This document shows positions 1 through 64,000 of a DNA stretch of 64,000 nucleotides, piece by piece. The position numbers were made by a program, and so were the translations under genes. The notes beneath the pieces are model-generated. The model was not told the origin of the DNA. It did no database searches and saw nothing but the letters and a program-made list of their open reading frames with translations. The DNA lies in the NCBI RefSeq assembly GCF_003987435.1, contig NZ_PIQG01000002.1:310001-374000 (forward strand), in the 5' to 3' direction. Source of the stretch: Pseudidiomarina taiwanensis. GTDB lineage: Bacteria > Pseudomonadota > Gammaproteobacteria > Enterobacterales > Alteromonadaceae. How positions within the stretch are numbered: the stretch's first letter is position 1; the number at the start of each line of letters is the position of its first letter.

Positions 1-132
1 GCTATCGGGCGCTTGTACTGGGTCGACGAGCACTAACTCGGATAAGCCCATGGTTTTCATGGCTCGGGCAACCGAGCCGATGTTGCCGGTATGCGAGGTA
101 TTGACCAATACAATCCGAATTTGCTCTAACAT
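1..132 (-). CDS. trmJ: tRNA (cytidine/uridine-2'-O-)-methyltransferase TrmJ, N-terminal part
   Basis: Only the first 44 codons lie in the window; the gene runs off the left edge. The translation starts [20 protein letters not shown] and continues with a RAMKTMGL segment, the typical opening of TrmJ. This SPOUT-fold, SAM-dependent enzyme 2'-O-methylates position 32 of several tRNAs. The start codon lies 10 nt beyond the suhB stop on the same strand, so the two are probably cotranscribed. The family call rests on the N-terminus alone but the motif is distinctive. Confidence 0.85.
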
Positions 133-142
133 AATGCCCTCG

Positions 143-955
143 TTAGCTCTGGCTGAACGGGATAGTGCCTTTAACGTGCGGACGGGCACGGGTTAGCAGG
201 GCTTGCACGACTTTCGGGTTACCCGCAACGATGTGGCCTTGGCTTAAGAAATCGTGACCGCCGTTAAAGTCCGCCACTAAGCCGCCTGCTTCGCGCACCA
301 ATAACGCACCAGCTGCCATATCCCACGGTTGCAGCGCAAACTCGAAGAAACCATCGACGCGACCAGCGGCCACATAGGCTAAATCTAACGCTGCAGCACC
401 GGCACGGCGCATGTCGGCAACATCTTCAAATAAATCAGCGAAAACCGCTAAATAAACGTCGCTTAAAGCCTTGCGTTTGAATGGGAAACCGGTGGCAAGG
501 AGCGCGCCATCAAGGTCACGCTTGGCTTTTACGCGTAAGCGCTTGCCATTGAGCTGCGCGCCGCCGCCTTTGACTGCGGTGAAGAGGTCTTCGCGCAGTG
601 GGTCATAGACCACCGCGACTTGTACCACGCCTTTCACGCGGTAAGCGATTGAGATTGCGAAGTGAGGAATACCGCGCAGGTAATTGGTGGTGCCATCGAG
701 TGGGTCGATGATCCATTCATGTTCACTTTCGGCGCCTGCAGTGGTGCCGCTTTCCTCAGCAATGATGCTGTGGTCTGGGTAGTTCTTGCGGATCGCACCA
801 ATAATGGCGGCTTCGGCTGCCTTGTCGATTTCGCTGACAAAGTCGTTTTGACTTTTCGCCTGAATATTTAAATCGGCTTCGACGCCAAAGTTTTTGACCA
901 AAATTTTTCCGGCCGCACGCGCAGCGCGCACCGCGATGGTTAACATGGGATGCAT
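143..955 (-). CDS. suhB: Inositol-1-monophosphatase family protein SuhB
   Basis: A 270-residue protein of the usual length for the Mg-dependent inositol monophosphatase family. The metal-binding signature is complete: an AEES segment at 66-69, [11 protein letters not shown] at 81-91 with its two aspartates, and QPWDMAAG at 209-216. In Escherichia coli the protein dephosphorylates inositol-1-phosphate in vitro and also joins the rRNA antitermination complex with NusA/NusB, which is considered its main job. It is followed 10 nt later by trmJ on the same strand. In many gammaproteobacteria the two genes are divergent, so this co-directional order is a local variant. Confidence 0.93.
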
Positions 956-1130
956 TTCAATTACCTGTGCTGTGAAAGAACGTGTTTTTACGGGGGCGGA
1001 TTATAAGGGCAAACGACGACAAAGTAAAAAGTTATCGCGGCACACAAAAATTTCACTTGTACCGCTCGCAGCTTCATGTTATCAAGTTGTTGCGCTAAAA
1101 ATAAACAATAAGAAAGCCAAGGAGGATCCC

Positions 1131-1292
1131 ATGGATCATTCAGAAGAGCTCAATAACGCAGAAAACAAGGGACGAAAAAATGCAGGCAAACGTTGCTGGC
1201 GTGAAATCGAAATGATTAAAGAGAAGCGCCGCCTGCAAGCCGAACTCGAAGAGTACGGTTACAGCGACGACCTCGACGATTTCGACTTTTAA
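1131..1292 (+). CDS. Small DUF3545-type protein
   Basis: A 53-residue basic-then-acidic protein. It starts at the ATG that follows a strong GGAGG ribosome-binding site at 1121-1125; a longer in-frame reading back to 894 overlaps suhB and is not credible. A lysine/arginine-rich middle (KRCWREIEMIKEKRRL) is followed by an acidic tail (EEYGYSDDLDDFDF). This matches the short uncharacterised DUF3545 family of marine gammaproteobacteria. A role in nucleic-acid or ribosome binding would be a guess. It converges on ung with a 13-nt gap. Confidence 0.75.
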   Translation: MDHSEELNNAENKGRKNAGKRCWREIEMIKEKRRLQAELEEYGYSDDLDDFDF

Positions 1293-1305
1293 ACGAATCG
1301 AAACA

Positions 1306-1959
1306 CTACAATTGCCAGTTAATCGGCTGCGCCAGCAGTCGGTTACACTCGGCGAAATGACCGCAGGTTAAAAAGCCACGATGCGCTGATAACGGCGACG
1401 GGTGGACGCTGGTCAAAATATGATGGCGCTTGGCATCGATAAGCGCAGCTTTCTTTTGCGCATGCGCCCCCCAAAGCATAAACACCACCCCACTACACTC
1501 TTTATTCACGGCGCTAATCACGGTATCGGTAAACTGCTCCCAACCCCAGCCGGCATGCGAGTGCGCTTGGCCTTGCTCGACCGTGAGCACAGTATTGAGG
1601 AGGAGTACGCCTTGCTCTGCCCAAGCGGTTAAATCACCGCTTTGCGGAATTTGATAGCCGGGGAAGTCATGTTGAAGCGCTTTAAATATATTCCGCAGTG
1701 ACGGTGGATGCTTCACCCCCGCTGGCACAGAAAAGCTTAAACCGTGGGCTTGACCCGCCCCATGATAGGGGTCTTGGCCAATAATCACGGCTCGCACTTT
1801 AGCCAATGGCGTCAATTTAAGTGCGTTAAAGACTAACTCGCGCGGAGGATATATCGTACAACCCTGCTCCCGACGCGTTTGCACGCGCTGCAGAAGTTGT
1901 TGAAAGTAATCCTTTTCTTTCTCTGGGCCGAGAATATCTTGCCAACTGGTCACGGTCAC
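1306..1959 (-). CDS. ung: Uracil-DNA glycosylase
   Basis: Family 1 uracil-DNA glycosylase, which removes uracil from DNA to start base excision repair. The water-activating motif GQDPYHG, the LLLNTVLTV strand, the AHSHAGWGW segment and the [11 protein letters not shown] motif are all present. A TTG start at 2004 is possible, but I prefer the GTG at 1959. It follows an AAAAGG Shine-Dalgarno-like sequence and gives 217 residues with the conserved tryptophan at position 6, close to the E. coli N-terminus. It stands alone on the minus strand between convergent and divergent neighbours. Confidence 0.93.
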
Positions 1960-2061
1960 AAACTTACCTTTTGAGTCACTTATTAGCACGGGCTGCGATT
2001 GCAACCCTCTGTTAATTCACGTCTAATACTACCACTTTCAGCAGCAAAAGAGTGATGAGCC

Positions 2062-3195
2062 ATGACTGAGCAGACAAAACCGATCAAAGTCGTACACTTC
2101 GTCACCGGCGGTTTTAGCGGTGGGGCGACGCAAGTTGCGATTGGCTTGGTACGGGCGCAAATGGCGAATCCGGAGCTAGAGCCACTGCTCATCCTGCGTA
2201 AAAAAGGTCATGCCGATCAAGCTCGAGTGCAACAATTAATTGACGAAGGTCTGCCTGTTCTGCAAGTGAATAACTGGACTCATCTCACCACTATTTGGGA
2301 ACTTAGCCGCGAACTGAAAGAGTTTAAGCCAGATATTTTGCTTGCTCACGGCTTTAGTGAGCACATTTGGGGGCGCTATGCGGGGCTGTTGGCCAAAGTA
2401 CCGATTATGCTCCATATCGAGCACAACACCCGCGAGCGCTACACTTGGTGGCGCACGTTGCAAAGTAAGTGGCTGACTAAATACACTGCGCGCATCGTTG
2501 GGGTCTCCGATGGCGTGCGCCAAGTGATGGTCGAGCGCGGCTTTCCAAGTGAAAAGTGTATTGCGATTCCAAATGGTATTCATCTCGGCCCATTTGAGCA
2601 ACTTGAACTCAAGCCTTGGGCTGAGCGTAAGCCTGGGGTGGTGATGGTGTCTCGCTTTGCCAAGCAAAAAGATCATGAGACGTTAGTTCGAGCGATTGCC
2701 AATTTGCGTGATCGGGGCATTGAACTGCCGGTTTACTTTGCCGGCAGCGGCAAAGCTAAAGCGATTAACCCGATTAAAAAGCTGGTCCGCGAACTTAAGA
2801 TTGAGCACTTGGTGCATTTTCTGGGGTATCACAAAAATGTGCCAGCACTCCTTGCTGAACATCAAATTCTCGTGCAAAGCTCAAACTGGGAAGCGTGTGG
2901 GTTGTCGGTGCTTGAAGGGATGGCGGCAGGCTGTGCCGTGGTGGCAACTGATATTATCGGCATGCGCGAAAATATTGAACATGGTGAAACCGGCTTATTG
3001 GTGGCACCAAAATCTGTGACCACACTTGCTGATGCATTGCAGTACTATCTTGACCACCCTGATCGTGCGACAGAAATGGCTCACGCTGCCCGTGAGCAGG
3101 CGTTTAAGGCGCACAGCAAAGAGGCCATGAATGACGCCTATGCTGAGCTATTTAAAACGCTGATGGCTGAGCACAGCGCAGAAAAAAACGGATAA
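2062..3195 (+). CDS. Glycosyltransferase, GT4 family (GT-B fold)
   Basis: A 377-residue GT-B glycosyltransferase. The N-terminal acceptor domain has the glycine-rich HFVTGGFSGGATQVA loop (about 12-26). The C-terminal domain carries the donor-binding EX7E motif (EACGLSVLE, 277-285) followed by GMAAGCAVVATDIIG and ENIEHGETGLLV, typical of GT4 enzymes using nucleotide-sugars. No signal peptide or membrane span is seen, so it probably acts at the cytoplasmic face of the inner membrane, perhaps in lipopolysaccharide or another envelope glycan. It stands alone, not in a polysaccharide cluster, so the substrate cannot be named. Confidence 0.85.
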   Translation: MTEQTKPIKVVHFVTGGFSGGATQVAIGLVRAQMANPELEPLLILRKKGHADQARVQQLIDEGLPVLQVNNWTHLTTIWELSRELKEFKPDILLAHGFSEHIWGRYAGLLAKVPIMLHIEHNTRERYTWWRTLQSKWLTKYTARIVGVSDGVRQVMVERGFPSEKCIAIPNGIHLGPFEQLELKPWAERKPGVVMVSRFAKQKDHETLVRAIANLRDRGIELPVYFAGSGKAKAINPIKKLVRELKIEHLVHFLGYHKNVPALLAEHQILVQSSNWEACGLSVLEGMAAGCAVVATDIIGMRENIEHGETGLLVAPKSVTTLADALQYYLDHPDRATEMAHAAREQAFKAHSKEAMNDAYAELFKTLMAEHSAEKNG

Positions 3196-3216
3196 TGGCG
3201 TGCCACTATCCGTTTT
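3185..3216 (+). terminator. Rho-independent terminator after the glycosyltransferase gene
   Basis: A 10-bp perfect stem, AAAACGGATA/TATCCGTTTT, with a 12-nt loop ends in a short T run. The TAA stop of the glycosyltransferase lies at the base of the left arm. The A-rich left flank may let it work in both directions, since the facing peptidase gene ends at 3253. Confidence 0.6.
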
Positions 3217-3252
3217 GAACCTTTGTTGGGGTAACGACTGTTCGTTAAACCG

Positions 3253-5310
3253 TTAGTACTTTTCAAACCAATGTAAAATGTAGGCCACTTTCGCCATCAA
3301 GTTACTTGGCCGATTATAAATGCCGTGTGGTGCATCCGGTACGCGCACCATGGCGGTATCCACACCCACTAGTTTCAGCGCCTGATAATACTGCTCTGAC
3401 TCTGACATCGGGGTACGATAATCGGCTTCACCAGTGAGCAGCATGGTCGGAGTTTTGACATTCCCAACATAGCTAATCGGGCTATATTTCATGTAATGCT
3501 CAAGATGATCCCATGGTAAGCCTGGGAACCAATACTTGCTAAAATAGCTATACGCGTCCGCGGTCAGCACAAAGCTGTACCAGTTGATCACAGGTTTAGC
3601 GACCACTGCTGCGGCAAAGCGATCGGTATGGCCAACAGTCCAAGCGGTCAGCACGCCACCGCCTGAGCCACCGGTCACATAAAGCTTGTCTTCATCAATA
3701 AAGCCCTTGGCGATGACCGCATCGACACCATCCATAAGGTCGGTATAGTCTTCGCTTGGATAGTTGTGATGGATCTCTTGCGCAAACGCCTCGCCATAGC
3801 TGGTGCTACCACGCGGGTTGGTGTAGAGCACCACATTGCCGCGCGCCGCCATCAGCTGAATTTCAGCAGCAAAGGAGCCGGCATAGGCAGTATGTGGACC
3901 ACCGTGAATTTCGAGAATCAGCGGGTACTTTTTGCTGGCATCAAAATTAGGTGGATAGGCAATCCAGCCTTGAATCTTTTTGCCATCGTGCGAGCTCTCG
4001 TACCAGATCTCTTCAATCCGTGCCAAGTTCTTGTGCCCTAACGCATCTTCGTTCAAGGAGGTGAGCTGCTTGGTATTTTTGCCTTTCAAGCGCATTAAAT
4101 CTGCGGGGCGATAGGCATCGGCTAGGGTAAAGACAATGCTATCATCACTTGCGACATCAAATGCGCCGCCGCTGTATGGGCGTGAGTAGCTTAAGCCACC
4201 CATTTCATCGGTGAGTACGGTAAGTTTACCGCGCAAGTCGATTTCAGCGATATGGCCTTTACCATGCTTGTCATAAGAGACAAACAATGAACGGCTATCA
4301 TCAGCCCACTCGACGCCACTGATGCTGTAATCAAGCTCCGCGGTCAGCAGTTCGCGATCGCTCCCGTCGGCATCCATCACATATAAATCGGTCAGTTGAT
4401 AGCTCATGCCTTCATCATCGTAGCCAAGCCAAGCGATACGCTTACCATCTGGACTGACGAGCGGTGAGCCGTCTGGACCTTTGCGGTCGGTCAACTGCTC
4501 GATTTCACCGGTGGCTACGGTTACTGCATAAAGTTCGCTGTTGGTCGGTTGCTCGAATGCATCTTCGCGTAAGTTCGCTGAGAAAAGGATTTGCTTGGAA
4601 TCACCGCTCCAGCTTAATTGGCCGCCATGGTTATAGTCGCCAAACGTGATTTGCCGTGGCGTGCCGCCAGTGGCTGGGACTACAAAGATCTGGCGATAAC
4701 CATCGGGTAAAAAGCCAGCGCCATCGGCCCGATATTGGTCTTTGTCGATATATTTAGCTGGCTCGGCCCAGTTCGCACCACGCGGTTTACCCGGCAATGA
4801 AACCGGTGCTGGGCTCGATTCTGGGACAAACATGCTAAAAGCTAACCAGCGCCCGTTCGGTGACCAGCTTAATCCACTTGGACTGCCGGTTAAGCGCGTA
4901 ACCGGTGCATGCTCTTTGCTATCAGTCCAATACAAGTGAATTTGGTTGCTGCCACTGCGATTTGACACAAATGCTAAGGTTTTTCCATCTGGCGACCAAA
5001 CCGGGGAAAAATCCTGATAAGTACCGCCGGTCAGTGGGCGTAACTTGCCATTATTATCCACTTGCCAAAGGTTGCCGTAACGACGGTCGTCCATGATATC
5101 CATATAGTTGCGGACAAATACGGTGTAATCGCCACTTGGATGCACTGCGGGGCTACTGGCAAACTCAAGTTGGAAGATATCTTCTAACTGCAAGGTCTGA
5201 CTTTTTTCGATGGCCGCGTGGTCGGCAAGGCTCGAGCTGCTGTGGTCATCAGCAAAACTTGGTGCACTAAACACCAAGCTCGCTGCAATAAGATGGGCTA
5301 ATGGCTTCAT
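3253..5310 (-). CDS. Secreted S9 family peptidase (acylaminoacyl-peptidase-like)
   Basis: A 685-residue serine peptidase. The chosen ATG at 5310 has a TGAGGA ribosome-binding site and begins a clear signal peptide (MKPLAHLIAASLVFSAPSFA), so the product is exported. The N-terminal half is a WD40-like/TolB-type beta-propeller with repeated SPDGK segments. The C-terminal alpha/beta-hydrolase domain contains the nucleophile motif GGSGGG (Ser about 549), Asp about 630 in GEADYRTP, and His about 662 in DAPHG. Relatives cleave oligopeptides, usually from the N-terminal side, as nutrient scavengers. It faces the glycosyltransferase and lies downstream of a terminator, so it is probably transcribed alone. 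Confidence 0.88.
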   Translation of the reverse strand: MKPLAHLIAASLVFSAPSFADDHSSSSLADHAAIEKSQTLQLEDIFQLEFASSPAVHPSGDYTVFVRNYMDIMDDRRYGNLWQVDNNGKLRPLTGGTYQDFSPVWSPDGKTLAFVSNRSGSNQIHLYWTDSKEHAPVTRLTGSPSGLSWSPNGRWLAFSMFVPESSPAPVSLPGKPRGANWAEPAKYIDKDQYRADGAGFLPDGYRQIFVVPATGGTPRQITFGDYNHGGQLSWSGDSKQILFSANLREDAFEQPTNSELYAVTVATGEIEQLTDRKGPDGSPLVSPDGKRIAWLGYDDEGMSYQLTDLYVMDADGSDRELLTAELDYSISGVEWADDSRSLFVSYDKHGKGHIAEIDLRGKLTVLTDEMGGLSYSRPYSGGAFDVASDDSIVFTLADAYRPADLMRLKGKNTKQLTSLNEDALGHKNLARIEEIWYESSHDGKKIQGWIAYPPNFDASKKYPLILEIHGGPHTAYAGSFAAEIQLMAARGNVVLYTNPRGSTSYGEAFAQEIHHNYPSEDYTDLMDGVDAVIAKGFIDEDKLYVTGGSGGGVLTAWTVGHTDRFAAAVVAKPVINWYSFVLTADAYSYFSKYWFPGLPWDHLEHYMKYSPISYVGNVKTPTMLLTGEADYRTPMSESEQYYQALKLVGVDTAMVRVPDAPHGIYNRPSNLMAKVAYILHWFEKY

Positions 5311-5384
5311 AACATCCTCACTTATAGATAAATCGTTGACCCCATAAACATACCGCAAATTTCATTGAAGTTAAGCGGCGGCAT

Positions 5385-5413
5385 AAAAAAACCCGCCAAA
5401 CGGCGGGTTTTTT
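5385..5413 (-). terminator. Rho-independent terminator of the DUF1302 gene
   Basis: The stem CCCGCC (5392-5397) pairs with GGCGGG (5402-5407) and is flanked by seven As and six Ts. This gives an A/T-flanked hairpin that works for the minus-strand transcript ending at 5430. The symmetric flanks could also stop transcription from the other side. Confidence 0.85.
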
Positions 5414-5429
5414 GATATCAATGACGCGC

Positions 5430-7274
5430 TTAGAAGCTATAGCTGAAGCTAATTGCTGCGAAATCGCGGTCACGGGCAGCGTCAAAGTCGCTGTCGCTCG
5501 TGATGTTGTAGCTCACGCCTACTTTGTAAGCATTCAAGTAAGTACCGGTCAAGCTCAGACCAATGGTCTTACGGCCTTCAAGGAAGTTACTGTTTGGTGA
5601 GTAACCTTTCACGTCATGCCCGAAAGCAATTTGTGGTTCCATGTTCCAACCATTAAAGACGTTGTTGTACTGGCCAACTAAGCGAGCACGATAACCCCAA
5701 GATGAGGCAGTTACGAAACCGTCACAGTTGATGTCGGCAGTCGCGGCTGGGTTACCAAGCGCGGCTTGGTCAGCAATGCTTAAACACTTACCGAACACTG
5801 GGTTACGACCGTAACGCTGCTCGTCTAAACCTGGTAGCGAGTGAACTTTGTTCATCGCCACTTCACCGATAAAGGTGATACGCTCAGCGCCTAAGACGTT
5901 ATCCAAGAAGCGAATACCGGTTAACTGGTACTGGCTCACGTCGAGCTCGTCGTAACCAGAGATTAGCTCACCTAAGTTGGTGATAAGGCCGTTGCTGTCA
6001 CGCAAGATATACTTAGATACAGTACTTGGCACACCAGCACGCACACCAGCGGTCAAGATTTCAACGGTGTTAATTTGCACCGCGAGATCTGGACGGAAGC
6101 TATATTCACCACCTACTGACCAAAGGCCAAGGTTGGTCGAGAAGCTTAAGCCCATGATTTGCTGATCTTCTGGGTACTCAAGGTAGAAATTCGGGCCAGC
6201 AATCGGATATCCATCTGGATGAGTAAAGCTAGGCGTTGGTTGTACCTGCCAGTTTTGCGCAGAGAGAATTGGCGTTTGGTTATGTACGTTCATGAAGTAC
6301 GCACCAAATTCAACGTCTAAATCGACTGCATAGTGGCGTAGTGCAAAACCGTATTGGCCACCGTCGTCTGGCTCAACGTTTGGTGCACGGTCAAGATAAG
6401 CACCGAATTGAACTGAGTCGCGGTCGCTTAGGTTTGAACTAGGTACACCCGGCACCAATTGTGGGTTCAAGGTAATTTTGTTACAGCCCATACCACCTAA
6501 GACATCAATGGTTGAGAAGAAGCTACCACAGGCATCAAGCTTGGTGTTATCCCACTCATACTGATAGAACATATCAAGTGAGGTGTCTTCAGTCAGACCT
6601 AAGTTGACGTTCAACATGCCCACTGGCAACAAGGCTTCTTTGATTTCAACACCAGGACGACGAATCGCGTTGACGTCGATTGGGTTGACCGCGTTGATAC
6701 CGTTGAAGATGAAGGTACTCTCACCCCAGCTCAGTACTTGACGACCCAAGCGCACGTTAACCGGCATTTCACCAAGGTCAAAGTAAGCGTATACGAACGC
6801 ATCGAGTAGCTCGAAACCTGAACCAGCTGAGAAGTCATCTAAGCCGTCGTTATCAAGCGTGACGTTCGGGAAATAGTTGGTCGAGGTGTGACCATGTGGC
6901 ATTTCTTGGTTTTCGAGAACATCGTCATACCAATATTTGAAACGCACAAAGGCACCGTAATCACCGGCATCGATGCTCAAATCGTGAACACCTTTGATAA
7001 CCGAGGTGACCAGGTCGTTTTTGTCAAAGTTTAAGTTACCGTCGTCGGCAACACCTGACTGACCGCCACCGCCTGGCATGTTACCTGGGTGGATAAGCGC
7101 AAGATCGCGATCTTCCATCCGCCATGCGGCACCGTAAGAAATGATTGAGTCGAATCTAACTTGGAAATCGCCGACTTCGAATTCAGCTGCACTGGCCCCT
7201 GTTGTTCCCGCCAAAGTCAATGCAATTGCAGATGCTAGTGGTAATTTTTTAAGCATAGTTGTTCTTCTTTTCAT
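5430..7274 (-). CDS. DUF1302 family outer-membrane protein
   Basis: A 614-residue exported protein. The ATG at 7274 is preceded by AGGTGG with a 5-nt spacer; an in-frame GTG at 7283 and ATG at 7256 are alternatives. The N-terminus MKRRTTMLKKLPLASAIALT...GASA is a signal peptide. The rest is rich in alternating aromatic/polar strands and ends in an aromatic residue (ISFSYSF), as in outer-membrane beta-barrels. Features such as GRQVLSWGESTFIFNGINAVNPID match DUF1302. Family members are often paired with a DUF1329 protein and an RND-like exporter; neither partner is here. Function is unknown; some relatives are linked to hydrophobic-substrate or lipid handling. Confidence 0.85.
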   Translation of the reverse strand: MKRRTTMLKKLPLASAIALTLAGTTGASAAEFEVGDFQVRFDSIISYGAAWRMEDRDLALIHPGNMPGGGGQSGVADDGNLNFDKNDLVTSVIKGVHDLSIDAGDYGAFVRFKYWYDDVLENQEMPHGHTSTNYFPNVTLDNDGLDDFSAGSGFELLDAFVYAYFDLGEMPVNVRLGRQVLSWGESTFIFNGINAVNPIDVNAIRRPGVEIKEALLPVGMLNVNLGLTEDTSLDMFYQYEWDNTKLDACGSFFSTIDVLGGMGCNKITLNPQLVPGVPSSNLSDRDSVQFGAYLDRAPNVEPDDGGQYGFALRHYAVDLDVEFGAYFMNVHNQTPILSAQNWQVQPTPSFTHPDGYPIAGPNFYLEYPEDQQIMGLSFSTNLGLWSVGGEYSFRPDLAVQINTVEILTAGVRAGVPSTVSKYILRDSNGLITNLGELISGYDELDVSQYQLTGIRFLDNVLGAERITFIGEVAMNKVHSLPGLDEQRYGRNPVFGKCLSIADQAALGNPAATADINCDGFVTASSWGYRARLVGQYNNVFNGWNMEPQIAFGHDVKGYSPNSNFLEGRKTIGLSLTGTYLNAYKVGVSYNITSDSDFDAARDRDFAAISFSYSF

Positions 7275-7349
7275 GTTAGCCACCTATTGAATAGGATGTT
7301 ATGCACTCAATCATGTCCGATGAGTTAAAAATATGCAAGAGTTGTAAAC

Positions 7350-7388
7350 AAAAAATGGGCATGTGGTTGTCCGCACTGCCCATTTTTG
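7350..7388 (-). terminator. Rho-independent terminator of etfBA
   Basis: An 11-bp stem, AAAAATGGGCA (7351-7361) with TGCCCATTTTT (7377-7387), closes an approximately 15-nt apical region. On the minus strand it ends in a T run, placing it just beyond the etfA stop at 7416. Confidence 0.8.
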
Positions 7389-7415
7389 CTTTTTTCTTAA
7401 TTTTCAAGCGACCGC

Positions 7416-8345
7416 TTAGAGCGCTTGCTCTAGCTCCGGTAGCACGTCGAATAAATCGGCGACCAAACCATAATCGGCAACTTGGAAAATTGGCGCTTCT
7501 TCATCTTTATTGATAGCGACGATAACTTTTGAGTCTTTCATCCCTGCCAAATGCTGAATCGCACCACTAATCCCCACTGCAATGTAGAGATCTGGCGCAA
7601 CAATTTTACCGGTTTGACCGACTTGATAATCGTTCGGGACAAAGCCAGCGTCAACCGCGGCACGTGAAGCACCTACAGCAGCACCGAGTTTATCTGCCAC
7701 TTTTTCAAGCAGGTGGAAGTTCTCACCGTTTTGCATCCCGCGACCACCTGAGATGATCACACTGGCAGCAGTCAGCTCTGGACGCTCTGATTGGGCGAGC
7801 TCTTCGCCAACAAATTCGGCTTTATCACTTTGCGCCACAATATCCACTGCTTCAACGGCAGCACTGCCGCCTTCGGCCGCAACGGCGTCGAACGCAGTCG
7901 CACGGACAGTGATGACTTTGATGCGGTCGCTCGATTGCACGGTGGCGATGGCGTTACCCGCATAAATTGGGCGCTTAAAGGTATCTGCGCTCTCGACCGC
8001 AATGATGTCAGAAATCTGCGCAACATCGAGCAAGGCCGCCACACGTGGCATGAAGTTCTTACCCGTGGTCGTTGCAGGAGCAACGATATGGCTGTAGTTA
8101 GCGCCGAGTTGCGCCACTAAATCACCAAGGTTTTCCGCTAAGAAGTGCGCGTACGCTGCGTGGTCAGCAAGTAGTACTTTACTCACTCCAGCAACTTTTG
8201 CGGCTTCGTCAGCAACGGCTTGGCAGTTTTCACCAGCCACCAAAACCTCGATGTCACCGCCCATTTCAGTTGCGGCTTGCAAGGTTTTTAAAGTGGCAGC
8301 ATTTAAACTTTGATTGTTGTGTTCGGCAATAACGAGAATGCTCAT
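7416..8345 (-). CDS. etfA: Electron transfer flavoprotein, alpha subunit
   Basis: A 309-residue ETF alpha subunit. It binds the FAD that carries electrons from acyl-CoA and other dehydrogenases to ETF-ubiquinone oxidoreductase. The C-terminal FAD domain is clear: [35 protein letters not shown], and [19 protein letters not shown] followed by the [22 protein letters not shown] segment. Its start overlaps the etfB stop by 4 nt (ATGA), so translation is coupled and the subunits are made in equal amounts. A terminator follows. No dehydrogenase or ETF-QO gene is adjacent. Confidence 0.96.
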
Positions 8346-9091
8346 ATCACTTTTGCCTCATTTTTTAATTTTTCAACTAACTCAGCGACGTCGGCGACTT
8401 TCACACCGGCACTGCGTTCTGCTGGAGTTTCAACTTTCAACAGTTGCACTGTGCGCTGAACTTCAACACCTAAATCAGCCGGCGTGGTGACCTCAAGCGG
8501 CTTGCGCTTGGCTTTCATGATGTTTGGTAACGACGCATAACGCGGCTCGTTTAAGCGCAAATCTGTCGTGACAATAGCTGGCAATTGTAATTTTACCGTC
8601 TGCAGACCACCGTCGACTTCACGGGTCACGCTCACGCTGCCCTCTGCTGGAACCACTTCAGAGGCGAAGGTGCCCTGCGGCATACCGGTCAATGCACCCA
8701 GCATTTGCCCGGTTTGGTTATTATCTGAATCGATGGCTTGCTTACCTAAAATCACCAGGTCCGGTTGCTCTTTTTCAACCACTGCTTTGAGCAGTTTTGC
8801 CACCGCCAGTGAATCTGGCATATCGTCGGTTTCGATTTGAATCGCCCGGTCACCGCCTAAGGCAAGACCCGTACGCAATTGTTCTTGTACCGCTTTCGGG
8901 CCAATTGAGACCAACACGACTTCGTCCGCAACGCCTTTCTCTTTCAGACGCACCGCTTCTTCCACGGCGATTTCGCAAAACGGGTTCAGTGCCATTTTGA
9001 CATTGGCGAGATCAACGTCTGACTGGTCTGCTTTAACGCGAACCTTGACGTTGTAATCAATGACGCGTTTGACCGCCACTAATACTTTCAT
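8342..9091 (-). CDS. etfB: Electron transfer flavoprotein, beta subunit
   Basis: A 249-residue beta subunit, the AMP-binding partner of EtfA. The N-terminus [20 protein letters not shown] and the segment [21 protein letters not shown] are typical. The ETF-beta signature [20 protein letters not shown] sits near residue 190. It is the first gene of the etfBA pair. The 140-bp upstream region, shared with divergent csdE, must hold its promoter, but no strong -35/-10 pair stood out. Confidence 0.96.
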
Positions 9092-9243
9092 GTGCTCGTT
9101 CCTGTGTTGCTTAGCCTAAATAATGAATACTTGCTGTCATTTAAAACTGCCCAAGATTAACATTTTTTGGGGCGAAAATGGTATCATTTGAAGCGAATTT
9201 CCTACTATTTGTCGGTTATTAAACCTTACAGTTGAGGCTTCAG

Positions 9244-9690
9244 GTGACAGACTCGCATTCTGCTATACAGGGCTACGGCCAATTAACTGATTTTGATCTC
9301 AGCGCCTTGCGCGAACAAGTCCGTGCCCAGGCTCCGGCCCTGCGCTACCTGGTGCAGCGCAGTCGCGAGCTAAAGGCTAACCCGAGCTTACAGGTTGCAG
9401 CGCATGAAGTATTTGGCTGCGAGGCGCAGGTTTGGGTTCGCGTCACCCTTGACCAAGATCGGGTGCAATTGGAGTGTTATAGCGAGTCGCGGGTGGTCAA
9501 CGGCTTACTTGCCGTGCTGCAAGATGCCTTAAATGGCGCCAGCACAGAACAGGTGCTGGCGTTTCAGGTACAGAACTATTTTACCGCGCTGGGGCTTGCT
9601 GATTTTATTAGTGAAAGCCGACGTAATGGTCTGCAAGCGGTGGTGCAGGCGATTCAGGCCGCCGTGCGTTCTAACTTGGCCAATAACTGA
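9244..9690 (+). CDS. csdE: SufE/CsdE-type cysteine desulfurase sulfur acceptor
   Basis: A 148-residue SufE-fold protein. The acceptor cysteine lies in VFGCEAQVWVRV, equivalent to the GCQSxVW motif of SufE/CsdE. The SESRVVNGLLAVLQDAL helix is also conserved. It takes persulfide sulfur from a cysteine desulfurase and passes it on. I place the start at the GTG at 9244, preceded by GAGG with a 6-nt spacer, rather than the upstream TTG. It converges on tcdA and overlaps its 3' end by 37 bp. In E. coli csdA-csdE and csdL (tcdA) are linked, which favours the CsdE assignment over SufE; no csdA is in this window. Confidence 0.82.
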   Translation: MTDSHSAIQGYGQLTDFDLSALREQVRAQAPALRYLVQRSRELKANPSLQVAAHEVFGCEAQVWVRVTLDQDRVQLECYSESRVVNGLLAVLQDALNGASTEQVLAFQVQNYFTALGLADFISESRRNGLQAVVQAIQAAVRSNLANN

Positions 9691-10427
9691 GCCACTGCGA
9701 CCATGGCAAAGGTCGCGGTAACGGGCATAGCTGCGCCAAACCCTGTCGCACAGTCCATCCGCATACTACCCGCCCCGGGCTTAGCGTGGCTCCAATGACC
9801 TTGGCCATCTGGGTAGCGTAACTGTTCGGTCGAATAAACTGCCGTCACCCCGAAATTACGCGCTGGATTTTTGCTAAAGTTATAGTTGCGCCGCAACATA
9901 GAGCGGACTTTTGCGAGCAGCGGGTCCTGCTTTACTTTGGCCAAATCGGCTTTATCGATTTGCAGCGGATCAACTTGGCCGCCGGCACCTCCACAGGTCA
10001 CCAGCGGCACTTTACGGCGTTTGCACCAAGCGATTAAACCGGCTTTCACCGTCACGCTATCAATCGCATCAAGCACGGCCGTCACCGGTGCACCGAGGTA
10101 TTGGTCCAAGTTATCAAGGGCAAGAAAGTCATCAATCACCCGCACTTGGCAGTCAGGATTAATCTCCTTCACGCGGGCCGCTAAGACTTCTGTTTTAAGT
10201 TGCCCGACTGTACTTGAGAGTGCCGGTAACTGACGGTTGATATTGGTCACGCAGATATCATCTAAGTCGATTAAAGTCAGCCCACCAATGCCGCTGCGAG
10301 CCAAGGCTTCAACCGCCCACGAGCCCACCCCGCCTAAGCCGACGACGGCGACATGATGCTGCGCAAAAGCATTCTTGACCTGCTCACCGTAGACGCGAGA
10401 AATCCCGCCAAACCGTTCTTTACTCAT
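9654..10427 (-). CDS. tcdA: tRNA threonylcarbamoyladenosine dehydratase TcdA (CsdL)
   Basis: A 257-residue E1-like enzyme that cyclises t6A37 of tRNA to ct6A using ATP. The nucleotide-binding loop GLGGVGSWAVEALARSG begins at residue 30, followed by LTLIDLDDICVTNINRQ; the GAGGQ and MRMDCATGFGA segments also match. It lies 22 nt downstream of thyA on the same strand and may be the last gene of the rppH-ptsP-TSUP-lgt-thyA run. Its 3' end overlaps csdE. Confidence 0.93.
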   Translation of the reverse strand: MSKERFGGISRVYGEQVKNAFAQHHVAVVGLGGVGSWAVEALARSGIGGLTLIDLDDICVTNINRQLPALSSTVGQLKTEVLAARVKEINPDCQVRVIDDFLALDNLDQYLGAPVTAVLDAIDSVTVKAGLIAWCKRRKVPLVTCGGAGGQVDPLQIDKADLAKVKQDPLLAKVRSMLRRNYNFSKNPARNFGVTAVYSTEQLRYPDGQGHWSHAKPGAGSMRMDCATGFGAAMPVTATFAMVAVAQLLAKLERTAA

Positions 10428-10449
10428 CGAGTGACCACTTCCACACTAG

Positions 10450-11301
10450 TTACACGCTAAACGGATAAGCAATCGCTGGATGATACTGATAATTATGTAC
10501 AGCGAAGTCATCTAAGCTCACCCAGGTTTCGAGATCTTCAAGCGTTTTAATCTCAGGATTGATCTCTAACTGCGGGGCTGGGAATGGCTCGCGCTTGAGT
10601 TGCACATCACGCATCAATTCGAGTTGGTCTTCATAAATATGGGCGTTGACGATCTTGTGATAGGCGCGTCCGGGTTTATGCCCAGTAATTTGCGCCATTA
10701 ACGCCAACAAGGTAAACACTTGTACTTGGTTAAAATTAAGCCCCAACGGCACATCACACGAGCGCTGGTAGCTGGTGAGATACAAGGTGTCGCCCAACAA
10801 CGAGAAATTGTGGGTATGCATGCACGGGCGCAAACAGCCGCGATCAAATTCACCGGGGTTATAGAAGGTGACAATTTCGCCGCGATCATCGAGCCCTTTG
10901 GAGAGGTTATCGACTACTTTGCGAAGCTGATCTAAATGGCTGCCATCGGGCTTGGCCCAACTACGCCCCTGTACCCCGTACACGCGCCCCATATCGTCTT
11001 CACCGCGGCGGTGCGGGTTCGCCAACCAGGCTTCGTTTTGATTGGCATTGGCATCCCAGGTTTTGCAGCCAAGCGCACGAAAATCGGCAGCATTATCATA
11101 GCCACGTAAGTAGCCCAGCAACTCGGCAATGGCGGCCTTCCAGTAGCTTTTACGGGTAGTGATCAGCGGAAACTGATTGCCCGCCACATCATATTCTAAA
11201 TCCGCATTAATCACGGTAAGACAGCGTTTACCGGTGCGCTCATTGGTCACCCAAACGCCTTCGTCGACAATTCGCTGGCACAATTGCAGATAACTTTGCA
11301 T
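10450..11301 (-). CDS. thyA: Thymidylate synthase
   Basis: A 283-residue ThyA that methylates dUMP to dTMP with methylene-tetrahydrofolate. The ATG at 11301 follows AAGGAAG; an upstream in-frame extension overlaps lgt and is discarded. The catalytic cysteine is in [16 protein letters not shown], and [15 protein letters not shown] binds dUMP. The length and LRPCM form match the longer variant of vibrios rather than the 264-residue E. coli enzyme. It follows lgt by 11 nt, the conserved lgt-thyA pair. Confidence 0.97.
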
Positions 11302-11312
11302 GCTATTCTTCC

Positions 11313-12104
11313 TTACTTCGCGGCGACCAAGCGCGGCCGCAGCAATAACCACAGACCCAGAGCAATCATTGGCAATGATAGCCACTGCCCCATGGATAAA
11401 CCAAGCGCGAGCGGGCCAAGATGGGCATCCGGCTCACGGAAATATTCCACCACAAAGCGCGCCAGCCCATAGCCGATCATAAATACCCCACCGATGGTCC
11501 CAACCGGACGCGGTTTGCGACTATAAATAGCGAGCACGATAAACAGCAAAATGCCTTCCAGCGCGGCTTGATAGAGTTGCGATGGATGCCGCGCCAGCGG
11601 TCCGCCATACTCGAACACCATGCCCCACGGAACATCCGTCGGACGGCCCCAAAGCTCGCCATTAATAAAGTTACCAATGCGCCCCGCGGCTAGCCCGACA
11701 GGGGCTAAGGGCGCAATAAAATCGCCCACTTGCAATAAGCTCATTTGATTGCGTTTGGCATGTAGCCAGAGCACCAAAATAACCCCAAGCAAGCCACCGT
11801 GGAACGACATGCCGCCGCTGGTGAAATCAAATAAGTAGAGCGGATCGGCAAGGAAGCGCTGCCACTGGTAAAACAATACATAACCAACGCGGCCACCAAT
11901 GACGACCCCAAGAAAGCCATAAAACAGTAAATCGCTGAATTTTTCTTGGCTCCAACCTTGGGCTTTATAATGTGGCATCTGACACTGGCGCTTACCCCAC
12001 CAGTACGCAAACGCTAAGCCAACCAGGTACATCAAACCATACCAGCGGATATCAAACGGCCCGAGGCTAAAGATAATCGGGTCAATTTTAGGGTGTTGTA
12101 TCAT
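11313..12104 (-). CDS. lgt: Phosphatidylglycerol-prolipoprotein diacylglyceryl transferase
   Basis: A 263-residue polytopic inner-membrane enzyme with about seven hydrophobic spans. It adds diacylglycerol to the lipobox cysteine of prolipoproteins, the first step of lipoprotein maturation. The Lgt signature [17 protein letters not shown] starts at residue 141, and the essential histidine is in MSFHGGLLG near 102. Many lipoproteins in this window would be its substrates. It follows the TSUP gene by 2 nt and precedes thyA. Confidence 0.97.
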
Positions 12105-12106
12105 GC

Positions 12107-12898
12107 TTATCCTATTACCAAGTTAATCGCGACAATCACCAAAAATAGCGCGAAGCCGCGTTGTAATTTCGCCACTGGAATGCGCTGTGCCAAGCTGGTG
12201 CCAATCGGTGCAAAAATCACTGAAGCAATCGAAATCGCCAGCCACGCTTGAAAATGCACGTAACCTAACAAACCGGAATGGTCGCCTAATTGCTGCCCAA
12301 GTACAACGAAAGCGAGGGCTGCACTTATACCGATACTTAAACTCCCCACTGAGGATACGGCAATCGCTTGGCGAATTGGAACCCTTAAGCGTTGTAACAA
12401 GGGCACGGTCAGTGAGCCACCGCCGATCCCTACTAAGGCTGATATGGTGCCCATGGCGACCCCGATCACGCCAAGTAAGCGTTTCGAGACCCCAGTTAAA
12501 GGTTCGCCATCACGGGCAGGCATCAACATGCGTCCGGCCAGCAGAAACAGTACCACTGCGAAAATTCGTTGTAACCAACTTGGGTGTAATTCGGTGGCAA
12601 GCCAAGCGCCGACAATGGCCCCAAGCATTAAGCCTGGAATCAGGCGGCGCACCCAGAACCAACTGATCTGGCCATGGCTATAGTGCGAGCGAGCGGCGCT
12701 TAACGTGGTCATGACGATGGTTGCAAGTGAGGTGGCAACAGCCATTGGCACCACCAGTTCCGCGCTCACCCCTAAAATTGGTAGCAGGTATATCAGCAGG
12801 GGCACAATGACCAAGCCCCCGCCGATGCCAAGCATGCCAGCGAGTGTTCCCGCTAACATCCCTCCGGCGATGCACCACAACCAACTGGAAAGTAACAC
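12107..12898 (-). CDS. TSUP (TauE/SafE) family membrane permease
   Basis: A 263-residue protein with about eight hydrophobic segments. It has the duplicated TSUP motif: [18 protein letters not shown] near the N-terminus and [18 protein letters not shown] in the second half. Family members export or import sulfite, sulfoacetate or other organosulfur anions; the substrate here is unknown. The gene sits between ptsP (8 nt) and lgt (2 nt), interrupting the ptsP-lgt neighbourhood known from E. coli, and is probably cotranscribed. Confidence 0.85.
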
Positions 12899-12905
12899 CT
12901 TGCTT

Positions 12906-15182
12906 CTATGCTCCTGCGCGGACTAAACCGCCTAACCCAAGTTTTTCCATTTCTAACGCGAGTATTTCGTGTACTTGCGGGGCACTGCGTGCCGCTAATA
13001 CCTGCTCTAAAACGCTCTGCATTTGTGCCAACGTCAGTTGACTTAACATCCAGCGGACATGATCTAAGCTATAGCCATTCATACTCAAATTGCGATAGCC
13101 CATAGCTGCCAGTAACAAAGCACCGCCTGGTTCTCCTGCAAGCTCACCACAGACGGATATGGGCTTTTGCAGCCGCTGACAGGTTTGCGCAATCTCGGCA
13201 AGTGCGCGGATCACCGCAGGATGGTAGGCGTCGTATAAGGCGCTAACTCGCTCATTATTGCGATCGACCGCCAATAAGTACTGAGTTAGATCATTACTGC
13301 CCACCGAGAAAAAGTCGATTTTTTCGGCGATCACATCGAGTTGATAGAGCACTGCTGGAACTTCGATCATGACGCCCACCTGCGGGTAATGCAAGTGCTG
13401 TTGCGGATCTTCTGCCACTTCTTCGCTGACTTCATGATGCGCCTGCTTGATCATGCGCAAGGCTTCATCGACTTCTTCGACGGTACTCACCATCGGCAGC
13501 AGAATGCGCAAACTGCAGGTGTTGATCGAGGCTTTGAGCATGGCCCGAATTTGCATCAAGAAAATTTCGGGCTGATCCAAGGTTAAACGGATTCCGCGCC
13601 AACCCAAAAATGGGTTTTCTTCGCTAAGCGGTAAATACGGCAGCGGCTTATCGCCGCCGACATCAAGGGTGCGCATCACCACTGTTTGCTCGGCGAATTG
13701 TTGTAACACCTCGCGGTATAACTCGACTTGCTCACTCTCAGTGGGAAAGCGCTCGCGCAGCATAAATGGGATTTCAGTACGAAAGAGCCCGACCCCATCG
13801 CTTTGTAAGGCTTGCAACCAGCTTTTATCGACTTGCACGCCAAGGTTAAGCTGTAAGCTAAAGGGTTCGCCCTCTTTACTCTGAGCCGGTTGTCCGCGCG
13901 CCTGCTCGACCAGTTCCCGCAGCTCCAATTCTTCATTAGCAAGTTGCCGATACTCTGCCACTACTTGAGTTGGTGGATTCAAATACAACTCACCGCTGTA
14001 GCCATCCACCACACAGAGTTGGTTGTCGATATCATTTAAATCAAGCTCGGCCACCCCGACAATGGCGGCAATCCCCATACTGCGGGCCATAATTGCGGCG
14101 TGCGAATTGCGCGAGCCACGCAGCGAAACCATGGCAACAATCTCAGTATCGGGAAGTTCCGCCAGCATGGTAACAGTGACCTCTTCGGCGACCAGCACAC
14201 ACTGCTTTGGCGGCTTGGTCGCGCGCCGTTCGCGCTGCTGCAAATGGGCGAGAATACGCTGACCGAGGTCGCGCACATCACTGGCCCGCTCTCGAATGTA
14301 GTCATCTTCGAGCGCCTCAAATTGCTGCACCAATTGCTCGACGACAATTTTCAATGCAGTTTGGGCGCGCCAGCCGGCTTGAATGGTTTGTTCGACTTGT
14401 TGCCCGAGTGATTCCGAATCGAGCATGGCGTGATACACCTCAAAAATCGCTAGGCTCTCCGCTGCGACTTCATCGCGCATGCGCTCACTCAAGCGAATCA
14501 AATCCTGTCGGGTCCGCGCCACCGCCGAACGAAACGCGCGGATTTCGCGCTCTGGGTTGTCACAGGGTTTGGCTTTGACTGCGCTCAATTGCGCTAAAGG
14601 CTGCATCACATAAGCGGGCGCAATGGCGACCCCAGCCGCTGCGGCGAGACCTTTATAGGTTTGCCCAAACGCAGACTGTTGATGCGGGTGCAGCGCAACG
14701 CCTTTGGCCTGGGCATGGGCAATCACGACCGCTAACTGGGCTGCGAGCGTCACCGCAAAGGCTTCTTCATCGGCACTGTAGGCGCGCGCTTCGCGTTGCT
14801 GGATCACCAACACACCAAGCACTTTGCGCCGATGAATAACGGGCGTGGTGAGCATGGCTTGATAGCCGGTTTCGTCGACCCCGGGCAGTTGTAAAAAGCG
14901 CGGATGCTGGTCTGCTTGAGCAAGGTTAAGGGGCTCTTCGCGCTGGGCTGCGAGACTGATCATGCCCTCGCCGAAATTCATGTAGATCGGCTGTTCTTGG
15001 GTAATGCGCAGGCCATCAGTGGCGGCCAGGCGAAAGCGTTGCTGGGCGAAATCAGTCAGGTAAATGGTACACGAATCGGTGTTCAGCGCCTGCTTTACTT
15101 CGGTCACAAGGGTTTGCAGCGCCAGCTCAAAGTCTGGCGCTTGATTCACCGCTTGCACTATCCGCTGTAATTGTCGCAGCAC
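12906..15182 (-). CDS. ptsP: Phosphoenolpyruvate-protein phosphotransferase PtsP (EI-Ntr)
   Basis: A 758-residue enzyme I of the nitrogen phosphotransferase system. An N-terminal GAF domain (about 1-155) precedes the enzyme I region. The phosphorylated histidine is His361 in GSRNSHAAIMARSMGI, and the PEP-binding barrel contains GVGLFRTEIPFM, GGDKPLPYLP, DRNNERVSALYDAYHP and the SVCGELAG cysteine loop. It phosphorylates NPr (PtsO), and thus PtsN, in response to the nitrogen state. PtsO and PtsN are not in this window. It follows rppH by 11 nt, as in E. coli. Confidence 0.96.
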   Translation of the reverse strand: MLRQLQRIVQAVNQAPDFELALQTLVTEVKQALNTDSCTIYLTDFAQQRFRLAATDGLRITQEQPIYMNFGEGMISLAAQREEPLNLAQADQHPRFLQLPGVDETGYQAMLTTPVIHRRKVLGVLVIQQREARAYSADEEAFAVTLAAQLAVVIAHAQAKGVALHPHQQSAFGQTYKGLAAAAGVAIAPAYVMQPLAQLSAVKAKPCDNPEREIRAFRSAVARTRQDLIRLSERMRDEVAAESLAIFEVYHAMLDSESLGQQVEQTIQAGWRAQTALKIVVEQLVQQFEALEDDYIRERASDVRDLGQRILAHLQQRERRATKPPKQCVLVAEEVTVTMLAELPDTEIVAMVSLRGSRNSHAAIMARSMGIAAIVGVAELDLNDIDNQLCVVDGYSGELYLNPPTQVVAEYRQLANEELELRELVEQARGQPAQSKEGEPFSLQLNLGVQVDKSWLQALQSDGVGLFRTEIPFMLRERFPTESEQVELYREVLQQFAEQTVVMRTLDVGGDKPLPYLPLSEENPFLGWRGIRLTLDQPEIFLMQIRAMLKASINTCSLRILLPMVSTVEEVDEALRMIKQAHHEVSEEVAEDPQQHLHYPQVGVMIEVPAVLYQLDVIAEKIDFFSVGSNDLTQYLLAVDRNNERVSALYDAYHPAVIRALAEIAQTCQRLQKPISVCGELAGEPGGALLLAAMGYRNLSMNGYSLDHVRWMLSQLTLAQMQSVLEQVLAARSAPQVHEILALEMEKLGLGGLVRAGA

Positions 15183-15193
15183 GACTTGGCTCC

Positions 15194-15745
15194 TCAGCGC
15201 TTTTTACGCGAGTGACGCTGCTTTCGGTGCTGTCCTGAACGATTTGCCTGAGGCCCACGCGGACCGCCCTGAGTCGGCATAACGATGGGCGCAAACTCAC
15301 GCATGGCGCGACGGTAGACATCGCGTTTAAATGAGACGACATGGCGGACCGGGTACCAATAACTGACCCAGCGCCAATCATCAAATTCTGGATGTGAGCT
15401 TTGCATCACATCCACGTCCGTTTCCGCGCACTTAAGTCGCAGCAAAAACCATTTTTGTTTCTGACCAATACAGGTTGGTCGTTGTTCACGCCGTACCAGC
15501 CGCTTCGGTAACCGATAACGATACCATTGCCGGCTGGCATAGATTAACTCGACTTGTTCGGGTTTTAGCCCGACTTCTTCCCACAATTCGCGATACATCG
15601 CTTGTTCGGGAGTCTCGCCATCGTCGATTCCCCCTTGTGGAAACTGCCAGCTGTGCTGACCAAATCGGCGTGCCCAAAAGACTTGCCCCTGCTCGTTACA
15701 GATGATGATTCCAACGTTGGCGCGGAACCCTTCTGCGTCTATCAC
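15194..15745 (-). CDS. rppH: RNA pyrophosphohydrolase
   Basis: A 183-residue Nudix hydrolase that removes pyrophosphate from the 5' end of transcripts and so triggers RNase E decay. The Nudix box [20 protein letters not shown] is intact, preceded by [11 protein letters not shown] choose the GTG at 15745, giving [16 protein letters not shown] at the N-terminus as in known RppH, with GAGG about 8 nt upstream. The longer reading to 15859 overlaps mutH and adds non-homologous residues. The basic tail ([10 protein letters not shown]) is typical. Confidence 0.95.
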
Positions 15746-15830
15746 GCGAGCATCCTCATAAATTCGATTTCTGGCTTTGATTGTTCCATAATCGCGGCTG
15801 CATGAAAAGGAAATAATAGCGAAATCAACA

Positions 15831-16490
15831 ATGCAGGACTTACCCAGCTTATTTGCCAAGGCCAGTCAACTCGCTGGTCGCAGCTTCGCCGAACTTGCCG
15901 CTGAGGTGGGCTTGAAAGTGCCTAAAGACCTGCGCCGCAATAAAGGCTGGGTGGGTCAATTACTGGAACAACAACTCGGTGCCAGTGCCGGCTCACAACA
16001 ATTACAAGACTTCCCGGAATTAGGTGTGGAACTGAAAACGATTCCGATTGACGCAACCGGCAAGCCACTGGAGACCACCTTTGTCTGCACCACGCCACTG
16101 GTCGATATTGAGCAGCTCAGCTGGGAGCAGAGTAATGTCCGCAATAAACTCCAGTGCGTCTTGTGGATCCCGATTGATGGGCGCCGCGAAATTGCCTTGG
16201 CCGAACGGACCGTTGGCACCGCATTTTTATGGCAACCAAGTGCCGCGCAAGAACAGCAACTGCGACAAGATTGGCAAGAGCATATGGACCGCATTGCGCT
16301 TGGCCAAGTGGAACAAATCAGTGCCCATCAAGGCGAAGTGCTGCAACTGCGACCGAAAGCCGCCAACGGTCGAGTTAAGACGCAAGCGATTGGACCCAAT
16401 GGCCAATTGATTGAGACCTTACCACGCGGTTTCTATCTGAAAACCAGTTTTACCCACAGTATCCTCAGAGATGTATTTAATTTGCCGTAA
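15831..16490 (+). CDS. mutH: DNA mismatch repair endonuclease MutH
   Basis: A 219-residue MutH, which nicks the unmethylated strand at hemimethylated GATC sites once activated by MutS/MutL. The catalytic triad matches E. coli D70/E77/K79: Asp60, Glu67 and Lys69 in [16 protein letters not shown]. The C-terminal [12 protein letters not shown] and [12 protein letters not shown] segments are conserved. It is divergent from rppH with 85 bp between the chosen starts, a neighbourhood shared with E. coli. Its presence implies Dam methylation in this organism. Confidence 0.97.
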
Positions 16491-16500
16491 ATGATCATTA

Positions 16501-16529
16501 TTTACGCGGGCATTTGCGCTCGTTATGCT
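16501..16529 (+). promoter_or_regulatory. Candidate sigma-70 promoter of the rimB cluster
   Basis: TTTACG (16501-16506) and TATGCT (16524-16529) are separated by exactly 17 bp, each matching four of six consensus bases. They lie 36 bp upstream of the rimB start in the only sizeable gap before that cluster. No operator is evident. Confidence 0.4.
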
Positions 16530-16564
16530 AAGCTAATGTTTTTTAAAATAGGTTCGCAAACAAG

Positions 16565-16996
16565 ATGGATACGCTCGGTTGGCGAGAATGGGGCGCGCTC
16601 CCCGATTTAGGTATTGAGGCAATTAAAATGAAAGTCGACACAGGGGCGAAAACCTCGTGCCTGCACGCCTTTCAGATTGAACCTTTTGAGCGCGATGGGC
16701 GCGCTTGGGTGAAGATTTGGGTCCACCCTGAGCAAGACAGCTTGCGCGAACATATTTGTGAAGCTGAAGTGCTTGACCAGCGTGAGGTCAGTGATTCAGG
16801 TGGACATCGTGAATTGCGCTATGTGATTCGTAGTCGCTTGCAAATTGGCGGATTTGATCAGCCTATCGAGCTCACCTTAACCAATCGCGATAGTATGAAG
16901 TTCAGAATGCTGCTAGGTCGCCAAGCCATGAACGGCCACTTTATCGTGAACCCGGAAGCATCTTATTTAATGGGCAACAAGGAATCGGCATCATGA
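16565..16996 (+). CDS. rimB: RimB-type retropepsin-like protease (PF05618, 'ATP-dependent zinc protease')
   Basis: A 143-residue protein of the family historically named putative ATP-dependent zinc protease, now regarded as retropepsin-like. The aspartic-protease-like loop DTGAKTS is at residues 25-31, and [14 protein letters not shown] is at the C-terminus. In pseudomonads RimB works with RimK, which glutamylates ribosomal protein S6. Here rimB overlaps rimK by 4 nt (ATGA), which supports the same pairing. The exact peptide substrate is not established from sequence. Confidence 0.85.
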
Positions 16997-17898
16997 GAAT
17001 TGCAATTTTATCCCGTAATCCTCGTCTCTACTCGACTAAACGTCTGGTCGAAGCGGGCGAAGAAAAAGGCCACGAGATGCATGTGCTCGACCCGTTGCGC
17101 TGTTATATGAACATCAATGCCCGCGAATCATCAATTCACCGCAAAGGTGAGACGCTACCGAAGTTTGATGCGGTGATTCCGCGTATTGGCGCCTCGATTA
17201 CCTTCTTCGGCACAGCGGTTTTGCGCCAATTCGAGATGATTGGGACCTATCCCTTAAATGAATCGGTGGCGATTTCACGTAGTCGTGACAAGTTGCGTTC
17301 ACTGCAACTGTTGAGCCGGCGTGGGGTTGGCTTGCCAGTGACGGGTTTTGCCAGTCAGCCACAAGACGTTCCAGACTTACTGGAGATGGTCGGTGGCGCG
17401 CCCTTGGTGATCAAATTACTCGAAGGAACCCAAGGCATTGGTGTGGTGCTTGCGGAAACGCGCCAGGCCGCTGAGAGTGTTATCGAAGCCTTTATGGGGC
17501 TGAAGTCGCCAATTATGGTGCAAGAATATATTAAAGAAGCCGGTGGTGCAGATATTCGCTGCTTGGTGATTGGCGACAAAGTCATCGCCGCCATGAAGCG
17601 CCAAGCGAAAAGCGGAGAGTTCCGCTCAAACTTACACCGCGGCGGTTCGGCAAGCTTGGTGAAGCTCACTGCGGCAGAGCGCGCAACTGCAGTAAAAGCC
17701 GCGAAAATCATGGGCCTCAATGTTGCTGGGGTAGATATTTTGCGCTCGAACCACGGCCCGTTGGTGATGGAAGTCAACTCTTCGCCAGGTCTTGAAGGTA
17801 TCGAAGCTGCGACCGAGAAAGATGTCGCAGGGCAAATCATCAGCTTTATCGAAAAGAACGCGAAAGCGCATAAAACTCGGACAAAAGGAAAAGGTTAA
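16993..17898 (+). CDS. rimK: RimK, ribosomal protein S6 glutamate ligase (ATP-grasp)
   Basis: A 301-residue ATP-grasp ligase. The N-terminus [21 protein letters not shown], the [19 protein letters not shown] motif, [16 protein letters not shown] and the Mg-binding VAGVDILRS...[14 protein letters not shown] segment are all typical of RimK. The enzyme adds glutamates to the C-terminus of ribosomal protein S6 and can make poly-alpha-glutamate. It is second in a tightly packed cluster; the next gene starts immediately after the rimK stop (TAA then GTG). Confidence 0.95.
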
Positions 17899-18933
17899 GT
17901 GGCCAAGCGCTCGTCACCTGCTGCGTTTCAAATTGCTGAAACGCAGGTCCCACCTGGATCGCGGGTCAGTATTAAATTCCCCGCGGCACGCCTTTACACA
18001 GATACTCCGATTGAACTCCATGCGGAAGTTTTTCATGGGGTTAAAAAAGGGCCCGTGCTGTTAGTTTGCGCGGCGATTCATGGCGATGAGCTAAATGGCG
18101 TTGAAATCTGTCGGCGCTTGCTCGGCTTAATCGACCCAACCGAATTAGTCGGTACTGTGATAGTGGTGCCGGTGGTGAATATTTTTGGTTTTATTCAACA
18201 ATCGCGCTATTTACCTGACCGGCGCGACCTTAATCGCTGCTTCCCTGGCTCTGAGCGCGGGGCGCTGGGTAGTCGCTTGGCGTATTTATTCAATGATGAA
18301 ATCGTCAGTAAAGCGAGCCACATCATTGACCTCCACACCGGGGCGATGCACCGCAGTAACCTGCCGCAGATTCGCGTCGATACCAGCCAAGCCGAAGCGC
18401 TGGCGATGGCGGATGCCTTCTCGGCCCCAGTTATTTTGCAGTCAAAGCGCCGTGATGGCTCACTGCGAGCGCTCGCTGGAGATCTCAATATTCCGCTTAT
18501 TGTCTACGAGGCGGGCGAAGCCTTGCGGTTTGACGATGCGGCCATTCACGCAGGTGTGAACGGCGTCACCAATGTCATGAAATTCTTAAAGATGATGAAA
18601 GGACGCAAGCGCCGCGCCAAAGTCACGCCGGTGCTTGCCCCGCGCAGTGTGTGGGTGCGTAATGAATTCGATGGGCTGGTGATTCGAAAGGTCGAACTTG
18701 GCCAAACCATTGCCAAAGGCCAAATCATCGCCGAGATTGTGAACCCCCATCGCGATCAAGCCGAAGCACTGCGCAGTCCCTGCCATGGGATTGTCATTGG
18801 TATTAGTAATATTCCGGTTTCGAACGAAGGGGAAGCGCTATTTAATATTGCTCAGTTTGACCGCAGTGAAGTGGTGGAAGCCGGTGAGAACGTCGATACC
18901 TTTACTGAGGCATACGAGGGGCGGCCATTGTGA
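17899..18933 (+). CDS. AstE/AspA-like zinc hydrolase (succinylglutamate desuccinylase/aspartoacylase family)
   Basis: A 344-residue metallohydrolase of the AstE/AspA family, within the M14 carboxypeptidase superfamily. The zinc ligands His61 and Glu64 are in HGDELNG, with a third in DLHTG (144-148); the LNRCFPG motif (111-117) is also conserved. A C-terminal beta-barrel-like region follows. It uses a GTG start directly after the rimK stop and overlaps rsmC by 4 nt (GTGA). Other arginine succinyltransferase pathway genes are absent, so true AstE activity is unlikely; the context suggests an amide or peptide substrate linked to RimK. Confidence 0.85.
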   Translation: MAKRSSPAAFQIAETQVPPGSRVSIKFPAARLYTDTPIELHAEVFHGVKKGPVLLVCAAIHGDELNGVEICRRLLGLIDPTELVGTVIVVPVVNIFGFIQQSRYLPDRRDLNRCFPGSERGALGSRLAYLFNDEIVSKASHIIDLHTGAMHRSNLPQIRVDTSQAEALAMADAFSAPVILQSKRRDGSLRALAGDLNIPLIVYEAGEALRFDDAAIHAGVNGVTNVMKFLKMMKGRKRRAKVTPVLAPRSVWVRNEFDGLVIRKVELGQTIAKGQIIAEIVNPHRDQAEALRSPCHGIVIGISNIPVSNEGEALFNIAQFDRSEVVEAGENVDTFTEAYEGRPL

Positions 18934-19964
18934 GTGCCCTGCACGCGCCTTCGCAATTACTCCTGCGCCAGCAACAGCTTTTGCCTGAAGGGCCGTTACT
19001 GGTGATCAATGGCCCCGATCCTGAGTTGAGCCAAAGCCTCTCGATTGGCGCAAGCTGGAACTGGCATGCAGGGTATCATCAGGCCTGGCTGCGACAAGCG
19101 GGGCAACACCATTTTGGTGCTGAGCCACCGCTGCTAGCTGCGGATCAGATCAATGCTGCGATTCTTTATCTACCCAAAGAAAAAGCCCTTGCAGACATGG
19201 TGTTTGTGGCGCTTGCGGCAACGCTTAAGTCAGGGACGCCGTTATTTATCGTTGGTGAGAATCGCGGTGGCATTAAAAGTATCCATAAGCGCATGCCTGA
19301 GTTTTTACAGACTGCACAGAAAATTGCAGTCGGCCATCATTGCGTTTTGCTCGCCAGCGCCATTGATGCCGCGCAGCACTTTCAGTTGGATGATTTTATT
19401 CGTTGGTGCGAACTCGACCAGCCCGGGCATGTTGAGCCTTTGCGCCTAGCAAGTTTCCCCGGCGTGTTTGCCTACCCGAGTATCGATGCGGGCAGTGCCA
19501 TGTTACTCGAGCATCTGCCGCAATGGCAGCAAGGCCGGGTGTTAGATTTTGCCTGCGGGCATGGGGTGTTAGGCGCATGGCTACAGCGCAACAGTAGCGC
19601 ACTGACCGTCGACTACCTGGATGTGAGTGCATTGGCCCTGGCTGCGACGACGCGGACGTTAGCCGCGCAACAGCTGACCGGTACGCTCATAGCGCAAGAC
19701 GGTTTAGCTGCCGAGCAAGGCCAGTACAAGTATATTGTCAGCCACCCGCCCTTTCATACCGGACTTGCCACCGACTATAAAATCGGGGCTGAGTTTCTCA
19801 AGCAATCACGGCAACATCTCGAGCGCGGGGGCGAACTTTGGTTGGTTGCGAATCGCTTTTTGCCATGGCCGGAGTTGCTCGAGCAAGTATTCGGGCGCTT
19901 TGAACGGGTTGCACAGGATAATAAGTTTGCCGTGTATCGTGCTATCCATGAGGTCCGCCGGTGA
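18930..19964 (+). CDS. rsmC: RsmC-like 16S rRNA (guanine1207-N2)-methyltransferase
   Basis: A 344-residue protein with the RsmC/RlmG two-domain layout: an N-terminal degenerate methyltransferase domain and a C-terminal SAM-binding domain (VLDFACGHGVLG, then the catalytic region near 271). RsmC methylates G1207 of 16S rRNA. The usual SNPPFH motif reads SHPPFHTG here, an Asn-to-His change at a base-contacting position. The following GGELWLVANRFLPWPELLE segment is a good match to RsmC. GTG start, overlapping the upstream hydrolase stop; its own stop overlaps the kinase start (GTGA). Confidence 0.82.
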   Translation: MSALHAPSQLLLRQQQLLPEGPLLVINGPDPELSQSLSIGASWNWHAGYHQAWLRQAGQHHFGAEPPLLAADQINAAILYLPKEKALADMVFVALAATLKSGTPLFIVGENRGGIKSIHKRMPEFLQTAQKIAVGHHCVLLASAIDAAQHFQLDDFIRWCELDQPGHVEPLRLASFPGVFAYPSIDAGSAMLLEHLPQWQQGRVLDFACGHGVLGAWLQRNSSALTVDYLDVSALALAATTRTLAAQQLTGTLIAQDGLAAEQGQYKYIVSHPPFHTGLATDYKIGAEFLKQSRQHLERGGELWLVANRFLPWPELLEQVFGRFERVAQDNKFAVYRAIHEVRR

Positions 19965-21589
19965 GTTGGGTCAAAAGTATCCGCCGCGCCAGCCTGCTCC
20001 ATAGTGTGCTGGTTGCATGGCTGGTGGCGGTATTGGCGGGAACGATTTATACCGCCTACTACTACCAACAAGTCCGCGACTACCTATTGCAACGCAGTGA
20101 CGAAATGGCGGAATTGATTACCTTAAGTGGACAACGAAATATCGTTCTTACCGCGTCTCGTGATCCGCACACATGGCTTTCGACTCTTTACACCACCTCT
20201 TGGGTTGAACATGTGCATTTGTATCAGCGCACGCAGAGTTCAGCACAATTACGCTTTTTAGGCAGTTACAACAAACAAGGACTTGCCGCGATTCCGGTGC
20301 GCCGCGAGTCCCAACTGGAGCAAATTGGTCCGCAATTACGCGAGGACTATATTGATGTGGCCAAGCAGATTACCAATAACGAGCGAGTGATCGGCTATGT
20401 GTATCTGCGCTCAAGTCGTGCGCCGCTCGACTTAGTGTTATTACGAGGGGTGATCATTACCAGTGTGATTTCTTTGCTGGCGATTCTTCTCAGTTTGCTG
20501 CTGGCACGGCGTCATCGCCGCCAGACCATTGATACCCTGGCGCAACTCACGCAGCAATTACGCGAACTCAGCGAGCATCCGGCAAATGGCAAACGACTGC
20601 ATGATTTTGACTTACGCGAGCTCGATGAGATTGGCTTAGCCATTAACCGTCTACTTGGCCGCTATGAGCAGCGCCAACGCCGCCTCGAGCAACGCAAAAA
20701 TCATGCTGAGCGACGCGCCAATGACTTAACGGAGCAATTGGCGCAGCGCGCTAAAGCACTCAGCGAGGCCAACGCAGAATTCGCTGAAACGCTTGAAAGT
20801 TTGCATCAATACCAACAGCAGTTGGTTGAGGCGAAAAAGATTTCCTCGCTACGGGAGATGGTTGCGAGTATTGCCCACGAGGTCAATACCCCGGTCGGGC
20901 TGGTTATCACCTCGCTCTCCATAATGAACGACCAGCTCGATGGTTTGGTAGAAAAAGTGAGCTCAAAGCAATTAACCCGTGCGCAGCTCGAACAGTTTAT
21001 CCAACAACATCAGGAAAATTTGGCTTTAGTTAAACGAAACATAGATCGGACCGCGGGTCTGATTGCGCGTTTCAGCCAGCTAGCGCTTGACCAATTCGCC
21101 GAGGAACCGCAGTTAATTGAACTGAGTACCTTTTGCGCTGACCTGACAGCAAGCCTACAAACTCGGCTCGAGCCGTGGCCGACGCTTAGCCTTAAGTTGC
21201 AGTGTTCTGACACGGGGGCCTACCTGCTCAAACCGGGTCCGATTAATCAAATTTTGACTCAACTTGTACAAAATTCTATACAGCATGGTTTCGAAGATGG
21301 CCAAGCTGGAATCATCGATATTCAGCTACAGGTGAGTGACGCGACAGCTGACAGCGCTGAGAGGCAATTACAGATCCGTTATCATGATAATGGCCGTGGG
21401 ATTGATAACTCCTTGATCGATCGTATTTTTGACCCGTTTGTCAGTGGTCGCAAAGACGTCGGTGCCAGTGGGCTTGGTTTATACCTTGTTTATAACCTTG
21501 TCCATCAAGTTCTGCACGGGCAAATTAAAGTCAGCAGTGATTCAGATTCTGGAACACGTTTCCATATCACTCTTCCTATCTCTGCGTAG
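19961..21589 (+). CDS. Membrane sensor histidine kinase (HPK4-like)
   Basis: A 542-residue sensor kinase. Transmembrane segments at about 13-33 and 157-182 flank an approximately 120-residue periplasmic sensor region. A HAMP-like stretch and a long charged coiled coil (about 235-295) lead to the H-box MVASIAHEVNTPVG, with His306 as phosphorylation site. The ATPase domain follows (LVQNSIQHGFEDG, DNGRGID, GASGLGLYLVYNLV). There is no receiver or Hpt domain, so it is not ArcB. It overlaps rsmC by 4 nt, so expression is coupled to the rimB cluster. arcA lies 153 bp downstream, but partnership with it is unproven. Confidence 0.88.
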   Translation: MSWVKSIRRASLLHSVLVAWLVAVLAGTIYTAYYYQQVRDYLLQRSDEMAELITLSGQRNIVLTASRDPHTWLSTLYTTSWVEHVHLYQRTQSSAQLRFLGSYNKQGLAAIPVRRESQLEQIGPQLREDYIDVAKQITNNERVIGYVYLRSSRAPLDLVLLRGVIITSVISLLAILLSLLLARRHRRQTIDTLAQLTQQLRELSEHPANGKRLHDFDLRELDEIGLAINRLLGRYEQRQRRLEQRKNHAERRANDLTEQLAQRAKALSEANAEFAETLESLHQYQQQLVEAKKISSLREMVASIAHEVNTPVGLVITSLSIMNDQLDGLVEKVSSKQLTRAQLEQFIQQHQENLALVKRNIDRTAGLIARFSQLALDQFAEEPQLIELSTFCADLTASLQTRLEPWPTLSLKLQCSDTGAYLLKPGPINQILTQLVQNSIQHGFEDGQAGIIDIQLQVSDATADSAERQLQIRYHDNGRGIDNSLIDRIFDPFVSGRKDVGASGLGLYLVYNLVHQVLHGQIKVSSDSDSGTRFHITLPISA

Positions 21590-21682
21590 TGATTACAAAC
21601 CCATTAAAATCAATACCTTATTTATTGTTCGTGTTATTCTAAAGTTTTTTGATAAAGAGATTAGGTGTTTCTTAAAGAGTTC

Positions 21683-21691
21683 TGCTAAAAT
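21683..21691 (+). promoter_or_regulatory. Candidate extended -10 promoter of arcA
   Basis: TGCTAAAAT is an extended -10 element (TG, one base, TAAAAT) about 50 bp upstream of the arcA start. It lies in an AT-rich 153-bp gap that follows the kinase gene. No good -35 hexamer sits at 17 bp. This suggests arcA has its own promoter rather than depending on the upstream kinase gene. Confidence 0.4.
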
Positions 21692-21742
21692 GTAACAATT
21701 TTACTCCTTTTCAACATTTGTTAATGGACAGCAGGACGCAAC

Positions 21743-22498
21743 ATGAGCGCAAGACTTTTAATTGTCGAGGATGAAGTCGTTACTCGAAACACCCTGACCC
21801 GATTATTTCAGCAAGAAGGCTATGATGTGTTTGATGCGGCAGATGGCATGCAAATGCAACGCATTATGGCGCGCCAGCAGGTTGATTTAGTCATTATGGA
21901 CGTTAACCTGCCGGGTAAAAGTGGTATCCAGCTCGCTGAAAAATTACGCGAGCAAGAGAACATTGGCCTGATCTTTTTAACGGGTCGTGATGCTGAGGAA
22001 GATCGTTTGTTGGCGCTCGAACTTGGGGCTGATGATTATCTTATTAAGCCGTACAATCCGAAAGAATTGATCATTCGGGTCCGTAACTTATACCGCCGTA
22101 TCGAAGCTCTGAAGCAGCAAGAGCGTGAAATTGGCCATGAAAGCGTGGTCTACGAGTTCAACAACTGGCGCCTCGAGAGTGACAGTCGCTGCTTGTTTGC
22201 ACCTGATGGCACGGTTTATCGTCTGCCGAAAAGTGAATATCGCGCGATGGAATTATTTGTCACCAATCCGGGTAAGATTCTTGACCGCGAGACCTTGGTG
22301 AAGAAAATGCTAAACCGTGAATTGCGACCTAACGACCGCACGGTTGACGTCGCGATTCGTCGGATCCGCCGACATTTTGAGAATCAAGGCGATGCACCGA
22401 ATCTGATCACCACGATTCACGGCGAAGGGTATCGCTTTATCGGGCAAGTTAACGTGCGTTATCTCGAAGCGCCGTCATTGAACGCCCCGAGCAACTAA
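21743..22498 (+). CDS. arcA: Aerobic respiration response regulator ArcA
   Basis: A 251-residue OmpR-type response regulator. The receiver has acidic residues at 9-10, the phosphoacceptor Asp53 in VIMDVNLPGKSG, and Lys in DDYLIKPYNP. The winged-helix domain ends NRELRPNDRTVDVAIRRIRRHFE and TTIHGEGYRFIG. The match to E. coli ArcA is close along the whole length, including VEDEVVTRNTL at the start. ArcA represses respiratory and TCA genes under low oxygen. Its 3' end overlaps the facing Hpt gene by 24 bp. Confidence 0.93.
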   Translation: MSARLLIVEDEVVTRNTLTRLFQQEGYDVFDAADGMQMQRIMARQQVDLVIMDVNLPGKSGIQLAEKLREQENIGLIFLTGRDAEEDRLLALELGADDYLIKPYNPKELIIRVRNLYRRIEALKQQEREIGHESVVYEFNNWRLESDSRCLFAPDGTVYRLPKSEYRAMELFVTNPGKILDRETLVKKMLNRELRPNDRTVDVAIRRIRRHFENQGDAPNLITTIHGEGYRFIGQVNVRYLEAPSLNAPSN

Positions 22499-22816
22499 CC
22501 AACGTTTTAATTCGGCTTGATGTTGTGGCTGCTGTTTGGCCCACGCATCAAGCCGTTTTTCTAGCTCTTCCCACTGCCAAGGTTGGCGCTCGATCAATTC
22601 CATTTCACTGGCCAATTCATGCAAGCCGACCGAACGACAGGCTCCTTTTAACTTATGTGCTTGGCGGCGGGTTTCTGTTTCATCGCGCTGAGCAACTAAA
22701 TGCTGCATCAGTTCAAGATAACCTCCGATGTTATCTGCGAACGTCTCATACATTTCGCCGACGCCCTCAGTACCGAGCAAATCGTAATATTGCTGAAGTA
22801 GTTTTTCATCGATCAT
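22475..22816 (-). CDS. Free-standing Hpt (histidine phosphotransfer) protein, HptA-like
   Basis: A 113-residue single-domain Hpt protein. The phosphorylatable His54 lies in RRQAHKLKGACRSVG, the classic HxLKG motif of four-helix Hpt modules such as the ArcB C-terminus. A strong AAAGGAG site precedes the ATG. It faces arcA and overlaps its 3' end. In Shewanella a separate protein, HptA, relays phosphate to ArcA because full ArcB is missing. The adjacency here suggests the same role. The kinase or receiver that loads it is not in the window unless another hybrid kinase exists elsewhere. Confidence 0.85.
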   Translation of the reverse strand: MIDEKLLQQYYDLLGTEGVGEMYETFADNIGGYLELMQHLVAQRDETETRRQAHKLKGACRSVGLHELASEMELIERQPWQWEELEKRLDAWAKQQPQHQAELKRWLVARGVQ

Positions 22817-23004
22817 GATTGGTCTCCTTTCCTCGCCAAGCGAGCCGATTTATCCCTATTACTTCGATTACTGCTATCGAATTTCTTTACTGCGACTATT
22901 GAACCCTATCTGGCAAACTATCGTAAACACGTTAGATCGAGTATACTTACGCCCCCGTATTTTGGGAATGCTGAAATTCACGTAACGTTTGGAGCCGTAT
23001 TAGC

Positions 23005-23943
23005 ATGCCAACCGCAACCCCAACGATGATGCCAGACATCGCGAACCAGACCAAAGCGCAAACTGAAGGGACTTTGGATTGGGTCGGGATGAGTAATATT
23101 GAGATGCCCGTGGTGGTCGGAGCCGCCAACGAACCGGAGCGTCCAGTCAGTGCCCGCGTCGAAGCGTTTGTCAATTTGACCGACCCCAAAGCGAAAGGCA
23201 TTCACATGTCACGACTCTATTTATTGCTCGAAGATTTATCGAACAATAATGCGCTTAACTATAGCACGCTTAAAACTCTGTTAAACGATTTTATTAGCAG
23301 TCATGATGGGCTTGCAAACCAAGCGTTTGTGCAATTTGCCTTTGATTATCACTTACGCCGTAAATCGCTGATTAGTAAAAAGCAGGGGTGGAAAGCGTAT
23401 CCAGTGGTGATTACCGGTCGATACAACCAAGGTAACCTTGATCTGCAACTCGCGGTTGAAGTGCCTTATTCATCGACTTGCCCATGCTCAGCAGCGCTGG
23501 CGCGGCAACTCATCCAAGATGCGTTTGCAGAGCAATTCGGCACCGATGAAGAAGTCGATGCAGAATTGGTCCATCGTTGGCTCGGCACAACTCAAGGGAT
23601 TGTCGCTACGCCGCATAGTCAACGCTCAATTGCTGAAGTCAAAGTTAAATTAAGTGAGCAAACCACTGAGTTCCCAGTGGTCGAACTGATCGATGCGATT
23701 GAAGATGCTTTACAGACGCCTGTGCAGGCTGCTGTGAAACGTGAAGATGAGCAAGAATTTGCCCGTTTGAATGGGCAAAATCTCATGTTCTGTGAAGATG
23801 CAGCGCGGAAACTTCAGCATGCCCTAAACCAAGAATCGCAATACGCAGATTTCTGGATTCGGGTGAACCATTACGAATCATTGCATGCTCATGATGCAGT
23901 GAGTATCACCACCAAGGGGATCACTGGCGGTTTTAGCGCCTGA
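23005..23943 (+). CDS. folE2: GTP cyclohydrolase FolE2 (type IB)
   Basis: A 312-residue GCYH-IB enzyme, which converts GTP to dihydroneopterin triphosphate for folate and queuosine synthesis. Signature segments are [21 protein letters not shown] near 65-72, the metal-site cysteine region [14 protein letters not shown] (Cys159/Cys161), and [14 protein letters not shown] near the C-terminus. Type IB enzymes can use metals other than zinc and in some bacteria are induced by zinc shortage. I saw no Zur-like operator in the 188-bp upstream gap. A terminator follows directly. Confidence 0.93.
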
Positions 23944-23958
23944 TTTGTGTACCCGAAG

Positions 23959-23995
23959 TTCCGGCTGGGTTATACTACGCAGCCGGAATTTTTTT
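23959..23995 (+). terminator. Rho-independent terminator of folE2
   Basis: TTCCGGCT (23959-23966) pairs with AGCCGGAA (23981-23988) around a 14-nt loop, followed by seven more Ts. It separates folE2 from the adenosine kinase gene, so the latter needs its own promoter or readthrough. Confidence 0.85.
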
Positions 23996-24007
23996 GTTTG
24001 AGTCACT

Positions 24008-25024
24008 ATGAAAACAATCGACATCGTTGGCATCGGCAATGCCCTCGTTGACCAAGAATTCGAGGTCACGGACGAATTTCTAACCCAGCATCAAATCGAG
24101 AAAGGCATGATGACCTTGATCGAAGATGCCGATCAAGAGCGCCTTATTGCAGAACTCGCAAAACGCGGCGAATTAAAGAAACAATCAGGTGGCGGATCAG
24201 CTGCAAATTCACTGGTCGCCTTTGCCCAATTTGGTGGCAAAGCTTTTTACTGCTGCAAAGTTGCCGATGACCAAGCCGGCCAATTTTACTGCGACGACCT
24301 TGAGCAGATCGGCATCACCACCAATACCGGTCACACGAAGCATGAAGGTAAAACCGGTCGCTGCTTGGTGATGGTCACCCCTGATGCTGAGCGGACCATG
24401 CGCACCTATCTTGGCATTACCGCTGATCTCTCCACCGCAGAGCTCGACGAAGATGCGATTGCCAAGGCCGACTATTTATATATTGAAGGTTACTTAGTGA
24501 CGTCACCGATTGCTCGCCAAGCAATTGCCCGCGCCAAAGAAGTTGCGCGCGCGCACGGCACCAAGATTGCAATGACCTGTTCTGATCCGGCAATGGTGAA
24601 ATACTTCCGAGACGGGATTGATGAGATCTTAGCCGGCGGCGTCGACGTAATGTTCTGTAATCAAGAAGAAGCTCGCATCCTGACCGGTACTGATGATGAA
24701 CAAGCCGCGCTGCAACAGCTGCGCCAGCATGCGGACATTGTCGCTATCACACTCGGCAAACGCGGCGCACTGTTAGGCGATCGCGACCAACAAGTCGCGG
24801 TGCCTGGCGTTAAAGTTGAGGCGCGTGATACCAATGGTGCGGGTGATATGTTTGCCGGGGCCATGATGTTTGGACTCACCCGCGGCTATTCACTGGCCGC
24901 CTGCGGTGCGCTTGCGAGCCATGCTGCGGCTGAAGTGGTGACCGAGTTCGGCCCGCGCTTAAGCGCCGATCGGCAGCAACAATTATTGATTCGCTTACAA
25001 CATAATCCCGAATTTAATTCATGA
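24008..25024 (+). CDS. PfkB-family adenosine kinase
   Basis: A 338-residue ribokinase-superfamily enzyme. The N-terminal [13 protein letters not shown], the [18 protein letters not shown] substrate-binding segment and the C-terminal [17 protein letters not shown] motif with its catalytic aspartate are clear. Its position directly before S-adenosylhomocysteine hydrolase points to adenosine as substrate: the hydrolase releases adenosine and this kinase traps it as AMP. Other PfkB substrates cannot be excluded from sequence alone. Confidence 0.85.
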
Positions 25025-25035
25025 ACGAGGTTGTC

Positions 25036-26400
25036 ATGCAAGATTACAAAGTAGCTGATATTGGCTTAGCCGATTGGGGTCGCCAAGAAATCAAAATCGC
25101 TGAAACCGAAATGCCGGCTTTGATGGCAATTCGACGCAAATATGCCGACAGCAAGCCACTCGCTGGCGCGCGTATTATCGGCTGTATCCACATGACCATC
25201 CAAACCGCAGTCCTGATCGAAACTCTGATTGAACTGGGGGCCGAAGTGCGTTGGTCATCGTGTAATATTTTCTCGACGCAAGATCATGCTGCTGCTGCAA
25301 TGGCCGCTGCTGGCGTGCCAGTATTTGCTTGGAAAGGCGAAACCGAAGAAGAATATGAGTGGTGCTTAGAGCAAACGTGTCATAAAGATGGTGAGCTTTG
25401 GGATGCCAACATGATCCTTGACGATGGCGGCGACTTGACCCTATTGATTCATGACAAGTACCCGCAGATGCTCGATAAGATTCACGGCATCACTGAAGAA
25501 ACGACCACGGGTGTTCATCGTTTATTAGAGATGCTGAAAAAAGGCACGCTGAAAGTTCCTGCCATTAACGTGAATGACTCAGTGACCAAATCAAAGAACG
25601 ATAACAAATACGGTTGTCGCCACTCTTTGAGCGATGCCATCAAGCGCGCAACTGACCACCTATTGATGGGTAAAAAAGCCTTGGTGATTGGTTATGGTGA
25701 CGTGGGTAAAGGCTCAGCTGCGAGCTTGCGCCAAGAAGGCATGATCGTAAAAGTCACTGAGATTGATCCAATCTGTGCAATGCAAGCCTGTATGGACGGT
25801 TTTGAGGTGGTCTCACCTTATATTGATGGTATCAACAGCGGTGCTGCCAGCTCGATTAATAAAGAGCTACTGGCCAATACCGATTTGTTGGTGACTACCA
25901 CAGGTAACGTCAATGTGTGTGATAAACACATGTTGGCGGCACTTAAGCCAACTGCACTCGTGTGTAACATTGGTCACTTCGATAACGAAATCGATACCCT
26001 TTATATGCGTGAAAACTGGCGTTGGGAAGAAGTGAAGCCACAGGTTCACAAAATCTATCGCAGCGACGCTGAAAACGACTATTTGCTGTTGCTCTCAGAA
26101 GGCCGTTTGGTCAACTTAGGTAACGCTACCGGCCATCCAAGCCGGATCATGGATGGCTCATTTGCCAACCAAGTGTTGGCACAAATGCACTTGTTCGATG
26201 AGAAGTTCGCTGACTTGCCAGCGTCTGAAAAACCTGCCAAGCTTCGGGTTGAGGTATTACCGAAGCAACTCGATGAAGAAGTTGCGCGTTACATGGTTGA
26301 AGGGTTTGGTGGGGTTGTCACCAAATTGACTGAGACCCAAGCGGATTACATTCACGTGGCGGTTGAAGGACCATTCAAGAGCGACGACTACCGCTACTAA
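25036..26400 (+). CDS. ahcY: S-adenosylhomocysteine hydrolase (adenosylhomocysteinase)
   Basis: A 454-residue NAD-dependent enzyme that splits S-adenosylhomocysteine into adenosine and homocysteine. The NAD-binding loop [17 protein letters not shown], the segment [19 protein letters not shown] and the C-terminal SDDYRY tail are standard. I choose the ATG at 25036, with GAGG a few bases upstream; the earlier ATG at 25021 overlaps the kinase stop. It forms a compact pair with adenosine kinase. This indicates one-step SAH recycling rather than the Pfs/LuxS route, though those genes could exist elsewhere. Confidence 0.96.
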
Positions 26401-26416
26401 GCGAGTAATAGGTTCC

Positions 26417-26986
26417 ATGGAAATAACCTACAAAGAACTAACGGCCGCCGATCACGCGGCCGTTATTGAATTAGGCAATCGGGTTCACGGTGACAATTAT
26501 CTGACCGAGGCGAACCTGCAGGATTACGCCGCGCGAGGGCTCTACAAAGGCGTCAACTTAAGCTGGTTGGCTTTTGTCGATGGCAAACTTGCGGGGATTC
26601 GACTGACTTTTGCGCCAAGCCAGTGGGATACTGAAACGGACACCACACCGAGTGCTTGGCGCGTGCCCGCTGAGCAAATGGTTTACTTCAAGTGTTCCGC
26701 AGTAGATTCAAGTATTCGTGGTGCGGGGCTCGGCCGAGGCTTATTAAAGCAATCCATCGCTGCCGCTAAGTCTGTTGGCTGCAAAGCCGGGCTTGCGCAC
26801 ATATGGCTGAACAGCCCAAACAACAGTGCTTACGGTTACTTTAGTAAATGCGGTGGCGAATTAGTTGCAGAGCATGCCAACCGTTGGCACTACATCTCGG
26901 TGCATGAGGGCTACCACTGCCCGGTCTGTGATGGCATCTGCCATTGCTCTGCGGCAGAAATGATCCTCTATTTCGACCAAGACTAA
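26417..26986 (+). CDS. GNAT-family N-acetyltransferase with Cys/His-rich C-terminus
   Basis: A 189-residue GNAT-fold protein. The acetyl-CoA pyrophosphate-binding motif A is RGAGLGRGLLKQS (from residue 101). The C-terminal tail contains HCPVCDGICHC (167-177), four cysteines and two histidines spaced like a small zinc site, which is uncommon for GNAT enzymes. The start at 26417 avoids a 54-nt in-frame extension into ahcY. It lies 16 nt after ahcY and directly before the flavoprotein gene. Substrate unknown. Confidence 0.78.
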   Translation: MEITYKELTAADHAAVIELGNRVHGDNYLTEANLQDYAARGLYKGVNLSWLAFVDGKLAGIRLTFAPSQWDTETDTTPSAWRVPAEQMVYFKCSAVDSSIRGAGLGRGLLKQSIAAAKSVGCKAGLAHIWLNSPNNSAYGYFSKCGGELVAEHANRWHYISVHEGYHCPVCDGICHCSAAEMILYFDQD

Positions 26987-28327
26987 ATGAGAGCGGGCGC
27001 CATGTATGATCCCCTTGTCGATGCGCGCCCGGACCCACAGGCTGCGCCCGCGTCCAGTTATTGGCAGGCGCATACCCATACGGTTTGGCCCGAACCCCAG
27101 CAACCTCCAACACAGGCGGATATGGTTGTCATCGGTGGCGGCTATACCGGTCTTAACGCGGCCCTCGAGTTAGCCGAACGCTATCAACAACAAGTCGTCC
27201 TGCTTGAGGCCAATCAACTTGGCTGGGGCTGCTCGACTCGAAATGCCGGCTTTGCGATGCCAGGTACCGGACGGCTGGGTTATCAGCAATGGGCCGAGCG
27301 ACTTGGTGAACAAACTGCACAAGCGATTCAACAGGAATATCGGGCTGGGTTTGCACAGCTCGAGCGGCATCTTGCCGCCTGCCCTGAGCAGTTGCAAATT
27401 CAGCGCGGCGGTTATTTAAAAATTGCCCATAAAGCCAGTACGGTCGCGGCGTTAAAACGCCAATACGAGGCCCTTAGTGCGTACGAGCCAAGCACCCGCT
27501 GGCTTGATTATGAGGCGACCCAAGAGCGACTGAAAAGCCCCCAAGCACACGCCGCTTTGCACTTTACCCATAGTTTTGGTGTGAACCCGCTGCTGCTAGC
27601 TAGCAGCATTGCCCGTCAAGCTGCCGCGGCAGGCGCACAACTGTGTCCACACCAGGTGGTCGAGAACATTGAGCGTAACGCCAATGGCTTTACGGTCCGT
27701 ACCCAAACGCAACAGATTCAAGCTCATAAAGTACTGATTTGCAGTAATGGCTATACCCCCAACAAACTCCATCCAGCCCTGCATGGTCGCAGCTTACCGG
27801 TACTCTCGAGCGTGCTGGTCACGCGGCCACTCACAGCCACAGAATTAGCGGCTACCGGGTTAACAAGTCAGCATTTAGTGATGGATACTCGGGTCCTGAA
27901 ATATTACTTCAGGCTGTTGCCAGATAATCGGTTATTGTTCGGTGGGCGCGGCGCGGTTCGTGGTAAAGATGCCAATAAAGCAAAGTATGCGCGGCATTTA
28001 TTGGCTGCCCTTGCGGCGACTTTTCCACAATTACAGCGTTTGAGCCAACAGCCTCCTGATTATTTTTGGAGTGGCTGGGTGAGTGTTGCTTTAGATGATT
28101 ATCCGCGGATTTATTCCCCAGAACCGGGGCTATTTACGGCGATGGGCTACTGCGGTTCAGGGGTGACCTTTACCCAAGTCGCTGGCCAACGCTTGGCGCA
28201 GTTAGCGATGGGCGAGCAACTGCCCGCCCTGCCGTTCTACCAATCTGAATTGCCGCGCTTTCCACTGGCCAGCTTGCGCCGTCTTGGCCAGTGGGGCTTT
28301 TACCAATGGGCGCGGCTGACGCAATAA
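26987..28327 (+). CDS. FAD-dependent oxidoreductase of the DAO family (PuuB-like)
   Basis: A 446-residue flavoprotein. The Rossmann dinucleotide loop GGGYTGLNAALELAER starts at residue 50, followed by VVLLEANQLGWGCSTRNAGF, the pattern of gamma-glutamylputrescine oxidase and related amine oxidases. The SYWQAHT N-terminal stretch and the C-terminal GYCGSGVTFTQVAG FAD contact also fit. It begins one base after the GNAT stop, so the two are cotranslated. The substrate may be an amino acid or polyamine derivative; no other putrescine pathway gene is nearby. An ATG at 27002 is an alternative start. Confidence 0.82.
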   Translation: MRAGAMYDPLVDARPDPQAAPASSYWQAHTHTVWPEPQQPPTQADMVVIGGGYTGLNAALELAERYQQQVVLLEANQLGWGCSTRNAGFAMPGTGRLGYQQWAERLGEQTAQAIQQEYRAGFAQLERHLAACPEQLQIQRGGYLKIAHKASTVAALKRQYEALSAYEPSTRWLDYEATQERLKSPQAHAALHFTHSFGVNPLLLASSIARQAAAAGAQLCPHQVVENIERNANGFTVRTQTQQIQAHKVLICSNGYTPNKLHPALHGRSLPVLSSVLVTRPLTATELAATGLTSQHLVMDTRVLKYYFRLLPDNRLLFGGRGAVRGKDANKAKYARHLLAALAATFPQLQRLSQQPPDYFWSGWVSVALDDYPRIYSPEPGLFTAMGYCGSGVTFTQVAGQRLAQLAMGEQLPALPFYQSELPRFPLASLRRLGQWGFYQWARLTQ

Positions 28328-28329
28328 AA

Positions 28330-29478
28330 TTAGAGCCCAAAGACCACTTTTTCGCTACGCAGCATGCGACCAATCAAAGCCAACAACAGCCCTGATAACG
28401 CTAGCGTCGCTACAGCACTTATCCCCATTGCGGCATATTGCAGATTCTCGCCTTTGATAATATCAAGTAGGGCCTGATGCTGACCGGTCAGTGGCAAGTA
28501 ATAGAGGATCGGTGTTTTAATCCGCGCGAACTCAACTCCGAATACCGCCAACATAGGCACCATCAGCAAGAACGAGATGTAGGTCTGTGCCTCTTTAAAG
28601 CTTTTCGCCCGGAACGAGACAAACAACTGCAATGCGGTCGCCAGCAGCGCTAACGGTAACAATAGCAACATGATTAAAAACACATGAGCGGTCGCAATAT
28701 CGACACTGATACCGATATTTTGCAGCGGTAAAAATTTAAAGATAAGCGGGATCAAAATCACACTTAAGACGCCACCAAACATGGCAAAACAACTTGCGGC
28801 AAGGGCTTTGCCCCAAACCAATTGCTGCGCGGTAAGGGGTTGCGACAACAGCAGCTCGAGGGAGTTGCGTTCGCGTTCACCGGCACTGATGTCAATCGCG
28901 ACGTTCATCCCAGAGAAGAACACTGAGAGCAACATAAAGACCAGCACAGACCCCATCAACAATACCGCTCGTGAGCCTTTGGTGGCGGTATCCTGTTTGA
29001 CTAAATCAAGCGGTTGCATTAAGCGTGGATCAAGCCCGCGCATGAGCAAGCGCATGGAGCCAAGTTGGCTACTATAAGCATTAACCGCCGCTTCGACCCG
29101 ACGGATATCGGCGCGCTGCTTCTGCGCTGAGAAATCAGCGGTTAAGGTCACTGCCACCGGCTCGGCACGGGCGATTTTGTCAGCCCATTCAGGGTCGATT
29201 TCAAGCACAATTGGTTCACGCCCGGCAGGCCAGGGTTTATCGCGTTGAACGATGCCCCGCTCCGCCAAAAACTGAGTAAAGGCCGGCGCCGCTTCGGTCC
29301 CTTTGAGATCAATCTCGACATCGCTTTCGCTGGTGAGCTGGCTTATCAACATATAAAAAGCCGCCGCCATCAGCAGCGGACCGAAAAAAGCGTAAGACAT
29401 AGCCGCCATCACTGAACGCTTATCACGTACGGCATCTTTAAGCTCTTTTAACCAGACAATTTTAATTTGTTGCATCAT
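28330..29478 (-). CDS. ABC transporter permease, NatB/ABC-2 type
   Basis: A 382-residue ABC-2-type permease. One membrane span near residues 20-45 is followed by a large extracytoplasmic loop (about 46-185) and then five or six hydrophobic segments to the C-terminus. The layout matches NatB of the sodium-export ABC system and related exporters. It overlaps the ATPase gene by 4 nt (ATGA), so the two form one exporter. The substrate is unknown. It converges on the flavoprotein gene with a 2-nt gap and no visible terminator. Confidence 0.85.
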   Translation of the reverse strand: MMQQIKIVWLKELKDAVRDKRSVMAAMSYAFFGPLLMAAAFYMLISQLTSESDVEIDLKGTEAAPAFTQFLAERGIVQRDKPWPAGREPIVLEIDPEWADKIARAEPVAVTLTADFSAQKQRADIRRVEAAVNAYSSQLGSMRLLMRGLDPRLMQPLDLVKQDTATKGSRAVLLMGSVLVFMLLSVFFSGMNVAIDISAGERERNSLELLLSQPLTAQQLVWGKALAASCFAMFGGVLSVILIPLIFKFLPLQNIGISVDIATAHVFLIMLLLLPLALLATALQLFVSFRAKSFKEAQTYISFLLMVPMLAVFGVEFARIKTPILYYLPLTGQHQALLDIIKGENLQYAAMGISAVATLALSGLLLALIGRMLRSEKVVFGL

Positions 29479-30209
29479 GCTGCGATCCCCTCATCGGTGC
29501 CGATGATCTTCACAAAGGCCTCTTCTAAGGCGCTTTCGCCGGTGAGTTCACAAAGTTCTTGCGGCGTGCCCTGTGCGGCGACTTTGCCTTTGGCAATCAC
29601 CACCACTTGGTCACAGAGGGCAGCCACTTCTTGCATTACGTGGGATGAAAACAAAATACTGGTGCCCTGGCTGCGCAGTTCACGCAATAAGTCACGTAAA
29701 ATGCGCGTACTCATTACGTCTAGTCCGCGACTCGGTTCATCCAAGATAAGGTGTTTGGGCTGATGCACAATCGCTTGTGCCAGTGCAACTTTCATCCGCT
29801 GGCCCTGCGAGAAACCGGTGGCGCGGCGATCGGCAATCGCGACCATGTCGAGGCGCTCCAACACCTGCTGCGTAGCGGCAGCTGCTCGCGTGCTATCCAT
29901 ACCGTGTAAACGGGCAAAGTACATGACTTGCTCGCGCGCGGTTAGGCGCTCATATAAGCCGAATTTATCAGGGAAAATACCAATCTTTTTGCGTGCAGCA
30001 AGGGGATCTTGCTGGGCATCGATGCCATCAATCAAGGCCGCCCCGGTATCCGCCTGCAATAGGCCATAAATGGTCCGTAAACAGGTGGTTTTGCCGGCGC
30101 CGTTCGGGCCGAGCAAGCCGGTAATCTGTCCCGCTGGACAACTAAAAGTAAGACCATCAAGGGCGTGGACGTCACCAAAACTTTTGCGCAGTTCTTTCAC
30201 TTCAATCAT
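29475..30209 (-). CDS. ABC transporter ATP-binding protein, NatA-like
   Basis: A 244-residue ATPase. Walker A GPNGAGKTT is at 34-42, the signature reads FSQGQRMKVALAQA instead of LSGGQ, and Walker B with the D-loop is LILDEPSRGLDV. It energises the adjacent NatB-like permease. The upstream gene, 9 nt away, encodes a secreted alpha/beta hydrolase, so all three may be one transcription unit. Confidence 0.9.
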   Translation of the reverse strand: MIEVKELRKSFGDVHALDGLTFSCPAGQITGLLGPNGAGKTTCLRTIYGLLQADTGAALIDGIDAQQDPLAARKKIGIFPDKFGLYERLTAREQVMYFARLHGMDSTRAAAATQQVLERLDMVAIADRRATGFSQGQRMKVALAQAIVHQPKHLILDEPSRGLDVMSTRILRDLLRELRSQGTSILFSSHVMQEVAALCDQVVVIAKGKVAAQGTPQELCELTGESALEEAFVKIIGTDEGIAA

Positions 30210-30218
30210 GAGCTCTCC

Positions 30219-31688
30219 TTAGCGACCTGCGCCGTTTTCGTTGAGGATAAAGGGCAAAGGTTTCGCCTCTTGTAAGCAGCTGTCATCAAGCTCAGCGAGT
30301 TGCAAGGTATCGATAAACTGTGCGGCTAAATCATTGGCACAGGTGTGCGAGACAATCGTGTGTGAACCCTGCGGTGCGACTAAGTGACGACTATTACTTA
30401 ACGTTTCAGCTGCCAAATCGCCCCATGCAACTGGGGTGACTGGATCAAGCTCACCCGACAACAGTAGCGTTGGTACATCACTTACCACAGGCTCAAACCA
30501 ACTGTCCGGGCGCTGTTGCTGAGGCCACACTGAGCACATTGCGGCAAAGCTCTCACCGGTACGGCCTCCAATAAAATCATTATCGGCATCCGCTGCCAGT
30601 AACTCTGGCGTCGCCCGCGGCATATCTTCACTACATAAAACGGACAGCGTCAGCCCCAGATAAAGTGGTTGTTGGCTCATCAAACTGCCCATCAAGCCAA
30701 GCAGCGGCTGATAGTTTCGCGCTGCGGTCTCGGTAATAATGAAAGGCAACATCGATTGGCTCATAGGTGAGTACAATGCAGCTCGCAGCACATCGGTAAA
30801 GCGACCTGCGGTAAAGCGCAATTCAACGGGCTCGTTGCTTAAAGGGTCGTTAACCGTCAACAGTTCAGGATTTTGCTGTAACTGGCTCAGTGCTTGTTGA
30901 AAACTTTGCTCAAGATTAGGAAACGCCTGCGCACAAGCGCTATCGGCTGCGCAACGCTCGAGCATTTTGGCAAACGCATCGGCACCATGCCGACCAAACG
31001 GCCCCACCACCACTTGCACCGGGGCTAAAGCGTCTAACACGGCACTGCGGACACTCTCTGGAAACTCACGTAAGTAAACAAGCCCAGCACGACTGCCATA
31101 CGAGCCACCATAAAGGTTCACTTGTGGATAGCCAAGATGCTCACGTACGGCTTCGAAATCCTGAATGGCATGGACACTATGATATTGGGTGAGATCGCGA
31201 TCGACATACTGCGCCAGACACTCCAGTGCCATTAATGATGGATCCATCTCTTCGTCGCGCAGGCTAAGCATCGCAACAGAATCTTCAGCGCAACTAAGCG
31301 GGTCTGATTGGCCCGTGCCACGCTGATCGATAAGTAATATATCGCGATTCCGACGGACCTCTTTGAAGATGCGATTTATTCCCGCAGCAAGTTCGGTCGC
31401 AGCCTGACCGGGGCCACCGGCTAAAATGAGTAGTGGATCATTCCGCTTACCTTCGCTAACGGCGGGTAATACCGCATAGTTAATCGAAATCGTTCGACCA
31501 TTATCAGGCTCAGTGTAATTCTCAGGCACAACCAGCGCACCACAAAGTACTTGCTCCGAGATATTCTCGAGATAGCAAGGGGTAAGTTTCGGGGTGCTAG
31601 CAACCTCTGTCTCAGCCTGTGCGGATATTGGCATAGTAAATACCATTACGGTGCCAACTAAGGTTAGCATCAATGCGAGCTTGTTCAT
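30219..31688 (-). CDS. Secreted alpha/beta hydrolase (proline iminopeptidase/tripeptidyl aminopeptidase-like)
   Basis: A 489-residue exported hydrolase with a signal peptide ending near TMPISAQA. The oxyanion segment is LILAGGPGQAA, the nucleophile elbow is GGSYGSRAG, the acid is in SGELDPVTPV and the histidine in GSHTIV. This is the pattern of the S33 peptidase group, which removes N-terminal residues from peptides. It is the first gene of a probable unit with the NatAB-like exporter. Whether the exporter handles a product of this enzyme is only a thought from context. Confidence 0.82.
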   Translation of the reverse strand: MNKLALMLTLVGTVMVFTMPISAQAETEVASTPKLTPCYLENISEQVLCGALVVPENYTEPDNGRTISINYAVLPAVSEGKRNDPLLILAGGPGQAATELAAGINRIFKEVRRNRDILLIDQRGTGQSDPLSCAEDSVAMLSLRDEEMDPSLMALECLAQYVDRDLTQYHSVHAIQDFEAVREHLGYPQVNLYGGSYGSRAGLVYLREFPESVRSAVLDALAPVQVVVGPFGRHGADAFAKMLERCAADSACAQAFPNLEQSFQQALSQLQQNPELLTVNDPLSNEPVELRFTAGRFTDVLRAALYSPMSQSMLPFIITETAARNYQPLLGLMGSLMSQQPLYLGLTLSVLCSEDMPRATPELLAADADNDFIGGRTGESFAAMCSVWPQQQRPDSWFEPVVSDVPTLLLSGELDPVTPVAWGDLAAETLSNSRHLVAPQGSHTIVSHTCANDLAAQFIDTLQLAELDDSCLQEAKPLPFILNENGAGR

Positions 31689-31787
31689 GAGTTCCTTCCC
31701 ATATAATCAGACAATGCTATGAGTCTACCGACTCCATTATCAGATGCCCAGTAAAACAGAAAGGTAAAGTTGTAAAGAAAGGTGTCG

Positions 31788-32297
31788 CTACCGCGCCCGC
31801 TGCCAGACGTTAGTGGTAAATGGATGGGGATTGTTGCTGTCGGCTGGATGCTCGACTCGCTCGAGTAACTGCCATTCAGCGATCGCCTGATAATCAGGGA
31901 AATAGGTATCGCCTGCGGTTTCAAGATCGATATCGGTCAGATACAGACGCTCAGCATGAGGTAAAAAGATCTCGTAAATCGTCCCCCCACCGATGATCAT
32001 CAGCTCATCGCTGTGAGTTTGTTGCTGCGCCACCTGCACGGCTTGCTCTGGGCTGCCAACCCAAACCACTCCTTGGGCATCGGTTACAGCAGCTGGGTAC
32101 TGGCGTGACACTACGATATTGAGGCGTCCGGGTAACGGGCGACCGATCGATTCATAGGTTGCACGCCCCATCACTACAGGTTTACCGAGGGTGACACGCT
32201 TAAAATGCTGGAGTTCGGCGGGCAGATGCCATGGCATTTGCCCATCTTTACCAATCACTCGATGCTTTGCCATCGCGGCAACCAGTGCAATTCGCAT
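31788..32297 (-). CDS. folA: Dihydrofolate reductase
   Basis: A 169-residue DHFR that regenerates tetrahydrofolate with NADPH, needed by ThyA (encoded about 20 kb away). MRIALVAAMAKHRVIGKDGQ, MPWHLPAELQHFK (acidic residue in the substrate pocket), PVVMGRATYESIGRPLPGR and IIGGGTIYEIFL are all present. It follows obgE by 24 nt on the same strand. Confidence 0.96.
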   Translation of the reverse strand: MRIALVAAMAKHRVIGKDGQMPWHLPAELQHFKRVTLGKPVVMGRATYESIGRPLPGRLNIVVSRQYPAAVTDAQGVVWVGSPEQAVQVAQQQTHSDELMIIGGGTIYEIFLPHAERLYLTDIDLETAGDTYFPDYQAIAEWQLLERVEHPADSNNPHPFTTNVWQRAR

Positions 32298-32321
32298 GCC
32301 CGCTTATCCTTTTATGCTTGC

Positions 32322-33566
<1,245 letters not shown>

Positions 33567-33824
33567 TTATTCAGTTACGATGCTAACGTATTTGCGGTTC
33601 TTAGGACCTTTCTCCGCAAAAGAAACTTTCCCGTCCGCTAATGCGAACAAAGTGTGGTCACGACCAATACCAACGTTGTCACCAGCGTGGAACTTAGTAC
33701 CACGTTGACGCACGATAATGCTACCAGCGAGAACTGATTCACCACCGTAGCGTTTTACACCCAGACGTTTACTTTCTGAGTCACGACCGTTACGAGTTGA
33801 GCCTGCGGCTTTCTTGTGTGCCAT
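33567..33824 (-). CDS. rpmA: 50S ribosomal protein L27
   Basis: An 85-residue L27 of normal length. [29 protein letters not shown] and [13 protein letters not shown] are the family hallmarks; the N-terminus reaches the peptidyl-transferase centre. It follows rplU by 17 nt, as in most bacteria. The obgE gene lies beyond the hairpin. Confidence 0.98.
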
Positions 33825-33841
33825 CTGTCGTTACTCCTTAA

Positions 33842-34153
33842 TTAACCGTTGATACCAGTGATCTTAACTTCAGTGTACCACTGACGATGACCTTGACGTT
33901 TCATGTGGTGCTTACGACGACGGAACTTGATGATGTTCACTTTGTCGGCACGACCGTGGTTAACCACTTCCGCTTTGATGGATCCACCAGAAACAAATGG
34001 CGCGCCGATTTTAACGTCGTCACCGTTCGACAGCATAAGCACTTGGTCGAACTCAACTACTTCACCGGTAGCTGCTTCCAGTTTTTCCAGGCGGACGATT
34101 TGGCCTTCAGTTACACGGTGTTGCTTACCGCCACTTTGGAATACTGCGTACAT
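33842..34153 (-). CDS. rplU: 50S ribosomal protein L21
   Basis: A 103-residue L21. [18 protein letters not shown], the [16 protein letters not shown] basic stretch and a short C-terminus ending in GING are typical. It binds 23S rRNA and is the first gene of the rplU-rpmA unit. Its promoter lies at 34208-34236, next to the heptamer array. Confidence 0.98.
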
Positions 34154-34207
34154 AGATTTTCTCCGATATGCCCAGTTGGGCGCCTAGATTATTCAATTAG
34201 GGCGCGA

Positions 34208-34236
34208 ATTGTACATAAAGTTTTGGGGGGAGTAAA
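34208..34236 (-). promoter_or_regulatory. Sigma-70 promoter of rplU-rpmA
   Basis: On the minus strand TTTACT (34231-34236) and TACAAT (34208-34213) are separated by 17 bp; the -10 matches five of six consensus bases. Transcription would start near 34201, about 50 nt before rplU. The heptamer array begins six bases upstream of the -35 edge, where an UP element would lie. Confidence 0.65.
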
Positions 34237-34241
34237 GGGGC

Positions 34242-34360
34242 TTATTGGTTATTGGTTATTAGTTATTGGTTATTGGTTATTGGTTATTGGTTATTGGTTA
34301 TTGGTTATTGGTTATTGGTTATTAGTTATTGGTTATTGGTTATTGGTTATTGGTTATTGG
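34242..34360. repeat. Tandem heptanucleotide array (TTATTGG) x17
   Basis: Seventeen head-to-tail copies of a 7-bp unit, TTATTGG, occupy 119 bp without interruption. Units 3 and 12 read TTATTAG; all others are identical. It fills the gap between ispB and the rplU promoter. Seven is not a multiple of three, and an open frame through it (repeating GYWLLVI) is a by-product. Near-perfect repeats of this kind usually change copy number by slipped-strand replication. Confidence 0.97.
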
Positions 34361-34363
34361 TTT

Positions 34364-34395
34364 AACTAATAACTAGTAACTAATAACCAATAACG
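34364..34395. repeat. Inverted, degenerate continuation of the heptamer array
   Basis: After a 3-bp step the sequence switches to the complementary orientation, with AACTAATAAC, TAGTAACTAATAAC and CAATAAC elements. AACCAATAAC (34385-34394) is the reverse complement of GTTATTGGTT within the array, so long hairpins can form. On the minus strand this lies just beyond the ispB stop and may help end that transcript, although no T run is present. Confidence 0.75.
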
Positions 34396-34407
34396 CTCTG
34401 CGCCCTC

Positions 34408-35379
34408 TTAGGCAATTCGATTGACGGCGATGTCCGCTAGCGCATCCAGTGCTTGTTTATAGAGCGAATCAGGCAATAGCGCCAGCTGCTGCTGGGCTTG
34501 CTGGGCCGCTTCGAGTGCTTTATTGCGGGTATATTCTAGGGCGCCGGTGCGCTCCATTGCCGCCAAAATTTGCTGCAATTTATCGCGGCCATCGCCTTGT
34601 TCGATGGCTTGGCGGATCATTGCACTTTCGACTTCATCGCCGTGCCACATCGCATACAACAAAGGCAACGTTGGTTTACCTTCAGCAAGGTCATCGCCCG
34701 CTTGTTTGCCCATGACCTCGCTGGCCGCGGTATAGTCGAGAATATCGTCAACCAGTTGGAACGCGGTACCAAGATAGCGACCGTAGTTGGCCAGTGCAGT
34801 CTCAACTTCGCTAGGTTGCTCGGCTAAGACGGCACCCAGTTGCGTGGCCGCTTCGAATAACTGTGCGGTTTTACCGTAAATCACATCAAAGTAACTGGCT
34901 TCGGTGGTATCTGGATCATTACAGTTCATCAACTGCAATACTTCACCTTCGGAGATCACGTTGGTCGCATCAGCAAGAATTTTCATCACCTTCATCGATT
35001 CTAAGGTGACCATCAGCTGAAACGCGCGAGTGTACAAAAAGTCGCCGACCAAGACGCTGGCTTCGTTACCAAATACGGCGTTTGCGGTTTTTTCACCACG
35101 ACGAAGTTCAGACGCATCCACGACATCGTCGTGTAGCAAAGTAGCGGTATGAATAAACTCGATAATGGTCGCGAGGGTCAGGTGACCTTCACCTTGATAA
35201 CCTAACGCGCGCGCAGCGGTCACTGCGAGCAAGGGGCGCAGACGTTTACCACCACTGTGGATGATATACATACCGAGCTGATTAATCAGCGCCACATCGG
35301 ATTGTAATTGTTGTCCGATGAGGGTATTCACCCCCTTCATATCTTCTGCCATTAAGGCATTGATTTCGTTTAACTTCAT
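34408..35379 (-). CDS. ispB: Octaprenyl diphosphate synthase
   Basis: A 323-residue trans-prenyltransferase that makes the octaprenyl side chain of ubiquinone. The first aspartate-rich motif is LLHDDVVD followed by ASELRRGEKTAN, the second QLVDDILDYT, with GKTAQLFEAA between them. It sits upstream of rplU on the same strand; in E. coli ispB is divergent from rplU. It probably has its own promoter in the gap before 35472. Confidence 0.95.
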   Translation of the reverse strand: MKLNEINALMAEDMKGVNTLIGQQLQSDVALINQLGMYIIHSGGKRLRPLLAVTAARALGYQGEGHLTLATIIEFIHTATLLHDDVVDASELRRGEKTANAVFGNEASVLVGDFLYTRAFQLMVTLESMKVMKILADATNVISEGEVLQLMNCNDPDTTEASYFDVIYGKTAQLFEAATQLGAVLAEQPSEVETALANYGRYLGTAFQLVDDILDYTAASEVMGKQAGDDLAEGKPTLPLLYAMWHGDEVESAMIRQAIEQGDGRDKLQQILAAMERTGALEYTRNKALEAAQQAQQQLALLPDSLYKQALDALADIAVNRIA

Positions 35380-35472
35380 GTGCTATTGCCGCAACGCGAC
35401 GTGGTCAGAATATGAAGTCTCAGATTGTACCTGAAAATATCCGCTCGCACACCCTTTCGCGTTCGCCAATAA

Positions 35473-35500
35473 AAAAGCCACGCTCAATGGCGTGGCTTTT
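35473..35500 (-). terminator. Rho-independent terminator of the TonB-dependent receptor gene
   Basis: An 11-bp perfect stem, AAAAGCCACGC (35473-35483) and GCGTGGCTTTT (35490-35500), closes a 6-nt loop, with T-rich flanks in both directions. It lies 17 nt past the receptor stop. Confidence 0.88.
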
Positions 35501-35516
35501 GAGTTTTACCCGGCTC

Positions 35517-38132
35517 TTAGAAACGATACGCAGTGCGCACGTAGTAGAAACCGCCGTTTACGCCCATCGGCGAAGTCGGTGGGTACTCAGAACCGACCAC
35601 TGAACTAGCAAATGGGTTGTCATCTGGGCGGTTATCGAACAAATTCTTCGCCCCGATAGCAACATCCCAACCTTCGCTGAAGCTATACCCTGCTTCAACA
35701 TCTACAGTGAGTTCAGCACCTGGGAAGATATCTAAACCACCGCCGGCATCCACGTGGTCTTCGTAGTATTTGCCATAATAGTTCAAGCGGGTGAGTAAGC
35801 GATAGTCGCCACGCTCGTAATCAAAGGTTGCGGTTGCGCGGTGTGCTGGAAGGTTATCTTCAAGCATCTGCACTTTCGCAGCATTGATGTTAGCAGGGTT
35901 GTACGAATCAACCGTGGTATCCGTCCAGTTATACGCTAAGGCATACTTCATCTCACCGCCAAACAGGTCTTGTGCATAGTTGGCGACGACATCGATACCT
36001 TGGGTTGTGGTATCGAAGTCATTGGTGAAATACACCACTGAGCTATAGCTGGTCGCATCCAAAATACCCTGGCCGAGTAAGGCTTGGATATCAGCTGGTG
36101 TTAATGGAATCGCTGAGGTTCGGCTCAAACGGTCAGTTACTTCAACATTGAAGTAATCAACGGTTAGATATAAGCCGTTATCAAGCTCACCCACTAAACC
36201 AAAGCTGTAAGAAACTGACTCTTCTGGATCAAGTGGTTTACCGCCTTTTAACGCCGCAATCGGGTTCGTTGGTGGTAACAAGGCCTGGTCTTGTAGCTCA
36301 GATCCAACGAACGCCGTGGTGACGTTGATCACGTTGCTCTGACCCACGGTCGGTGCTTTAAAGCCTGAGCTGATCGCACCGCGAATGGCCCAGCTGTCAT
36401 CGAGTTGATAACGCGCTGAAACTTTACCATTGAAGGTTGAACCGAAGTCTGAGAAGTCTTCAGCACGAACTGCAAAGCCAACCATAAAGTCAGCTGAGAG
36501 ATAGGTTTCAACATCAGCATAGACGGCCCAGTTGCCGCGGCTCCATTCACCTGCAGCTTCTGGTTTGATCCCTGGGAAACCATTTGAGCCGATACCGAAC
36601 CCTTGCGAGGTACCCGTCACTGGGTCAAAACCAAGTGGACCCACAGCAAAAGAGGCGGGATCGCCTGCTTCTTGCTTGAAGGTTTCACGACGATACTCGA
36701 TACCCGTAGCAAAGTTCACTAGGTCATAGAAGCCGTCAATATTGAAGCCTTTATGGAAGTCGATATTAAAGTTCTTCTCAAGCTGTGAGGCTGCGCCTGG
36801 CTTGAAAGAAGTTGGCGTATCTGGCCCCAATGATGGGTTCACCGTGTTGCTGATCAGATACTCGACTCGTGAATAGCCGATACCTGCACTCACATCATAA
36901 CCCCAGTCATTATCGAGGTAACCGCTGGTGCCCATGACAATTGATGCGTCGGTCACAATCCCACCGAAGCGCGGTGTGAAGCCACCGGGGAACATTTCGT
37001 TAAAGGCAAAACAGTTGGCACCCACTGCGGTGCTATTATCTGCAATTAACTGATACTCCGGTGAATCGAGAACGTTGCTGCCAATTGGAACTTCAGGACA
37101 AGCAATCCCCTGGCCCACGCCATCTAGGTCGCCGACCAACAACAATGCATCACCTGCACCGTTGGTGCCGCCATCGTATACCCCACCACGAGTATGCGGA
37201 TGACGATAATAAAAGCCGCCTTCAATTTCTCGCTCGGCATAATTTGCGAACATATAAGCTTCGGAATTGTCGCCTAAGTCGAGGCCGAAGTTGCCCATGA
37301 CTTTGTAGTCATATTTAATTTCTGGGGTTCCCCAAATTTGGGCAGGCACCGGAACAAAGGTGTTACCGGCGTCAATAAGGGCTTGGGCGTCATCGCGCTG
37401 AACACTACGACTGGTTGGGTCGACCGTTTTATATTCCATGCTGAAATTCGCATAGCCGCGGTCTGATAATGGCAAGCCAACATTACCTGACACTTGCAAC
37501 ATGTCACCATCGCCTTCAGCGGTAGTTCCCCAACGCGCTTCAAAATTACCCCCTTCGTCACTATCGTTAAGGACAAAGTTGATAACCCCAGCAATCGCAT
37601 CGGAACCGTACTGTGCCGCAGCACCGTCACGCAGCACTTCAATTTGTTTCAGCGCAGAGGCTGGAATAGTTGAGATATCCGGACCTTGGGCACCGTCTGA
37701 TAGACCGCCGCCTAAAAAGGTAATCACAGCACTGCGATGGCGACGTTTGCCATTCACCAACACTAGGGTATGGTCTGAAGCAAGCCCACGTAAGTTGGCT
37801 GGACGTACCAAGGTTGAGGCGTCGTTGATCGGTTGGTCGTTGACGTTAAATGAGGGCACCACAGTACTCATCATATTGAGCATATCAGTCGACCCTTGGC
37901 GGGTGAATTCATCACTACCAATGATGTCGAGTGGAACGGCAGAATCTCCTACCGAGCGAGGTGCAGAACGCGTCCCCACCACCGCAATGCGTTCATCCGC
38001 CTTGACTTCAGTATCCGGTTCTTGCTCGGATACCTCTTGAGCATAAACCGCAGGGGCAACAAATGCTCCAGCGCCGTATGCTACTAGCACCGCACTTATC
38101 GTGCGCGCTAATACAGTTTTCGAAAAAGCCAT
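35517..38132 (-). CDS. TonB-dependent outer-membrane receptor
   Basis: An 871-residue receptor. A signal peptide (ends AVYAQE) precedes a plug domain: PLDIIGSDEF, STLVRPANLRGLASDHTLVLVNGKRRH and LKQIEVLRDGAAAQYGSDAIAGVINFVLN. A long beta-barrel follows and ends in YVRTAYRF, with the C-terminal Phe typical of outer-membrane proteins. It imports a large substrate using TonB energy. No Fur-type operator or ligand-processing gene is adjacent, so the substrate (sugar, peptide, siderophore) cannot be told. Similar proteins are abundant in marine Alteromonadales. Confidence 0.92.
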   Translation of the reverse strand: MAFSKTVLARTISAVLVAYGAGAFVAPAVYAQEVSEQEPDTEVKADERIAVVGTRSAPRSVGDSAVPLDIIGSDEFTRQGSTDMLNMMSTVVPSFNVNDQPINDASTLVRPANLRGLASDHTLVLVNGKRRHRSAVITFLGGGLSDGAQGPDISTIPASALKQIEVLRDGAAAQYGSDAIAGVINFVLNDSDEGGNFEARWGTTAEGDGDMLQVSGNVGLPLSDRGYANFSMEYKTVDPTSRSVQRDDAQALIDAGNTFVPVPAQIWGTPEIKYDYKVMGNFGLDLGDNSEAYMFANYAEREIEGGFYYRHPHTRGGVYDGGTNGAGDALLLVGDLDGVGQGIACPEVPIGSNVLDSPEYQLIADNSTAVGANCFAFNEMFPGGFTPRFGGIVTDASIVMGTSGYLDNDWGYDVSAGIGYSRVEYLISNTVNPSLGPDTPTSFKPGAASQLEKNFNIDFHKGFNIDGFYDLVNFATGIEYRRETFKQEAGDPASFAVGPLGFDPVTGTSQGFGIGSNGFPGIKPEAAGEWSRGNWAVYADVETYLSADFMVGFAVRAEDFSDFGSTFNGKVSARYQLDDSWAIRGAISSGFKAPTVGQSNVINVTTAFVGSELQDQALLPPTNPIAALKGGKPLDPEESVSYSFGLVGELDNGLYLTVDYFNVEVTDRLSRTSAIPLTPADIQALLGQGILDATSYSSVVYFTNDFDTTTQGIDVVANYAQDLFGGEMKYALAYNWTDTTVDSYNPANINAAKVQMLEDNLPAHRATATFDYERGDYRLLTRLNYYGKYYEDHVDAGGGLDIFPGAELTVDVEAGYSFSEGWDVAIGAKNLFDNRPDDNPFASSVVGSEYPPTSPMGVNGGFYYVRTAYRF

Positions 38133-38252
38133 AATCGTCTCCCTGGAATTATTATGATCTTGGCGTAAATTAAGTGCCTCTGTAACAAAATGTGTCCAGC
38201 TGCACTTATGTTTTACGATAAAAAGATTAGGGAGACAAGCAATACTGTCATT

Positions 38253-38849
38253 TTATCGCAATATTTGATCCACTCGTCGCTGCCTAAAATGATCGTATAT
38301 AGCACAAGTGTAACCGGCGAGAATTCCACCCCAATGGGCTGCCACTGCGATTTCGGTATCGGGGGGTAAGGTCAAGGTGTCGTAGACCACCTTGCCCAAC
38401 TGCGCGGCGACGATGGCGAGACCGCTCCAGCGCTGAATTAAGATATCGCGCACCCCACCATAGGCAAATAGAGCATAGACGGCACCGGAAAAACCGACAT
38501 AGTAAAGGGTGTTCGGGTCGGCAAAAAACTGGCCAATGGCGGTCCCGAGCATAAACACTAGAATGCGCCAATACGCACGAAAATGAGCAAAGTATTCGGC
38601 GAACAGCAACCACCAAAGACCCACTCCGAATACATTCATCAAGGTGTGAGGCCAGTCGTAGTGAATGAGCTGGCCGCTAAACAAACGCCAATATTCACCC
38701 GCACGAATCGCGATATGATTAAAAATTAAGCTGTCATAAAGAGCGGGGGTCATCGCCCATTGCACTGCGAGCAGTAGCAACATTAATAGCACTGGGGGAA
38801 TCATTGAGACTTGCGGCCATTCCATTGCCAGTTTCCGCCACCACGCCAT
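38253..38849 (-). CDS. rrtA: Rhombosortase (rhomboid-family GlyGly-CTERM protease)
   Basis: A 198-residue polytopic membrane protein with about six hydrophobic segments. The catalytic pair matches the rhomboid fold: Ser121 in YYVGFSGAVYALF and His172 in VAAHWGGILAG. The GEYWRLFSGQLIHYDWPHTLMN stretch (51-72) is characteristic of rhombosortases, which remove the GlyGly-CTERM tail of exported hydrolases so that they can be attached to the cell surface. No protein in this window ends with that tail, so its substrates lie elsewhere. It follows the mdh terminator. Confidence 0.82.
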   Translation of the reverse strand: MAWWRKLAMEWPQVSMIPPVLLMLLLLAVQWAMTPALYDSLIFNHIAIRAGEYWRLFSGQLIHYDWPHTLMNVFGVGLWWLLFAEYFAHFRAYWRILVFMLGTAIGQFFADPNTLYYVGFSGAVYALFAYGGVRDILIQRWSGLAIVAAQLGKVVYDTLTLPPDTEIAVAAHWGGILAGYTCAIYDHFRQRRVDQILR

Positions 38850-38867
38850 AGTTGTTCCTTCTCAAAT

Positions 38868-38902
38868 AAAAAACGCCGAGGGAGATATCATCTCGCTCGG
38901 CG
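38868..38902 (-). terminator. Rho-independent terminator of mdh
   Basis: CGCCGAG (38874-38880) pairs with CTCGGCG (38896-38902). An inner GAGAT/ATCTC stem is separated by one mismatch, with a 3-nt loop. The minus-strand product ends in TTTTTT. Confidence 0.8.
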
Positions 38903-38933
38903 CTGACAAAATCAATTATTGCTTCGGCGGGTC

Positions 38934-39866
38934 TTACTTGACGAAATCCAAACCGATTTGGATATCGTTGCGCAGGCCGTCAAGCATGGCTTCTTTCGCA
39001 GCTTGCTCATAAGCGCTTAGCTCACCATATGGCAGAATTTCTTCAATCCCATTTGCGCCTAAACGAACCGGATGGGCGAAGAACAAGGCATCAGTGCTAT
39101 CGGTTTCAACATAGGTGCACTCGACAACACTGTTGTCGCCTTGCAGAGCCTTAACCAATGACAAGCAGAAGCGCGCTGCTGCTTGACCCATTGACAGGGT
39201 TGCTGAGCCGCCACCCGCTTTCGCTTCAACGACTTCGGTACCAGCGTTTTGAATACGCTTGGTCAAGGCGTCAATTTGCTCATCAGTGAAGCTCAGGCCA
39301 GTTTGTGACAACAATGGCAAAATAGTGGTGCCACTGTGACCGCCGATAACCGGCACGGTTACTTCAGCAGGGTTCTTACCATGCACTTCAGCAACAAAGG
39401 TTTCGGCACGAATCACATCAAGAGTGGTGACACCGAATAATTTGTTTTTGTTGTAAACGCCTTTCTTGGTTAATACCTGTTTAGCGATCGCAACTGTGGT
39501 GTTAACCGGGTTGGTAATGATACCGATACATGCGTTCGGGCAATTATCGGCAATCGCTTCGACCAAGTTGGCGACGATGCCAGCGTTAATGTTGAATAGG
39601 TCAGAGCGATCCATACCTGGCTTGCGTGGCACGCCAGCTGGGATAAGTACGATGTCAGCGCCGACTAAAGCTGAAGCAAGGTCATCTTTACCGTAGCCTT
39701 TTACCGCAACTGCAGTAGGGATGTGGCTTAAGTCAACTGCGACACCAGGAACGACTGGCGCAACATCATATAACGCGAGTTCTGAACCAACAGGTAATTG
39801 CGTTTTCAATAACAGTGATAGTGCTTGTCCGATACCACCGGCTGCACCTAATACGGCAACTTTCAT
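38934..39866 (-). CDS. mdh: Malate dehydrogenase
   Basis: A 310-residue NAD-dependent MDH (E. coli type, 312 residues) of the TCA cycle. The NAD-binding loop [15 protein letters not shown], the mobile loop [21 protein letters not shown] and the catalytic [14 protein letters not shown] histidine are complete. The chosen ATG at 39866 has a GGAG site 6 nt upstream; the longer frame to 39920 lacks support. It is divergent from argR, a conserved neighbourhood. Confidence 0.97.
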
Positions 39867-40060
39867 CGTAGACTCCATCCATTCAAGAGGGGGAAATTTA
39901 GGCGCGAAATCGTACTGCAAATTGACCGAAATTACAACTTTTCAGGATGATCTAAGCGCCGTAATGACAAGCATTAGGTGTCCTTCCACAATTGCGGTAC
40001 ACTCACCTCAACACTTTCTTCAACACGCAATGAATTAGTGCACGACACAGGAGTATTTGC

Positions 40061-40528
40061 ATGAGCAATCAGCGGACTGATGCCCTTATTGAGGCCTTTA
40101 AAGCGTTATTACGCGAAGAGCTCTATGGCTCGCAAACCGCTATTGTAGACGCCCTCAAAGCGCAAGGCTTCGACAATATTAGCCAATCTAAGGTGTCGCG
40201 GATGCTAAGTAAATATGGTGCGGTACGGACCCGTAATGCGCGTCAAGAAATGGTCTATTGTTTGCCCGCAGAGCTCGGCATCCCTTCAACTCGCGCGCCA
40301 TTGACGCAATTAGTTTTAGATATTCAGCATAATGATGTGATGGTGATTATTCGCACCACTCCGGGGGCGGCCCAATTAATCGCGCGGCTACTCGACTCGG
40401 TTGGCAAAAAAGAAGGAGTGCTTGGAACCATCGCCGGTGATGACACGATTTTTATCGCCCCAGTCAAAGTCTCCCAAATCGATTTCACTCTCGAAAAGGT
40501 CAAGGAGCTGTTTGAAAACGCTGGCTAG
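40061..40528 (+). CDS. argR: Arginine repressor
   Basis: A 155-residue ArgR. The N-terminal winged helix contains [31 protein letters not shown]. The C-terminal hexamerisation/arginine-binding domain has [19 protein letters not shown] and [13 protein letters not shown]. It represses arginine biosynthesis when arginine is plentiful. It is divergent from mdh. Its stop overlaps that of the DyP-type gene by 4 nt. A TGAAT half-site near 40031 is too weak to call an ARG box. Confidence 0.97.
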
Positions 40529-41445
40529 GCGTGCGCTTCAAGAAAGTCGACTGAGGGCACGAAGAAACTGGCGTTGCTGACGGCCTCGATGTAGTCCAGG
40601 AGCGGGTCGTAATCGCCGTGGTGGTCTTCTTGATAACGGCGTTTGAGCCAGCTGATGAGGTCGGCGGGTTGCGCGCTAAAGTAGAGCCCCAACAAACCTT
40701 GTTCGCGCAAATCTCCCCATGGCATATTTTGCTGTAAAATCCGCAGCGGCTGCTCATCATCATTGAGCAGGCGTGCTTTTTGAGCGTGGGTGACCATGCT
40801 CAAGACCGCTTCACTAATCTTTTCGCCGGTGCGTTTATTGCGCCCCATGACATGTTCTTGCATCTCTACTTCAAGCTGCTCCCAGCGGCGCAAGTCGTGG
40901 CGAAACTTTTGCAGAAACAAATAGCTGCCGGCGCTGAACTGGGGATCTTCCTCACTACTGAGCAGCGCCACTTGTTTACGACGCAACCCACGTGGATTCT
41001 GCGGTGCCTCAATAAAGCCGGTTAAATCACGGCCATCAAGAAAGCGGAAGGTCTTAATTTGCTCGACCAGTTCGACATCGTAACCCAGCCAATTCAAAAT
41101 GGTGCGGCTGGCATGAAAGGTGACATCAAAGCGGTCGGAACGTACAGTAACGAGTAAATCAACTGAGCTGCGTGGTGCTTGCCGATCGCCGTCGCGAAGG
41201 TCCGGAAAGGCATTCAGTTGCAACGGGCGTTGCTGTGGATAGAGAACATCCCAGTAATCATTGCCAATGGCTACATAACCATTCAACATAGCCTCAGAGA
41301 AACGGTCATCAAGCTCGTTCAATAAGGTCGGGATCCGCGCAAGTTTACGCCGAATGCTCTCAACGTCATCCGTCATCACGTTAAAGAGCAAGGTCAGCCC
41401 GTGCAGATTGGGTTCTGCATAAATACCTGATTGAGCTCTTGCCAT
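40525..41445 (-). CDS. DyP-type peroxidase homologue with altered distal residues
   Basis: A 306-residue member of the dye-decolourising peroxidase superfamily, closest in layout to YfeX. Conserved parts are [32 protein letters not shown], the MGRNKRTGE segment and [13 protein letters not shown]. The likely heme-ligand histidine is His220 in [11 protein letters not shown]. The usual GxxDG motif reads GFIEA (143-147), replacing the catalytic Asp by Glu. The distal Arg position in the ILRDNMP-like motif is Gln238 (ILQQNMPWG). It may still bind heme but the chemistry could differ. The ATG at 41445 has an AGAGGA site. No encapsulin gene is adjacent. Confidence 0.85.
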
Positions 41446-41553
41446 CGCGTCCTCTGTTAGCTTGGTCCGATTAAACTTGCAGCGCATAGTTTGTCACATA
41501 CAATGGCTGCTGTGTATCTGAAATTACTTGATTCGAATTAAAGGAAGCATACC

Positions 41554-43350
41554 ATGACTCAGCTGTCTGTGTTTAAACCCAAATTTGTGACCCTTGCGGT
41601 ACTTCTTAGCCTTGGTTTGCATGGTTGTGCAGCCACGCAATCCGAGCCACAAACAAGCGCGGCGACTAGCCAACAACAGCAATCTGCTGACCAAGCTTTT
41701 AACCAGCTAGCAGATAGTATTTGGCAGGGCATGCAAGCGCAGCGGCAAAGTGCTGAGCTACCCGATATGTCGGCTGCAGCGGTTGCTGAACGCGCTGAGC
41801 AACAACGGAGTTGGCTTGGACAGCTGCAAGGGGTTGATGCGAGCCAGTTGAATAAACAAAACCAAATTAACTTACGGATGCTCAGTTATCGGCTGCAAAA
41901 TGACGTCGATGGTTATGACTATAAAGAGCATTACATGCCGTTAAATGCTGAAGGTGGCTTTCATAGCAACCTAGCGTTTATGGTTCGCAATACCGCGCTG
42001 CGCAGCGTCGAAGATTATCAAAACTATTTAACCCGTTTGGCCAGCGTCGAACGTTATATGACGCAACAAACCGAGTGGCTCAAGCGCGGACTAGTTGAGG
42101 GCTATACCCAACCCAAAGAGTCGATGGAAGGGTTTGAAGACAGCATTACCGCCTTTATTGTGCAGCAGCCACAAGAAAGCGTGTTTTATCAGCCATTCCT
42201 ACAACGTCCACAGTTTGTCACTGAAGCGCAGTGGCAGCAGCTCCAAGCTGAAGCGCAGAGGGTCATAGACCAGCAAGTCGTGCCTGCTTATCAGGCCTAT
42301 TTTGATTTTATGGTGATGGAATACTTACCAAATTGCCGTGGCAGCTTCGGCGCCAGCGCGTTACCGAATGGGCTGGAGTATTATCAGAATCGCATTAAAC
42401 ATTTCACCACTTTAGATATGAGCCCGGAAGAGATTCATCAAATTGGACTTGCGCAAGTTGCTCGAATTCGTGCTGAAATGGATGAAGTGATCGAAACCAC
42501 AGGGTTTGACGGGAGTTTCGCTGAGTTTTTAGAGTTTCTGCGAACTGACCCACAGTTCTACGCCGAGACCGCCGAAGAACTGCTCAAAGAAGCCTCATAT
42601 ATTGCCAAGAAAATGGATGGTGAGCTGCCTAAATTCTTCAAGCACCTACCGCGCCAACCTTATGGTATTGCACCGGTGCCTGCGGAGATTGCGCCAAAGT
42701 ACACCACCGGCCGTTATGCCGGTACCAGCCGCGACGACCGCGCCAGCTTCTATTGGGTGAATACCTATCGACTTGATCGCCGTCCGCTTTATCAACTCGA
42801 AGCATTGAGCTTGCATGAAGCCGTGCCCGGGCATCATTTACAGGGTGCTCTAGCTCGAGAAATGGAAGGCGTGCCGGGCTATCGCCAACAAACTTATATC
42901 TCAGCCTTTGGTGAAGGATGGGGCTTGTACTCCGAGTGGCTCGGTCTTGAAGCTGGATTTTACACCGACCCATACAGCAATTTCGGTCGACTCAGTTATG
43001 AGATGTGGCGGGCGGCACGACTGGTCGTCGATACTGGTATTCATGCGCTGGGCTGGACCCGCGCTGAGGCGATGGATTATATGGCGACCAATACGGCTTT
43101 GAGTCTACACAATGTGAAAACCGAAATTGACCGTTATATTACCTGGCCTGGCCAAGCACTATCGTACAAGTTGGGTGAGATTCTTATCCGTGATTTGCGG
43201 GCGGAAGCTGAGCAAACGCTAGGAACCGGATTTGATTTGCGCGAATTCCATCACGTGGTGCTGCGCAATGGAAGTATCCCATTGGATGTGCTTGAGCAAG
43301 AGGTGCGGGATTGGATTGCCACTGAGCAAGCACGCCTGCAAGCTCAGTAG
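41554..43350 (+). CDS. DUF885 family lipoprotein (zinc-peptidase-like)
   Basis: A 598-residue exported protein. The N-terminus ends in a lipobox (LSLGLHGC), so it is probably a lipoprotein. A metallopeptidase-type motif, LHEAVPGHHLQ, lies near residue 430, and ISAFGEGWGLYSEWLG further on likely supplies the third metal ligand. DUF885 proteins resemble M32-like carboxypeptidases but most are uncharacterised. Its last 167 bp are overlapped by the facing S41-like gene. Confidence 0.88.
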   Translation: MTQLSVFKPKFVTLAVLLSLGLHGCAATQSEPQTSAATSQQQQSADQAFNQLADSIWQGMQAQRQSAELPDMSAAAVAERAEQQRSWLGQLQGVDASQLNKQNQINLRMLSYRLQNDVDGYDYKEHYMPLNAEGGFHSNLAFMVRNTALRSVEDYQNYLTRLASVERYMTQQTEWLKRGLVEGYTQPKESMEGFEDSITAFIVQQPQESVFYQPFLQRPQFVTEAQWQQLQAEAQRVIDQQVVPAYQAYFDFMVMEYLPNCRGSFGASALPNGLEYYQNRIKHFTTLDMSPEEIHQIGLAQVARIRAEMDEVIETTGFDGSFAEFLEFLRTDPQFYAETAEELLKEASYIAKKMDGELPKFFKHLPRQPYGIAPVPAEIAPKYTTGRYAGTSRDDRASFYWVNTYRLDRRPLYQLEALSLHEAVPGHHLQGALAREMEGVPGYRQQTYISAFGEGWGLYSEWLGLEAGFYTDPYSNFGRLSYEMWRAARLVVDTGIHALGWTRAEAMDYMATNTALSLHNVKTEIDRYITWPGQALSYKLGEILIRDLRAEAEQTLGTGFDLREFHHVVLRNGSIPLDVLEQEVRDWIATEQARLQAQ

Positions 43351-44689
43351 GGAGTAACAATTGTAGCGGGATCTGACGGTCTGGAATCAAGCCGCGGCCT
43401 TCTGGGTAGGCCTGATTCCAACCGTCACGGACATCGCTGGTTGGATACATGGATAAACCGACAATCCAGCCATTGGGTAAAGTGCGCACAGTGGTCGGCG
43501 AAAATGCCCCACGGGTACGCTGCCCTTCTAACCGAAACCCGCGAATCCGCATACCATGGGCTAAGTGCTCGGCAGCGCTGGCTGTGATCTCACTCACTAA
43601 CACCCTGCCCCCTTGATATAAACCACTTAAATCAGGACTGCGCTGCTCTTGCACTGCATGGCGGTTGATAATACTCAATGGCCGTGGCGAGGGCGCTAGG
43701 CTATTGGCGAATTGGCTCGCTAGGAGCAAACTGCCGCCGGCATTAAAACGCAGATCAACAATCAGCTCGGGCCGCACCTGTTGGGTCTGTTGATGGTTTT
43801 CGAGATCTCGCGCGACGGCGCTCAAGGCACGCTGCAAACAACGCTGGCCAGCTTCGCCATACGGCGCATCTGCAGTAAACCCTTGCAGACTGGTCAGGCC
43901 CAAATAATACTGCTCGCGATTAAGCGCACCAAACCACAGATTTTTTTCACAGCGGCTCTGCAACTCACTCTCTTCCAAAACTTGGGCAAACACTGCTTGC
44001 GCTTGCGCGCGCTCAGCTTCATCTTGGCTGAAATCACCTACCTGCTGATAGCTCTCAAGTTCCGGTGCAAAAATAAACGCATGCCGATCCCCGCTACCTT
44101 TGAGCATCTCGGTTAGGAGTTCAAACAAGGCAAGATTGGTGGCAAGGTCTGCTTGGGCGAATTCAGTATCGAGTCGCTCGGCTAGGTAGCGCCATTGCAA
44201 CAGGTCACTCGGCGATAGGGGTTGATTAAACTGACTGAAAGTGGCGGCTAGCGTTTCGACATTAATTTCGGCACTGGCGACAGTTTGTACCCCGCAGTTG
44301 CTTGGCAAAAAGGATTCTCGCCGAAACACCACGGGCAGACCATCTGATTCACGTTGCAGGACTAAAAATTGCGTGTCCGCAGCAAGCCAACGGTGTTGAC
44401 TGCGCAATTGATCTTGACTAAAAACTTTCGGAAGTAACCCCGCAGCGGCCATTTGACAGCTCGGCGGAGTCCATTGATAGCGGCTGATTAATCCATCGGC
44501 AACCACCAAATAACTCTGGTAGCGATCCGACCAATAGACACCATCGGTGAGTTGTAGCAGTGGCGTGCTGGAACTGCACGCCACTAACCACAAACTACAG
44601 GTAACGATCGTAAAGTATTTGCAGCGTTGCTTCAGCCGCCAGCTGACCTTGCTCAGCCCATACTTCAATTGGGTTTTCAATGATGTCAT
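43184..44689 (-). CDS. S41-peptidase-like lipoprotein
   Basis: About 501 residues. The lipobox LWLVAC is preceded by a long, basic N-region, so the true start is unclear: an ATG at 44689 overlaps the previous gene by 95 bp, and downstream TTG codons are possible. The C-terminal domain is C-terminal-processing-protease-like (PELIVDLRFNAGGSLLLASQFAN, GRVLVSEITASAAEHLAHGM, GLIPDRQIPLQL), with the serine probably in the EITASAAE segment. The last 30 or so residues extend beyond the usual domain end and run antisense through the DUF885 gene. It may act on exported proteins; substrate unknown. Confidence 0.7.
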   Translation of the reverse strand: MTSLKTQLKYGLSKVSWRLKQRCKYFTIVTCSLWLVACSSSTPLLQLTDGVYWSDRYQSYLVVADGLISRYQWTPPSCQMAAAGLLPKVFSQDQLRSQHRWLAADTQFLVLQRESDGLPVVFRRESFLPSNCGVQTVASAEINVETLAATFSQFNQPLSPSDLLQWRYLAERLDTEFAQADLATNLALFELLTEMLKGSGDRHAFIFAPELESYQQVGDFSQDEAERAQAQAVFAQVLEESELQSRCEKNLWFGALNREQYYLGLTSLQGFTADAPYGEAGQRCLQRALSAVARDLENHQQTQQVRPELIVDLRFNAGGSLLLASQFANSLAPSPRPLSIINRHAVQEQRSPDLSGLYQGGRVLVSEITASAAEHLAHGMRIRGFRLEGQRTRGAFSPTTVRTLPNGWIVGLSMYPTSDVRDGWNQAYPEGRGLIPDRQIPLQLLLPTELAGVLAQWQSNPAPLAQAHPMGYFHCAAPRDGIRANQIRFLAFAQLPPANHG

Positions 44690-45482
44690 AACCACCTGAG
44701 CGAGCCTCTACGCCGGCAAAATTTTGCGGCCGTTGTTTGCTGTAACCACTACTCCCTGCACGATACTCTTTGTACGCTTCAGGAATCGCGATGCGGTCAT
44801 CAGCAAGCAGCGTCGCATCTTCTAAGGACGTCATGGTGACCTGATAGCCAATGGGCTCATACTTGTATTTGTTTTCGCGATACGGCATCACCTCAAGGAT
44901 CAACTTAGTATGCTTGCGTAGCATATCCATTTCGAGGCGTTGATTATCGTCTTGCGGATTGCGATCTGTGGTTTCTCGGATTTCTGAATCCAGTAGGCGC
45001 ATCGCTACGTCACGGTTGACGATACGAATACCATACTTTAACAAAGTACTTTGAAAGCCGCGCTCATATTCAGCCCACTGTTGTGGGGTTAACATCGGCG
45101 AGCGATTGCTGTATTGATAACGACGGTTTTCTACCCCAACTTGGACGCTTTGCGAATCTGGGATAAAGGTACCTTCGTTGCCCGTAGCTTGCGCGTTGAC
45201 GCTTACCCGGCGCTGCATGTGCCAATCAGAGACCATACCACTAAACGGCTGACCGACGAGCACCACTAACTTGGGTCGCCCTGCTTCTTTATAGGCCTCG
45301 CGAAATGTCGCTTCATCTACTTTGAGCATCTGGATGTCGGTTATTTCTTCAGCGCGCTGCTGATCAAAATAACTGCTGTTCATCATCTGCCCAGCGGGCG
45401 GGTCTTGTGCCAGCGCTGCAGCAGAGCATACCAGCCCAGCGACAAGCGCAGTCGTCACCCGATTGTATTTGCGTTTAACCAT
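44595..45482 (-). CDS. Exported protein of unknown function
   Basis: A 295-residue protein with a signal peptide ending near SAAALAQD. I recognise no named family. The middle part (ERGFQSTLLKYGIRIVNRD, then a region of alternating charged residues) has the feel of the TolB-N/CsgG/LpoB-type alpha-beta folds, but this is only an impression. It begins 2 nt after the YcfL-like gene and overlaps the S41-like gene, so it belongs to the envelope lipoprotein cluster. It is probably periplasmic. Confidence 0.7.
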   Translation of the reverse strand: MVKRKYNRVTTALVAGLVCSAAALAQDPPAGQMMNSSYFDQQRAEEITDIQMLKVDEATFREAYKEAGRPKLVVLVGQPFSGMVSDWHMQRRVSVNAQATGNEGTFIPDSQSVQVGVENRRYQYSNRSPMLTPQQWAEYERGFQSTLLKYGIRIVNRDVAMRLLDSEIRETTDRNPQDDNQRLEMDMLRKHTKLILEVMPYRENKYKYEPIGYQVTMTSLEDATLLADDRIAIPEAYKEYRAGSSGYSKQRPQNFAGVEARSGGYDIIENPIEVWAEQGQLAAEATLQILYDRYL

Positions 45483-45484
45483 GA

Positions 45485-45949
45485 TTAACGGCCCTCGCGT
45501 AGCTCCACCAGAAAGTATTCAGCGCGGTTATTGATCGAGGTTTCACGATACACAGCGGTACCGTTGGCCGGAACATAAACGCGGCGCCACATTGACTCAT
45601 CCATTAGCGGCGACTGATTCTGGTCGAAGAAAATAGCCTTACCTTCAATTTGCAAATCGTAATCCGTGCGATTGCGCAAGATGGTCCAGACTTCAAGTTG
45701 ACCGGTGGCGGTATTATTGATGCCGCTGCGGTCAATGGTGATTTTAACCGTATCGATTAACTCATCGCCAAAGATCGATTTACTGATATCGGTGCGATTT
45801 AAGTTGTGATCGATAAACACTATGGTGTTTAACTCGTTGGTTTGCGTGCGCTGCACTGGATGTGAGCCACGATAACCATCCTGAGTGGTGGTTTGACAAC
45901 CGGCCAGCACCAGCGCCGCGGTTAAAAGAGTTAAAATTCGTGCACGCAT
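45485..45949 (-). CDS. YcfL/DUF1425-type lipoprotein
   Basis: A 154-residue lipoprotein with lipobox LVLAGC (Cys18). The ATG at 45949 follows AGAGGA. The body contains the immunoglobulin-like pattern of YcfL proteins, with TGQLEVWTILRNRTDYDLQIE and VPANGTAVYRETSINNRAEYF. In E. coli ycfL lies next to lpoB, as it does here with one gene between. Function unknown, probably in the outer-membrane peptidoglycan machinery. Confidence 0.8.
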   Translation of the reverse strand: MRARILTLLTAALVLAGCQTTTQDGYRGSHPVQRTQTNELNTIVFIDHNLNRTDISKSIFGDELIDTVKITIDRSGINNTATGQLEVWTILRNRTDYDLQIEGKAIFFDQNQSPLMDESMWRRVYVPANGTAVYRETSINNRAEYFLVELREGR

Positions 45950-45982
45950 GGTTGTTATTCCTCTTATTAAACCAGCCACGTT

Positions 45983-47224
45983 TTAGTCGCGTGGCTGGGA
46001 ACTGTGCCAAATAATGTGATTGCCGTTGGGGTCTTCATAGTGATGAAAAACACCCGAAGCCAGCTCGACCGGATTACCATCAAAGTCAAAATACTTGGCT
46101 TGCCAATTCTCTACTGAGCCCACTCCACGTGGCATTTGTAGCGCATCAACATGAAGCATGTCAGGTAGATTCGACCAATAACGGGTATCTGCGCGTGGTT
46201 TCACGTTTTGTGATAACGCCATACTCGCAACACCAATCAGTGCCAAGGTGTTCCCAACTTGTCCGGTACTGCCGCCAGCTAGTGGTGCATAGACGTTGGC
46301 AGCAACCCCGAGTTGACCGAGTGTTTTACCCACCTCAGCGCTGTTATTCGCAAATGACGCTTTGCCTTCAACAATGGCATCGACGGGACGGCCACCGCGA
46401 GAAGTTGCTTGGAAGTAAACGCTTTCCAGTGGCAATGGCTGCAGCGCCTGACCTTCGGCGTTGATCACCAGTTGCTTTTCTTTAAACTGCTTGCCTGGAC
46501 GGAAGACCAGTTGGTAGTGCCCCATGCCATCGGCTAACTTGCGTGGTGCTTTACCCGTTTCAGCGATCACCAGCACATTGCTGTCTGGGTCAGGGAAAGG
46601 GAATTCAGGGCGCAATGCGCGCAACTCATCGAACGCTTCTTCCGCCAGTACGTTACTCCCCATCTTCTGGGCTGAGTAACCGGCGAGATACAGCATGATG
46701 GCTAGATCAGAGCGGTTCTGCTCTTCTTCAGCAAACGCATCTTGCATTAGGCCGCCGACAAAACTCGCGCGAGCGTTGTCATATTCGCCGTCAATCAAAT
46801 AGATTAAGCCGCGATAATAATAGGCCATCGCCCGCTCATAGGGCTCGCCTTTAAAATCTTTTCGACCTTCTTCGTACCACAAACTGCGGGCTTTAGTGGC
46901 GTTATCATTATCCGCATAAACGGTTTCAATGCGTGATAGCGCGACATCGAAACTCTGCCGAGCTTCATCAAGGTCGCCCCGATAAAACGCCGCAGTACCA
47001 ATTTCCATTCGATTCAGGACTTCATTACGCAAGCCCTCTTCGAACAATTTACGGTACATTGGCTGCAAATAAAGCGGCTTGCTGGAGATGCTTGCCGTTT
47101 CTTGATCGGTCAGTTGAAGTGCTTGATATTGCGTGGGGCCAGTGCTACCACAAGCCACTAACCCCAAAGCAAGTACTGCACTAGCGGTAGATAATATCGT
47201 CTTGTGCAGATTTCTTGAACTCAT
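45983..47224 (-). CDS. TPR-containing lipoprotein (COG3014-like)
   Basis: A 413-residue lipoprotein. The chosen ATG at 47224 follows GGAGCGG and gives the signal sequence ending LGLVACGS (Cys25). TPR-like helices occupy about 60-200 (AAFYRGDLDEARQSFDVALSRIE; AYYYRGLIYLIDGEYDNARA), and a beta-rich region with APLAGGSTGQVGNTLALIGVAS follows. COG3014 proteins are commonly found beside LpoB. It overlaps the lpoB 3' end by 44 bp. It could scaffold the LpoB-PBP1b complex, which is inference. Confidence 0.8.
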   Translation of the reverse strand: MSSRNLHKTILSTASAVLALGLVACGSTGPTQYQALQLTDQETASISSKPLYLQPMYRKLFEEGLRNEVLNRMEIGTAAFYRGDLDEARQSFDVALSRIETVYADNDNATKARSLWYEEGRKDFKGEPYERAMAYYYRGLIYLIDGEYDNARASFVGGLMQDAFAEEEQNRSDLAIMLYLAGYSAQKMGSNVLAEEAFDELRALRPEFPFPDPDSNVLVIAETGKAPRKLADGMGHYQLVFRPGKQFKEKQLVINAEGQALQPLPLESVYFQATSRGGRPVDAIVEGKASFANNSAEVGKTLGQLGVAANVYAPLAGGSTGQVGNTLALIGVASMALSQNVKPRADTRYWSNLPDMLHVDALQMPRGVGSVENWQAKYFDFDGNPVELASGVFHHYEDPNGNHIIWHSSQPRD

Positions 47225-47822
47225 ACATTCCGCTCCATACATAGGTGCCAAGTTCGAGGTCAATCAGCTCGAACGTGATTTGGTGATAGCGCGACTTTTC
47301 TTGGCTGCTCATATCCATAGCATCTAGAGAAGTGATCCGCCCAACCAAACGGAAATCAGCACCCGCTGTAGCTGCGGTCGCACGAATGGTGCCGCCATCG
47401 ACGACGCCACGACGCTTCAGTTCACGCTCTTTTTCCACCATGTTGGCATATTCCCGACCAACAAAAACCAAGCGTCCGTTTGCAGCACGGTTTAAGTTGA
47501 TACGCAAACGGTCCGTCAGCATATTTTTGTTAATGCGCGAGCTACTCTCATTGGTAAAGTATTCGCTATCGATAATGATCCGCGGGGCAACCTCGCGGCC
47601 CACCAATTGCGGGTTACTCATCATGTCACGCATCATTTGGTCGGTCACCGCCATAATGTCTTGTGACTCAACCCCAACACCTTGAACTTTGCCTGGTGAG
47701 CGCGCGTCTTCATAAACGGTCGCACGACCAGCGGTGTTGTTAATCCGGTTACCGGACGCACAGCCTGCCAATAGAACGACAGTTAGTGCGGCGGTCATTA
47801 GGGTCATCTTATTAAAAGTCAT
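47181..47822 (-). CDS. lpoB: Penicillin-binding protein activator LpoB
   Basis: A 213-residue outer-membrane lipoprotein with lipobox VVLLAGC (Cys21). The LpoB domain is clear: MRDMMSNP, APRIIIDSEYFTNESSSRINKNMLTDRLRINLNRAANGRLVFVGRE, DFRLVGRITSLDAM and TFELIDLELGTYVWSGMYEFKK. LpoB reaches through the periplasm to stimulate the peptidoglycan synthase PBP1b. It is followed by COG3014 and YcfL-like genes, a conserved grouping. Confidence 0.9.
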   Translation of the reverse strand: MTFNKMTLMTAALTVVLLAGCASGNRINNTAGRATVYEDARSPGKVQGVGVESQDIMAVTDQMMRDMMSNPQLVGREVAPRIIIDSEYFTNESSSRINKNMLTDRLRINLNRAANGRLVFVGREYANMVEKERELKRRGVVDGGTIRATAATAGADFRLVGRITSLDAMDMSSQEKSRYHQITFELIDLELGTYVWSGMYEFKKSAQDDIIYR

Positions 47823-47863
47823 GACTCAGTCCTTGGTTCTTGCAAAAATTTATACCGGCGTTA

Positions 47864-48397
47864 TTAGTAGCCGTACCCAGCTGACGCGTTCTGCAACGCC
47901 ACATAATAGATTTGGCGTAACTCAGGATAAACGCTCATTGCAGACTCAAGTGCATCGGCATAATGCTCGTGACTTGAATGATTCACGTACATCCAAACAG
48001 ACATTTCTTCGAGTGAGTTGAATGAAATATCTGAAGTGTCGCGCAAGGCTTCTTCACCACCCGCCATTTCAAGTGCTACTTCGCGGCCAACCGCATTACC
48101 GAGTTCTTGACCTAAGAAGCCGCCAATAAATGGAATGTTTTCAGCAAGTTTTTGACCAGCATAAGCACCTGCCATACCGCCGACGGTAGCACCCATCTCA
48201 GCATTTACAGCGTTATTCACCCATTCAGCAAGAACGCCGTCTGAGGTATATGGACTCATGTATTCGCCAGTATTGCCTTCAATTGGGGTGGGTGACATCA
48301 GTTGATTTGGCGCAGCAATTTGCGGTGCCATGACACCACCACAAGCTGACAACATCAGCGCAGCAGCGGCAACGAAAAGAAGTTTGATTTTATTCAT
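47864..48397 (-). CDS. Lipoprotein with glycine-zipper segment, unknown function
   Basis: A 177-residue lipoprotein with lipobox LMLSAC (Cys19). A small-residue-rich stretch, MGATVGGMAGAYAGQKLAENIPFIGGFLGQELGNAVG (roughly 88-124), resembles glycine-zipper membrane segments. The C-terminal part is alpha-helical (SHEHYADALESAMSVYPELRQIYY). It lies 41 nt upstream of lpoB and likely heads the same transcript. I do not recognise the family. Confidence 0.72.
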   Translation of the reverse strand: MNKIKLLFVAAAALMLSACGGVMAPQIAAPNQLMSPTPIEGNTGEYMSPYTSDGVLAEWVNNAVNAEMGATVGGMAGAYAGQKLAENIPFIGGFLGQELGNAVGREVALEMAGGEEALRDTSDISFNSLEEMSVWMYVNHSSHEHYADALESAMSVYPELRQIYYVALQNASAGYGY

Positions 48398-48505
48398 GGT
48401 AGAGCTCTCCGGTGAGCAGTCGGTCGATGTTCGACCTCTTGTTGTTATATTTTTAATGTTCTAAACAGGGTGCGGCGGATTGTCGCAGACTGCTTATAAC
48501 TAAAG

Positions 48506-48524
48506 ATTGACGATATTGGTCAAT
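48506..48524. promoter_or_regulatory. Operator-like inverted repeat upstream of the lipoprotein cluster
   Basis: ATTGAC and GTCAAT form a perfect 6-bp dyad separated by 7 bp, overlapping a minus-strand TTGAC that could be a -35 element for the 48397 gene. The placement fits a repressor or activator site; the regulator is unknown. Confidence 0.35.
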
Positions 48525-48684
48525 TTATCAACCCCAATTTTGTGACAAAAGTGCTACCAAAGCCCTGAAACGCCTATAGAATTCGTCAAAAACCGATAGC
48601 AAACAAAGCGTTACCAGTATATTAACGATATCATATGATTTTAGTATTAATTTTAGACAAGTAAGAAAATTCCAAGTTGAGCAT

Positions 48685-48714
48685 AAAAAAGGGAGCCAAT
48701 TGGCTCCCTTTTAG
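48685..48714 (-). terminator. Rho-independent terminator of acnB
   Basis: The perfect stem AAAAGGGAGCC/GGCTCCCTTTT (11 bp) surrounds an AATT loop, flanked by A/T runs. It lies just past the acnB stop and is strong on the minus strand. Confidence 0.9.
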
Positions 48715-48734
48715 ACACTGTTGTGACAGCTGAA

Positions 48735-51323
48735 TTACGCAACATTAATCGTTGGAATAATGTTCGCTTGCGCAGCTTTCTCAGCTTCGCGGAACGCATC
48801 CATTTGATCAAAGTTTAGATACTTATACACTTCGCCTGCCATCGAATTGATGTCTTGCGCATACGCCATATATTCTTCCGGCGTTGGCAATTTACCGACA
48901 ATCGCGCCCACTGCAGCAAGTTCTGCAGAAGTCAGGTAGACGTTAGCACCATCACCTAAACGGTTCGGGAAGTTACGGGTAGAGGTTGAGAGCACAGTGG
49001 CACCCGGCTCAACTCGCGCTTGGTTCCCCATACAGAGTGAACAGCCTGGCATTTCAGTGCGAACATTGTTGTTGGCGTAGATGTTGTAGTACCCTTCTTC
49101 ACGCAACTGCGCTTCGTCCATCTTCGTTGGTGGCGCAATCCACAAACGGGTGTTGAGTGGGTCTTGGTTCTTCTCAAGTAGTTTACCCGCAGCACGGAAA
49201 TGACCGATATTGGTCATACATGAGCCGATGAAGACTTCGTCGACTTTGTCGCCCGCCACCTCGCTCAAGAACTTGGCATCGTCTGGGTCGTTCGGACAAC
49301 AAACGATTGGCTCTTTAATCTCGGCGAGGTCAATTTCGATCACCGCTGAGTACTCAGCATCGGCGTCAGCACGCATCAATGATGGGTTCTGTAACCACTC
49401 TTCCATTTTCCGCGCACGGCGCTCAAGGGTACGAACGTCACCGTAACCTTCGTTGATCATCCAGCGCAACATGGTGATGTTCGAGCGCAGATACTCGGCC
49501 ACTGATTCTTCCGACAAGTTGATCGTACAACCTGCTGCTGAACGCTCTGCTGAGGCGTCAGATAATTCAAACGCTTGCTCTACAGTTAAGTGATCAAGAC
49601 CTTCGATTTCCAAGATCCGACCTGAGAAGACATTTTTCTTCCCACGTTTTTCAACGGTTAAAAGGCCTTCTTTAATCGCAAATAATGGAATCGCATGAAC
49701 CAGGTCACGCAGGGTAATACCTGGCTGCATTTCGCCTTTGAAACGCACCAATACCGACTCTGGCATATCCAGTGGCATCACTCCGGTTGCGGCTGCAAAA
49801 GCAACCAAACCAGAGCCCGCAGGGAATGAAATACCGAGTGGGAAACGCGTGTGTGAGTCACCGCCAGTACCGACCGTGTCAGGCAATAACATCCGGTTCA
49901 ACCAACTGTGGATGATGCCGTCACCCGGACGCAAGCTCACCCCACCACGATTCATGATGAAGTCTGGCAGTGTGTGCTGAGTTTCGATATCGACTGGTTT
50001 TGGATAAGCCGCAGTGTGACAGAATGACTGCATGGTCAAATCGGCAGTAAAGCCAAGACAAGCAAGGTCTTTCAGTTCGTCACGGGTCATTGGACCGGTG
50101 GTATCTTGCGATCCAACTGTGGTCATTTTCGGCTCACAGTAAGTTCCTGGGCGAACCCCCTCCATACCGCAAGCTTTACCGACCATCTTCTGCGCCAGCG
50201 TGTAACCTTTTCCGGTATCAGCCGGTTGCTCTGGCTTCAAGAACAAATCAGATGGGCCAAGACCGAGTGCTTCACGTGCTTTTTCAGTCAAACCACGACC
50301 GATGATCAGGTTAATCCGACCACCTGCACGTACTTCGTCAAGGATCACGCGCGACGCATAGTCATACTCGGCAATCACTTCGCCGGCTTCATTTTCAATT
50401 TTGCCCGCATATGGATAGATAGTGATGACATCACCCATATCCATGTTGTCGACGTCGGCTTCAAATACCAACGCACCGGCATCTTTCATGGTGTTGAAGA
50501 AAATTGGCGCAACTTTGCCACCAATACAAATACCACCTGCGCGCTTGTTCGGCGTGCCTGGCATGTCTTCACCAATGAACCATAACACTGAGTTAGTCGC
50601 TGATTTACGTGATGAGCCTGTGCCCACGACGTCGCCAACAAATGCAATCGGATGACCTTTCTCTTTCAGCTCAGCGATTTGTGCGGCGGCGTCGGTAATG
50701 CCTTCGCGCGGCATTTTATACATCGCTTTGGCGTGCAGAGGGATATCTGGACGCGACCACGCATCTGGTGCGGGTGACAAGTCATCGGTGTTGGTTTCGC
50801 CGGTCACTTTAAAGACCGTCGCTTTGATTTGCTCTGGCATTTCATTACGGCTAGTGAACCACTCACCCGCAGCCCAAGACTCAACCACTTCTTTGGCTAG
50901 AGCATTACCGGCTTTCATTTTCTCTTCGACGTCGTGGAAGGCATCGAACATCAATAGGGTGTGCTTTAACTCATGCGCAGCTAACTCACCGAGTTCTGCA
51001 TCATCAAGCAAGGCGACCAAAGTTTCGATGTTGTAACCACCATGCATATTGCCCAGTAGCTTCACTGCGTCTTGCTTGCTAATGATGGGGCTCTGCGCTT
51101 CACCTTTAACCAAAGCGGTTAAAAAGCCAGCCTTGACATAAGCAGCTTCATCCACGCCCGGTGGCACACGATCAGCAATCAGCTCAAGCAGGGTCGCTTC
51201 TTCGCCTGCTGGAGGATTCTTCAATAGTTCAACTAAGCCAGCAACTTGTTCTGCTGTCAGTGGTTTTGGCGGAATGCCTTCTGCGGCCCGCTCTTCAACA
51301 TGCTTACGATATTCTTGCAGCAC
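48735..51323 (-). CDS. acnB: Aconitate hydratase B
   Basis: An 862-residue AcnB, the main TCA-cycle aconitase, which isomerises citrate and isocitrate. The start is a GTG at 51323, preceded by AGGGG, and reads [15 protein letters not shown] as in E. coli. The HEAT-like N-terminal domain is followed by [12 protein letters not shown]. Iron-sulfur cluster cysteines lie in [16 protein letters not shown] and [13 protein letters not shown]. It stands alone with its own promoter and terminator. Confidence 0.97.
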
Positions 51324-51363
51324 TGGGTACCCCTTTTGCTGTTGCAGTGAAAAAAGTGGCGTA

Positions 51364-51392
51364 ATTATAGGGGTTTTAGCGACAAATTTAAA
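51364..51392 (-). promoter_or_regulatory. Candidate sigma-70 promoter of acnB
   Basis: On the minus strand TTTAAA (51387-51392) and a perfect TATAAT (51364-51369) are spaced by 17 bp. The -10 is 41 bp upstream of the GTG start. ArcA or Crp sites are possible in this region but none was clear. Confidence 0.55.
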
Positions 51393-51445
51393 TTCATCTG
51401 ACGCTATAAAGTCGAATGTTGTCGATAAATAGCGTGAATAGCAGG

Positions 51446-52837
51446 CTACAACTTATCGTGATGATGTTTTTGCCAATAGCGGCGCAAGTCTTTGCGCACT
51501 TCGGGCAGTAATAAATATAAGGCGAGGATATTCGGCACCGCCATTAAGAAGAGAACTGAATCGAGGAAGTTAAAAATCGCCAGAATATTTGGCACGGCAG
51601 AAATCGCGACCACCACGCAAAACAGCAGCTTGAAGCTGTTGCCGACCCACTTGCGCTTACCAAACAGGTACCGCCATGCTTTCAAACCATAGTAAGACCA
51701 ACTAATCACGGTGGAAAAACCAAACAGCAGCAGTGCCACCATCAATACCGCTGGGAACCAATCAAGTTCGCCTGCAAAGGCACTTGAAGTCAGTTGCACG
51801 CCATCAAGACCACCGGTTTGATAGGCACCCGTGACAATAATCACCAAGGCGGTGATGGTACAAATCACCACGGTATCGATAAACGGCTCGAGCAAAGCAA
51901 CAAAGCCTTGTTGCACTGGCTCGTCGACTTTCGCCGCGGCATGAGCAATTGGCGCTGAACCGACCCCTGCTTCATTGGAGTAGGCGGCGCGCCGAAAGCC
52001 TTGGATTAAAACGCCAATAAAACCGCCATAGGCGGCTTCTGGATAAAAGGCCTGCTCGACAATCAACCAGAGCGCGGCAGGGATCGCACTAAAATGGCTC
52101 GCAAGAATATACAAAGCGGCAGCCAAGTATATTGCAACCATAGTGGGCACTAACTTACTGGTCACCCTCGCAATACTCTTAATGCCGCCAATGATGACCA
52201 CAGCCACCAGCAGCGCATAGACGATTCCAAATAACCACGGATCGCTATAGCCGGTCACGGTTTTGACTTGCACAAATGCTTGATTGACATGCACAAACGC
52301 AGCCGAGCTGAGGACGCAGGCGAGCGCAAAAAATATCGCAAAGCCGGTTCCGAGTTTGGGCAAACCCCGTTGGCTTAAGGCATGTTTAATATAAAACATG
52401 GGGCCACCATCGATGCTCCCATCAGGGTTTTCGCGCCGATATTTTACCGCCAGGGTGACTTCCATAAATTTAGTCGACATCCCCAGCAAACCGGCCATGA
52501 TCATCCAGAACGTTGCGCCGGGCCCACCCAGAGCTATCGCGACCGCGACACCCGCAATATTGCCGGTCCCTACGGTACCGGAGAGCGCGGTCGAGAGTGC
52601 TTGAAAAGGAGAAATTTCACCGTGCGTTGCAGGCTTTTGGAAATCTCCGCGGAGAACTTTCAAGGCATGCTTGAAACCACGAATGTTGATAAAGCCAAGC
52701 CCCAAAGTGAATACCAGGGCTCCGGCAATGAGCCAAACCACGACCAGCGGCAATTCATTCCCCTGAATGGTTACAGCATAGAAAACGATGCTGGCCAGTA
52801 GATCAGTAAATTGCTCAAAAGCGGCTTGAAAGCTCAT
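51446..52837 (-). CDS. Sodium:alanine (AGCS) symporter
   Basis: A 463-residue inner-membrane carrier with about eleven hydrophobic segments. The AGCS signature is present: [44 protein letters not shown] and [26 protein letters not shown]. It imports alanine, glycine or a related small amino acid with Na+. It is transcribed toward acnB, with an AT-rich gap and no clear terminator. The LysR gene lies upstream on the same strand. Confidence 0.92.
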
Positions 52838-52889
52838 AGGATGCTCGTGATTTGAATCAATGCTTTACCATAACCCGCTCACTCGCAGA

Positions 52890-53765
52890 TTAAAAGGCGT
52901 CCCAAATTAATTGCGCAGCGGGTCCAGTTACCCGATCGGAAGCGCGAACTAAATGCACCTCTAGCGAGACATTATTCAAAAATCCTGGAATATCCACTTT
53001 CACCAATTGCTCACTCTGTAACGCGCCACGTACTAATTCGACCGGAATAATTCCCCAGCCCATCCCCGCTAGCAGGAGTGCGCGCTGGGTAATCGAGTCG
53101 TTGACTCGAATCCGCTGCTGCCCAGGAACTTTGATCAAGGCATCAAGATTAATCCCAAGCTCTTGGTCTTGCGGCATGAGCATGGGCAAATCGAGTAATT
53201 CAGTGCGCCGCTGCGGGATCCGACCAAAGCGCTCACCAAGGGTTGGGGCCATTGCTATAATAAGTTCAAAATCACGAATAAACTTGGTTTCAAAATCACC
53301 ATGTTGGTGAAATAGCGGCATCCATGGGCACAGTGCAATATCTGCTTCAGCTGCACTAATGCGGCGGAGCGAGCGCAATTGACTCTCGCCGGTCATAATC
53401 AGTTCAGTGGCGGGGTAAGTCTTTTGTACCTGCGCGATAGCAGCAAACAAATCGCGAGGTGAACAAGTGTGGTCATAGGCCACCCGCAGGCTCGGCTCCG
53501 CGCCCTCACGTAATTGCTGAGTGAGCGACGCCAGTCGATTTTTCTGCACCAGTAATTCGCGCGCTTGGCGCAAGAATTGTTGCCCACGCTCAGTCAGAGT
53601 TAGGCGATAGCCAGTGCGGTCAAATAAGCTAAACCCGACATCTTGCTCGAGTGTTTTTAACCCCATACTTACCGCGGCTTGGCTTCGATGCAGACGTTCA
53701 GCTGCCGCTTGCAAGGTGCCGGTTTCAGCAAGCGCATGGAGCATCTCGAGTTGTTGGAGTTTCAT
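52890..53765 (-). CDS. LysR-family transcriptional regulator
   Basis: A 291-residue LysR-type regulator. The N-terminal helix-turn-helix is LEMLHALAETGTLQAAAERLHRSQAAVSMGLKTLEQDVG, followed by the usual substrate-binding domain (DHTCSPRDLFAAIAQV, GWGIIPVELV). It is divergent from the RND efflux operon with a 106-bp gap containing two direct repeats, and it is upstream of the AGCS gene on its own strand. The RND operon is the more likely target. Confidence 0.9.
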   Translation of the reverse strand: MKLQQLEMLHALAETGTLQAAAERLHRSQAAVSMGLKTLEQDVGFSLFDRTGYRLTLTERGQQFLRQARELLVQKNRLASLTQQLREGAEPSLRVAYDHTCSPRDLFAAIAQVQKTYPATELIMTGESQLRSLRRISAAEADIALCPWMPLFHQHGDFETKFIRDFELIIAMAPTLGERFGRIPQRRTELLDLPMLMPQDQELGINLDALIKVPGQQRIRVNDSITQRALLLAGMGWGIIPVELVRGALQSEQLVKVDIPGFLNNVSLEVHLVRASDRVTGPAAQLIWDAF

Positions 53766-53778
53766 CGGCTCGCTCTTT

Positions 53779-53829
53779 ATTCAGAATTTCTTAATATCTT
53801 ATACATATTAATTCAGTATTTCTTTATAT
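53779..53829. promoter_or_regulatory. Two direct repeats in the LysR/RND intergenic region (operator candidates)
   Basis: A 19-bp sequence, ATTCAGWATTTCTTWATAT, occurs at 53779-53797 and again at 53811-53829 with 17 identical positions. Starts are 32 bp apart, about three helical turns, so both lie on the same face of DNA. The second copy overlaps the -35 position of a TAAAAT (53839-53844) element before the efflux gene. This fits binding of the divergently encoded LysR protein. Confidence 0.5.
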
Positions 53830-53871
53830 TTTTCGCGCTAAAATAATCTCGTAAGTTCACGGAGGTAACCT

Positions 53872-54963
53872 ATGACACAACGCACACTTATAGTTTTACT
53901 CATTTTCACCAGCGTGTTACTCGCAGGGTGCCAACCTCAGGCGCCAGCCGATGCAGCCCCAGCGCCAGTGGTACAGCCGGTGAAGTTGTTTCAGGTTCCT
54001 GCGCAACAGAGCGCGCAATACCGTGACTTCCCCGCTACCGTCGAAGCCGCACAAGTGGCGCAATTGTCCTTTCGCGTGGCTGGAGAACTGGCCGAGTTCC
54101 CTGTTAAAGCCGGGGATGATGTGGTGCGCGGCGCACTCGTCGCCAAGCTTGATCCGCGTGATTACCAGTTAGTGGTCGATCAAGCCCAAGCCCGTTTCGA
54201 TTTAGCTCAAGCGCAATTTGCCCGGACCGAGAACTTGGTCGACCGAGGCGTGATTTCGCCGCAACAGTTCGACGAAGTGAAGGCTAACCTCGATATCGCG
54301 CGAGCCAATTTAGACACCGCCAAATCGAATTTAAGCTATACCGAGTTACGCGCACCATTTGCCGGAACCATCGCTCATTTGTTTGTTGAACGATTCGAAA
54401 CCGTGCAACCGCAACAGCCGATTGTGACACTGCAAATGAACGACGCGATTGATGTCAGCATTAATGTGCCTGAAAACTTATTTGCGCGAGTTCGCCGCAA
54501 TAGTGACTATCGTCCCGACGTGATTTTCGCAAGTGCTCCAGATACGCGTTACTCAGCGACTTTAAAAGAGTGGGATGCGGTCGCAGACCCGGCAACCAAC
54601 ACCTATAAAGTGGTCTTTACGCTACCTAGCCCAACCGATTTAAACGTCCTGCCGGGGATGACCGCGCGGGTTCGGGTCGATATCAACGCCGTGTCCGAGC
54701 AAGCCTCAAGTGCCCAGATTATTCCTGCCAGCGCAGTCTTTACTCCACGCACTGTAGCAACTGATAGCGCCCCAAAAGTGTGGGTTTATGACCCGCAAAG
54801 TCAGCAAGTAAGCATGCGCTCAATTACGGTAGCTGCAGTTACCGAGCGTGGTATTGAAGTGGCAACAGGGCTCAATCCGGGGGAGCAAATTGTCGTGGCC
54901 GGCGTTCACGCGCTGACTGACGGTCAGCAAGTACGGCCATGGCAGAAGGAGCCAGGGCTATGA
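53872..54963 (+). CDS. RND efflux periplasmic adaptor (membrane fusion lipoprotein)
   Basis: A 363-residue membrane fusion protein with lipobox VLLAGC (Cys20) and a strong GGAGG site. The lipoyl half-motifs (VAGELAEFPVKAGDDVVRGALVAKLDPRDY and LRAPFAGTIAHLFVERFE) flank an alpha-hairpin with DQAQARFDLAQAQFARTENL. It links the inner-membrane pump to an outer-membrane channel. Its stop overlaps the pump start by 4 nt (ATGA). No TolC-like channel gene is in the window. Confidence 0.92.
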   Translation: MTQRTLIVLLIFTSVLLAGCQPQAPADAAPAPVVQPVKLFQVPAQQSAQYRDFPATVEAAQVAQLSFRVAGELAEFPVKAGDDVVRGALVAKLDPRDYQLVVDQAQARFDLAQAQFARTENLVDRGVISPQQFDEVKANLDIARANLDTAKSNLSYTELRAPFAGTIAHLFVERFETVQPQQPIVTLQMNDAIDVSINVPENLFARVRRNSDYRPDVIFASAPDTRYSATLKEWDAVADPATNTYKVVFTLPSPTDLNVLPGMTARVRVDINAVSEQASSAQIIPASAVFTPRTVATDSAPKVWVYDPQSQQVSMRSITVAAVTERGIEVATGLNPGEQIVVAGVHALTDGQQVRPWQKEPGL

Positions 54964-57900
54964 TGAATATCGCCCGTTTTAGCATCAAACGGAGCACCAC
55001 CAGTTGGCTGGTGGTATTGCTGTTGCTGCTTGGCGGTATTGTTGCCCTGCAGCAAATTGGCCGACTTGAAGATCCGGAGTTCACCCTCAAGCAAGCCTTG
55101 GTGATTACCAGTTATCCGGGGGCTACCGCGACCCAAGTTGAGGAAGAAGTCACCTATCGCCTCGAGAATGCGATTCAAGCCTTGCCCTACGTCGATCATG
55201 TGACCTCGATCTCACGACCGGGTTTGAGTCAAATCCAAGTGGATGTCAAAACCACCTACCGGGAATATGATATGCCGCAAATTTGGGATGAGCTGCGGCG
55301 CAAAGTGAATGATATCAAGGGCAGCTTACCGCCAGGTAGTGGCGAACCCATCGTCCGCGATGACTTTGCTGATGTCTATGGCATTACTCTAGCAATTACA
55401 GGAGCCGGCTATAGCTATAAAGATATCGCCGATTACACGGATTTCTTGCGCCGCGAGCTGGTGCTGGTTCCAGGCGTTGGCAAAGTTACGGTGGTAGGCG
55501 AGCAAAACGAGCGCGTGGTGGTTGAAATTTCTCGCGATAAACTGGCCAATAACGGCATCTCGCCCCAACAAGTGGTGAACTTGCTACAAACTCAAAATGC
55601 CGTCAGTGATGCCGGTCGCGTTTACCTTGATGGCGAGCGGATCCGTTTGCACACTAGTGGCCAATTTGCCGATGTCGCAGCGCTTGCTGATTTGATGATC
55701 AGTAACCCCGGTGCAGCCGAGCGTATCTTACTGCGTGATGTCGCCGAAGTGCGTCGTGAATATCAAGAAATACCTAATCATCTGGTGCGTTATAACGGTG
55801 AGCAAGCGCTATGGCTTGGCATCTCGTTTGCCAAAGATGTGAATGTGGTCGACATCGGTGCCAAAATCCAAACCCGCTTAGCTGAGCTCACCTATGCCCA
55901 GCCGGTGGGAATGGAAGTTGCTGCCATTTATGACCAACCCGCTGAGGTTGACCGCAGCGTCAATAACTTCCTTATTAATTTAGCCGAAGCAGTTGCGATT
56001 GTGGTGGTGGCCTTGTTGTTATCCATGGGGCTACGCAGCGGGGTCTTGATTGGCAGTGTGTTGCTGCTCACCGTGCTCGGTAGTTTTATCTTCATGTACT
56101 TGATGGATATTCAACTACAGCGCGTTTCTCTTGGCGCGCTGATTATTGCACTCGGAATGTTAGTGGATAATGCCATTGTGATAGCCGAAGGGATGTTGGT
56201 CGGGATCCGACGCGGACTCACCCGCATTCAGGCCGCCACGCAAGTCGTCCAGCAAAATATCTGGCCCTTGTTGGGGGCAACGATTATCGGCGTGATTGCT
56301 TTCGCCCCGATCGGATTATCGAAAGATGCCAGCGGTGAATACGCCAATAGTCTCTTCTGGGTCTTGTTTATCTCGCTGTTACTCAGTTGGTTTACCGCGC
56401 TCAGCTTAGTACCGTTTTTAGGCAATATCCTGTTCCGTAAAGACTCGCGCGCGCGGTCGGCGCAAGAGCAACCTGCAGATAGTGACCACGTCTATGACCA
56501 TTGGGCGTTTCACCTCTACAAGCGCAGCTTGGAGGGGTTCTTAACTTGGCGCAAGCTCACTATGCTGGCCATGCTCGGGTTATTAGCGATCGCCTTGCTG
56601 GGCTTTACCACCATTAAGCAAAGCTTTTTCCCGCCTTCAACCACGCCGATTGCCTATGTTGATTTGTGGTACCCACAAGGCAGTGACATTCGTGCGACCG
56701 AACGGCAAGTACGCCAGCTTGAACATTATCTATTAGAACGCCATGGCGAGACCGGTGAACTCAGCTTCGTCGCAAGTACTATAGGCCAAGGGGCGCCGCG
56801 CTTTACCCTAACTTATATGGTAGAAAAAGCCTTTGAAAGTTATGCCCAATTGATTATTCGTGGACGTGATAAAGAGGCACTTAAAATTGTTCTAAATGAT
56901 TTAGCGGGTTACATCGACCTGCAGCAACCGGATCTTGAGTATAAATTCAAACCGGTCGAGATGGGGCCAACCCAAAAAGCGAAAATTGAAGCACGCTTTA
57001 GTGGCCCGGACCCTCTGGTGTTGCGCCAGTTAGCTGAACAAGCACGCACCATTTTGGTCAATGAGCCCAGTGCGCAGTTTGTCCGCGACGATTGGCGTCA
57101 GCGCACCAAGGTGCTGCAGCCACAGTTTAATGAGGCCAGTGCACGCCGACTTGGGATTACCAAAGCCGACGTCGATGCGGTATTGCAACGTAACTTTAGT
57201 GGCCAAACCGTCGGGGTATTCCGTGATGGCACCGAACTGTTACCGATTATTGTGCGCGCGCCAGTCGCTGAGCGCCTCGCCATTGGCGATTGGCGGCAAA
57301 TGCAGGTGTATAGCAATGCCCTGCAACAATATGTGCCGCTCGCACAAGTGGTGAGCGACTTTGAACTTGCCAGTGAAGATGATTTGATTCTACGGCGCGA
57401 CCGTAAACGCACCCTCACTGTGATGGCGGACCCTGATCTGTTCGGCGATGAGACGGCCGCACAAGTGTTTGCAAAAGTACGCGAACCGATCGAAGCCATT
57501 CCTTTGCCGCTTGGTTACCAACTGCAATGGGGCGGTGAGTTTGAAGCCTCAAACAAAGCTCGGGGTGCAATTTTCACGGCGTTGCCATTGGCGTTTTTGG
57601 TGATGTTTATCATTACCGTGTTGCTGTTTAGCTCGATTCGCCAGGCCGGAGTGCTCTGGACCACAGTGCCACTGAGTGTGATTGGCGTCACCTTAGGCTT
57701 AAGTCTAACCGGACAGCCATTCGGCTTTATGGCCTTGCTTGGCTTTTTAAGTCTATCGGGAATGCTGATTAAAAACGGTGTGGTCCTGCTTGAGCAAATC
57801 GAAGCTGAACGGGCCGCCGGTAAGTCGCCTTATCAAGGTCTCGTTGATGCTGCGGTAAGTCGGGTACGGCCAGTGAGTATGACCGCGGTCACCACCATAG

Positions 57901-58040
57901 TCGGGATGATTCCGCTGTTATTCGATGATTTCTTTGTAAGTATGGCCGTGGTGATTATGTTCGGGCTTGGGTTTGCAACCCTGTTAACACTGATTGTGGT
58001 GCCGGTGATGTATGCGATGGTTATGAGGGTGCGCCGCTAG
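54960..58040 (+). CDS. RND efflux permease (HAE1-type multidrug pump)
   Basis: A 1026-residue RND pump with twelve expected spans and two large periplasmic loops. The N-terminus SIKRSTTSWLVVLLLLLGG, LEDPEFTLKQALVI and the TM4 proton-relay motif LGMLVDNAIVIAEGM are clear. The start at 54960 is followed by a second ATG at 54963; the first overlaps the adaptor stop, with AAGGAG upstream. It probably exports drugs, detergents or similar amphiphiles. The cusA gene faces it 14 bp away. Confidence 0.92.
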   Translation: MMNIARFSIKRSTTSWLVVLLLLLGGIVALQQIGRLEDPEFTLKQALVITSYPGATATQVEEEVTYRLENAIQALPYVDHVTSISRPGLSQIQVDVKTTYREYDMPQIWDELRRKVNDIKGSLPPGSGEPIVRDDFADVYGITLAITGAGYSYKDIADYTDFLRRELVLVPGVGKVTVVGEQNERVVVEISRDKLANNGISPQQVVNLLQTQNAVSDAGRVYLDGERIRLHTSGQFADVAALADLMISNPGAAERILLRDVAEVRREYQEIPNHLVRYNGEQALWLGISFAKDVNVVDIGAKIQTRLAELTYAQPVGMEVAAIYDQPAEVDRSVNNFLINLAEAVAIVVVALLLSMGLRSGVLIGSVLLLTVLGSFIFMYLMDIQLQRVSLGALIIALGMLVDNAIVIAEGMLVGIRRGLTRIQAATQVVQQNIWPLLGATIIGVIAFAPIGLSKDASGEYANSLFWVLFISLLLSWFTALSLVPFLGNILFRKDSRARSAQEQPADSDHVYDHWAFHLYKRSLEGFLTWRKLTMLAMLGLLAIALLGFTTIKQSFFPPSTTPIAYVDLWYPQGSDIRATERQVRQLEHYLLERHGETGELSFVASTIGQGAPRFTLTYMVEKAFESYAQLIIRGRDKEALKIVLNDLAGYIDLQQPDLEYKFKPVEMGPTQKAKIEARFSGPDPLVLRQLAEQARTILVNEPSAQFVRDDWRQRTKVLQPQFNEASARRLGITKADVDAVLQRNFSGQTVGVFRDGTELLPIIVRAPVAERLAIGDWRQMQVYSNALQQYVPLAQVVSDFELASEDDLILRRDRKRTLTVMADPDLFGDETAAQVFAKVREPIEAIPLPLGYQLQWGGEFEASNKARGAIFTALPLAFLVMFIITVLLFSSIRQAGVLWTTVPLSVIGVTLGLSLTGQPFGFMALLGFLSLSGMLIKNGVVLLEQIEAERAAGKSPYQGLVDAAVSRVRPVSMTAVTTIVGMIPLLFDDFFVSMAVVIMFGLGFATLLTLIVVPVMYAMVMRVRR

Positions 58041-58050
58041 ACGCACCCTC
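58025..58050. terminator. Possible bidirectional hairpin between the two RND operons
   Basis: GAGGGTGCG (58025-58033) pairs with CGCACCCTC (58042-58050) across an 8-nt loop, overlapping the pump stop codon and lying at the convergent junction. There is no T run, so it is a weaker, possibly Rho-dependent, structure. Confidence 0.35.
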
Positions 58051-58054
58051 CTCA

Positions 58055-61000
58055 TCATGAGTCTTTCAGGCGCCGCTGCCAGAACAGCTTAAAAATTGCT
58101 GGGAGCACCAAAAGGCTTAACAGTGGCGCAAGGATCATGCCGCCCAACATTGGTGCGGCGATCCGTTGCATGACTTCACTGCCAGTGCCGCTGGTCAGCA
58201 TAATTGGCAACAGGCCAAAGACAATCGTTAAGACCGTCATGAGTTTGGGCCGTAAACGCTGCAAGGCACCCTCTTCAATAGCGGCCTCAAGGCTTGCCAG
58301 AGACGGCTCCGACTGGGCTTGCCAGGCGTTATTAAGGTACAGCAGCATGACTACGCCAAATTCAACCGCGACCCCAGCGAGGGCGATAAAACCCACCGCA
58401 GTGGCAACCGATAAATTAAACTCCAACCACCACAGCAGCCACAGTCCTCCTGCCAAGGCGACAGGTAGGGTTGCAATAACCCACAAAGCCTGACGATAAG
58501 ACTGGAAAACCAAATATAACAGCGCCAAAATAACTGCCAAGGTTAACGGAATCACGCTTTGCAGTTTATTTTTAACTCGCTCCATTTGCTCGTATTGGCC
58601 TTGCCATTCGAGCGCATGTTGCGCTGGGATGTCCAGTTGCGCTAAGCGTTGCTGTGCTGCCTCAATCACCGCAGCGGCGGTCACACCATCGGCTAAATCA
58701 AGGTACAACCAACTACTCAATTGAGCATTTTCGCTACGAATTTGGGCCGGTCCTGAACTGATGCGAATATCTGCAACATCAGCAAGAGTCACCCAGGTCC
58801 CCGCGCGGTTAACCACTGGTAAGCTCTGCAACCGGCTGATGTGATCACGATATTGGCGCGGATAACGTAAATTAATCGGATAACGCTCGGTACCAATTAC
58901 CGCCTCACTGACCTTAGCACCGCCAATCGCATAACGAATAATCTGCTGCAATTGGGCTTGCTCAACTCCGTAGCGCGCAGCTTTGGCAAGGTTTGGAACG
59001 ATTTCAATATAACGCCCCTGTAGTGGTCGCTCGGCAAATACTGAGCGCAGTCCGGGCAGCCCTCGCAGAGTACCCTCAATTTCAGTTGCTAACGCTTGGA
59101 TACTGGTCAAATTAGGCCCTGTGACGCGAATCCCAAGCGGTGTCCGCAAGCCAGTCGCGAGCATATCGATGCGAGTTTTAATCGGTTGTACCCAGGCATT
59201 GGTGAGCCCCGGAACTTGCACTCGTTGGTCTAATTCTGCAATCACGTCATCGAGGGTAATGCCTTCTCGCCACTGCGATTTCGGTTTTAACTGAATCGTC
59301 GTCTCAAACATAGTCAGTGGTGCCGGGTCCGTTGCAGTCTGGGCCCGCCCAGCTTTACCAAAGACCCGCTCAACCTCGGGTTGTGCCGCGATCAAAGCAT
59401 CGGTTTGTTGCAGTAACTTTCCCGCTTGAGCAGGGCTTAACCCGGGTAGCGTGGTCGGCATATAAAGTAAGTCACCCTCATCGATGCGTGGTAAAAACTC
59501 CTGTTCAAGCTGCTGCCACGGATAGATAGCACTTGCGGTTAACAAGGCAATGACCGCGATCACGGTTTTCGGCCAAACCAAAGTAAAACGTAGTAATGGA
59601 CGGTATGCCGCCAGCGCTATTCGGTTTAATGGGTTTTGTCTCTCGCTGCGCATACGCCCACGCACTAAATAACCCAAGAGCACCGGAATCACGGTGACCG
59701 CAATCAATGCAGCGGCAGCCATGGCAAAGGTTTTCGTATACGCTAGCGGTTCAAATAAGCGTCCCTCTTGGGCTTCGAGAGTAAACACAGGTAAAAAGCT
59801 GACCGTTATGATCAGCAGCGACAAAAATAACGCCGGCCCAACTTCGATACTAGCACGCTGTACAATCTGCCAATGCTGAGCGGCGCGAGCAGGTTGGCCA
59901 TGCTCCACTTGATACTGATGGAGATGCTTATGCGTATTTTCGACCATCACAATCGCGGCATCGACTAAGGTCCCGATGGCAATCGCAATTCCCCCCAAAC
60001 TCATCATATTGGCGCTAATACCCAGTTGCCGCATCAAAATAAAGCTCGCCAATACCGCCAGTGGGATACTAATTAGCGCCACTAAAGACGCGCGCAAATG
60101 CAAGAGGAATACGATCACCACAATCGCAACAAAGGCTAATTCCTGCCATAACTTGGTGGTCAGGTTGGCAATGGTCCGGCTAATTAAATCAGCCCGGTTA
60201 TAGGTCGTTTCTATCGTCACGCCAGCCGGCAGGCCAGGCTCAAGTTCGGCGAGCTTCTGCTCAACCGCACTGATCACCTCGCGGGCGTTGCCACCGTCGC
60301 GCATCACTACAATGCCACCGACGACTTCGCCTTCACCGTTTAAATCAGCAATACCGCGGCGACTCTCCGGGCCACGGCGAACTTGCGCCACATCCGCTAA
60401 AGTGAGCGTGGCACCGCGCTCGTTGCGCTGCGGCAGTGGAATTTGGCGCAGATCATCTAGGCTTTGAATATAACCCGTGCCCCGCACCATATACTCCGCC
60501 TCGGCCATTTCAATAATGCCACCGCCAACTTCATTATTGTGGTCAGTAATCGCTTGCTCCACCTCGGCCAGAGTCAAGCCGTACTGTTGCAGGCGTTTCG
60601 GCTCAACCACCACTTGAAAGGTGTTCACCATGCCGCCAACGGTCGCGACTTCAGCCACACCTTTGATGCTTTGTAGTTGTTGTTTTAAAAACCAATCTTG
60701 CAAGGCGGTGAGTTCACCGAGATGATACTGATTGCTGTCATCACGAAGTACGTATTGATATATCCAACCCACGCCACTGGCATCAGGTCCAAGTTCAGGA
60801 GTCACGCCTGCGGGTAAGCGGCCTTGCGCTTGATTCAAATATTCCAGTACGCGACTGCGCGCCCAATACAAATCAGTGTCATCAGCAAAAATCACATAAA
60901 CATAAGAGTCACCATAAAACGAGTAGCCGCGCACAGTTTCAGCGCCGGGTACCGCTAACATAATGTTCGATAAAGGCCAGGTGACCTGTTGCTCAACGAT

Positions 61001-61177
61001 ATTCGGAGCTTGGCCTGGAAATTCAGTTTTGATAATGACTTGCACATCGGACAAATCAGGAATCGCATCGACCGGAGTTTGCTGTACCGCGCGCCAACCT
61101 AACAGGGCAATAATCACCGCTCCAAGTAGGACTAAACTGCGATATTTGAGTGCGGCTTTAATGCTGGCTGTGATCAT
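58055..61177 (-). CDS. cusA: Cu(I)/Ag(I) efflux RND pump, CusA type
   Basis: A 1040-residue heavy-metal RND pump closely matching CusA/SilA. The three methionines used by CusA for Cu(I)/Ag(I) appear in GDLLYMPTTLPG, DPAPLTMFETTIQLKP and IKTRIDMLATGLRTPLG. The relay region reads LGGIAIAIGTLVDAAIVMVEN. It exports copper or silver from the periplasm or cytoplasm through CusBC. It overlaps the cusB stop by 20 bp. No CusC or CusF homologue is adjacent. Confidence 0.93.
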   Translation of the reverse strand: MITASIKAALKYRSLVLLGAVIIALLGWRAVQQTPVDAIPDLSDVQVIIKTEFPGQAPNIVEQQVTWPLSNIMLAVPGAETVRGYSFYGDSYVYVIFADDTDLYWARSRVLEYLNQAQGRLPAGVTPELGPDASGVGWIYQYVLRDDSNQYHLGELTALQDWFLKQQLQSIKGVAEVATVGGMVNTFQVVVEPKRLQQYGLTLAEVEQAITDHNNEVGGGIIEMAEAEYMVRGTGYIQSLDDLRQIPLPQRNERGATLTLADVAQVRRGPESRRGIADLNGEGEVVGGIVVMRDGGNAREVISAVEQKLAELEPGLPAGVTIETTYNRADLISRTIANLTTKLWQELAFVAIVVIVFLLHLRASLVALISIPLAVLASFILMRQLGISANMMSLGGIAIAIGTLVDAAIVMVENTHKHLHQYQVEHGQPARAAQHWQIVQRASIEVGPALFLSLLIITVSFLPVFTLEAQEGRLFEPLAYTKTFAMAAAALIAVTVIPVLLGYLVRGRMRSERQNPLNRIALAAYRPLLRFTLVWPKTVIAVIALLTASAIYPWQQLEQEFLPRIDEGDLLYMPTTLPGLSPAQAGKLLQQTDALIAAQPEVERVFGKAGRAQTATDPAPLTMFETTIQLKPKSQWREGITLDDVIAELDQRVQVPGLTNAWVQPIKTRIDMLATGLRTPLGIRVTGPNLTSIQALATEIEGTLRGLPGLRSVFAERPLQGRYIEIVPNLAKAARYGVEQAQLQQIIRYAIGGAKVSEAVIGTERYPINLRYPRQYRDHISRLQSLPVVNRAGTWVTLADVADIRISSGPAQIRSENAQLSSWLYLDLADGVTAAAVIEAAQQRLAQLDIPAQHALEWQGQYEQMERVKNKLQSVIPLTLAVILALLYLVFQSYRQALWVIATLPVALAGGLWLLWWLEFNLSVATAVGFIALAGVAVEFGVVMLLYLNNAWQAQSEPSLASLEAAIEEGALQRLRPKLMTVLTIVFGLLPIMLTSGTGSEVMQRIAAPMLGGMILAPLLSLLVLPAIFKLFWQRRLKDS

Positions 61178-62546
61178 GCCCGGTCTCCGCTACTTGTGGT
61201 TGAGGCGATGAGTAGCTGGCACGCAGCTGAGCTTCGGCATCTAACATAAATTGCCCCGCAACAACGACTTTCTCCCCCTCCTCTAGCCCTGCAGTAATTT
61301 GCGCTTGGTCCGCAACTATGCTGCCAACCTGAACCGCTTTGAGCTGATATTCACCAGGACCTACTTCAACTGCGACACGACTTTCATTGGCAGCCAAAAT
61401 CAAACTCGATAAGGGCACCGTAAGGGCATTTTCAATCGTTTCACCTAACAGCTTCACCCCAATTTGTAATCCTTGCTGCGGACGTCCTTGAAACGCAGTT
61501 TGTGGTACTGCAATCCGCACTTGTTGAGTGGCGGTGGCTTGCGCGAGTTGTGGATAGATATAGTCGACCTGACCACGCCATTGCTCGAGTCCAAGCTGCG
61601 GTGCTGAGAGCTCAATTGCAGCATGATCAGCAAGCATTTGACTGTAGCGCTCAGGCACATCAGCCAAAACCCACCAACTCGCAGTAGAAATCAACGTCAG
61701 CAATTCATCAGCTGGGCTGACATATTTGCCATCAGCAACGGCCAGGTTGGTCACCACGCCGGTTTGCGGCGCATACACTGGCAACCGATAAAATATTTCT
61801 TGGCGCTGCTCTAACTGCCGGATTTGCGCTTGGGTAAAACCTAGCAATTCAAGCCGAATGCGACCATCACGCAACAACTGTTCCGTTCGATTGGGGCTAT
61901 TGAGTAGTTGCAGGTAATCCTGTTGTGCCACCACAATCTCTTTGCTGTAGATTTCGTACAGCAGATCACCTTTATTGACTTGCACTCCTTCAGAGCGAAC
62001 GGCTAAGCGTTCAATCCAACCAGCGGCGCGGGCATGCACATGGACGCGTTGATCCGTATTAAATTCTAGTCGACCGAAGGTGTCGATGACCGGCTCAAGT
62101 CGGGTGCGCTGCACTGTCGCCGTCTGCACCGCGAATTGCTCAATTATCTCAGGACTGACCCGAACAGCCGTCGGCGACGACGGCTGTTGGTGGGCTTGAC
62201 GGTCTTCTTTTGCTGGCTCGACCGGCACTAAGTCCATCTTACAAATCGGACAGCTGCCCGGCTCGTGTGATGTCACCTCAGGGTGCATCGGACAGACATA
62301 AAGTTGCTTGGGCTGTTCAACTGCGACCAAATCCATCTTACAAATCGGACAGCTGCCCGGCTCATGAGACTGCACCTCGGCATGCATTGGGCAGACGTAC
62401 AGCGTGTGCTTGTCGCTGTGCTCGCTATGGTCGTGCTGATCCGCTGCCATAATATGGTCGGCATGAGACTGCGCCTGTACAGACGACAGCGGCATGGTGA
62501 TCAACAAGATAGCGCTGAACACGCAAATAAAAATACGTTTAAACAT
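61158..62546 (-). CDS. cusB: CusB-type adaptor with two heavy-metal-binding domains
   Basis: A 462-residue RND adaptor. After the signal peptide (ends SVQAQS) come a His/Asp-rich stretch and two nearly identical 33-residue heavy-metal-binding domains: YVCPMHAEVQSHEPGSCPIC (50-69) and YVCPMHPEVTSHEPGSCPIC (83-102), each with KMDL. Lipoyl and beta-barrel regions follow. The ATG at 62546 has TTGGAG upstream. It delivers Cu/Ag to CusA and may itself trap metal. The second domain is a recent tandem duplication at the DNA level. Confidence 0.92.
   Translation of the reverse strand: MFKRIFICVFSAILLITMPLSSVQAQSHADHIMAADQHDHSEHSDKHTLYVCPMHAEVQSHEPGSCPICKMDLVAVEQPKQLYVCPMHPEVTSHEPGSCPICKMDLVPVEPAKEDRQAHQQPSSPTAVRVSPEIIEQFAVQTATVQRTRLEPVIDTFGRLEFNTDQRVHVHARAAGWIERLAVRSEGVQVNKGDLLYEIYSKEIVVAQQDYLQLLNSPNRTEQLLRDGRIRLELLGFTQAQIRQLEQRQEIFYRLPVYAPQTGVVTNLAVADGKYVSPADELLTLISTASWWVLADVPERYSQMLADHAAIELSAPQLGLEQWRGQVDYIYPQLAQATATQQVRIAVPQTAFQGRPQQGLQIGVKLLGETIENALTVPLSSLILAANESRVAVEVGPGEYQLKAVQVGSIVADQAQITAGLEEGEKVVVAGQFMLDAEAQLRASYSSPQPQVAETGHDHSQH
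62233..62363. repeat. 99-bp in-frame duplication of the heavy-metal-binding domain
   Basis: A 32-bp segment is identical at 62233-62264 and 62332-62363, exactly 99 bp (33 codons) apart, inside cusB. Flanking codons are similar but diverged. This shows duplication of one metal-binding module. Confidence 0.9.
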
Positions 62547-62605
62547 GGTGGTACTCCAATTTTGAGTTAACACATCAAGCATCTCAAAGGATGCGAACGA
62601 TCGGG

Positions 62606-62980
62606 TTAAAGCAAACGGAGTGGTGGCTTGTAAAAAGCTTGCGGAAGCGAGTGAGGGCCTTGCTGCAGCGCAGCAAATTGTCCGTTATGGGCTACTGGCC
62701 ATAACAGTGCTGTGAACATGGTCATGAGGCTGAGCGGAATGTGACAAACTTGCGAACAATCAAGGCAATTGCCATCACAGCTGCTCGTGCTCGAGTGATC
62801 ACTTGCATGGGTTGCAGCTTCCGCCATTTCGCTTTGACTACAACAATCATGCTCAGCATGCATCTTTGTATCGTGAGCAGAGTGTTGAGTCGCATGCATT
62901 GGCGCACTCATATGGGCCTGTGCTGGTGCCAACAAAGGCACCAACATCAACACCATCATGATATACGCCAAAACTTTCAT
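62606..62980 (-). CDS. Small exported His/Cys/Met-rich metal-binding protein
   Basis: A 124-residue protein with signal peptide ending about residue 22 (APAQA). The next 60 residues hold nine histidines, six cysteines (Cys46, 47, 68, 72, 75, 79) and several methionines, ending in CDGNCLDCSQVCH. A short hydrophobic stretch (about 81-97) follows, and the C-terminus reads FYKPPLRLL, resembling small copper-resistance-associated proteins. It is 59 nt upstream of cusB on the same strand and may be a periplasmic metal chaperone, doing the job of CusF. No family name is certain. Confidence 0.7.
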   Translation of the reverse strand: MKVLAYIMMVLMLVPLLAPAQAHMSAPMHATQHSAHDTKMHAEHDCCSQSEMAEAATHASDHSSTSSCDGNCLDCSQVCHIPLSLMTMFTALLWPVAHNGQFAALQQGPHSLPQAFYKPPLRLL

Positions 62981-63012
62981 AGCGACCCTTCACTCAACTC
63001 ATTAAAACGGGT

Positions 63013-64000
63013 TTACCAAATGGTGACCCGCTCTTCTGGTGGCAAGTATAGCGCATCTCCTTCTTGTACGTCGAACGCTTCATAGAAGGCTGGGATGTTC
63101 ACTACGGTACCGTTAACACGGAACTCAGGTGGTGAGTGTGGTCCACGCATAACTTGGTTACGCACTTGCTCATCACGCGCTTTGTTTAACCAAACTTGCG
63201 CCCACCCTAAGAACACCCGTTGCTCGCCGGTAAAGCCGTCCATTACCGGAGACGGTTCACCATTGAGTGACGCTTGATAGGCTTTAAAGGCGATGGTTAA
63301 GCCGGCCAAGTCACCGATGTTCTCACCTAAGCTTAGGCGCCCATCGATATTTAAACCTGGCAGTGGCTCATAAGTGCTGTACTGGTCAGCCAAAATACCG
63401 GCACGTTCTTCAAACGCCGCACGGTCTTGCTCAGTCCACCAGCTATTGAGGTTACCGTCACCATCATATTTTGAACCTTGGTCGTCGAAACCATGGCCCA
63501 ATTCATGACCGATGACCGCGCCGATACCGCCGTAGTTGACCGCATCATCGGCATTCATGTCGAAGAATGGCGGTTGTAGGATACCTGCTGGGAAGACGAT
63601 CTCATTCCGCACTGGGCTGTAGTATGCGTTGACGGTTTGTGGCGTCATCCCCCAGTCTTCTTTATCAACTGGCTGACCGATTTTGCTAACGTTCTCGTTA
63701 TATGAGAACAAAGCAGCAGCTTTGTAGTTGCCCACTAAGTCATCTGCCGTCACTTGCAAATCAGTATAGTCGGTCCACTCGCTTGGATAGCCGATGAATG
63801 GCGTAAATTTGCTGAGTTTCTCAAGGGCTTTTTCTTTGGTCTCAGCGGTCATCCACTCAAGGTTACGAATCGACTCACCATAGGCCACAATCAGGTTATC
63901 CACGAGCTCTTCCATCCGTGCTTTCGCTTCTGGTGGGAAGTACTCAGCCACGTATAACTGGCCAAGAATTTCGCCCATGGCACCATCTACCGCTGAAACG
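63013..64000 (-). CDS. M13 family zinc metallopeptidase (PepO/neprilysin-like), C-terminal part
   Basis: About 329 codons are visible; the 5' end lies beyond the window. The zinc motif VIGHELGHGFDDQGSKYDGDG, the third-ligand region ENIGDLAGLTIAFKAY, the VNAYYSPVRNEIVFPAGILQPPFF substrate cleft and the C-terminal CxxW-like end YLPPEERVTIW identify M13. These enzymes degrade small peptides and are often exported lipoproteins; the N-terminus that would show this is missing. It precedes the metal-binding protein gene by 32 nt, so they may share a transcript, though the functions appear unrelated. Confidence 0.92.
   Translation of the reverse strand, partial: VSAVDGAMGEILGQLYVAEYFPPEAKARMEELVDNLIVAYGESIRNLEWMTAETKEKALEKLSKFTPFIGYPSEWTDYTDLQVTADDLVGNYKAAALFSYNENVSKIGQPVDKEDWGMTPQTVNAYYSPVRNEIVFPAGILQPPFFDMNADDAVNYGGIGAVIGHELGHGFDDQGSKYDGDGNLNSWWTEQDRAAFEERAGILADQYSTYEPLPGLNIDGRLSLGENIGDLAGLTIAFKAYQASLNGEPSPVMDGFTGEQRVFLGWAQVWLNKARDEQVRNQVMRGPHSPPEFRVNGTVVNIPAFYEAFDVQEGDALYLPPEERVTIW

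Follow-up and report, generated by a model that had tools for sequence, protein, structure and literature searches.

Reversible glutamylation of the ribosome is one of the few protein-tail switches known in bacteria. RimK adds alpha-linked glutamates to ribosomal protein S6 and also makes free poly-alpha-L-glutamate. In the Pseudomonas RimABK system, as described in the accessible parts of two papers, RimB and RimK are adjacent and glutamate is reversibly added to and removed from S6 (PMC11957791, PMC7343187). According to the same parts, RimB trims S6 tails, yet requires 5-6 contiguous glutamates (PMC11957791), and a route back to the unglutamated S6 ground state is needed (PMC7343187). Since RimB is already shown there to trim S6 tails, the reversibility proposed in the preliminary description of the present locus is known and not new (PMC11957791). 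The literature sees a need for an enzyme that would restore unmodified S6, and a zinc hydrolase gene that is widely conserved, generically annotated and tied to rimK provides a concrete candidate.

We analysed a window of 64,000 nt of Pseudidiomarina taiwanensis; "genus" and "order" below are those of the window. Like the Pseudomonas system, the window carries rimB next to rimK. Unlike it, the window trio adds the zinc hydrolase, which the accessible parts of the sources do not mention for RimABK (PMC11957791, PMC7343187), and has no rimA between mutH and rimB. An EAL-only gene, a candidate RimA equivalent, lies divergent from rimB within 1 kb in six Idiomarina/Aliidiomarina loci. A search of the open-access literature, with most subscription papers outside it, found no paper naming the hydrolase together with RimK, and the words desuccinylase and aspartoacylase are absent from the Rim-system papers checked. 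Iyer et al. 2009 reportedly surveyed amidoligase neighbourhoods and linked ATP-grasp ligases with several peptidases; the hydrolase-RimK association may have been noted there already.

Gene order in the window and in related genomes

Reading of the letters confirmed that the five genes from rimB to the kinase lie on one strand with the junctions claimed earlier: a 4-nt ATGA overlap of rimB and rimK (16993-16996), the rimK TAA (17896-17898) abutting the GTG start of the hydrolase, and GTGA overlaps at the hydrolase/rsmC (18930-18933) and rsmC/kinase (19961-19964) junctions. RimK scores 494 bits against NF007764, the NCBIfam equivalog for S6--L-glutamate ligases, and so exceeds the cut-off of 331. 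RimB (133.5 bits, cut-off 200) and RsmC (240.2 bits, cut-off 295, the match spanning protein residues 1-340) score under their NCBIfam equivalog cut-offs, so that RimB is a divergent member of its family and RsmC probably one too; the rsmC-like gene is the only copy found in its own genome at E<=1e-30. In the kinase, HATPase_c is above its cut-off and HisKA under it (20.2 vs 26.9). A promoter and terminator scan of the locus found no more sites than in shuffled sequence.

Table 1. Genes of the rim locus and its context (window positions).
Feature	Coordinates	Strand	Evidence
mutH (upstream context)	15831-16490	+	NCBIfam MutH equivalog
rimB, retropepsin-like aspartic endopeptidase	16565-16996	+	PF05618, 127.6 bits
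rimK, S6/poly-alpha-L-glutamate ligase	16993-17898	+	PF08443 + PF18030; NF007764
zinc hydrolase, AstE/AspA superfamily, Rim-associated subfamily (class A)	17899-18933	+	GTG start; PF24827
rsmC-like 16S rRNA methyltransferase	18930-19964	+	GTG start; MTS + MTS_N
sensor histidine kinase	19961-21589	+	GTG start; HATPase_c
arcA response regulator (context)	21743-22498	+	NCBIfam ArcA equivalog, 339.6 bits, cut-off 334

We examined the linkage of hydrolase and rimK in 148 genomes of the order, with the boundary of class A hydrolases set by eye at 44% identity, at a gap in the list. The class A gene lies directly downstream of rimK in 55/61 copies, separated from it by -8 to 131 bp; the 61 include one broken partial copy (G064:C19). 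All 58 carrier genomes have rimK. None of the 28 remoter homologues in these genomes stands beside rimK. Likewise, rimK is found within 3.5 kb of the hydrolase in 54 of the best 80 loci among GTDB genomes, and 25 of the 26 with an unlinked hydrolase have rimK elsewhere. In other classes rimK lies within ~3 kb of 30/50 hydrolase copies, in forward, divergent or convergent order, and is present in 49/49 hydrolase genomes, elsewhere in all 20 unlinked cases. The co-conservation with rimK on which the earlier proposal depended was thus found. The place of rimB is less fixed relative to the 61 class A copies (upstream 13, downstream 30, opposite 1). It adjoins 55 of 99 rimK copies of at least 57% identity in the order set, 44 with the hydrolase and 11 without; 28 of the 86 genomes with such a rimK have no hydrolase, and one genus member (L045) has rimB-rimK-rsmC without hydrolase at the locus. 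The trio of rimB, rimK and hydrolase is real and broad, occurring across many largely marine bacteria. Together the data show that class A hydrolases are genetically tied to rimK on chromosomes and plasmids, and are kept in rimK genomes after unlinking.

The preliminary description had gone further, reading all five genes as one signal-controlled ribosome-modification module that included RsmC and the sensor kinase. The tight overlaps in the window speak for such a module, as does the hydrolase-rsmC-kinase order in 22/24 genus loci. The five-gene order is, however, confined to the genus. In 8/9 Idiomarina/Aliidiomarina loci rsmC, kinase and arcA form a separate block 1.9-3.6 kb off, on the far side of a fapA-like gene, while the ninth locus has rsmC adjacent. 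None of 29 other order loci has rsmC within 1.5 kb, and it is absent from the available flank in the remaining 71 of the best 80 GTDB loci. The kinase is directly upstream of arcA in 9/9 Idiomarina/Aliidiomarina loci (gap 116-235 bp). The rsmC-kinase-arcA block is a neighbourhood of its own, which meets the rim genes in the genus only (rsmC also in 1/9 related loci) and did so after intervening genes were lost. Tight gene packing alone is no proof of joint function, and the comparative tests back three of the five genes. We therefore rejected the five-gene module on gene order in related loci, which has already largely refuted it; it is now very improbable. RsmC and the kinase look like accidental neighbours outside the rim module, the kinase being tied to arcA.

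Family, fold and conserved residues of the hydrolase

The PF24827 catalytic domain (147.6 bits, cut-off 25) places the hydrolase in the AstE/AspA superfamily. It passes no NCBIfam equivalog: the best is DoeB TIGR02994 (82.3 vs 402.7 bits), and the scores against AstE TIGR03242 (19.7 vs 305.65) and aspartoacylase NF002601 (20.2 vs 180) are far lower. A Pfam profile search did not find PF04952 at the hydrolase locus; a separate AstE-like gene with that domain is present on contig C1 of the same genome, and the hydrolase was rejected as the genome's own AstE. In a tree of 75 sequences class A is a single branch (support 0.942). H61, E64, H146, R103, N112, R113 and E204 are near-invariant across classes A, B and C, and classes A and B also share R152, N154, Q157, R159 and R190 as near-invariant residues, while alignment gives E207 and R210 as the class A hallmarks. 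We take H61, E64 and H146 to be the zinc ligands, with active-site roles carried over from AstE and M14 enzymes.

An AlphaFold2 model (pLDDT 91.3) was compared by Foldseek. Among the matches listed, the closest fold is that of the N-acetyl-diaminobutyrate deacetylase DoeB/EutE (TMq 0.73-0.79, 20-24% identity), and no solved structure comes closer in both sequence and fold than the DoeB N-deacetylases (22-24% identity), although the hydrolase falls far under the DoeB cut-off. Next comes the cyanophycin dipeptide hydrolase CphZ, of AstE/AspA-type fold (TMq 0.70-0.71), which according to the part of its description available acts on dipeptides released from an ATP-dependently made polymer (PMC10206079). 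CphZ differs in its 14% identity to the hydrolase, its beta-Asp-Arg/Lys substrate and its linkage to cyanophycin genes rather than rimK. AstE and aspartoacylase share the superfamily and zinc-site pattern, but match less well in fold (TMq ~0.47-0.53). The M14 kinship claimed earlier is supported, as a distant one. The model is distantly similar to M14-type carboxypeptidases (TMq ~0.45) as well as to CphZ, whereas tubulin deglutamylases are absent from the 50 Foldseek matches listed; these would resemble the hydrolase in their way of working if the role proposed below holds.

Possible roles of the hydrolase

We suggest, with a probability of about 0.5, that the RimB-RimK system has the hydrolase as its third core member, which would work as a zinc-dependent exopeptidase on short alpha-glutamyl stubs or fragments. 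RimK would write glutamate tails, and RimB, as an endopeptidase, would cut where 5-6 glutamates stand together. Chains beyond the reach of RimB, both the short stub remaining on the protein and the oligo-glutamates set free, may then lose their glutamates one at a time to the hydrolase, so that the substrate would return to its unmodified state and glutamate would be recovered. RsmC and the kinase would play no part. The RimB limit and the call for a route to the ground state suggest a need for such an enzyme, and its position behind rimB and rimK, kept with them across bacteria, makes it a good candidate for tail removal or glutamate recycling. Against this reading are the DoeB deacetylase kin, the Ala-ended S6 of the genus and the rimK systems without hydrolase.

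The linkage is unable to distinguish a protein substrate from free polymer. It is rather unlikely that free poly-alpha-L-glutamate is the main substrate of the trio and serves as an osmotic or ionic buffer, with S6 a side target or none, RimK binding free glutamate into polymer at low salt and RimB and hydrolase releasing it. Consistent with this, MscS genes lie within 1 kb in 26/89 trio loci (Pfam-verified 6/6 tested) and CorA genes in 14/89 (3/3 tested verified), MscS genes in 55 named loci are denser near the trio (19 in 108 kb up to 1 kb away vs 2 in 394 kb from 3.5 kb outward), and S6 lacks a terminal Glu in the genus. All Fisher values are only indicative, as related genomes were treated as independent; 10/19 MscS matches are Marinobacter and 5/19 Pseudoalteromonas, so that independent events are few. 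Moreover, the profiles were trained on those same neighbours, and the window's own trio is flanked by neither MscS nor CorA genes. In the accessible parts of two papers, rimK is up 52-fold at 1% NaCl in Photobacterium damselae, data that are silent on the hydrolase (PMC10308900), and RloA, exported RimB relatives, are required in hypo-osmotic medium, yet show no genetic interaction with RimB (PMC12239564). An unlikely extension would make the trio a mobile glutamate-polymer module for salt or osmotic change, often beside mechanosensitive and Mg-type channels, in which RimK stores glutamate as poly-alpha-glutamate or protein tails and RimB and the hydrolase return it, possibly with an exported counterpart of RloA and exported class B hydrolases. 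The MscS and CorA neighbours point to salt change as the physiological setting in which an effect of the hydrolase could be sought.

Mammalian RIMKL enzymes are metabolite ligases, and RimK could likewise make a small glutamyl conjugate that the hydrolase cleaves, or the hydrolase could remove an N-acyl group, leaving proteins untouched. DoeB, AstE and aspartoacylase all act on N-acyl amino acids, and the closest listed fold is DoeB. We nevertheless consider this quite unlikely: class A branches apart from the remoter homologues, its conserved Arg/Glu are missing from DoeB at aligned positions (PDB alignment), RimK here is the S6-ligase equivalog, and the company of RimB suggests that the substrate is a polymer.

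The S6 tail and the trio on plasmids

S6 of the window's genome ends ...TEAA and lacks a C-terminal Glu acceptor; the C-terminus is Ala-Ala or Ala, not Glu, in 24/24 genus genomes (the window's and 23 further), so that S6 is perhaps not the target here. Some S6 proteins lack a terminal Glu, according to the accessible part of PMC11957791. The S6 end weakens the part of the earlier proposal that concerns S6. S6 was read in 39/58 order genomes with rimK and hydrolase, 22/28 with rimK only and 27/53 without rimK, one further S6 being left out and one rimK-like genome set apart, and ends in Glu in 33/39, 20/22 and 16/27, respectively. A terminal Glu was rejected as a marker of the hydrolase, since 33/39 vs 20/22 does not separate the groups.

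Phage matches to the hydrolase are distant only (24-29% identity, 6 records), and carriage on phages was rejected. So was a trio common to haloarchaea: around the two plasmid homologues examined (32% and 31% identity), tblastn found no rimK within 4 kb. One of these has an annotated carboxylate--amine ligase ~2.5 kb off on the opposite strand. For five plasmid rimK or rimBK genes, no hydrolase was found within 3.5 kb. The trio itself is plasmid-borne in Acaryochloris, Phaeobacter and Salinivibrio; a plasmid of Vibrio nigripulchritudo, typed as conjugative, carries it in the altered order rimK-hydrolase-rimB.

Linkage of the hydrolase to rimK

The 2.2 Mb genome of the window (closest named relatives among the matches: Aliidiomarina and Idiomarina) carries the gene order mutH, rimB, rimK, an AstE/AspA-type hydrolase gene, an rsmC-like gene, a histidine kinase gene and arcA. 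The overlaps within the five-gene run from rimB to the kinase gene, noticed in the preliminary description, were confirmed base by base. Among 148 genomes of the order we found 61 hydrolase copies with at least 44% identity (class A) in 58 genomes, and 55 of these copies have rimK directly 5' in the same orientation, with -8 to 131 bp between the two genes. The linked copies are arranged as rimK-hydrolase-rimB (30), as rimB-rimK-hydrolase (13), without nearby rimB (11) or with rimB in opposed orientation (1); of the six copies lacking an adjoining rimK, one is partial and lies next to rimB. Every one of the 58 carriers has rimK, class A is missing from 28 of the 86 rimK-bearing order genomes, and rimK adjoins none of the 28 remoter hydrolase homologues in the order genomes. 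The hydrolase is co-conserved with rimK, and it is very probably a Rim component.

Further sets, which overlap slightly as some genomes are counted under two handles, extend beyond the order. In the named-genome sample (the best 80 loci of at least 573 relatives), rimK lies within 3.5 kb of the hydrolase in 54; the other 26 are mostly from Halomonadaceae, Vibrionaceae and Shewanella, and 25 of these genomes have rimK elsewhere. The hydrolase is present in 94 of 398 genomes of the phylum. The copies from other classes, 50 in 49 genomes, were all examined: 30 have rimK within ~3 kb (in three of these, rimB or the pair rimB-rimK is inverted), and for the other 20 it lies elsewhere in the genome, so that rimK is found in 49/49. 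Comparison by position of another 23 genomes of the class placed rimK next to the hydrolase in 12 and elsewhere in 10; in the remaining one, G533, no rimK was found. The trio is plasmid-borne in Acaryochloris, Phaeobacter and Salinivibrio, and a conjugative-type plasmid of Vibrio nigripulchritudo carries rimK-hydrolase-rimB followed by an MscS gene. No hydrolase was found within 3.5 kb of five other plasmid rimK genes, namely those of Leisingera and Allocoleopsis and those of Persicobacter, Aureibacter and Thioclava (L182-L184), which form hybrids or close pairs with rimB.

Coordinates of features near the trio and of other hydrolase homologues
Feature	Location	Context
arcA and the small Hpt protein after it, ArcB phosphotransfer domain-like (51 bits)	window 21743-22816	Hpt protein on the other strand, 3' of arcA
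Class B hydrolase (example)	L346:2857-4428	
Haloarchaeal hydrolase homologue	L175:7629-8867	~2.5 kb from annotated carboxylate--amine ligase

The trio and the rsmC-kinase-arcA block

In the genus loci, including the window, the kinase gene follows rsmC in 24 and the hydrolase lies immediately 5' of rsmC in 22. At one genus locus (L045) rimB-rimK is directly 5' of rsmC with no hydrolase in between, and at another (L057) neither rimB-rimK nor the hydrolase was found within 1.5 kb of rsmC. The five-gene order is mostly not conserved outside the genus. Nine Idiomarina/Aliidiomarina loci carry both the trio and an rsmC-kinase-arcA block, with a kinase-arcA distance of 116-235 bp in all nine; the hydrolase-to-rsmC distance is 1.9-3.6 kb in eight, each with a fapA-like gene in between (Pfam-confirmed in one), and in the ninth rsmC is 21 bp 3' of the hydrolase. 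In the other 71 of the best 80 loci, rsmC is absent from the flank examined, and it lies within 1.5 kb at 0/29 order loci. Since the two blocks are separate in related loci, the tight run is best read as gene loss between two neighbouring units. Thus, of the single ribosome-modification module proposed earlier, the hydrolase stands as a Rim component, very probably, whereas gene order sets RsmC and the kinase apart. The window's kinase has no receiver domain match; together with arcA and the Hpt protein after it, this kinase possibly forms a split Arc system.

The hydrolase protein and its putative role

A FastTree tree of 75 sequences, rooted by choice on class C, places class A in one group (support 0.942) beside class B. 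Unlinked copies are scattered inside class A, which suggests that unlinking from rimK may have happened repeatedly. AlphaFold2 models the protein with confidence (pLDDT 91.3, pTM 0.91); Foldseek ranks DoeB best, then structural-genomics relatives and CphZ, with weaker matches to AstE, aspartoacylase and M14 carboxypeptidases. H61, E64, H146, R103, N112, R113 and E204 are common to all hydrolase classes, R152, N154, Q157, R159 and R190 to classes A and B, and E207 and R210 are typical of class A. The conserved Arg residues would bind an acidic chain. The sister clade, class B (L346-L354), shares 34-38% identity with the hydrolase; the four loci read (L346, L351, L353, L354) have signal-peptide-like N-termini, and neither rimK nor rimB was found within ~3 kb in nine loci. 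Exported-looking class B versus class A parallels exported RloA versus cytosolic RimB.

RimB is described as an aspartic endopeptidase that takes Glu off polyglutamated S6 and also stimulates RimK to make polymer; for cleavage it requires a run of six Glu, or of five when the encoded residue starts the run (PMC11957791). A putative Glu exopeptidase would fit the gap left by this minimum length, and for this reason a third Rim component is the best explanation of the hydrolase, which would be an addition to a known system. Among L065-L073, six loci have an EAL-only gene divergent from rimB at up to 1 kb, and in two the distance is 1.7-1.8 kb; this gene is a possible RimA counterpart, and the window has none between mutH and rimB.

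MscS and CorA neighbours and the S6 C-terminus

Within 1 kb of 89 loci scored as rimK-linked (including L136, whose sole rimK-like match is remote), an MscS gene occurs in 26 and CorA in 14, versus one each in 45 unlinked loci; Pfam confirms MscS in 6/6 and CorA in 3/3 examples. Across 55 named loci, 19 MscS matches fall in the 108 kb of sequence up to 1 kb away, 1 in the 264 kb at 1-3.5 kb and 2 in the 394 kb farther out; of the 19, ten are from Marinobacter, five from Pseudoalteromonas, two from Aliidiomarina, one from Halovibrio and one from a Rhodospirillales MAG. Likewise, 20 order loci of the rimK-hydrolase-rimB type have MscS in 8 and CorA in 5 within 3.5 kb, versus 1 and 1 in 20 rimK loci without hydrolase, in sets that differ taxonomically and with some weak MscS matches. 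In Photobacterium damselae rimK is reported to rise 52-fold at low salt (PMC10308900), and a hypo-osmotic role is described for RloA (PMC12239564). Together with the MscS and CorA neighbours, these reports suggest that the Rim trio is linked to salt change.

RimK and a Glu end of S6 are associated in general, but not in the window's genus. Across the order, Glu-ending S6 is commoner with rimK (53/61 read) than without (16/27), whereas S6 ends in TEAA in the window's genome and in Ala in 23/23 further genus genomes; the C-terminus is EAA in four Idiomarina and AE in two Aliidiomarina. Genus g9 (S6 loci L155, L158, L160, L215-L217, L232, L240, L241) offers a natural experiment on RimK and its acceptor: the C-terminus of S6 is AAAE in the three rimK-bearing genomes, and it is K, Q or A in the six genomes read that lack rimK.
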